In this document: positions 1 to 33,488 of the stretch, piece by piece | Layout: each line of letters begins with the position of its first letter | How positions within the stretch are numbered: position 1 is the first letter of the stretch | Assembly: GCA_017531385.1 (NCBI GenBank) | Contig: JAFXLD010000045.1 | Coordinates: 1 to 33,488 of the forward strand | Direction: 5' to 3' | Source of the DNA: Clostridia bacterium | GTDB taxonomy: Bacteria > Bacillota > Clostridia > Oscillospirales > Acutalibacteraceae | Length of the DNA stretch: 33,488 nt | Made by a program: the position numbers and the translations under genes | The notes under the pieces: model-generated | The model's database searches: none | Seen by the model: only the letters and a program-made list of their open reading frames with translations | Told to the model about the DNA's origin: nothing

Positions 1-1
1 C

Positions 2-3000
2 ACAAAGGAAGCAACTGCACAGTATACATATACACATAATGGTTGGACACCTGAAATTGCAGAAGTAACTGAAGATGCAACTTACACAGCAACATACTCA
101 TCAACAGTTAATAAGTATACAATCACATTTGTTAACGAAGATGGTACAGAACTTCAGTCAAGTGAAGTAGCATACGGTGAAACACCTGCATATACAGGCG
201 AAACACCCACAAAGGCAGCAACTGCACAGTATACATATACATTCGCAGGTTGGGATCCTGAAATTGCTGAAGTTACAGGCGAAGCAACTTACACAGCAAC
301 ATACTCAGAAACAGTCAACACTTACACAGTAACATGGGTTGACGAAGACGGTACAGTTCTCGAAACAGATGAAGATGTTCCTTACGGTGCAACACCAAAT
401 TATGACGGTGCAACTCCTTCTAAGGCAGCAGATGCACAGTATACATATGCATTTGATAAGTGGTCACCCGAAATTGCAACTGTAACAGGCGATGCTACTT
501 ATAAGGCAACATATTCATCAACTGTCAACACTTATACAGTTACATGGAAGAATGAAGACGGCACTGTTCTTAAAACAGATGCAGAGGTTGCATACGGAAC
601 AACTCCCGAGTATAAAGGTTCAACTCCCACAAAGGCAAAAACTGATGAGTTTACATACACATTTGCAGGCTGGACTCCTGAAATTTCAGAGGTAACAGGC
701 GATGCTGTTTATACTGCTACATACAAAGCAGAGAAGAATAAGTACACAATCACATGGGTGATTGACGGTAAAGAAGAAACTACATCAGTAGAATACGGTG
801 CAATGCCCACTCATGCTGATCCCGTAAAGGCAGCAGATGCACAGTATACATATACATTCACAGGCTGGACTCCTGAAATTAAAGCTGTAACAGGCAATGC
901 AACTTATACAGCTCAGTTCTCATCAACTGTAAATACATACACAGTAACATGGGTAATTGATGGTGTAGAAACAAAAGAAACATATGAATACGGTGCAACA
1001 CCTTCACATGCAGATCCCGTAAAGGAAGCAGATGCACAGTATACATATACATTTAAAGAATGGTCTCCTGCAATTGCAACAGTTACAGGCGATGCAACTT
1101 ATACAGCAGTATTTGACAATACTGTAAACAAATACACAGTAACATGGATCATTGACGGCGCAGAAACAACTGAAGAATATGAATACGGTGCAATGCCTGA
1201 ACATGCAGAGCCCGAAAAGGAAGCAGATGCACAGTATACATATACATTTAAAGAATGGTCTCCTGCTATTGTAAAAGTAGAAAAAGATGCAACATATACA
1301 GCAGTATTTGATAAGACCGTAAACGAATACACAATCACATGGATCGTTGACGGTGAAGAAACAACTACAACAGTTGCATACGGTGAAACACCTGACTTCG
1401 GCTCAACTCCCACAAAGGAAGCAACAGCAGAGTTCACATATACATTTGATAAGTGGACACCTGAAATTAAATCTGTAACAGGTGCTGCAACTTATGAAGC
1501 AGTATTTACAGCAACAACAAATAAATATACTGTAACATGGGTTGACGAAGACGGTACACTTCTCGAAACAGATGAAGATGTTCTTTACGGTGCAACTCCC
1601 ACATTTGACAAGGATAACCCCACAAAGGAAAAGGATGCACAGTATGAATATGCGTTCGCAGGTTGGACACCTACTGTTTCAACAGTAACAGGCAATGCAA
1701 CTTACACAGCAACATACTCAAGCACAGTAAGAAGCTATGAAATCAAATGGGTAGTTGACGGCAACACAGTAAGAACAGATATTGTTGAATACGGTCAGAT
1801 TCCTGTATTTGGTGAAGATCCCACAAAGGCAGAAACAGATGAGTACACATACACATTTGCAGGTTGGGATTCTGAAGTTGTGGCTGTAACAGGTCCTGCA
1901 ACTTATACTGCTGAATTCACAGCTGATAAGAGATCTTACACAATCACATGGATCGTTGACGGTAACGAAACAACAACAACAACTGTCAAGTATGGTGAAA
2001 CACCTGCTCTTGATGATCCCACAAAGGCTCCTTCAGCAGAGTATACATACACATTCAAAGAATGGACTCCTGCAATCAAAGCTGTAACAGGTGATGCAAC
2101 ATACACAGCTGTATTTACAGAAACTCCCAATGTATATACAATTACATGGGTTGGTTACAACAAAACAGTAACTACTGACGTTGCATACGGTGCTCAGATT
2201 GTAGAACCTGCAGTTCCGGAACAGCCCGGATTCATAGGTGTTTGGGAAAATGTTCCCCAGACAATGCCTGCTGAAGATATTACAATCAATGCAAAATATT
2301 CACAGAATGTTATCACTGTAACATGGATTGTTGACGGAGTAACTGTAAAAACAGATGCTGTTGAATACGGAAACAAACCTGTATTTACAGGTGCAACTCC
2401 TGTAAAGGCTCCATCAAATACAGAAGTTTATGAGTTTATAGGCTGGTCAGAAGATGCAAACGGCAACGGCGAAATCATAACTGACAATAAAGACTTCCCC
2501 GAAGCATCTGCAGCAACAGGCAATAAAACTTACTACGCAGTATTTGAAAGCACCACAAGATATTACACAATCACATGGAAAAACGGCAACGATATTATCT
2601 ATTCAGATGATACTCTTGAATACGGCGAAACTCCTGAATATAATCAGACTAAGTACGGTATTCCCACAAAGAATGCAACAGCACAGTATTCATACACATT
2701 CGACGGTTGGGATCCTGCAGTTGCTAAAGTAACAGGCGATGCAACTTACACAGCACAGTTCAAAGCTACTGTAAATACATACACAGTAACATGGATCATT
2801 GACGGTAAAACAGAAACTGAGACATATGCATATGGTGTAATGCCTACTCATGCAGAACCCACAAAGGCAGCAACAGCACAGTATACATATACATTTGCCG
2901 GTTGGGATCCTGCAATTACAACTGTAACAGGCGATGTAACTTATACTGCAAAATTCAATGCTACAGTTAACAAGTACACAGTTACCTGGGTAGATGAAAA

Positions 3001-5764
3001 CGGAACAGTTCTTGAAACTGATACAGGCGTTGAATTCGGTACAAAGCCCACATTCGATAAGGCTAACCCCACAAAAGCAGCAACAGCACAGTATACATAC
3101 ACATTTGCCGGTTGGGAAGGCTTGACAGATGACACAACTGTAGAAGGTAATGTAACATTCAAGGCAACATATTCATCAGCTGTTAATAAGTACACAGTTA
3201 CTTGGGTAAATGATGACGGATCATTAATTGATACTACAACAGTTGCATATGGTACAGTTCCTACTCATGCTGATCCCTCAAAGGCAGCAGATGCTCAATA
3301 TACATACACATTTGCAGGTTGGGATAACACACCTGTTGCAGTAACAGGTGAAGCAACTTACAAGGCAACTTATACATCAACTGTCAATAAGTATACAATT
3401 ACATGGAATATTGAAGGTCAGAACCCGATTACAGAGGAAATTGAGTATGGTGAAACACCCAGCTATAAGGGTGAAACTCCCACTAAGCAGGGTGATGCAC
3501 AGTATTCATACAAATTCACAGGTTGGACTCCTGCAATTTCTGCGGTAACAGGTAAGGCAACTTATACAGCTCAGTTTGAACGTATAACAAACAAGTACAC
3601 TGTAACATGGATCATTGACGGTGTGGAAACAACTGCTGAATATGAATATGGTACAGAACTTACTCCTGCTGAGCCAACAAAGGCAGCAACAGCACAGTAT
3701 ACATATACATTCACAGGTTGGTCACCTGCACTTGAAACTGTAACAAAAGATGCAACTTATACAGCTCAGTTCTCCTCTACTGTAAATACATACACAGTAA
3801 CATGGGATATAGATGGTGCAAAAACAACTGAGACATATGAGTACGGTGCAACACCCAGCTACAAGGGTGAAGCTCCCACAAAGGCAGCAACAGCACAGTA
3901 TACATACACATTTGCAGGTTGGAACGGCTTGACAGCAGAAACAACTGTTACAGGCAATGTAACATTTAAAGCAAACTTCAGCAGTGTAGTCAATGAGTAC
4001 ACAATCACATGGCTTAATGACGACGGTTCATTAATTGATACTACAACAGTTGCATATGGTACAGTTCCTACTCATGTTGAACCCACAAAGGCAGCAACAG
4101 CACAGTATACATTTGAATTTGCAGGTTGGGATAACACACCTGTTGCAGTAACAGGTGAAGCAACTTACAAGGCAACTTATTCATCAACAGTCAACAAGTA
4201 CACAGTAAAATGGGTTGTTGAAGGTACAACTGTTGAAACAGATTCAAATGTTCCTTACGGTACAGATCCCGTATTTAACGGCTCAACTCCCACAAAGGCT
4301 GCAACAGCACAGTATACATATACTTTTGCAGGTTGGGAACCCACTATTTCAACTGTAACAGGCAATGTTGAATATAACGCAACATTTACACCTGTAACAA
4401 GATCCTACACAATCACATGGCTTAATGACGACGGTTCAGTAATTGATACTACAACAGTTGCATATGGTACAGTTCCTGTTCATGCTGATCCCTCAAAGGC
4501 AGCAGATGCTCAGTATACATACACATTTGCAGGTTGGGATAACACACCTGTTGCAGTAACAGGTGAAGCAACTTACAAGGCAACTTATACATCAACAGTC
4601 AACAAGTACACAGTAACATGGGTAGTTGAAGGTGTAACAGTTGAAACAGATGAAAATGTTGAATACGGCAAGACACCTTCTTACGACGGTGATGAACCCA
4701 CTAAGACAGGTGATGCACAGTATTCATACACATTTGACAAGTGGACTCCTGAAGTTGACACCGTAACAGGTGATATAACTTACACAGCTACATTCACACA
4801 GTCAGTAAACAAGTACACAATTACATGGCTTGATGACAACGGTTCAGTAATTGATACTACAACAGTTGCATATGGTGATGTTCCCACTCATGCTGATCCT
4901 ACAAAGGCAGCAACTGCACAGTATACATACACATTCACAGGTTGGGACAATACTCCCGTAGCTGTAACAGGTGATGCAACTTACAAAGCAACCTATAAAG
5001 AAAATGTAAGAAAGTACACAATCACATGGGTTGTTAACGGTACAGAAACAAAAGAACAGTATGAATACAATGCTGTTCCTTCATTCAAGGGCTCAACAGA
5101 TATTCCTTCAACCGAATCAACAACATATGTATTCAAAGGTTGGAATAAGGAAATTGCTAACGTAACAGCAGATGCAACTTACACAGCTGAATACGATGTA
5201 ACTGTTAAGACCCACACTATTACATGGATCGTTGGCGATCAGGAAATCAAACAGCAGTGGGCATACGGTACAGTACCCACATTCGATGGCTCAACAGATA
5301 AGGCTCCTTCTGCAACAGCTACTTATACATTTGCAGGTTGGGATAAGACTCCTGTTAAAGTAACCGGCGATGCAACTTATACAGCAACATATACAGAAAC
5401 TCCGAGAATGTATACAGTTACATGGATCGTTGACGGTACTGTTGTAAAAACAGAAGCTGTGGCTTATAACGCTGTTATTCCTGTTCCCGGACTTCCTTCA
5501 GATAAGGAAGGTCATACAGTTAAATGGGATAATACAGTTACAGTAATGCCCGCAAGTGATGTTGAAATCCATGCAATCTATACTCCCAGAATGTATCCTG
5601 TTTATTGGATCGTAGACGGAATCACAGTATATTCCGCATCTGTTCCTTACGGTACTGCAATTCCTGAAAAGGCTGTTCCCGCAAAGGAAGGTCATACAGG
5701 TAAATGGTTGAATGTTCCCGCAACAATGCCTGCAGGAATCGTTATGATTAACGCTGAATACACT
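2..5764 (+). repeat. Tandem coding repeat array, about 195-246 bp per unit, with a 408-bp higher-order period
   Basis: About 29 consecutive units encode the B-repeat modules. Motifs such as ACAGTATACATA and GCAACTTA recur once per unit. On top of the single-unit period, four units that contain the string ATTGATACTACAACAG start it at 3227, 4034, 4442 and 4850. The steps are 807, 408 and 408 bp, so a two-module unit has been duplicated. Such an array is expected to change length by recombination and is prone to misassembly. Confidence 0.9.
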
Positions 5765-6409
5765 GCAAGATCTTATCAGGTATTCTGGAAGATCGGTGAT
5801 GTTCAGAACACAGAAACCGCAACATACGGTCAGGATCTCGTTCTTACATTTGATATTGAAACACTTCCTGAAGACTTAAGAATTACAGTTAACGGTGCTG
5901 TTCTTTCTGCTGATAATTATGAATATGATGCAGCAGCAGGTACACTTAAGATTTACGGTGCTGCTATCACAGGCAACATAAACATTGTTGCAAAATCAAC
6001 AAGCGGCAGTGTAAATGTTCTTAACAGCATATTTGGCGGTTCATCTTCAAATACAAACAGCGTTATCAATATGAGAACTACATATCATACAACAATTACT
6101 CCTGCAGCAGGAAATCTTCTTCCCAAGACAGTAGCAATTTATGTTGATGGTATTCTCGTAACAAACGGATATAGTTATGATCCTGCAACAGGTAAGCTTA
6201 CTATCAATGCAGAAGTAATCGTTGGTGAGCTTGAAATCTATGCAGAATGTCCCGAAGATCCCAACTATAATCCTACAGAGGATTGCGATTGTGCTTGCCA
6301 CAGTAAAAATGCACTTGTTAAATTCTTCTTCACAATATTCAACTTCCTTCGTGAGTTGTTTGGTATGAAACAGTATCAGTATTGTGAATGTGGTGTAGCA
6401 CACTGGTAA
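2..6409 (+). CDS. Giant surface protein with about 29 InlB/Listeria-Bacteroides-type repeats (5' end missing)
   Basis: The frame is open from the first bases of the window, so the true start lies upstream; the GTG at 758 is an internal Val codon. The visible 2135 residues are mostly tandem modules of 60-82 residues that follow the pattern YT[VI]TW-(I/V)DG-...-YG..P-...-YTYTFAGW-P-...-VTGDATYTA. This matches the beta-rich InlB B-repeat / Listeria-Bacteroides repeat family of secreted surface proteins. Modules 12, 28 and 29 are a variant with W..VP.TMPA.D. The last 210 residues or so hold two related Ig-like segments (each ending in a YxYDxxxGxLxI motif) and a tail with CDCACH, a Phe-rich helix and CECGVAHW. 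No LPXTG motif is present. Adhesion, or a stalk or spacer role on the cell surface, is inferred; no catalytic domain is visible. Third positions are strongly biased (ACA, GCA, GTA), as in a highly expressed secreted protein. Confidence 0.9.
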   Translation, partial: TKEATAQYTYTHNGWTPEIAEVTEDATYTATYSSTVNKYTITFVNEDGTELQSSEVAYGETPAYTGETPTKAATAQYTYTFAGWDPEIAEVTGEATYTATYSETVNTYTVTWVDEDGTVLETDEDVPYGATPNYDGATPSKAADAQYTYAFDKWSPEIATVTGDATYKATYSSTVNTYTVTWKNEDGTVLKTDAEVAYGTTPEYKGSTPTKAKTDEFTYTFAGWTPEISEVTGDAVYTATYKAEKNKYTITWVIDGKEETTSVEYGAMPTHADPVKAADAQYTYTFTGWTPEIKAVTGNATYTAQFSSTVNTYTVTWVIDGVETKETYEYGATPSHADPVKEADAQYTYTFKEWSPAIATVTGDATYTAVFDNTVNKYTVTWIIDGAETTEEYEYGAMPEHAEPEKEADAQYTYTFKEWSPAIVKVEKDATYTAVFDKTVNEYTITWIVDGEETTTTVAYGETPDFGSTPTKEATAEFTYTFDKWTPEIKSVTGAATYEAVFTATTNKYTVTWVDEDGTLLETDEDVLYGATPTFDKDNPTKEKDAQYEYAFAGWTPTVSTVTGNATYTATYSSTVRSYEIKWVVDGNTVRTDIVEYGQIPVFGEDPTKAETDEYTYTFAGWDSEVVAVTGPATYTAEFTADKRSYTITWIVDGNETTTTTVKYGETPALDDPTKAPSAEYTYTFKEWTPAIKAVTGDATYTAVFTETPNVYTITWVGYNKTVTTDVAYGAQIVEPAVPEQPGFIGVWENVPQTMPAEDITINAKYSQNVITVTWIVDGVTVKTDAVEYGNKPVFTGATPVKAPSNTEVYEFIGWSEDANGNGEIITDNKDFPEASAATGNKTYYAVFESTTRYYTITWKNGNDIIYSDDTLEYGETPEYNQTKYGIPTKNATAQYSYTFDGWDPAVAKVTGDATYTAQFKATVNTYTVTWIIDGKTETETYAYGVMPTHAEPTKAATAQYTYTFAGWDPAITTVTGDVTYTAKFNATVNKYTVTWVDENGTVLETDTGVEFGTKPTFDKANPTKAATAQYTYTFAGWEGLTDDTTVEGNVTFKATYSSAVNKYTVTWVNDDGSLIDTTTVAYGTVPTHADPSKAADAQYTYTFAGWDNTPVAVTGEATYKATYTSTVNKYTITWNIEGQNPITEEIEYGETPSYKGETPTKQGDAQYSYKFTGWTPAISAVTGKATYTAQFERITNKYTVTWIIDGVETTAEYEYGTELTPAEPTKAATAQYTYTFTGWSPALETVTKDATYTAQFSSTVNTYTVTWDIDGAKTTETYEYGATPSYKGEAPTKAATAQYTYTFAGWNGLTAETTVTGNVTFKANFSSVVNEYTITWLNDDGSLIDTTTVAYGTVPTHVEPTKAATAQYTFEFAGWDNTPVAVTGEATYKATYSSTVNKYTVKWVVEGTTVETDSNVPYGTDPVFNGSTPTKAATAQYTYTFAGWEPTISTVTGNVEYNATFTPVTRSYTITWLNDDGSVIDTTTVAYGTVPVHADPSKAADAQYTYTFAGWDNTPVAVTGEATYKATYTSTVNKYTVTWVVEGVTVETDENVEYGKTPSYDGDEPTKTGDAQYSYTFDKWTPEVDTVTGDITYTATFTQSVNKYTITWLDDNGSVIDTTTVAYGDVPTHADPTKAATAQYTYTFTGWDNTPVAVTGDATYKATYKENVRKYTITWVVNGTETKEQYEYNAVPSFKGSTDIPSTESTTYVFKGWNKEIANVTADATYTAEYDVTVKTHTITWIVGDQEIKQQWAYGTVPTFDGSTDKAPSATATYTFAGWDKTPVKVTGDATYTATYTETPRMYTVTWIVDGTVVKTEAVAYNAVIPVPGLPSDKEGHTVKWDNTVTVMPASDVEIHAIYTPRMYPVYWIVDGITVYSASVPYGTAIPEKAVPAKEGHTGKWLNVPATMPAGIVMINAEYTARSYQVFWKIGDVQNTETATYGQDLVLTFDIETLPEDLRITVNGAVLSADNYEYDAAAGTLKIYGAAITGNINIVAKSTSGSVNVLNSIFGGSSSNTNSVINMRTTYHTTITPAAGNLLPKTVAIYVDGILVTNGYSYDPATGKLTINAEVIVGELEIYAECPEDPNYNPTEDCDCACHSKNALVKFFFTIFNFLRELFGMKQYQYCECGVAHW

Positions 6410-6426
6410 TAATCACAATTTAAACT

Positions 6427-6457
6427 AAAGTTCCCCGATGAAAATCGGGGAGCTTTT
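6427..6457 (+). terminator. Rho-independent terminator after the giant repeat protein
   Basis: A 13-bp stem with one G-U pair (6427-6439 with 6444-6456) closes on a GAAA loop. Its core is TCCCCGAT / ATCGGGGA, followed by TTTTG. It begins 18 bases after the stop codon and ends transcription before the transporter operon. Confidence 0.9.
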
Positions 6458-6492
6458 GTATATATTAAAAATATATATAAAATTTAAAAAAA

Positions 6493-6524
6493 TTGATGCA
6501 AAATATGTTTATATGTGTTATAAT
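6493..6524 (+). promoter_or_regulatory. Extended -10 promoter for the transporter/mannosidase operon
   Basis: TATAAT at 6519-6524 is preceded by TG at 6516-6517, giving an extended -10 element (TGnTATAAT). The -35 match is poor: TTGATG at 6493-6498 lies 20 bases away. The site lies in an AT-rich gap after the terminator and 25 bases before the start codon, whose ribosome binding site is AGGAGG. Confidence 0.6.
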
Positions 6525-6549
6525 GATTAAAATATGAGGAGGAAAGCGT

Positions 6550-8967
6550 ATGAATCTGAAAGAAAAAGCCTTTGACCTGCTTGGCATGGTCAAAAATTAT
6601 TGGAAAACTCCCAAGAAGGGTAAATATGTACCTTTCAGGGAAATAGCCGCTTATTCAGGCGGCGGTATCGGTGCGTACATGGTCATGACTCTGGGTCAGG
6701 CATGTATTCTCGGTACAGGTAACACACTTATATCAAGTACACTCGGTGTTGATGCTACAGATATGTATATTCTTTATGTTATTGCAGTGCTTGCAAATAT
6801 TCCTCTTACGGGTATAAGAGCAAACATCATCGATAACACAAGAAATAAAGCCGGAAAATACAGACCTTACATAGTGTCTATGGGTATTCCCACAGCAATT
6901 ATCTGTATTCTGATGGTATGGTTCCCGTATGATAAGCTCGGATATCTTCTCGGTGAAGGCGAGATTTTCGGCGAGAGCTATGCTTATGTTGCAAAGTGTA
7001 CCATAATATTGATTTTGAATCTTTTGCTTCATTTCTTCTATTATTTCTTCTATGACGGCTATGAAAACCTTATTCACGTTCTTTCACCCGACACACAGGA
7101 AAGAGCAGACATTGCATCAATCAAGAGTGTTGTTTACTCTTTTGCTCCCACAGTTGTAAATTTTTTGTCTCCATTAATTGCTGGCAAGATTTTTCATACA
7201 AATCAAACCGATATCAGAGTATATAAATTACTTTATCCCATACTCGGTGTTTTAGGTATACTTCTTTGTATTGTTGTTTATAAATACACGGAAGAAAAAA
7301 TTGTACAGGCAAGAACTCACGTTGTTCAGGTCCGTTTTATGGATGCACTCCGTGAAGTTGCAAAGAATAAATATTTCTGGATAATTTCACTTGCAGGTTG
7401 GCTCGGATTCCTTGAAGCCTCATTTTATAATATTCTTTATTGGCTTTACAATTACGGAGGAACATGTTCGGGACCCGTTTACGGCATAATTAATACTATT
7501 TATGGTAACGCATCTCTCTGGGGTATGCTGTTGGCTCCGTTCTGCATCAGAAAATGGGGTAAAAAAGCTGTTCTTGTTGCAACCAACATTTTGAATATTG
7601 TTTTCATTCTTCTGATGCTTCCCGTTACAACTCAGATAAACGGTGCGACCATATGGCTTGTTCTCTCTTGTCTTTATCTTAATGCGTTTATGGGGTCTTT
7701 TGCTCATATTCTCAATCCCGCAATTCAGGCAGATATCCGTGACTATCAGCAGTATAAGACAGGCGAACGTATTGACGGTATGTTTGCTGCAGTCGGAACA
7801 ATCGGCACAATTATCACTCTTGCCACATCTTCAGTTCTTCCCTTTATTTATGAAAAGGGTGGTATCACAAAGGAAAATGCTGCAATTGTTACATCAAACC
7901 CCAATATCCTTTCCAGAATGCTCGGTGACGGTAAAACTGTCGGGGAGCTTCTAGCAGAGCAGTTTGCAATCGGGCAGGACAGCTATACAAATGCGTATTC
8001 CGCATTGTATGATCCCGATATCCTTATAAACCTTCTTCATGTTCTGATTATCGTGTCTGCAATCGGCGCATTTATGAATGTTGTGCCTTACTTCTGGTAT
8101 GACTTTAATGAAATCAAGCAGAAATCGGTTATCCGTGTTCTGAAAGTGCGTGCAATGTTCGAGGACTACGGTAACGGTATTCTCAATGACGAGGCTCTTG
8201 TCGAAACAATCGACATTATCAGAAATTCAAGAAAAATGGCTTTTGCAGAGTCAAAGGTTCTTGATAAAAATACATATAAATCCCAGACAGATAAAGAATT
8301 ACGCAAAGCGGCAAAAAAAGCATATAATGCCGATAAAGATTTCAATGATGAAATTGAGATTGCAAAGTTCGTGTGTGATGAGCTTGATAAATTCTCAAAG
8401 CCTGAATTTGAATATCAGCTTCAGATGGCATCAAAAGTATATGCAGCAGGTCTTGCAGGGCTTCTTAACATGACTATGTCTGAAATCAATCATGAACTCG
8501 GCGAAGCAAGATCAATGCCTAAGTCTACAGATGCTGAAAAAGAAGCACGTAAGGCAGCTATTGAAATTGCAAAGAATAAGAAGATTGCATTCAAAACTAT
8601 CAAGAAGAACTATTCAAACGGTGAAGAGTTTGTTCAGCCTGATTTTGCTGTTCTTGAAAGTTACTTCAATACAGAAGATGAGTGCGATGTACAGCTTAAA
8701 GCTCTCTATAACGAGCAGTACCTCGCAAAGAAAGCAAAGGACAACATAAGAGCAGGTGAGCTTAAAGACCAAATCACAGCAGTTGAAGCAAGACGTAAGG
8801 AAGCACGTAAAATGTCCAAGCTTGAAACAGATAAGCATGCAAACTTCAACCGTGCTGCAAAGCCTTTCCTTGATGCTGAAAAACTTCTTAAACAGAAGGA
8901 AAATTATACTCATTTTGAAGAAATTTCTGCAATGTATGATGAAGCAAAGGCAAGAATTTCCGAATAA
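6550..8967 (+). CDS. GPH/MFS-family sugar:cation symporter with a 285-residue cytoplasmic tail
   Basis: An 805-residue membrane protein with an AGGAGG ribosome binding site. Residues 1-520 carry about 12 hydrophobic segments and the signatures of the glycoside-pentoside-hexuronide:cation symporters: DNTRNKAGKYRPYI at 95-108 and DYQQYKTGERIDG at 398-410. These transporters bring oligosaccharides or glycosides in with Na+ or H+. The usual family length is about 450-520 residues; here a further 285 or so (521-805) are soluble, charged and predicted to be largely helical or coiled-coil, with many Lys, Glu and Ala. That tail resembles no domain I can name. The GH125 mannosidase starts 14 bases downstream, so an alpha-mannoside is the likely substrate (inference). 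The family call is solid; the substrate and the tail's role are not. Confidence 0.85.
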   Translation: MNLKEKAFDLLGMVKNYWKTPKKGKYVPFREIAAYSGGGIGAYMVMTLGQACILGTGNTLISSTLGVDATDMYILYVIAVLANIPLTGIRANIIDNTRNKAGKYRPYIVSMGIPTAIICILMVWFPYDKLGYLLGEGEIFGESYAYVAKCTIILILNLLLHFFYYFFYDGYENLIHVLSPDTQERADIASIKSVVYSFAPTVVNFLSPLIAGKIFHTNQTDIRVYKLLYPILGVLGILLCIVVYKYTEEKIVQARTHVVQVRFMDALREVAKNKYFWIISLAGWLGFLEASFYNILYWLYNYGGTCSGPVYGIINTIYGNASLWGMLLAPFCIRKWGKKAVLVATNILNIVFILLMLPVTTQINGATIWLVLSCLYLNAFMGSFAHILNPAIQADIRDYQQYKTGERIDGMFAAVGTIGTIITLATSSVLPFIYEKGGITKENAAIVTSNPNILSRMLGDGKTVGELLAEQFAIGQDSYTNAYSALYDPDILINLLHVLIIVSAIGAFMNVVPYFWYDFNEIKQKSVIRVLKVRAMFEDYGNGILNDEALVETIDIIRNSRKMAFAESKVLDKNTYKSQTDKELRKAAKKAYNADKDFNDEIEIAKFVCDELDKFSKPEFEYQLQMASKVYAAGLAGLLNMTMSEINHELGEARSMPKSTDAEKEARKAAIEIAKNKKIAFKTIKKNYSNGEEFVQPDFAVLESYFNTEDECDVQLKALYNEQYLAKKAKDNIRAGELKDQITAVEARRKEARKMSKLETDKHANFNRAAKPFLDAEKLLKQKENYTHFEEISAMYDEAKARISE

Positions 8968-8981
8968 TACAGGTGTAAACT

Positions 8982-10232
8982 ATGGCGTACGAAAATTTAT
9001 ATAAAAACCTTGACATGATGGCGGAAAAAATCGCTGATGAAAGAGTCCGTGAAATGTTCCGCAAATGTTATCTGAATACACTTGAAACCACCGTAAAGTT
9101 TGATGACGAGGGCAATGTCTTCGTCATCACAGGTGATATTGAAGCTATGTGGCTTCGTGACAGCAGTGTGCAGGTAAGTCATTATGTCAGAGCCGCAAAA
9201 GAGGATAACGATGCAAAAGCACTTGTAAAAAGTCTTCTTGAAAGACAGTTTAAACTTATCTGTCTTGACCCTTATGCAAATGCTTTCAATGAATCTGCAA
9301 ACGGCAGAGGCCATGACGATGACACAATGAAGCTTGACATCGTGTGGGAACGCAAATATGAGATTGACTCTCTTATTTACCCCCTGTGGCTTCTTAACAG
9401 ATACTATGAAAATACCGGTGATAAAGAGATTTTCGGTGATAAGTTCAACGAAGCTTATAAAGTTATTCTTGATACTCTCATAACCGAACAGGATCCGAAA
9501 AATTCCGAGTATTATTTCCGCAGAACATGGGAAAACGGTAAAGATTCTCTTGATAATAACGGCTACGGAGCTGATTATGCTTATACAGGCATGGTCAGAA
9601 GTGCATTCCGTCCAAGTGACGATAAATGCGTTTATCCGTTCCTTGTTCCTGCAAATATGTTTATTATTGCTACACTTGAAAATCTTCACAAAAATCTCTG
9701 CGATGCGGGAATGCCTGACTTTTATAAAGAAACTGCAGAAAAGCTTTGTGCAGAAATCGAAAAAGGTATAAATGACTTTGCAATTGTTGAAACTGATACG
9801 GGCAGAGTTTATGCTTATGAAGTGGACGGTCTTGGTAACTGTCTTTTGATGGACGATGCCAATGTGCCCAGTCTCTTGTCACTTCCGTATCTTGGATATT
9901 GCAGTAAAACGGATGAAATGTATCTTAATACAAGAAAGTTTGTTTTAAGTAAAGCAAATCCTTATTATTTTGACGGCAGAGATGCAAAGGGAATCGGCAG
10001 TCCTCATACACCCGAAAACTACATCTGGCACATAGGTCTTCTTATTGAGGGACTTACAACAGATGATAAAGCGGAAATTGAAAGAATTTTCAATACCCTT
10101 GTTGCTACTGATGCGGATACAGGCTTTATGCATGAAGGTTTTAACTGCGATAATCATTATGAATTCACACGAAGCTGGTTTGCCTGGGCAAACACGCTTT
10201 TTGCGATATTTGTAATGGATAAATTGATATAA
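8982..10232 (+). CDS. Glycoside hydrolase family 125 exo-alpha-1,6-mannosidase
   Basis: 416 residues, the typical length for GH125 (formerly DUF1237). Family motifs appear in order: TGDIEAMWLRDSSVQ (50-64), FRPSDD (209-214), FLVPANMF (220-227), MDDANVPSLLSLPYLGY (290-306), GIGSPHTP (337-344), HEGF (384-387) and FTRSWFAWANTLFA near the C-terminus. By comparison with characterised clostridial and pneumococcal enzymes, an Asp in RPSDD and Glu385 in HEGF should be the acid/base pair of this inverting enzyme; this assignment is inferred from motif position. No signal peptide is seen, so it acts in the cytoplasm on mannosides imported by the upstream symporter. It removes non-reducing alpha-1,6-linked mannose, as found in N-glycan cores or fungal mannan. 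Confidence 0.95.
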   Translation: MAYENLYKNLDMMAEKIADERVREMFRKCYLNTLETTVKFDDEGNVFVITGDIEAMWLRDSSVQVSHYVRAAKEDNDAKALVKSLLERQFKLICLDPYANAFNESANGRGHDDDTMKLDIVWERKYEIDSLIYPLWLLNRYYENTGDKEIFGDKFNEAYKVILDTLITEQDPKNSEYYFRRTWENGKDSLDNNGYGADYAYTGMVRSAFRPSDDKCVYPFLVPANMFIIATLENLHKNLCDAGMPDFYKETAEKLCAEIEKGINDFAIVETDTGRVYAYEVDGLGNCLLMDDANVPSLLSLPYLGYCSKTDEMYLNTRKFVLSKANPYYFDGRDAKGIGSPHTPENYIWHIGLLIEGLTTDDKAEIERIFNTLVATDADTGFMHEGFNCDNHYEFTRSWFAWANTLFAIFVMDKLI

Positions 10233-10243
10233 AGAGGTCTTTT

Positions 10244-10483
10244 ATGCGTCTTGATAAATATTTAAAGGTTTCACGTCTTGTGAAACGCAGAACCGTTGCT
10301 AATGAGCTTTGCGATGCAAAGCATATTGATGTCAACGGAAAAACAGCCAGAGCTTCATATGAAGTAAAAATCGGCGATATTATTGAAATAAGAGTAGGTT
10401 CAAATGTCACAAAAGCAGAAGTTCTGAATATTTCGGAACATGCCACAAAAGAGAACGCAGCAACCATGTACCGTTTGTTATAA
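10244..10483 (+). CDS. rqcP: S4-domain RNA-binding protein, RqcP/YabO (Hsp15-like)
   Basis: A 79-residue protein consisting of one S4 domain. It starts MRLDKYLKVSRLVKRR, has the NG(K/R)xxRxSxxVKxGDxI core, and ends in an ENAxxMYxLL tail typical of YabO. In Bacillus, RqcP binds stalled 50S subunits with peptidyl-tRNA and works with RqcH in alanine tailing of incomplete chains. The ribosome binding site is GAGG, 7 bases before ATG. The gene follows GH125 by 11 bases and precedes htrA by 12 bases. In many Firmicutes rqcP sits directly after mazG-hup; here hup has no such neighbour, so the gene appears to have moved. Confidence 0.88.
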   Translation: MRLDKYLKVSRLVKRRTVANELCDAKHIDVNGKTARASYEVKIGDIIEIRVGSNVTKAEVLNISEHATKENAATMYRLL

Positions 10484-10495
10484 GGTGTGATTTTC

Positions 10496-11827
10496 ATGGA
10501 CGAAAACATTTTTTCAGAGCAATCAAAAAATGAACAGGTAACTGATAACGGAAATCAATCTGTTCCCGTTGTCGGTTCTGTTCCTGTTGTGAAAAACACA
10601 CCCGATAACAACATAAAAAAGATTACCGTTCTCTTGTGTGTGCTTTGTGCACTTTTTGGCGGTATCCTCGGCGGTATTATTTCGGGTAATATAATAAAAA
10701 ACAGCATCCGAAAAGAAATGATGACTGTTGATACTTCTTCAACTTCAAATCAGACTATTACAGAAAAACAAACCGAAACCACTACAAAAAATGAAACAAC
10801 TACGAAAAACAACATTACGCAGACAAATATAAGTTCAGGTACTGTGACGTCAAGCGATGACAAACCGTCACTTGATATATCTTTTTCTGCAAAGGAAATC
10901 TATAAATACAATGTTGATTCTGTTGTAAGTATAGAGGTAAGAGATTCCTATTCAAAAGGTTACGGCACGGGCTTCATCGTCAGTGAAAAGGGATACATCG
11001 TAACAAATTATCATGTTGTTGAAAATGCTTCAAGCGTAAAAGTCACTCTTTATGATGAATCACAGTACACGGCAGAGGTTATCGGATTTGAAGAATCAAA
11101 CGACCTTGCAGTTATAAAAATTGAGCCGAAAGGTAAAATTGAAAGTCTGATTTACGGTAAATCCTCAGACCTGAGCGTTGGTGATGATGTATATGTCATC
11201 GGCAATCCTCTGGGAGATCTGACATTTACACTCACAAAAGGTGTTGTCAGTGCTCTTAACAGACTTATTGATACAGGCTCGGGTTTCAATATCAACATGT
11301 TCCAGACCGATGCTGCAGTAAACAGCGGTAATTCAGGCGGACCTGTTTTTGATAAACACGGCTTTGTTGTCGGCATTGCCAGTGCAAAATACGCATCTGC
11401 GTCAATTGAGGGCCTCAGTTTCTGCGTGCCGATTGACGATGTCAGAAGTATGATTGATGAAATCATCAATAAGGGCTATGTTTCAGGCAAACCGCTTATC
11501 GGCGTTTCTGTTTATGACAGAGAAATCACCAATTACGGTTTTATTCAGAGTCAGCGCAGAATAAACGGCGCAAAGATTATGGAACTCGGTCAGAACTCAG
11601 CAGCAGCAAAAGCAGGCTTGCAGGTCGGTGACATTATTGTAAAGCTTGACGGTGAAGAAATTACTTCTGTTTCTCAGCTTAAAACCGTTCTTTCCGACTA
11701 CAGAAGCGGCGATAAAATAACTCTTAAAGTCAGCAGAAACGGCACTCTGACGGATGTTGCTCTTGTTCTTGATGAATACGAACCCACACAGCCGAGAACA
11801 GATTATTCATATGTCTATGATTTATAA
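10496..11827 (+). CDS. Membrane-anchored HtrA/DegP-like serine protease with PDZ domain
   Basis: The ATG at 10496 is chosen over the GTG at 10487 because the AAGGTG ribosome binding site (10482-10487) is well spaced only for the former. The 443 residues comprise a polar cytoplasmic N-terminus (1-41), one transmembrane helix (about 43-67), a Ser/Thr/Asn-rich linker (75-125), an S1C trypsin-like domain and a C-terminal PDZ domain (about 355-437). The catalytic triad is visible: His173 in NYHVVEN, Asp203 in SNDLAVI and Ser280 in NSGNSGGPVF. The protease should face outwards and handle misfolded or excess exported proteins. It is last in the operon after rqcP. No stress operator was recognised. 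Confidence 0.92.
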   Translation: MDENIFSEQSKNEQVTDNGNQSVPVVGSVPVVKNTPDNNIKKITVLLCVLCALFGGILGGIISGNIIKNSIRKEMMTVDTSSTSNQTITEKQTETTTKNETTTKNNITQTNISSGTVTSSDDKPSLDISFSAKEIYKYNVDSVVSIEVRDSYSKGYGTGFIVSEKGYIVTNYHVVENASSVKVTLYDESQYTAEVIGFEESNDLAVIKIEPKGKIESLIYGKSSDLSVGDDVYVIGNPLGDLTFTLTKGVVSALNRLIDTGSGFNINMFQTDAAVNSGNSGGPVFDKHGFVVGIASAKYASASIEGLSFCVPIDDVRSMIDEIINKGYVSGKPLIGVSVYDREITNYGFIQSQRRINGAKIMELGQNSAAAKAGLQVGDIIVKLDGEEITSVSQLKTVLSDYRSGDKITLKVSRNGTLTDVALVLDEYEPTQPRTDYSYVYDL

Positions 11828-11845
11828 AAATAACTGAAAAACACA

Positions 11846-11870
11846 AAGGGACTGTATTGCACAGTCCCTT
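11846..11870 (+). terminator. Hairpin after htrA, probable terminator
   Basis: A perfect 10-bp stem, AAGGGACTGT (11846-11855) with ACAGTCCCTT (11861-11870), closes on a 5-base loop 18 bases after the htrA stop. The following tract (GAAATTTTAT) is only partly U-rich, so termination strength is uncertain. Confidence 0.65.
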
Positions 11871-11883
11871 GAAATTTTATGGT

Positions 11884-12067
11884 AAACAATAATTTATCGG
11901 CAGAGCCGATAAAAATTCGCAATTCGTAATTCGCAATTGTGGAAAGGGCTTCGCCCTTTGACCCATTTGTATAATTCAAGCCCGAAGGGCTTCCGATAAT
12001 TGCGAATTGAGCATTGAGAATTGAGAATTGAAACAATAATTTATCGCACAGCGATAAATTATTGTTT
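11884..12067. repeat. Intergenic heptad-arm element, copy 1 (AATTG/AATTC subtype)
   Basis: The termini are AAACAATAATTTATCG at 11884-11899 and its exact complement at 12052-12067. Inside are four left heptads of AATTCGC type (11914-11941), the hairpin AAAGGGC/GCCCTTT (11943-11959), the hairpin AAGCCC/GGGCTT (11978-11992) and five right heptads of AATTGAG type (11998-12032). The right end is itself a perfect 16-bp hairpin, 12031-12046 with 12052-12067, loop CACAG. The element fills the gap between the convergent genes htrA and dpaB, and the dpaB stop codon (12059-12061) lies inside its terminal repeat. It has no coding capacity. Confidence 0.85.
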
Positions 12068-12631
12068 CAGTATCGGCTGGATCTGTTTTCCTACCATTGC
12101 CTGCAGGAATGTATCCTTGATTTTAGAGAAATCCGCAACGATTGATGTTGGCTTCTTTTCGCTGTCGTCCTGTCCGTAAGGTACAAAATAGATGTTTTTG
12201 TAATTTAAAAGATTACCTATATTTTTTGCGGCATTGCTCAGTGCATCATTTGTTGAAACGGCTATAATGACGGGATTTGCGTTTCTTAAGGTGGACTTTG
12301 CCGCAAGAGTAACGGGTGTGTCGGCAATGCCTACGGAAAGTTTTGCCAGTGTGTTGCCGGTGCAGGGTGCGATAATGAGTGCATCAATCATTTTTTTCGG
12401 ACCGATGGGCTCTGCTGCTGTGAGAGAGTGAATAATTTCTCTGCCGCAGATGTTTTCTATTTCATCAATGAAGCTTTTTGCAGTACCGAATCTTGTATCT
12501 GTGTCATAAGCATTGCAGGACATGATCGGTACCACGTCAATTCCGGAATTTTTAAGTTCCCTGATATATGGAATAACTTTGCTGAAGGTGCAGAATGAAC
12601 CACACATCGCAAAGCCTGCTTTAATTGCCAT
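12059..12631 (-). CDS. dpaB: Dipicolinate synthase subunit B (SpoVFB)
   Basis: A 190-residue flavoprotein-like subunit from the ATG at 12631, which has GGAG 8 bases upstream; the GTG at 12640 is less well placed. The N-terminus AIKAGFAMCGSFCTF and the segment DALIIAPCTGNTLAKL match the DpaB/SpoVFB group of the HFCD flavoprotein fold. With DpaA it makes dipicolinic acid from the lysine-pathway intermediate in the mother cell during sporulation. The start overlaps the dpaA stop by 11 bases, so the two are translationally coupled. The last two codons (Lys-Gln) and the stop lie in the terminal repeat of a repeat element, so the C-terminus may differ slightly from the ancestral one. Length is close to the usual 195-200 residues. 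Confidence 0.92.
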   Translation of the reverse strand: MAIKAGFAMCGSFCTFSKVIPYIRELKNSGIDVVPIMSCNAYDTDTRFGTAKSFIDEIENICGREIIHSLTAAEPIGPKKMIDALIIAPCTGNTLAKLSVGIADTPVTLAAKSTLRNANPVIIAVSTNDALSNAAKNIGNLLNYKNIYFVPYGQDDSEKKPTSIVADFSKIKDTFLQAMVGKQIQPILKQ

Positions 12632-13469
12632 TGCTATCACTCCAGTAGTACGAAAGCACCGTATCGCTTATGATTTCACCTGCAGTTTTCGGAGATATTC
12701 TACCGGGCAGTGATCCTGCTTTTATTGCGTTGATTCCGAATTCGGATGCACAATCAAAATCTATACCGAACGGTGCGGATGCGATTTCTATAATAACGCA
12801 GTCTTTTTTTAATTTTGAAAGAATGGTTCTGTCAATTATTCTTGAAGGAACAGTATTGATTACTGCACTGAATTCATGACAGATGTGGGAAAAATCCTGA
12901 AGGGGGCATATATTCATCCCGTCTTTTTCTGCATCGGAGAGATTTTTTTCGCTTCTTGCAACTGCAGTTACATCAGCACCGAGAGCTTTGAGTTTTTGTG
13001 ACAGTACACTTGCACATTTTCCGTAACCGGTAACTGCACATTTAAGTGAGTCAATCGTAACAGGCAACGCATTTATGAGTATGCCGATAACACCTTCGGC
13101 AGTGGGAATAGCGTTTTTCCTTGCAAGAGAATCATTTTTGTAATAATCATAAACAGTCACATTTTTGCTTTTAAGTTTCTGAATCTGTTCTTCTTTAAAA
13201 AGACCTCCTGCAACAATGCAGTTTTCGGGAAGAAGCCTGAAAAAATCTCCGAAATAGAAGTTTTCTCCCGCAAGGGGAGTGTTTATATTGATATTATCAC
13301 GGCTTACGGGTACAGGCAGGATAAATATGTCAATATCTCTGAAATCATCTGCCCTGTATTCTCCGGGATAGATGCGTTTTGCGGAATATCCTTTATTTTC
13401 AAGAATAGTCTTGATGTATGAAAAACGGCAGTCACCACCGATTATCATGAAGTTGGGTTTCTTTTTCAT
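12621..13469 (-). CDS. dpaA: Dipicolinate synthase subunit A (SpoVFA)
   Basis: 282 residues. The N-terminal SpoVFA domain begins FMIIGGDCRFSYI, and a Rossmann nucleotide-binding domain follows with VTGYGKCASVLSQKLKALGA and AVARSEKNL. The product is the dehydrogenase-like subunit of dipicolinate synthase, which acts late in sporulation. The ribosome binding site AGGAGG lies 7 bases upstream of ATG, in the loop of a 7-bp inverted repeat (ATATCAC 13468-13474 / GTGATAT 13482-13488). A sequence resembling a sigma-K promoter lies just upstream. The gene is divergent from recJ across a 430-base gap and is followed by dpaB. Confidence 0.93.
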   Translation of the reverse strand: MKKKPNFMIIGGDCRFSYIKTILENKGYSAKRIYPGEYRADDFRDIDIFILPVPVSRDNININTPLAGENFYFGDFFRLLPENCIVAGGLFKEEQIQKLKSKNVTVYDYYKNDSLARKNAIPTAEGVIGILINALPVTIDSLKCAVTGYGKCASVLSQKLKALGADVTAVARSEKNLSDAEKDGMNICPLQDFSHICHEFSAVINTVPSRIIDRTILSKLKKDCVIIEIASAPFGIDFDCASEFGINAIKAGSLPGRISPKTAGEIISDTVLSYYWSDSNGN

Positions 13470-13485
13470 ATCACGCCTCCTGTGA

Positions 13486-13513
13486 TATTCTATGTCAATG
13501 TGACTCAGAATGT
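13486..13513 (-). promoter_or_regulatory. Candidate sigma-K promoter of dpaAB
   Basis: Read on the minus strand, CATAGAATA (13494-13486) fits the sigma-K -10 consensus CATAnnnTA exactly, and AC (13513-13512) lies 17 bases upstream, where the short -35 element is expected. Mother-cell sigma-K control of dpa genes is known in Bacillus. A caveat is that the predicted transcript would begin almost at the ribosome binding site, leaving virtually no leader. Confidence 0.4.
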
Positions 13514-13580
13514 GAAAAAAATACCTGCAAAGGATTGTATTTTTAATAAAAATAAATTATAATATAAAGATAATAATGGA

Positions 13581-13858
13581 TAGCCGAGAAGAATCGAACT
13601 CCATATGCCTAAAACTGTGAATCTTTGGCACATCGAAGCATTTTTCGGTTCGAAATACGGCAAGTATTCCTTCACCGAAGAAATACTCCGCTGCACCTAA
13701 TCTGCACTGTTTTAGGTGCAAAGCAGTTTTAAGTGAGTAGATTTTCGGTTAGACAAGGAAGGAAAGTTTACAATGCTGACGCATTGTAAACTTTTCTGAC
13801 GTAGTATAAGTGGAAAGATACCACTTAAAACCATATTTAGTTCGAGTCTTCTCGGCTA
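13581..13858. mobile_element. Non-coding element with terminal inverted repeats and several internal hairpins (MITE-like)
   Basis: The ends, 13581-13607 and 13832-13858, are inverted copies of each other; the outer 20 bases differ at one position (TAGCCGAGAAGA[A/C]TCGAACT). Both ends begin with TA, which fits a TA target duplication. Internal stems are AATAC/GTATT (near 13655-13669), TGCACCTAA/TTAGGTGCA (13692-13720), AAAGTTTACAATGC/GCATTGTAAACTTT (13763-13794) and TAAGTGG/CCACTTA (13807-13827). No credible gene lies inside. The element occupies most of the 430-base dpaA-recJ gap. A structured RNA is the main alternative. Confidence 0.6.
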
Positions 13859-13898
13859 ATTATATTCTTTTATATATTTTAAGTTAGGATCTGATTTT

Positions 13899-15935
13899 TT
13901 GAGCCGTAAGTATTGGCGTATTTCGACATTTGACAAAGAACATGTTGCCGAGCTTGCATATGAATACGGTTACGATGAACTTGCAGTTTTTCTTCTGGCT
14001 GCGAGAGGCATTACCGAGCCTGAAGATATCGACGAATTCCTGAATTTTGATACAGAATTTTCTGACCCTTACCTTGTGAAGGATATGGATAAAGCCGTTG
14101 ACAGAATCGTTGTTGCAATTGAAAACGGTGAAAAAATTGCTGTTTACGGTGATTATGACGCAGACGGTGTCACGGCAACAGCGCTTCTTTATCTCTATCT
14201 TGAATCACAGGGTGCAGATGTCACATATTATATTCCGTCAAGAATGGAAGAGGGCTACGGACTTCATAACGATGCCATCGACTATCTTGCACAGCAGGGT
14301 GTAAACCTCATTATCACTGTTGATAACGGCATAAATTCATGCAGTGAAGCAGCATACATAAAATCAAAGGGCATTGACCTTGTTATAACCGACCATCATC
14401 AGCCGGGTGCAGTCCTGCCTGATGCTGTTGCAGTTGTGAATCCTCACAGAGCAGACGATACAAGCCCGTTCAAGGAGCTTGCAGGAGTGGGGGTTGCGTT
14501 TAAGCTTGTTGCCGCAATTGAAGACGGTGATTATGACAGTGTGCTCTCCGATTTTGCAGATATCGTTGCAATCGGAACCATTGCGGATATTGTTCCTCTT
14601 AAAGGCGAAAACAGACTGCTTGCAGTGAGAGGAATTGAGGAAATAAACAATTCATCAAGACCGGGCATTGTTGCGATAAAAAACAATGCAGGCGGAAATA
14701 TCAAGGATTTTAACGCAATGAATGTTGCTTTTACAATCGCACCGAGAATCAACGCAGCGGGCAGAATTGAAGATGCAACAACAGCATTGATGCTTCTTCT
14801 TACAGAAGATGATGAAGAAGCTGCAGAGCTTGCAAAAAAGCTTGATGCTTTCAATGTAAAAAGACAGGAAACTGAAGCTGCTATAGTTGAAGAAGCCATC
14901 AATAAAATTGAAAGTGATGACAATCTTAAATATGCAAAAGTCATTGTTGTTGACGGTGAAAACTGGCATTCGGGCGTTATCGGAATCGTTGCATCAAAGC
15001 TTGTTGACAAGTACGGCAAACCTGCGATGGTAATAGCCCGTGAAGGCAACGGAGAAGCAAAAGGCTCATGTCGGAGTATTGAAGGTTTTTCACTTTTTGA
15101 TGCTCTTTCAGATGCGGGAGATCTGCTTGTGCGTTTCGGCGGTCATACTCTTGCGGCAGGTTTTACCGTAAAAGATGATATGATAGACGCTTTCAGACAG
15201 CATATAAATGAGTATGCAGATTCACTTGATAAGTTTTATCCCGTGCTGAATCTTGACTGTAAAATAAACCCTGCAAAAATCGACATGAATGTTGTGGAAA
15301 GCCTTTGTGCTCTTGAGCCTTTCGGAGCAGAAAATCCGCAGCCGATGTTCGGAATATACAATGTTGTGCTCAGAAGCGTAAAAGCAATCGGCGCCAAGCT
15401 CAATCACACAAGAATCACCTTTGAAAAAAAGGGACAGCAGTACAGCGGTGTTTATTTCGGTATGATCGCAGATGATTTTCCCTTTGAACCGGGCGATGTG
15501 ATTGATATTGCAGTAACAATAGACAAAAACGAATATAAGGGCGAAGTAAAGCCGAATATATATATTAAAGCAGTCAGAAATTCCGGTGTTTCGGATGATG
15601 ATTATTTTGCAAGTGAATTACTTTACAATAAAATTAAAAGCGGAAAACCTTTGAGTGAAATTAATCGCATAAAGGCATGTCCCGACAGAAATTTTTCCGC
15701 ACTTGTTTTCAGATTTGTAAAGAGTATGAAAAAGTGCAACAGAACACCCGAGCAGATTGCAATCAAAATCGGCTACGGTTCAGAAATGACATGTAAAGTA
15801 AGAGTTGTTCTTGATGCGTTCTGTGAACTGGGACTTCTGAAATATGAAAACGGTTGCTATATGCCGGTTGAAAATGCAGAAAGAGTATCATTGGCTGAAG
15901 CAACCATACTTAAAAAACTCGGGTATACACAGTGA
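13899..15935 (+). CDS. recJ: Single-stranded-DNA-specific exonuclease RecJ
   Basis: 678 residues starting at TTG, with AGGAT 8 bases upstream. DHH phosphoesterase motifs are intact: YGDYDADG (83-90), ITVDNGINS (139-147), TDHHQPG (164-170) and NPHRADD. DHHA1 follows with HSGVIGIVASKL and FGGHTLAAGF, then an OB-like domain and a C-terminal winged-helix-like extension (about 600-678). RecJ digests single-stranded DNA 5' to 3' in recombination and repair with metal ions. It lies between bacterial RecJ of about 580 residues and longer Bacillus forms. relA follows after 15 bases; the apt gene often found between them in Firmicutes is absent. Confidence 0.95.
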   Translation: MSRKYWRISTFDKEHVAELAYEYGYDELAVFLLAARGITEPEDIDEFLNFDTEFSDPYLVKDMDKAVDRIVVAIENGEKIAVYGDYDADGVTATALLYLYLESQGADVTYYIPSRMEEGYGLHNDAIDYLAQQGVNLIITVDNGINSCSEAAYIKSKGIDLVITDHHQPGAVLPDAVAVVNPHRADDTSPFKELAGVGVAFKLVAAIEDGDYDSVLSDFADIVAIGTIADIVPLKGENRLLAVRGIEEINNSSRPGIVAIKNNAGGNIKDFNAMNVAFTIAPRINAAGRIEDATTALMLLLTEDDEEAAELAKKLDAFNVKRQETEAAIVEEAINKIESDDNLKYAKVIVVDGENWHSGVIGIVASKLVDKYGKPAMVIAREGNGEAKGSCRSIEGFSLFDALSDAGDLLVRFGGHTLAAGFTVKDDMIDAFRQHINEYADSLDKFYPVLNLDCKINPAKIDMNVVESLCALEPFGAENPQPMFGIYNVVLRSVKAIGAKLNHTRITFEKKGQQYSGVYFGMIADDFPFEPGDVIDIAVTIDKNEYKGEVKPNIYIKAVRNSGVSDDDYFASELLYNKIKSGKPLSEINRIKACPDRNFSALVFRFVKSMKKCNRTPEQIAIKIGYGSEMTCKVRVVLDAFCELGLLKYENGCYMPVENAERVSLAEATILKKLGYTQ

Positions 15936-15950
15936 GAGGAGGCGACAGAT

Positions 15951-18143
15951 GTGGGCGAAATAACGGGAAAAAGATTATACGCTGAATTCAGAATAAAAAT
16001 TGAAAAAGTATTCACTCCCGAAAATGTTGCAGTTATTGACAAGGCTTTTGAACTGGCAAACGAAGCACACGGTGAACAGAAAAGAAAATCGGGCGAACCA
16101 TATATAATTCACCCGATGGCAGTTGCAACAATTCTGCTTGATGAACTGGGAATGGATATGCCCTCAATTGCTGCTGCACTTCTTCATGATGTCGTTGAAG
16201 ATACTCAGTATGAACTCAGTGATATAAAAGAGCTTTTCGGTGATGAAATTGCTCAGCTTGTTGACGGTGTAACAAAAATCAGCCGTATGAACATTTCAAG
16301 CCGTGAGGAACAGCAGGCAGAAACCCTTCGAAAAATGCTCATTGCCATGTCGCAGGATATCAGAGTTATTATCATAAAGCTTTCAGACCGTGTTCATAAC
16401 ATGAGAACACTGCAGTATGTTCCCGAAGAAAAACGAAGAATGACGGCAAAGGAAACTCTTGAAATCTATGCTCCGATTGCTCATCGTCTTGGTATCAGAG
16501 CTTTTAAAGAGGAACTTGAAGACAGAGCTATCAGTTTCCTTGATCCTGTTGCATACCATGATATCGAAGAAAAACTTGAGGTTCAGAGCACTCAGCGTCA
16601 GGAATTCCTTGAACAGATAAAATCAAAAATCACAGAGCGTGTTCAGGAAACAGTCAAAGATGCAAGAGTTGACGGCAGAGTCAAGAGCGTTCACGGTATT
16701 TACAGAAAAATGTTCATCGGCGGAAAAAATTTCGATGAAATTTATGATATCTACGCAGTCAGAATTATAGTTGATACTGTTATAGACTGTTATAACTGTC
16801 TTGGTATCGTGCATGATATGTACCACTCAATACCAGGAAGATTCAAGGATTATATTTCAACCCCCAAGCCCAATATGTATCAGTCACTGCATACAACGCT
16901 TATCGGCACAGAGGGCATCCCCTTTGAAGTTCAGATAAGAACATGGGAAATGCACCGTAACGCCGAATACGGTATCGCAGCACACTGGAAATACAAAATG
17001 GGCAGAAGTGACAGAGATGTTGACAACCGTCTTGTCTGGATAAGACAGATGCTTGAAAGTCAGCAGGAATCAGGCAATGCAGGAGATATTGTTCAGGATA
17101 TCAAGAGTGATCTTGCTCCTGAAGAAGTTTTTGTTCTCACACCCAAAGGTTCTGTAATATGTCTTCCTCTGGGAGCTACGGTCATCGACTTTGCTTATGC
17201 CATTCATTCAGCAGTCGGCAATAAAATGACTGGCGCTAAGGTAAACGGAAGAATCGTTCCGATTGATTACACCGTAAAAACAGGTGAAATCGTAGAAATC
17301 CTTACATCGTCACAGCAAGGAAAAGGCCCCAGCCGTGACTGGCTTAAAATCGTCAGAACAAGTGCAGCAAGAACAAAAATAAGATCATGGTTCAAAAAAG
17401 AAAAGCGTGATGAAAACATCGTTGCAGGTAAAGCTGAGTTTGAAAGAGAACTTCGTAAGAGCAATATAAGACTCACCGATGAAAATATGCAGAAACTCAC
17501 CGAAATTCTTGCTGAAAAACACAGACAGAATTCAGTTGACGATTTTTATGCAGCTATCGGTTACGGCGGAATCAGCATAACAAAAATAATGCCTCAGATA
17601 CGTGATGAAGTTGCAAAATTCCAGGCTTCAGAACAGCCAAAAACTGTTGAACTCAAAATTACCAAGCCAAAGCAATCCGGTGGTGAAGGTGTTATTGTTG
17701 AGGGAATAGACAACTGCCTTGTGAAGCTTTCCAAGTGTTGCAGTCCCATTCCGGGAGATGATATCATCGGCTTTATCACACGAGGACACGGCGTTTCCGT
17801 TCATAAGAGAGATTGTCCGAATGTCCCTGATAATATTTTTGCAAGTCCCGAGCCTGAAAGATGGATAAATGTATTCTGGGAGGATACGGGTGACAAGGAA
17901 GGTTTCAATGCAACACTTGTCATTTCCTGTATGGACAGAATATCAATGCTGGCGGATATTTCGGTGGCGCTTGCAAATATGCACGTTATGATTCACAACG
18001 TAAATGCAAGAACAACAAAAGACGGTTCACAGCATCTTATTTATATGACAATTGCCGTCAATAATTCCGAACACCTAAAAAGTATCACAGCAAGGCTTAT
18101 GAAAATCAACGGCGTTCTGACAGTTGAGCGTACAAATTCATAA
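15951..18143 (+). CDS. relA: Bifunctional (p)ppGpp synthetase/hydrolase, Rel family
   Basis: 730 residues starting at GTG, with GAGGAGG 8 bases upstream (an overlapping ATG at 15949 is out of frame). The hydrolase domain has an intact HD motif, LLHDVVEDT (His79-Asp80, Glu83-Asp84), so degradation should be active. The synthetase domain (about 200-340) contains IYDIYAVRIIVD and YQSLHTTLIG. A TGS domain (about 385-445; VFVLTPKGSVICLPLGAT), a zinc-finger-like region with CLVKLSKCCSPIPGD, and a C-terminal ACT domain (about 655-730) complete the long Rel architecture. It controls the stringent response on ribosomes with uncharged tRNA. It sits between recJ and a pspC-dtd pair. Confidence 0.96.
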   Translation: MGEITGKRLYAEFRIKIEKVFTPENVAVIDKAFELANEAHGEQKRKSGEPYIIHPMAVATILLDELGMDMPSIAAALLHDVVEDTQYELSDIKELFGDEIAQLVDGVTKISRMNISSREEQQAETLRKMLIAMSQDIRVIIIKLSDRVHNMRTLQYVPEEKRRMTAKETLEIYAPIAHRLGIRAFKEELEDRAISFLDPVAYHDIEEKLEVQSTQRQEFLEQIKSKITERVQETVKDARVDGRVKSVHGIYRKMFIGGKNFDEIYDIYAVRIIVDTVIDCYNCLGIVHDMYHSIPGRFKDYISTPKPNMYQSLHTTLIGTEGIPFEVQIRTWEMHRNAEYGIAAHWKYKMGRSDRDVDNRLVWIRQMLESQQESGNAGDIVQDIKSDLAPEEVFVLTPKGSVICLPLGATVIDFAYAIHSAVGNKMTGAKVNGRIVPIDYTVKTGEIVEILTSSQQGKGPSRDWLKIVRTSAARTKIRSWFKKEKRDENIVAGKAEFERELRKSNIRLTDENMQKLTEILAEKHRQNSVDDFYAAIGYGGISITKIMPQIRDEVAKFQASEQPKTVELKITKPKQSGGEGVIVEGIDNCLVKLSKCCSPIPGDDIIGFITRGHGVSVHKRDCPNVPDNIFASPEPERWINVFWEDTGDKEGFNATLVISCMDRISMLADISVALANMHVMIHNVNARTTKDGSQHLIYMTIAVNNSEHLKSITARLMKINGVLTVERTNS

Positions 18144-18160
18144 TAAAAGGAGAAATTGAT

Positions 18161-18439
18161 ATGGAGAAAAAATTATATCGTTCAAACACAGATAAAAAGA
18201 TCGCAGGCGTATGCGGCGGTATTGCAGAATATCTTAAAATTGATTCAACTATTATAAGACTTTTACTTGTTGTTTTTTGTCTTATGGGCGGTGCAGGGGT
18301 ACTCCTGTATATTATTGCCTGGCTTGTTATACCCGAAAGACCTGATAATAATTTTGATTATTACCATAATAACGGAAATCCTTATAATAATGAAAATCCG
18401 TATAATAACGGTAATCAGAATAACGGTGGCAATCAATGA
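18161..18439 (+). CDS. PspC-domain small membrane protein with Asn-rich tail
   Basis: 92 residues with AAGGAG upstream. The PspC domain covers about 1-60: KKLYRSNTDKKIAGVCGGIAEYL, then one hydrophobic helix (about 31-55) ending IAWLVIPE. The last 30 residues are a low-complexity, Asn/Tyr/Gly-rich tail with repeated NPYNN, encoded by short imperfect DNA repeats. PspC proteins in Firmicutes are small envelope-stress-related membrane proteins; the exact role here is unknown. The stop overlaps the dtd start (ATGA), so translation is coupled. Its position inside the rel-dtd block is unusual. Confidence 0.85.
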   Translation: MEKKLYRSNTDKKIAGVCGGIAEYLKIDSTIIRLLLVVFCLMGGAGVLLYIIAWLVIPERPDNNFDYYHNNGNPYNNENPYNNGNQNNGGNQ

Positions 18440-18897
18440 AAGCAGTAATTCAGAGAGTAAAATCATCATCAGTCAGGGTTGACGGTGAAATTGTCGGACA
18501 AGTGGGGCATGGATATCTTGTTCTTCTCGGTGTTATGGATGGTGACACAAAGGCTCATGCTGAAATGATGGCAAACAAGACTTCGGCACTGCGTATTTTT
18601 TGTGATGAAGATGACAAAATGAACAAGTCAATTCTTGATATTGACGGTGAAATTCTTGTTGTATCGCAGTTTACCCTTTGTGCAGATGTGAAAAAAGGTA
18701 ACAGACCTTCATTTGCAGCTTCTGCAGCACCCGATATTGCAAATGAACTGTACGAATATTATATGGAATGTCTTAAGAAAAACGGCGTCAGAAAGGTCGA
18801 ACACGGTATTTTTGCGGCAGAAATGGAAGTTTCCATCGTCAATGACGGCCCCGTTACAATTCTTTACGACACGGATATATGGAAAGTCAAACAATAA
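18436..18897 (+). CDS. dtd: D-aminoacyl-tRNA deacylase
   Basis: 153 residues, the standard length. Family signatures are MKAVIQRVKSSSVRVDG at the N-terminus, the SQFTL catalytic motif (VVSQFTLCAD) and the NxGPVTI motif (VNDGPVTILYDTD), which together form the cross-subunit active site. The enzyme recycles D-aminoacyl- and mischarged glycyl-tRNAs. It starts inside the pspC stop (ATGA overlap). The last two sense codons and the stop (AAA CAA TAA) are part of the terminal sequence of the repeat element that begins at 18889, so that element sets the end of the protein. Confidence 0.95.
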   Translation: MKAVIQRVKSSSVRVDGEIVGQVGHGYLVLLGVMDGDTKAHAEMMANKTSALRIFCDEDDKMNKSILDIDGEILVVSQFTLCADVKKGNRPSFAASAAPDIANELYEYYMECLKKNGVRKVEHGIFAAEMEVSIVNDGPVTILYDTDIWKVKQ

Positions 18898-19078
18898 TTT
18901 ATCGGGCTGTGCCCGATAAATTATTGTGGTGAGAAGTGAGGAGTGAGAAGTGAGGAGTTTCGGAAGGGGCAAGCCCCTTAAACCCCATTATATAGAGCGT
19001 AGCGGAACAAGTGCGTAGCACTTCCGACACTCCTAACTCCTAACTTCTAACTCCTAATTCTTTACTAAATTATTGTTT
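18889..19078. repeat. Intergenic heptad-arm element, copy 2 (GTGAGGA/AACTCCT subtype), inside an operon
   Basis: AAACAATAATTTATCG at 18889-18904 starts the element; the right end (19066-19078, TAAATTATTGTTT) has lost the CGA. The left end forms a perfect 17-bp hairpin (18891-18907 with 18911-18927, loop TGT). Four left heptads alternate GTGAGAA and GTGAGGA (18929-18956). Next come a GGGG/CCCC hairpin (18964-18979), the hairpin AAGTGC/GCACTT (19009-19023) and five right heptads of AACTCCT type (19028-19062). The left and right heptads are roughly complementary, so the whole element can fold back on itself. It lies between dtd and the MBL hydrolase and must be transcribed if they share a message. 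Confidence 0.88.
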
Positions 19079-19091
19079 CCCGGTGAAATTT

Positions 19092-19730
19092 ATGATAATA
19101 AAAACCATTCCCCTTGGTCCCATTGAAGCCAATACTTATATCGTCATTGACGAAGAAAGCGGCAGTACCGCTGTCATTGATGCAGGTGATTGCAACAAAA
19201 AGCTTCTTTCTGAGCTTAGTGATGACAGAATAAAAAAAATTGAATATATTCTTCTCACACACGGTCATTTTGACCATATAGACGGTGTGGCTGAGCTTAA
19301 AAAACATTTTCCTGATGCAAAAATTGCAATACACGATTTTGATGCACCTTGTCTCGGGGATGATTCGCTGTCCCTTGCAAGAGGTTTCGGCCGTTTGTTC
19401 AACAAAAAAGTGAACGCGGATATCATTCTTCATGACGGTGATATCCTCCCGTTCGGAAATAATGAAATAGAAGTAATTCACACACCCGGTCACACAAAAG
19501 GCGGTGCCACTTATAAAATTGACGACTGTCTTTTTACGGGTGATACGCTGTTTTATCTTTCCATCGGCAGAACAGATTTCCCCGGTGGCAGTTATGATGT
19601 TCTGAATGATTCTGTGATGCGTCTTTTTGATATGGATGGTGAGTTTACCGTTTATCCCGGGCATGACAGACAGACATCACTCGATTTTGAAAGACAACAT
19701 AACAGATTTGTAAGGTGGAAAAACAGATGA
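19092..19730 (+). CDS. Metallo-beta-lactamase-fold hydrolase (glyoxalase II-like)
   Basis: 212 residues from the ATG at 19092, preceded by GGTGA; the GTG at 19083 lacks a site and directly abuts the repeat element. Metal-binding motifs are complete: THGHFDHIDG (His57, His59, Asp61, His62), HTPGHTKGG, FTGDTLF and YPGHD. This is the short YqgX/GloB-like group of thioester hydrolases; the substrate is unknown. The gene is commonly found next to dtd and hemZ in clostridia. Its stop overlaps the hemZ start (ATGA), which implies coupling. Confidence 0.9.
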   Translation: MIIKTIPLGPIEANTYIVIDEESGSTAVIDAGDCNKKLLSELSDDRIKKIEYILLTHGHFDHIDGVAELKKHFPDAKIAIHDFDAPCLGDDSLSLARGFGRLFNKKVNADIILHDGDILPFGNNEIEVIHTPGHTKGGATYKIDDCLFTGDTLFYLSIGRTDFPGGSYDVLNDSVMRLFDMDGEFTVYPGHDRQTSLDFERQHNRFVRWKNR

Positions 19731-21181
19731 TTCTTTCCTTCACAGGTCATAATTTCAGGTATGAAACCGAAAATGTCATAAGAATATTTTTCCCTCTTGA
19801 AAAGATTACCGTAACCGATGAAATGCCCGAAACTCAGGAAAACCATGTCTTTACATACATGAAAAACGGCATCATCGGTTGTGAAGTTTTTATTTCAGGC
19901 AAAGAGGAAAAAAGAGAGCAATCAATATTAAACAAAACAGACAAAGACGCTGAGCTTATTCTGGCACAGCTTTTATACGATATATTAACTTCCATGACAG
20001 GTTTAACACCGCCGTGGGGTATTCTTACGGGTGTAAGACCGTCAAAGCTTCTGAGAAATCTAATTGCCGAAAACGGTGAAACTGAGGCTGTTGATTATTT
20101 CAGAAATCAGCTTTATGTAACCGATAAAAAAACAGACCTTGCTCTTTCCGTTGCAAAGGCAGAGGACAGAATTATTGCTTTGTCGGGTGAAAAATCATAT
20201 TCGCTTTATGTTTCCATTCCGTTTTGCCCCACAAGATGTTCATATTGTTCGTTTGTTTCTCATTCCGTTGCACAGGCAAAAAAACTCATTCCTGATTATG
20301 TAAAACTCCTTTGCAAAGAGATTGCAGATATCTCAAAAATCGCGTCTGATCTCGGTTTGAAGCTCGAAACAATATATTTCGGCGGAGGTACTCCCACTTC
20401 TTTAGGTGAGGAAGATCTGAAAGCCGTTACAGACGCAGTCAGGGCAAACTTTGATGTGACAAGTGTCCGTGAATACACTATTGAAGCAGGCAGACCTGAC
20501 ACCTTAAACAAAGAAAAACTCTCAATCATGAAAAATGCAGGTGTTTCGAGAATCAGCATAAATCCCCAGACTTTCAATGCTCAGGTGCTCCAAAATATCG
20601 GCAGAAAACATTCTCCCGAAATGACCGTTGAAGCCTTTAATATGGCAAGAGAAACAGGTTTTGATAATATCAATATGGACTTTATCGCAGGACTTCCGGG
20701 TGATACATACGAAAGCTTTAAAAACAGCATTGACAAGGCTGTAAACCTTTCTCCCGAAAACATAACGGTTCACACTCTTGCACTCAAACGTGCCGCAAAT
20801 ATCGTGACACAGGGTGAAACCGATTCTGTTTACAGCGAAACTGCAAAAATGATTGACTATTCAAATCTGGCTCTTTATAATAACGGTTATTTCCCTTATT
20901 ATATGTACCGTCAGAGCAAGACTGTCGGCAATAACGAAAATGTGGGCTGGAGCAAAGAGGGCAGAGAATGCCTTTACAATATTTATATGATGGAGGAGAT
21001 ACACACCGTTCTTGCGGCAGGCGGCGGAGCTGTTACAAAGCTGAAATCTCCCTATGAAAACAAAATCGACCGCATTTTTAATTTTAAATATCCGTATGAA
21101 TATATCAGCCGTTTCGATGAGCAGTCAGAACGCAAAAAACATATATATAACTTTTATGAGATGATAAAAAGTGGAAATTAA
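19727..21181 (+). CDS. hemZ: HemZ-type radical SAM coproporphyrinogen dehydrogenase-like protein
   Basis: 484 residues from the ATG at 19727, with AAGGTGG 8 bases upstream. The GTG at 19715 is rejected because this site would overlap it. A HemZ-specific N-terminal region (1-155) includes PPWGILTGVRPSKL. The radical SAM core has YVSIPFCPTRCSYCSF, with the [4Fe-4S]-binding cysteines C167, C171 and C174, then YFGGGTPTSL, EAGRPDTL and MDFIAGLPGDT. Related enzymes act in anaerobic haem synthesis, but HemZ in many clostridia lacks a full haem pathway around it and its true substrate is unclear. It overlaps both neighbours. Confidence 0.92.
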   Translation: MILSFTGHNFRYETENVIRIFFPLEKITVTDEMPETQENHVFTYMKNGIIGCEVFISGKEEKREQSILNKTDKDAELILAQLLYDILTSMTGLTPPWGILTGVRPSKLLRNLIAENGETEAVDYFRNQLYVTDKKTDLALSVAKAEDRIIALSGEKSYSLYVSIPFCPTRCSYCSFVSHSVAQAKKLIPDYVKLLCKEIADISKIASDLGLKLETIYFGGGTPTSLGEEDLKAVTDAVRANFDVTSVREYTIEAGRPDTLNKEKLSIMKNAGVSRISINPQTFNAQVLQNIGRKHSPEMTVEAFNMARETGFDNINMDFIAGLPGDTYESFKNSIDKAVNLSPENITVHTLALKRAANIVTQGETDSVYSETAKMIDYSNLALYNNGYFPYYMYRQSKTVGNNENVGWSKEGRECLYNIYMMEEIHTVLAAGGGAVTKLKSPYENKIDRIFNFKYPYEYISRFDEQSERKKHIYNFYEMIKSGN

Positions 21182-22136
21182 AAAAGAATTTATCTATGAA
21201 AAAATAGAAAATGTACCCTCATGTCATGCTTCAACTGTTTTGCCTCTTCCCGACGGAAAGATTATGGTTGCGTGGTTTGCAGGTGAGCATGAAAGTAATG
21301 ACAATGTGAGAATATGGTATTCCGTAAAAGAAAACGGAGTATGGTCAACTCCTGAAAAAATATATTCTGCAGAAAATCTGCCTCATTGGAATCCCGTGCT
21401 TGACCTGAGAAATGACGGAACAATCAGGCTCTACTATAAAAAAGGCAAAAAAATAAAAAGCTGGGTAACATGGTTTACCGATACGGCAGACTGCGGAAAA
21501 ACATGGACAAAGCCGAAAGAGCTTGTAAAAAATGATACTTCAGGCGGCAGAGGACCTGTTAAAAATAAATGTATACGCACTTCCGAAGGATTGCTTCTTG
21601 CACCTGCCTCATCAGAAGTCACAAAACAACTCTGGCGGTGCTTTATTGATGCGTCTTTTGATGACGGTGACACATGGATTAAATGCGATTATATCGTAAG
21701 ACCGAGGAAGAATTTCGGTCTTGTCCGAATGATTCAGCCCACACTCTGGGAAGATGATGAGGGGAATATCCTTGCACTTATGAGAACAGATAAAGGCAGA
21801 ATTTATAAAAGTATTTCAGTTGATGGCGGACTTAAATGGTCAAAGGCTGAAAGAACTGAAATCCCCAATAATAACAGCGGAATTGACTGTGTAAGAGTCC
21901 CCGACGGAAGAATTTTTCTTGTGTATAATAATGTTGAGGAAAACTGGGGTGGCCGTTCACCTCTTAATCTTGCCGTGTCCTATGATAACGGAGAAACATT
22001 CAGGGATATCTGTGAGCTCGAAAATCAGAAAGGCGGAGAATTTTCTTACCCTGCAATAACATATTATAATAACAAACTTCATATCGCATATACATATAAA
22101 AGAAAACAGATAATGTACTGTGAAACTGAAATCTGA
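21171..22136 (+). CDS. Sialidase-like (BNR) six-bladed beta-propeller, cytoplasmic
   Basis: 321 residues from GTG, overlapping the hemZ stop by 11 bases. The N-terminal motif CHASTVLPLPDGKIMVAWF is typical of the BNR_2 sialidase/neuraminidase-like family. Degenerate Asp-boxes recur: TADCGKTW, SFDDGDTW, SVDGGLKW and SYDNGETF. There is no signal peptide or carbohydrate-binding module, so it is probably intracellular. True sialidase activity is not assured, because this family also includes proteins of other or unknown glycoside specificity. It lies at the end of the hemZ run, with the SpoVB-like flippase 18 bases downstream. Confidence 0.8.
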   Translation: MEIKKEFIYEKIENVPSCHASTVLPLPDGKIMVAWFAGEHESNDNVRIWYSVKENGVWSTPEKIYSAENLPHWNPVLDLRNDGTIRLYYKKGKKIKSWVTWFTDTADCGKTWTKPKELVKNDTSGGRGPVKNKCIRTSEGLLLAPASSEVTKQLWRCFIDASFDDGDTWIKCDYIVRPRKNFGLVRMIQPTLWEDDEGNILALMRTDKGRIYKSISVDGGLKWSKAERTEIPNNNSGIDCVRVPDGRIFLVYNNVEENWGGRSPLNLAVSYDNGETFRDICELENQKGGEFSYPAITYYNNKLHIAYTYKRKQIMYCETEI

Positions 22137-22154
22137 AAGGACGGATAACCCGTA

Positions 22155-23927
22155 ATGGCAGGACGAAAAAAACAATCGTTGCTGAACGGCGCTCTGGTGC
22201 TTGTGTTGGCAACTGCATTTGTCGAAGTTATCGGCGTTTTATATAAAATACCTCTGACGGAGCTTATCGGCACCATGGGCAGAGGCTATACGGGTACTGC
22301 TTTTAATATCTATATTCCCGTGTATAACATCGCAATGGCAGGACTTCCCGTTGCTATATCAAAGCTGGTTGCGCAGAGTGTTGCCGAGGGACATTTCAAT
22401 AATGTAAAGAAAATATTCAGAATTGCATTCTGGCTGTTCTTTGCGGCAGGTGCAATCGGTACTGTTGTTTTGCTTATCCTTGCGTACCCTTATGCAAAGT
22501 CAATGAAGGCCATGGAATCACTGCCTTCCATATTCATGATAGCCCCCGCTGTTTTTGTCTGCTGTGTCATGGCTACATACAGAGGTTATTACTCGGGACT
22601 GCGCAATCAGAATCCCTCTGCTGTTTCGCAGATGTTTGAGGTTGTGGGCAAGCTCGGATTCGGTCTCGGACTTGCATATGTTGTACAGCGTTACGGTATG
22701 AGCTGTTTTGAACAGGGATCGCCTGTTTTCGGTGTTGAATGTGCAACTCAGTCCGAAGCAGTTATGGCTCTGACTCCCTATGCTGCAGCCGCATCAATTT
22801 TCGGTGTTACAATGGGTGCTGTATGTTCGCTGTTGTTCCTTGTTATAAGACATAAAATTGTCGGCGATAAAATCACTCCCGAAGAGCTGGCATCATCTCC
22901 CAAGGCTGATACAGGTAAAAATATAGCAAAACTCATGTTTGCGATTGCTGTTCCTGTTGTTGTCAGCACACTTGTAATGAACATAACAAATCTCATTGAC
23001 TCATGGGCAATACAGTACAGACTTCAGTACGCAATCGACTCGAATCTTCCCGTTATTTCAAAAATGTATGAGGAAGCGTTGTCAGTTGCAGATAAAATGA
23101 CAAACGTACAGCTTAAATCATATCTTTACGGAGCTTATGAAATTGCACTTGATTTCAGAAATCTTGTGCCCACCATAACAACGACGCTCGGCATGAGTGC
23201 CATTCCCGTTCTTGCAGAGGCATGGACACTCAAAAACAAACTGATGATCCGTTCATCAATCGAATCTGTTATGCGTGTTGCGATGCTTATTTCACTTCCG
23301 ACAGGTATCGGCATGGCGATACTTTCAAGAGATCTTCTCAACATCATGTACGGTATGTCGGACAGCATCAGCATTTCTGCAACAGTTATGACACTTTACG
23401 GATGTTTTACATTCATTATGGCTGCTGCACAGCCTCTTATCAATATGCTGCAGGCCATCGGCAGAGCAGATATCCCCATGAAATCTGTTTCGATAGCGGC
23501 TGTTGTAAAAGTTGTGATAAACTTTATTCTTATCGGTATTCCGGGTATAAATATCATGGGTGCTATCATCGGCACATTCTGTTTCTATCTGATTACCGTA
23601 AGTGTAAACATCAATGCTCTTATCAAGGAAACCGGAGTGAAACTTAATTATAAATCCGTGTTCTTCAAACCTCTTTTTTGTTCTTTGATGTGCGGTCTTG
23701 CGGCATGGGCAACAACAGGTCTCTGCAAAAACTTTATGCCTGTTTTTGAGTGCGGTTCAAGGGTTTCAAATAATACTGTTTCTGCAATAATCGGCATCTT
23801 CGCAGCCGTGCTTGTATATGTTCTTGCACTGCTTTTTACAAAAACAATAGTAAAAGATGATGTAAAAATGCTTCCAAAGGGAGAAAAAATCTGCAAAATA
23901 CTTGAAAAATATGACCTGATAGGGTAA
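22155..23927 (+). CDS. SpoVB-like polysaccharide/lipid flippase (MOP superfamily)
   Basis: 590 residues with about 14 hydrophobic segments. The N-terminus has GALVLVLATAFVEVIGVLYK followed by the IGTMGRGYTGTAFNIYIPVY and AGLPVAISKLVA motifs of the SpoVB/MurJ-like exporters. In Bacillus, relatives flip lipid-linked cell-wall precursors (SpoVB in the spore cortex; YabM next to mazG). The gene precedes mazG by 52 bases, reproducing the yabM-yabN order, which favours a YabM/SpoVB assignment. The exact lipid substrate cannot be told from sequence. Confidence 0.88.
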   Translation: MAGRKKQSLLNGALVLVLATAFVEVIGVLYKIPLTELIGTMGRGYTGTAFNIYIPVYNIAMAGLPVAISKLVAQSVAEGHFNNVKKIFRIAFWLFFAAGAIGTVVLLILAYPYAKSMKAMESLPSIFMIAPAVFVCCVMATYRGYYSGLRNQNPSAVSQMFEVVGKLGFGLGLAYVVQRYGMSCFEQGSPVFGVECATQSEAVMALTPYAAAASIFGVTMGAVCSLLFLVIRHKIVGDKITPEELASSPKADTGKNIAKLMFAIAVPVVVSTLVMNITNLIDSWAIQYRLQYAIDSNLPVISKMYEEALSVADKMTNVQLKSYLYGAYEIALDFRNLVPTITTTLGMSAIPVLAEAWTLKNKLMIRSSIESVMRVAMLISLPTGIGMAILSRDLLNIMYGMSDSISISATVMTLYGCFTFIMAAAQPLINMLQAIGRADIPMKSVSIAAVVKVVINFILIGIPGINIMGAIIGTFCFYLITVSVNINALIKETGVKLNYKSVFFKPLFCSLMCGLAAWATTGLCKNFMPVFECGSRVSNNTVSAIIGIFAAVLVYVLALLFTKTIVKDDVKMLPKGEKICKILEKYDLIG

Positions 23928-23979
23928 TATATATAGGTAAAATGTAGGAAAATGCGAAAAATAAGGCGGAAATTTCAAA

Positions 23980-24708
23980 ATGGCTGTTGACTATAAATTC
24001 AAAGACAAGTATAATATAGAAGATCTGCTTGAGATTATGAAGATTCTCAGAGCTCCCGGAGGATGTCCCTGGGATGCAGAGCAGAATCACGAATCAATAA
24101 AGAAAAATTTTATTGAGGAAACATATGAAGTAGTTGAAGCGATCAATAAGAAGGATACCGAACTGCTGAAAGAAGAGCTTGGCGATGTTATGCTTCAGGT
24201 GGTTTTTCATGCAGCTATGGAAGAGGAAAAAGGCGTGTTTGATTTCAGCGATGTTGCAGACGGTATCTGCAAAAAGCTGATCGAGCGTCATCCCCATGTT
24301 TTCGGTGATATTTCTGTTGAGAATACAGACGAAGTTCTCACAAACTGGGATGCAATAAAACGCAACTCAAAAAAGCAGAAAACAACCACTCAGGCTATGG
24401 ATTCCATTCCAAGGGAATTACCTGCACTCATGAGAGCTGAAAAGCTTCAGTCAAAAGCAGCAAAAGCAGGTGTTGACCTGAAAGAAGATTCTGCAGCTTA
24501 TATTTCGCAGAAAGCATCAGCACTTTCAGCCGGTGTTAATGAAAAAAATCTCGGTGAACTTCTTTTTGCTGTTGTTGCGGCAGCAAGACAGAACGGAATT
24601 GATCCCGAAGATGCGCTTACAAAGATTTCTGATGAATTTCTTTCGGATTTCGGAAAGTATGAAAAAAGCACAGATGAAGAAAAATCATCGGCAGTGCTTT
24701 ATAATTAA
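23980..24708 (+). CDS. mazG: Nucleoside triphosphate pyrophosphohydrolase MazG
   Basis: 242 residues. The first MazG domain carries the diagnostic LRAPGGCPWDAEQNHESI, then EETYEVVEAI (46-55), EELGDVMLQVVFHA (65-78) and RHPHVFGD. The acidic residues of EExxE and ExxD bind Mg2+. The second half has the weaker ELPALMRAEKLQSKAAKAG stretch and a C-terminal copy without all acidic residues. MazG hydrolyses NTPs or aberrant nucleotides to monophosphates. It has an AAGGCGG ribosome binding site and lies between the SpoVB-like gene and hup, the conserved Firmicutes arrangement. Confidence 0.95.
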   Translation: MAVDYKFKDKYNIEDLLEIMKILRAPGGCPWDAEQNHESIKKNFIEETYEVVEAINKKDTELLKEELGDVMLQVVFHAAMEEEKGVFDFSDVADGICKKLIERHPHVFGDISVENTDEVLTNWDAIKRNSKKQKTTTQAMDSIPRELPALMRAEKLQSKAAKAGVDLKEDSAAYISQKASALSAGVNEKNLGELLFAVVAAARQNGIDPEDALTKISDEFLSDFGKYEKSTDEEKSSAVLYN

Positions 24709-24719
24709 TTTGCCAAATA

Positions 24720-24746
24720 TTGCATAAAATAGATTTGGAATATAGA
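24720..24746 (+). promoter_or_regulatory. Possible hup promoter
   Basis: TTGCAT at 24720-24725 and TATAGA at 24741-24746 are separated by 15 bases, somewhat short for a housekeeping promoter. They lie between mazG and the strong AGGAGG site of hup. A separate promoter would fit the high HU level expected. Confidence 0.35.
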
Positions 24747-24768
24747 AAAAAAAGGAGGAAAAAAGATA

Positions 24769-25044
24769 ATGAAGAAGACAGATCTCGTTGCTGCTGTTGC
24801 AGCTAAGGCAGAGCTTTCAAAGAAGGATGCAGAGGCAGCAGTTAACGCTGTTGTTGCAGCAGTTACAGAAGCTCTTGCTAACGGTGACAGTGTTCAGCTC
24901 GTAGGCTTCGGTACATTTGATGTACGTGCTCGTTCAGAAAAGCAGTGCCGTAACCCCAGAACAGGCGAAACAATGACTGTTGCTGCTACAAAGGTTCCCG
25001 CTTTCAAGGCAGGCAAAGCTCTCAAAGACGCAGTTGCAAAGTAA
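24769..25044 (+). CDS. hup: HU-family DNA-binding protein
   Basis: 91 residues, the standard HU size, with an AGGAGG ribosome binding site. It contains MKKTDLVAAVAAKAELSKKDAE, the LVGFGTFDVRAR turn and the NPRTGE beta-arm motif with the conserved Pro that intercalates into DNA. HU bends and compacts DNA as a dimer. Codons are strongly biased, as expected for an abundant protein. A strong terminator follows. The rqcP, yabP and yabQ genes that often come next in Firmicutes are missing here. Confidence 0.96.
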   Translation: MKKTDLVAAVAAKAELSKKDAEAAVNAVVAAVTEALANGDSVQLVGFGTFDVRARSEKQCRNPRTGETMTVAATKVPAFKAGKALKDAVAK

Positions 25045-25066
25045 TTTAGTTTTATATCCATAAAAG

Positions 25067-25095
25067 GCAGAAGAGTCAGACTCTTCTGCTTTTTT
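25067..25095 (+). terminator. Rho-independent terminator after hup
   Basis: GCAGAAGAG (25067-25075) pairs with CTCTTCTGC (25081-25089) around a 5-base loop and runs into six T residues. It begins 23 bases after the hup stop. Confidence 0.93.
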
Positions 25096-25116
25096 ATATG
25101 TGCAGAAAATGAATGT

Positions 25117-25348
25117 AAACAATAATTTATCGGGCTGTGCCCGCCAATAGTTAGGAGTGAGGAGTGAGAAGTGAGGAGTTTATGAAGGGGCTTTGCCCCT
25201 TACCTCATTATAATGCAGTTTGTTCGCAAATGGCGGTATATCGCTGAAATTTGAATTTATTTCAGAGCGTAGCGGAACAAGTGCGCAGCACTTCCGACAC
25301 TCCTAACTCCTAACTTCTAACTCCTAACTCACCGATAAATTATTGTTT
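25117..25348. repeat. Intergenic heptad-arm element, copy 3 (GTGAGGA/AACTCCT subtype, with insertion)
   Basis: It runs from AAACAATAATTTATCG at 25117-25132 to the exact complement at 25333-25348. The left hairpin is broken after GGGCTGTGCCCG. Left heptads (GTTAGGA, GTGAGGA, GTGAGAA, GTGAGGA) lie at 25150-25177 and right heptads (CACTCCT, AACTCCT, AACTTCT, AACTCCT, AACTCAC) at 25298-25332. A segment of about 45 bases absent from copy 2 (about 25213-25264) contains the inverted pair TGAAAT/ATTTCA. The element fills the space between hup and the oppositely transcribed glucan synthase, whose stop codon (25347-25349) straddles its right edge. No gene lies in this 302-base gap. Confidence 0.88.
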
Positions 25349-28300
25349 AGCTTATCACAAACTCTCTTATATTACCGTCGATGGTGATTTTTACCTTGCT
25401 TCCGCTGAATCCTTCTGGTAAGCAGGGATTTGTTATTATAAGACCGCCTGTCTGGGTAATTCCGAGCATTTTTTCATAAACAGTTCTGTAAAACCAACCT
25501 GCGGAGCCTGTATAAATGCTCCAGCCGCCTCTGCCTTCAAGTCCTTTCCCTGAATAAACGTCACCTGCAAGATAATAAGGCTCGGTTTTGTAGATTTGGG
25601 AATTTTTGTTGGCAGGATTCAGAGTTTTCAGTATTTCGTATCCTTTATCGCCGTTGCCCATCGAAAAATATGCATCTGCAAGCCAGACAGCGCCATGCGT
25701 GTATTGTCCTCCGTTTTCACGGATGCCTGCAGGATATCTGTTGACATATCCTGCAGTTTTTCCTTCTGTAGTAAATGGCGGAGTAAAAAGCTTAACCAAA
25801 GAATTTTCTTTGTCATACAGGAGTTTGTCGGCAGTTTCCAGTGCAATTCTGCATCTGTTTTTGTCAGGCATACCTGTAATTGCACTCCATGCCTGAGGAA
25901 GAAGATCTATTTCGCACTGTCTGTCACCTGCTTTTCCCATCGGTGTACCGTCGTCATAGAAACAGCGGAGATATCTGTCATCTGCCCATGCATGTGTGTC
26001 AATTGAGAGAATAAGTTTGTCTGAAAGTTTTGTAAGTGTGTCTGCTGTTTTTCTGTCTTTAGCAAAAAGGGCTGTGAGCGTGAATTTTTTTGCGACATAG
26101 CTTAAAAACATGGCAAGCCAGACGCTTTCACCTTTGTTTTCGGTGCCCACAGCATTGAATGAATCGTTCCAATCTCCGCCTTTAATCAGCGGTAAACCGT
26201 GTTTGCCGAATGAACAAGCATGATAGATCGCTCTCAGACAATGATTGTAAACAGAATCTTTTTTGTCGCTGAGTGTGTATTCGCCGTAGCGTTCTTTTTC
26301 GCCTTTTTCAAGCACGGGTGCATCAATAAAAGGAACGGAAATATTCAGAATTGATGAGTCACCTGTCTTTGTGCAATATTCGCTCACTGCAAGCGGAAGC
26401 CAGAGCAGATCATCGCTGTAATGTGTTCTCACACCTCTTAATACACGTTTATTGTTTATAACTAATTGATGAAACCAATGAAGCACATCGCCTTCACAGA
26501 ATTGTGCAGCAGCACAGCGGATAATATGAGTGCGAAGAATTTCAGGATGAGTCAGTATTACAGCCATTGCATCCTGAAGCTGATCACGGAAACCGAAAGC
26601 TCCGCTGCATTGATAAAATCCCGTTCTGCCGTAAATTCTGCCCGAAATTATCTGGTTCGGAAGAAAATTGTTAAAAATATAATCAAGCTCTTTATCGGGA
26701 GTTTCAATTTCTATTTTGTTTGTGTTTACTTTTTTAGGTGGAATATAGGGCATATCAGCAGCAGATTTTATGCTTAGTGAATAGGAAAGATAAAACTTTA
26801 TTGTTGCCGAATTTTTTGGCGGAAGAATAATTTTTCTTTGTGCTGCAATACAGTCATTTATCAGTTCATTCTGCTTTTTACCGCAAAGAAAAGCAGTTTT
26901 ATCCGTAATAAAATCACACCTGTCGTCAGACGAAACACAAAAATAGCCGTTGAAAACAGTGTTGTAAGGGTTGTGTGCAAATGCTTTCTTATCTTTTACC
27001 ACGGTTTTTATAAAGCGGGAATTTTTCCTGATATCACCGAGCACAGGTTCGGTATAATAAAATAAAGAAAAACTCTTTTCTTCGTTACTGTTATTGAGAA
27101 TTTCAATTTGTATATCCTTGCACATATTTTCGCCTTTGACAGTAACGGTTGTCTGAAAAATAAGTCCTTCTGCAACCGACAGATAACGTGCCGTTCCTTT
27201 TTCAAAAACGGCTGTGGAGCCTTTTATGATATTGATTCTTTTTTTATCTGTTTCAAGCAGAAGCATTTCACTGTCGAGAGTTTCTCTTGTGTTATTGCTC
27301 CATGGTGTAAGCTTGTTTTCTCTCGAATTGAGTGCCCATGTGAAACCTATTGAAGAATCTGAAACCAATGTGCCGAAATTCTTGTTCGCAATAATGTGAC
27401 ACCATGGAAGATACGGTGTTTTTCCTATTATATAACCCTTGTTTGTGAACGAATTTCCGGTATTTTTAATTTTTTTGCAAGGAGATATCGGGATTATATT
27501 TTCGGGAGAAGCTGATGTTTTATTGTTCTTTTCGGGATAAACGGCAGTAGCACACGATGTCAGAAGCAATAAATCATTTCTTGTCAGATCATCGGCTTTC
27601 AGAATAAATATTCCGCCTCTGTTTCCTATAATGTCAGACAGTGAATCACCGCATATTTTTCTGATATTTTCAGTGAAAGAATCAATATAACCGTCTTTGC
27701 TGTCGGTTATGAAAACTGTTTCCGTAATGATTCCCGCAAAACGCAGTTTGCTGTAAAGCTTTACAAAAGACGATGCGGCTGTGATGTCATTTTTGTCTGC
27801 GAAAACAAGAATAACAGGAAAGTCCCCAGATACGCCTGTTTTCCACAGATCATTCCGTGACAGAGTATTGTTTTCCACAGCTTTCAGTGTTTCTGATGAA
27901 TGAATTCTGCCGAAAAAGCTTCTTTCAATGACTTTTTTTGCATATATCCCTGTTATGCTTGTTTTATCAAACAGAGATAATGCGCATTTTAATAAAGCCG
28001 GAACACCGTTTTTGCGTATTGCAGCTAATCTGTTTATGCTTTCCTGCATATCGGAAGATCCGCAGATAATCATTGTTTTTGTTACGGTTTCTTTAGGGGA
28101 TAGTGAAAGTTTTATTTTTATCAGAATACATTTGTCTGCAGATTTTGAGGAAAAATCAATATTATTTGAAAAAACACCCGAAATGCCTGAATTACGGGGA
28201 ATCACAGCTTCACGATCATCGCAGTATTCAAAATCTGCTTTATCCAGAAAGCCCATGGAAACGTAAATCTGTTTTTCTTTGTTGTGCTGTTTTCTTGTAA

Positions 28301-31300
28301 CTGACAACAGTTTTTCATCATCATTTTTTTCAATATCAATAAAAAGCTTTGAAAAAGCAGGATGTGCAATCTGATCATTGATATTTTCAAGTGTTGGTTC
28401 ACAGTAAATCATCAGTTCGACCTGTTTTTTTTCTTTTGTCTTGTTTTTGACGGTGTAACGATGAATTTGTGCAGGTAAAAACGGATGAACAGCAACAGAT
28501 TCGGTTATCGAAAATGTGTTGTCGCTGTTTTTGTAAACTGCTGATGTTTCATCGAATGATGCATTATGATTCTGATTCCCGATTATCGCACCTGAAAATG
28601 AAAGTATATTGCCGTTATTTGTTTTTATAGCTGCAAAAATACCGTCAGGCGAAGAGAATAACGAATGTCTTTTTGCAAAAATGCAAGTGTTTCCGTATAC
28701 AGAAAGGGACCGTCCCGAATCAGTTGCAAAAACACTCCATTCACCGTTGGATATTGCATGGCTTTCATATGAAAAAGTCGATATCTGCTGATATGCGTCA
28801 TTGATTTTCTGTATTCTCTCGGGTCTTTTCGGTGCAGAAACATCTCCGATATTCTTGTATACTTTCATGTCAGAGGGAATTCTTTCTGCCAACAGACTTT
28901 TTCCGCCTGCCATAAAAACATTCTTCATGAACCGTCGCTGCATGATATTGTCAAAAACCGCATTTGCGGCAGAAAGAAAACTCATGCCCACATGATGTGC
29001 CATGAAGCTACGAACAATTGAATAATCCTGACCGTCAGTCCGTGACGGAGTGTAATCAACAGCTTCATAAAAACCGAATTTGCCGTACATTCCGATTTTT
29101 TCAAGTTTTTGCAGATTACTGATCCCCGAATGCGGATCAAAAGGTATTGTCAGAAAGGTAGAGTATGGAGAGATGACAGTTTCGCTTTCTGATGCTGTTT
29201 TCATGGCAATACTGTTGACACCGTGAGCTTTGTAACGGTAATTCAGAACGGAGTCAAAGGCATAATAACCGCTTTCGGAAATACCGTAAGGAATATTTAA
29301 GTTTTTTACACGTTTTTTCTGACAGTGTATGCAGAATCTGAGAGCTTCATATCCGAGCGTATTCTTTTCTGACGGAACAAAAATTGCAGGCATGAAATAT
29401 TCAAACATAGTGCCGGACCAGGAAACAGGACCTGTGTATCTGCCGTTTGCGGAAAGAGGTCTTGCAAGAGCCTGCCAATGGCTGACAGGCACTTTACCCG
29501 TGGCTACCGCAAAGTAACTTGTCATTCTTGCTTCACTCATAAGAAGATCAAAATAACTGCTTGTCAGTTCATTTTTTTCCGTATCGAAGCCTATTCTGAA
29601 AAGCTTTCGTCGTTTGTCATACAGAAAGTCAAGGTCGCATTCATTTATCAGTTTATTGCATTTTTTTGTTATTTCCCGGAGTTTCGGGTTTTCATCCGTA
29701 TAGCTCTCAAGACCTTCTGCAAGCGCTACAATGCAACACAGAAAATTTCCGCTGTCAACGGTTGAAATGAATTTAGGCTGCATTATTTCAAGTGTACGGG
29801 TATTGTACCAGTTGTATAGATGACCTTTATATTTTTTTACTTTTTCGATGGTGTCAAAGGATCTTGAGAGCATATCGTAAAGCTCATCTGTGTCAATAAA
29901 ATCAAAATCTCTTGCTGCAAGAAAAGAGCAAAGCATCATACCGATATTTGTGGGCGATGTCCTGTCAGCTTCCCTGTAAACAGGCGTTTCCTGAACATTA
30001 TCAGGGATAAGATAATTGTTTTTTCTGTTGCAATGAGTTTCGTAAAAACGCCACATTGAGGCACAGTAGGAGAGCAGTCTGTTTTTTTCGTTTTCAGAAA
30101 TTTTTATTTCATAAGATGGCCTTTTTCTTGCTGACAAAACAGAAAAGGGCATATCAAGAACAAACAGAATGCCTGTCAATTTTGCAACAGGATTGCCGTA
30201 TAGGATAAGAAAAATTCCGACAAGCAGAGACGGCAATGATTTTTTTGCAAAAGACATAGCCGTGCCCGAATTGCTGTCTGCGGCAGTTGTCCATTCGAGC
30301 AGATGTTTTTTTGAAAATATCATTCTGAAAAGGCTCCGTATAACAGCATCAATACTGCACACGGCGTTTGTCAGCATCATTATAACCGAAGTAAAAGCCT
30401 TTGCAAGACAATTAAGTGCATAAGGCATTGCATCTGAAAAATACAGTCTCGAAAACATTGAGATTCCGCCGTTTATGAGAGTAATAAAACATGAAAAAAG
30501 ATGCGGCATTGCCATGGAGAGAGTCGCAATTGTTGATAAAATAATTGCAGCAGTATCGGGCATAAAAACGGATAAAACAAGACAAAAGCAAGCAATGACA
30601 GGCGTTACTGCACGGCGGATGTTATCTGCAAGCCAGAATTTTCCGAGTACCGAAAGACTTCCTGAAGGAACAGAGTTTTTTCTTTTTAAAATAAAAGGAA
30701 AATTCTGAACATCGCCTCTTATCCATCTGTGAAGACGTCTGAAATACGCATTTTCATTTGACGGAAAAGAATCCGTCAGCGTTATATCACCTGCAAATGC
30801 AGTTCTGAGAATTATTCCTTCGAGAATATCGTGGCTTAAAATTCTTTGTTCAGGAAAACGGTCAGGCATAAGTGTGTTGAAAGTTTTAATATCGATAAGT
30901 CCTTTTCCTGAAAAAATGCTTTCGGAAAAAAGATCCATATATTTTTCTCTGACAGCAGATGTGTAAGCAGGCAGACCGCCGTTTCCTGCCATAACAGATG
31001 AAAAATGTGTTTTACATGCAGATTTCACATCCGTTTCAACTCTGGGTGAAATTATACCGTAGCCTTGTGTTACACGCTGTTCGCTGACGGAGATAACAGG
31101 TCTGTTTATCGGATGTGCCGCAATAGATACGATTTCGCTTAAAGAGCCCAACGGCATCTTGGTGTCCGAATCAAGAGCCATGATATACTTGGCACCCACC
31201 ATCTTTTCTGTGTCACCGTGAAGAATAAAAAAGTCATTTTTACCCTCTTGAATAAGCTTTGCAAGTGATATTATCGCTCCTCTTTTTCTTTCGTATCCCG

Positions 31301-32441
31301 TGTATTCTTTTTCGGATTCTGAATATATACGTTTGCGTATTGCTAAAATTATTTTGTCTGAGCATTGGCTGTTCAGTATATCAACAGCACGTCTGATTGA
31401 TTTTATGTCAGCATTATCGCTTTCTTTTGTGGGGGTAGAAGAGCTTTTCAGGTCTGCAAGAATACAGATGCACGTGTTGTCACGACAATTTGAAAGATAG
31501 AGATTTTTTATATTTTCGCATAAATCTTTTGCACAGCCTGCTGACGGCAAAAGTGTGGAAATTGCAATCACGGTTTTTTCGCTGTCGGGAATACCTGCAG
31601 AAAAATCCATTTTAAAAACGGGTGCCCTTGCGGGAATATGTGAAAAAATAAAGTCAGTTATAAATTTCAGAGCTTCCCATAAGGGCAAATATATTAAAAA
31701 TAAAACATACCATTGTTTTGTTACAATGGAGAGAATTACACCTGCAATTAACGGAAGTATTGCTTCTGTGGCAAAAAGTAATTTGCCTGTATTTTGTCTG
31801 TCTTTTGTTATATCAAGAAAAAAACCGATATGCTTGTTTTCTTTTTTTGCCTGTTCAAGAAGCCGTGTCGCAACTGAAATCTCACTAAGTCCTTCTTTTT
31901 CAGCCATTTTACATATTGCCGTGCGATAAATGTCTTTTGTCTGCTCACTCATTTTTCTGTAAACACCTACAGGGTCCCGGCACAGCAATTTTTCTGTTTC
32001 ACTGACCTGATAAAGTATTTCTCCGAAATCAATATCGGGCAGAACAAAAAGCGATCTGATTGAATTTATGAGCATATCTTCATTTGTGTTTATGCTTTCT
32101 GTAATCAACCCGATAAGCGTAAAAGCAATTGCTGTCGGCAGAGTCTGAAGAAAAGCTGTTGTTGTGTTTTTTTTCAGAAGAAAAGATATTATATCCTGAG
32201 TTTTCGGCAAAACACCGCCAGTGCAAAGCTCTTTGCAGATTTCAATTGATGACGGAACCGAAAGGCTGATTTTTTTGTTTTTCAACGCTTTTGAGACTGC
32301 GGTAAAATTTTTTTCGATAATATGGAAATTGTCTGTAAACCACATTATGCCTTCGCTTTTTTCCGCAACAGATGTGTATGTCTTCTTATATTTTCTGAGT
32401 ATTCTGATATTTTTTTTCAGCAGAGTTTTTATATGTTTCAT
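25347..32441 (-). CDS. Cyclic beta-1,2-glucan synthase (GT84, glycoamylase-like/GH189 and GH94-like domains)
   Basis: A 2364-residue multidomain membrane protein. Order of domains: N-terminal region (1-220); transmembrane segments (about 225-265); GT84 glycosyltransferase with DSDTK (424-428), GKGLIDI, SHDILEG and RRLHRWIRGD (568-577); more transmembrane segments (about 605-770); a glycoamylase-like/transglycosylation domain (about 785-1195) with PVSWSGTMFEYFMP and SIVRSFMAHHVGMS; then a GH94-like region to the C-terminus with GGDWND (2088-2093) and QYTHGAVWLADAYF. This is the NdvB/ChvB architecture that elongates, cyclises and trims beta-1,2-glucan. The upstream AAGGA is 13 bases from ATG, a weak site. 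The gene stands alone, convergent with hup and divergent from yebC. Its C-terminus appears complete. Confidence 0.92.
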   Translation of the reverse strand: MKHIKTLLKKNIRILRKYKKTYTSVAEKSEGIMWFTDNFHIIEKNFTAVSKALKNKKISLSVPSSIEICKELCTGGVLPKTQDIISFLLKKNTTTAFLQTLPTAIAFTLIGLITESINTNEDMLINSIRSLFVLPDIDFGEILYQVSETEKLLCRDPVGVYRKMSEQTKDIYRTAICKMAEKEGLSEISVATRLLEQAKKENKHIGFFLDITKDRQNTGKLLFATEAILPLIAGVILSIVTKQWYVLFLIYLPLWEALKFITDFIFSHIPARAPVFKMDFSAGIPDSEKTVIAISTLLPSAGCAKDLCENIKNLYLSNCRDNTCICILADLKSSSTPTKESDNADIKSIRRAVDILNSQCSDKIILAIRKRIYSESEKEYTGYERKRGAIISLAKLIQEGKNDFFILHGDTEKMVGAKYIMALDSDTKMPLGSLSEIVSIAAHPINRPVISVSEQRVTQGYGIISPRVETDVKSACKTHFSSVMAGNGGLPAYTSAVREKYMDLFSESIFSGKGLIDIKTFNTLMPDRFPEQRILSHDILEGIILRTAFAGDITLTDSFPSNENAYFRRLHRWIRGDVQNFPFILKRKNSVPSGSLSVLGKFWLADNIRRAVTPVIACFCLVLSVFMPDTAAIILSTIATLSMAMPHLFSCFITLINGGISMFSRLYFSDAMPYALNCLAKAFTSVIMMLTNAVCSIDAVIRSLFRMIFSKKHLLEWTTAADSNSGTAMSFAKKSLPSLLVGIFLILYGNPVAKLTGILFVLDMPFSVLSARKRPSYEIKISENEKNRLLSYCASMWRFYETHCNRKNNYLIPDNVQETPVYREADRTSPTNIGMMLCSFLAARDFDFIDTDELYDMLSRSFDTIEKVKKYKGHLYNWYNTRTLEIMQPKFISTVDSGNFLCCIVALAEGLESYTDENPKLREITKKCNKLINECDLDFLYDKRRKLFRIGFDTEKNELTSSYFDLLMSEARMTSYFAVATGKVPVSHWQALARPLSANGRYTGPVSWSGTMFEYFMPAIFVPSEKNTLGYEALRFCIHCQKKRVKNLNIPYGISESGYYAFDSVLNYRYKAHGVNSIAMKTASESETVISPYSTFLTIPFDPHSGISNLQKLEKIGMYGKFGFYEAVDYTPSRTDGQDYSIVRSFMAHHVGMSFLSAANAVFDNIMQRRFMKNVFMAGGKSLLAERIPSDMKVYKNIGDVSAPKRPERIQKINDAYQQISTFSYESHAISNGEWSVFATDSGRSLSVYGNTCIFAKRHSLFSSPDGIFAAIKTNNGNILSFSGAIIGNQNHNASFDETSAVYKNSDNTFSITESVAVHPFLPAQIHRYTVKNKTKEKKQVELMIYCEPTLENINDQIAHPAFSKLFIDIEKNDDEKLLSVTRKQHNKEKQIYVSMGFLDKADFEYCDDREAVIPRNSGISGVFSNNIDFSSKSADKCILIKIKLSLSPKETVTKTMIICGSSDMQESINRLAAIRKNGVPALLKCALSLFDKTSITGIYAKKVIERSFFGRIHSSETLKAVENNTLSRNDLWKTGVSGDFPVILVFADKNDITAASSFVKLYSKLRFAGIITETVFITDSKDGYIDSFTENIRKICGDSLSDIIGNRGGIFILKADDLTRNDLLLLTSCATAVYPEKNNKTSASPENIIPISPCKKIKNTGNSFTNKGYIIGKTPYLPWCHIIANKNFGTLVSDSSIGFTWALNSRENKLTPWSNNTRETLDSEMLLLETDKKRINIIKGSTAVFEKGTARYLSVAEGLIFQTTVTVKGENMCKDIQIEILNNSNEEKSFSLFYYTEPVLGDIRKNSRFIKTVVKDKKAFAHNPYNTVFNGYFCVSSDDRCDFITDKTAFLCGKKQNELINDCIAAQRKIILPPKNSATIKFYLSYSLSIKSAADMPYIPPKKVNTNKIEIETPDKELDYIFNNFLPNQIISGRIYGRTGFYQCSGAFGFRDQLQDAMAVILTHPEILRTHIIRCAAAQFCEGDVLHWFHQLVINNKRVLRGVRTHYSDDLLWLPLAVSEYCTKTGDSSILNISVPFIDAPVLEKGEKERYGEYTLSDKKDSVYNHCLRAIYHACSFGKHGLPLIKGGDWNDSFNAVGTENKGESVWLAMFLSYVAKKFTLTALFAKDRKTADTLTKLSDKLILSIDTHAWADDRYLRCFYDDGTPMGKAGDRQCEIDLLPQAWSAITGMPDKNRCRIALETADKLLYDKENSLVKLFTPPFTTEGKTAGYVNRYPAGIRENGGQYTHGAVWLADAYFSMGNGDKGYEILKTLNPANKNSQIYKTEPYYLAGDVYSGKGLEGRGGWSIYTGSAGWFYRTVYEKMLGITQTGGLIITNPCLPEGFSGSKVKITIDGNIREFVIS

Positions 32442-32514
32442 TCGGAAAAAACCGTCCTTGACGCAATATTTTTGAATATTTTTCCCCGAATACTCACAAA
32501 TATTTAAAACAGTG

Positions 32515-32543
32515 TTGACGAATACGGCATTTAGTGATAAAAT
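32515..32543 (+). promoter_or_regulatory. Housekeeping promoter of the yebC-family gene
   Basis: TTGACG (32515-32520) and TAAAAT (32538-32543) are 17 bases apart, a near-consensus sigma-A promoter. Transcription should start near 32550, about 26 bases before the ATG. Confidence 0.85.
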
Positions 32544-32575
32544 ATATGAGAATTTTTAATGTAAAGGTGATTTTT

Positions 32576-33319
32576 ATGTCAGGACACTCCAAATGGAGTA
32601 CAATAAAAAGAAAAAAGGAGAAAACCGATAACCAGAGAGCAAAGGTTTTCACCAAAATCGGCAGAGAGATTGCAGTTGCTGTCCGTGACGGCGGTCCCGA
32701 CCCTGCAGGCAACTCAAAACTCAAGGATATCATTGCAAAGGCTAAGGCTGCAAACGTTCCTAACGATAATATCGAAAGAATTATAAAGAAAGCTTCGGGT
32801 GACGGTGACGCAACAAACTACGAAGAGTGCGTATACGAGGGTTACGGCCCCAACGGTATTGCTGTTATTGTTGAAACTCTTACAGACAACAGAAACAGAA
32901 CAGCAGGCGATGTCCGTCATTACTTCGACAAATACGGCGGAAATATGGGACAGGCAGGTTCTGTTATGTTCATGTTCAGCCGTCAGGGCAATATTGTTAT
33001 CGAAAAAGACGGTGTTGACGAGGATGCTCTTCTTGAAACAGCTCTTGAAGCAGGTGCAGATGACCTTGTAACAGATGAAGAAGATGTTTTTGAAGTAAGA
33101 ACAAATCCCAATGAAGTAGGTGCTGTAAACGATGCTCTTGCAGCAGCAGGATATATTGCAATTTCTGCAGAAGCAGAGTACATTCCCTCAACATATACAA
33201 GACTTGATAATCCCGATGATATCAAGAACATGGGCAGAATGCTTGAAATGTTTGAAGAAAATGACGACGTTCAGAACGTATGGCATAACTGGGAAAACGA
33301 AGAAGATTACGAAGGTTAA
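32576..33319 (+). CDS. YebC/PmpR-family translation or transcription factor
   Basis: 247 residues from the ATG at 32576, which follows AAAGGTGA at the right distance. A GTG at 32534 would lie within the promoter and is rejected. The N-terminus MSGHSKWSTIKRKKEKTD and the VYEGYGPNGIAVIVETLTDNxNRT stretch are diagnostic of the YebC/TACO1 family. Members were described as DNA-binding regulators, and more recent work links the family to relieving ribosome stalling at proline runs. A three-domain protein of normal length with its own promoter and terminator, hence a single-gene transcript. Confidence 0.95.
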   Translation: MSGHSKWSTIKRKKEKTDNQRAKVFTKIGREIAVAVRDGGPDPAGNSKLKDIIAKAKAANVPNDNIERIIKKASGDGDATNYEECVYEGYGPNGIAVIVETLTDNRNRTAGDVRHYFDKYGGNMGQAGSVMFMFSRQGNIVIEKDGVDEDALLETALEAGADDLVTDEEDVFEVRTNPNEVGAVNDALAAAGYIAISAEAEYIPSTYTRLDNPDDIKNMGRMLEMFEENDDVQNVWHNWENEEDYEG

Positions 33320-33324
33320 TTATT

Positions 33325-33354
33325 AAAGTCACCGTTTTGCGGTGACTTTTTTTT
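33325..33354 (+). terminator. Rho-independent terminator after the yebC-family gene
   Basis: AAAGTCACCG (33325-33334) pairs with CGGTGACTTT (33340-33349) around TTTTG, ending in eight T residues. It begins six bases after the stop codon. Confidence 0.95.
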
Positions 33355-33488
33355 GGTCCCTTTAGGGGTGAAAATAAACCCCCAGTTCTACTGGGGGTGA
33401 GAAACGAGCGGAGCAAAAATAAAAACGGCGAGCTAAAAGCAAGCCGAAAAGACTTGAAGAGAAGAAAAACCTCCGAGTATAATAGTAA
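33355..33488 (+). mobile_element. Possible left end of an IS200/IS605-like element, cut by the window edge
   Basis: After the terminator comes a 7-bp GC-rich hairpin, CCCCCAG/CTGGGGG (33379-33385 and 33391-33397, loop TTCTA), of the kind found just inside the ends of Y1-transposase elements. It is followed by a GGCGAGC...GCAAGCC stretch and a good promoter, TTGAAG (33454-33459), 18 bases, TATAAT (33478-33483), reading out of the window. The transposase itself is not visible, so this rests on end structure and general resemblance. Confidence 0.35.
33454..33483 (+). promoter_or_regulatory. Promoter reading off the right edge
   Basis: TTGAAG and TATAAT with 18-base spacing. It should drive a gene that begins beyond the window. 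Confidence 0.5.

Follow-up and report, generated by a model that had tools for sequence, protein, structure and literature searches.

The stretch of DNA analysed here (the window) comprises 33,488 nucleotides of contig JAFXLD010000045.1 from a Clostridia bacterium, whose draft genome (G000) spans 2.47 Mb in 107 contigs and is 83% complete. Three intergenic repeat elements, all read on the forward strand, were found in the window, as a first, sequence-only reading had reported. Copy 1 (184 bp, 11884..12067; class A, with AATTCGC and AATTGAG heptads) begins with an inverted-repeat end whose terminal hairpin is shortened (11884..11913), followed by a left arm of the heptads AATTCGC, AATTCGT and AATTCGC (11914..11939), a core running from the GGAAAGGGCTTCGCCCTTT hairpin through a second hairpin with a terminal CTTCCGA (11941..11996), a right arm of AATTGCG and AATTGAG type (11997..12030) and a complete 37-bp palindrome (12031..12067), which encloses the stop codon of a reverse-strand gene at 12059-12640. 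Copy 2 (190 bp, 18889..19078; class B, with GTGAGGA and AACTCCT heptads) starts with a complete palindrome (18889..18927) that provides a deacylase gene (18436-18897) with its final codons and its stop, and continues with a left heptad arm (18929..18958), the core TCGGAAGGGG...CTTCCGA (18960..19027), a right arm of AACTCCT and AACTTCT heptads with a short link (19028..19065) and a half palindrome, TAAATTATTGTTT (19066..19078). Copy 3 is also of class B and has a longer core (232 bp, 25117..25348): its inverted-repeat left end forms an incomplete hairpin (25117..25148), its heptad arms (left, 25149..25180; right, 25298..25332) surround the core GAAGGGGCTTTGCCCCTTA...CTTCCGA (25184..25297), and its right end is the exact 16-mer on the reverse strand (25333..25348) that holds the stop codon of a reverse-strand frame of 2364 aa (25347-32441). 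All parts were delimited on the sequence, together with folding (the three whole copies, their left ends and the core of copy 1), the 7-bp period (left arm of copy 1), arm pairing (all other arms), 16-mer matches (right ends of copies 1 and 3) and a genome pattern search (core of copy 3).

With regard to the surrounding genes, two neighbouring ones adjoining copy 1 (12059-13469, reverse strand) match a flavoprotein domain and the N-terminal domain of dipicolinate synthase subunit A, which hints at a spore-forming lineage. Besides the 2364-aa frame, the window contains a second very long frame of 1883 aa (758-6409, forward strand), for which Pfam gave weak matches only.

The terminal 16-mer occurred seven times in the window at up to two mismatches, against 0.05 expected, and none of 100 shuffled sequences reached seven. 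The three copies also folded far better than their shuffled counterparts (DNA z scores of -9.8, -9.9 and -8.5 for copies 1 to 3; 0 of 200 shuffles each). The earlier description of a shared 16-base terminus with its complement needs correcting for copy 2, which lacks the full terminal complement: its right end reads ACTAAATTATTGTTT, and the complement of the 16-mer, with two mismatches, sits inside its left hairpin (18914-18929).

The whole genome contained 58 exact copies of the 16-base end (0 for the reversed control) and 163 at up to two mismatches (2 for the reversed control), so the outcome that would have told against the sequence-only reading, a family limited to these three copies, did not occur. 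Thus, the three window copies are members of one dispersed family with fixed ends. Elements with an interior (cargo) measured 120-308 bp, were non-coding with no long frames seen, and combined shortness and high copy number with terminal inverted repeats, as miniature inverted-repeat transposable elements (MITEs) do. In the genus, the exact 16-mer was found in 5 of 11 genomes (G000 counted), and it was absent from 49 sampled genomes outside it. A slightly wider end pattern matched 16 of 300 genomes of the taxonomic family, in a search where the reversed control also matched in a few genomes; these were two of the same genus, two of a second genus with true elements (G140 and G238) and 12 single genomes. 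The palindrome pattern had no match in viral contigs, and a literature search returned no description of the family, the sequence strings yielding only papers unrelated by title. The proposal that the copies might represent a structured RNA gained no direct support, with no Rfam 15 family matching at gathering score across the whole window, while the picture of one composite intergenic family, probably non-autonomous and once mobile, held up.

The element ends were nearly fixed and palindromic (AAACAATAATTTA...TAAATTATTGTTT) and were often lengthened by a variable stem to a palindrome of 32-42 bp. Despite its variation the stem stayed paired, at 85% of positions compared with 39% after shuffling (66 inner sequences with both strands listed, about 33 of them independent). 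In many filled elements one end was a complete palindrome and the opposite end a half palindrome. Between the ends, four kinds of interior could be distinguished: arms of 7-bp repeats, hairpin arrays whose period is close to 21 bp, REP-like hairpins tagged with GTAG (GTAGGG...CCCTAC pairs) and none at all, the last being bare palindromes of 32-42 bp (in G000, L015, L034, L036 and L044). The heptad arms used about ten texts (such as AATTCGC, GTGAGGA, ATTGAAA, AGATAAT, GTAGCAA, ACAATGT, CAGTGAT, GTGAAAA, GAATAAT and ATGCATA) around a core that was usually GGAAGGG...CTTCCGA. Modules were also mixed, class-A arms being joined to a class-B-type core in L013 of G000 and L166 of G004. The heptad construction first noticed in the window was borne out across the family: among 44 of the 66 extracted units (at least 120 bp, no N, two mis-paired units excluded), lag 7 exceeded all other lags from 4 to 13 in 36, and mean identity at lag 7 was 0.397 as compared with 0.263 after shuffling. 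Both the heptads and the ends are direct observations.

In most elements, though not in all, the left and right arms were complementary. For 13 representatives, own arms paired with a mean of -28.5 kcal/mol, compared with -12.8 kcal/mol for random swaps (0 of 20000 permutations); related heptad texts cross-paired, and the own partner came out on top in 5 of the 13 rows. When the elements were scored one at a time, 31 of the 43 units reached z < -3, including window copies 1 and 3 and not copy 2 (z -1.6); this count, in which L139 was also left out, used whole 60-base stretches, so that arms lying off register score low. In copies 2 and 3, the two arms differed mostly by the same base in every heptad (left GTGAGGA, right read back GTTAGGA), and each arm therefore looks as if it had been homogenised separately. 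The idea of selection on structure fared unevenly: the pairing of most arms agrees with it, but the element at site a in G004 carries two arms of unrelated kinds, and slippage within each arm also explains the recurrent single-base difference seen in copies 2 and 3.

We examined the genomic setting of 54 units with more than 700 bases of flank on each side, taking frames of at least 90 codons rather than curated genes as neighbours. Neighbours could be called on both sides in 46 of them and were convergent in 15 cases, tandem in 27 and divergent in four. For 38 of the 64 frames pointing at an element, the stop codon lay within the element end. A T preceded 71 of 105 ends, and T...A flanks bordered 24 of 49 elements; both counts exclude any palindrome with cargo behind it, two units that were mis-paired and all ends above one mismatch. 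The bias towards TA and stop codons fits insertion at TA dinucleotides that was tolerated at stop codons, although it does not amount to proof. A clean empty site with a target duplication, which the sequence-only reading had named as something to look for, was not found among the genomes compared; the one orthologous empty site with both flanks, in G005 at L034, is too diverged to prove duplication of TA.

To compare the same sites across species, we used G000 and its closest relative, G008, and counted sites with an element in both genomes and matching flanks on both sides. Ten such sites came to hand (S1, S2, a, b, c, d, L048, L034, L026 and L024; not a random sample), with aligned flanks 75-96% identical, S2 and d being read across contig ends in G008. 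The interior class differed at nine of the ten, the remaining one (L034) being a bare palindrome in both species, which bears out the modular exchange suggested from the window alone. Three of the nine (c, d and L026) reflected a bare palindrome in one species and cargo in the other; at the six sites with cargo in both (S1, S2, a, b, L048 and L024), all six differed. BLAST was applied to nine of the ten pairs (d excluded), of which c, L026 and L034 involve a bare palindrome and are uninformative; five of the six cargo pairs had no similarity in the interior and S2 shared a 41-bp piece of the core, the boundaries of sites a and b being approximate on the G008 side. Within G000, by contrast with these orthologous sites, 15 of 17 elements were matched by a copy elsewhere, at 84-98% identity across 147-218 bp; one of the other two interiors had a best copy at 70% and one had no copy.

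Further relatives (G004, G005 and G007) were compared with one or both flanks aligned. Site a contained four different interiors in four species, and at L034 a class A element was present in G004, a REP-like one in G007 and none in G005. Interiors also differed at L031 (G005), at L022, L024, L025 and L038 (G007) and at L042 (G004), whereas S2 is a counter-case, its heptad class being common to G000 and G007. At the G007 orthologue of L034 (L193), about 25 bp of the neighbouring gene's end (AACTTAATCTTACGGGAAGAATAAG) flanks the REP-like element on both sides, resembling a long target duplication. Several sites remained outside the count of ten: the site of window copy 3, where the left side differs in G008; L043, with at most a half remnant in G008; L136, with none in G000; L013, L025, L036 and L042, whose second side was unmatched or far; L031, where the G008 contig ends; L137 and L140, with gaps of 0.6-2.5 kb in G000; and L132 and L133, for which one side or none was found in G000. 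L134 was likewise not counted, as its element in G008 joins flanks of two separate G000 sites, L015 and L018, which would reflect either recombination between elements or misassembly. The rearrangements at L134 and at the copy 3 site in G008 may be real or mis-assembled.

Considering that all genomes compared are drafts, some of them metagenome assemblies, short-read assembly might have set wrong interiors between right flanks. In G000, at least 51 of the 214 contig ends have an end sequence no more than about 350 bp away, so that the elements explain some of the breaks in the assembly, and the joined flanks at L134 would fit such an artefact. However, misjoins would break the synteny of the flanks, and at the counted sites both unique flanks are kept and the inside alone differs; such differences also occur deep in long contigs (sites a, b and c on C30 of G008) and in other genomes. 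We therefore consider an assembly artefact very improbable. The sharing of sites and the difference of their interiors are observed directly, and together they suggest that the site was inherited and its interior replaced, such repeats swapping their content in place.

It is also conceivable that different elements of the family repeatedly entered the same few hot sites. The preference of the ends for TA and gene 3' ends is in line with such re-insertion, as is a second type of end, AAATCAGAATTT, which G004 and G007 carry at some of the sites occupied by the first type in G000 and G008. On the other hand, at two sites G000 and G008 share identical flanks that depart from the TA rule (TTTCCCGG at S2 and a C before the left end at L026), which indicates inheritance of the site and not two separate hits. 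We also estimate that coincidences should be rare when roughly 100 insertions per genome can fall on thousands of possible TA sites. Independent re-insertion thus appears quite unlikely.

Another question is which unit moves. The hairpin pattern of the class-B core occurred at 42 places in G000 (at most one mismatch; control 0), and an end sequence could be seen beside the core at 29 of the 30 loci looked at: the 26 visible left sides had 22 ends of the first type and one of the second, and of 17 visible right sides 15 had an end. The class-B interior accordingly does not wander free, and free mobile interiors were rejected, the end being absent from both visible sides at a single locus of the 30. 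The broader proposal, that interiors are separate mobile elements which enter a resident palindrome, with a RAYT transposase moving the REP-like class, has more in its favour for that class. In G004, a 170-aa Y1 transposase frame (L289, 1338-2033) lies between GTAGGGCGG and CCGCCCTACG hairpins, its protein matching NCBIfam REP_Tyr_transpos at 50.6 bits, below the cut-off of 80, and in G007 a Y1 (RAYT-like) frame (L290, 1258-2117) lies beside GTAG-tagged hairpin pairs, so that the REP-like interior class looks RAYT-linked in these two genomes. However, Y1 matches were obtained in G000, G004, G007 and G010, and the search found none in G005 or G008, both of which carry the REP-like class; moreover, the REP-like interiors L132 and L133 of G008 share linkers as well as ends, so that the whole bounded unit seems to have been copied. 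Together with the near absence of class-B cores free of ends, these observations make separately mobile interiors rather improbable. A composite transposon was rejected too, since the gene that two opposed elements enclose in G005 (L068) gave matches to periplasmic binding protein domains and none to a transposase. It should be noted that in G000 the same foreign sequence runs from inside both copies of the pair L018/L049 to the contig end, and likewise for the pair L029/L040, as if an insertion sequence had entered these elements.

Alternatively, a dedicated cassette system might operate, in which a site-specific recombinase or transposase acting at the palindromic ends swaps interiors between dispersed sites. 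The constancy of site and ends with a different interior would be expected from it; the bare palindromes of G000 look like emptied sites, and a complete palindrome facing a half palindrome is the expected product of one-site circle integration. The spacers of the 13-bp arms in the bare G000 copies vary from 7 to 16 bp, which is unlike a fixed core site, and no transposase or recombinase tied to the ends was found, Y1 being the transposase family searched and hsdS-associated enzymes the one recombinase lead. That lead came from the 12 single-genome matches outside the two carrier genera, eight of which lay within hsdS-like frames and mostly had an inverted copy close by; Pfam was run on four of these frames, with three above the cut-off, and tyrosine recombinase genes were nearby in all four hsdS-like loci tested. 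The other four matches were in G224, G194, G088 and G239, with no second matching end nearby in the first three. In the genus of G000 itself, 16 of 18 hsdS-matching loci had no close copy of the end, and these loci gave one 13-base match, L094 in the non-carrier G010, and none in a carrier; the closest relative of the hsdS-locus recombinase in G000 was only 32% identical. We therefore rejected the idea that an hsdS invertase crosses over at these ends, since the hsdS-matching loci of the same genus, apart from the 13-base match, lack the end sequence and relatives of the recombinase there are distant. The hsdS inversion loci, in other genera of the taxonomic family, have an inverted repeat of 15-17 bp in nearly the same DNA letters, there encoding the HsdS motif INNNL, and we judge the likeness to be a coincidence. 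Four loci in such genera (L072, L073, L075 and L078) have inverted repeats over the INNNL stretch, silent 3' pieces of hsdS and a tyrosine recombinase gene, and are apparently phase-variable type I restriction loci. With its sole lead having failed, a dedicated cassette system appears unlikely, if the least so of the alternatives. Slightly more doubtful still is its most extended form, in which genome-wide docking sites, mostly at gene 3' ends, would hold cassettes actively swapped by a putative dedicated recombinase, each species reshuffling one shared library (heptad, hairpin-array and REP-like) over largely shared sites.

We favour, at about even odds (a probability of roughly 0.5), the explanation that these MITE-like elements trade their interiors with other dispersed copies through ectopic recombination. 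The palindromic ends probably inserted at TA dinucleotides, many of them within a stop codon or directly behind one, where they would do little harm; the sites are old, being shared by sister species. During replication, the terminal hairpins and the long folded interior may cause stalling or breakage. A second copy elsewhere in the genome would then serve as the repair template, with the shared ends of 13-39 bp as anchors, and its interior would be copied in, while slippage would keep the 7-bp units within each arm alike. Shared ends of this length are short for RecA-type recombination, which counts against ectopic exchange. The second end type at shared sites means that the ends can change too, and exchange that relies on the ends alone as anchors leaves this unexplained. 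In E. coli, SbcCD and RecA act at palindromes (PMC3315005); that they do so at the elements of G000 is our inference.

Bacterial repeats are usually read as either inherited or newly inserted. Here, site and content separate: the position persists, whereas what it contains changes more quickly than the genes on either side. Confirmation would make this a case of rapid ectopic exchange or dedicated cassette swapping among dispersed bacterial repeats, and would provide a natural test bed for the origin of heptameric repeats and for the ways in which palindromic repeats homogenise and rearrange genomes.

Among known systems, Correia/NEMIS and RUP elements are bacterial MITEs with TA target sites. 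The family resembles them in being short, non-coding and intergenic, with inverted ends, many copies and TA-biased flanks. It differs in that its ends are themselves hairpins, its interiors are unrelated in kind and differ at orthologous sites, and no parent transposon was found for it. The likeness to REPINs and to REP sequences with RAYT, as described in PMC3116915 and PMC3733652, lies in palindromic, non-autonomous repeats at gene 3' ends and in one interior class that is GTAG-tagged and, in G004 and G007, RAYT-linked; unlike these systems, the window copies contain no GTAG hairpin pair, such hairpins being present only in that one other interior class. GTAG repeats are listed for Proteobacteria, Cyanobacteria, Chloroflexi and the PVC group in PMC3733652, the main text of which makes no mention of Firmicutes or Clostridi.

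Heptads are also present beyond the family. A degenerate 22-mer of class-B heptads matched 11 of 398 genomes of the phylum (G000 counted), while its reversed control matched two genomes, one of them among the 11; all five loci inspected had heptads and lacked the layout of the elements. Cyanobacterial heptads presumably share some of the very texts of the family. With the heptameric tandem repeats described in PMC4679880 and PMC4692102, the family has in common an exact 7-bp period and an intergenic position. In those accounts a single text is repeated directly in a plain array, and such arrays have been reported for Beggiatoaceae, cyanobacteria and Bacteroidetes (PMC4679880), whereas the heptads of the present family form two opposed arms in many texts, placed around a hairpin core within fixed palindromic ends.
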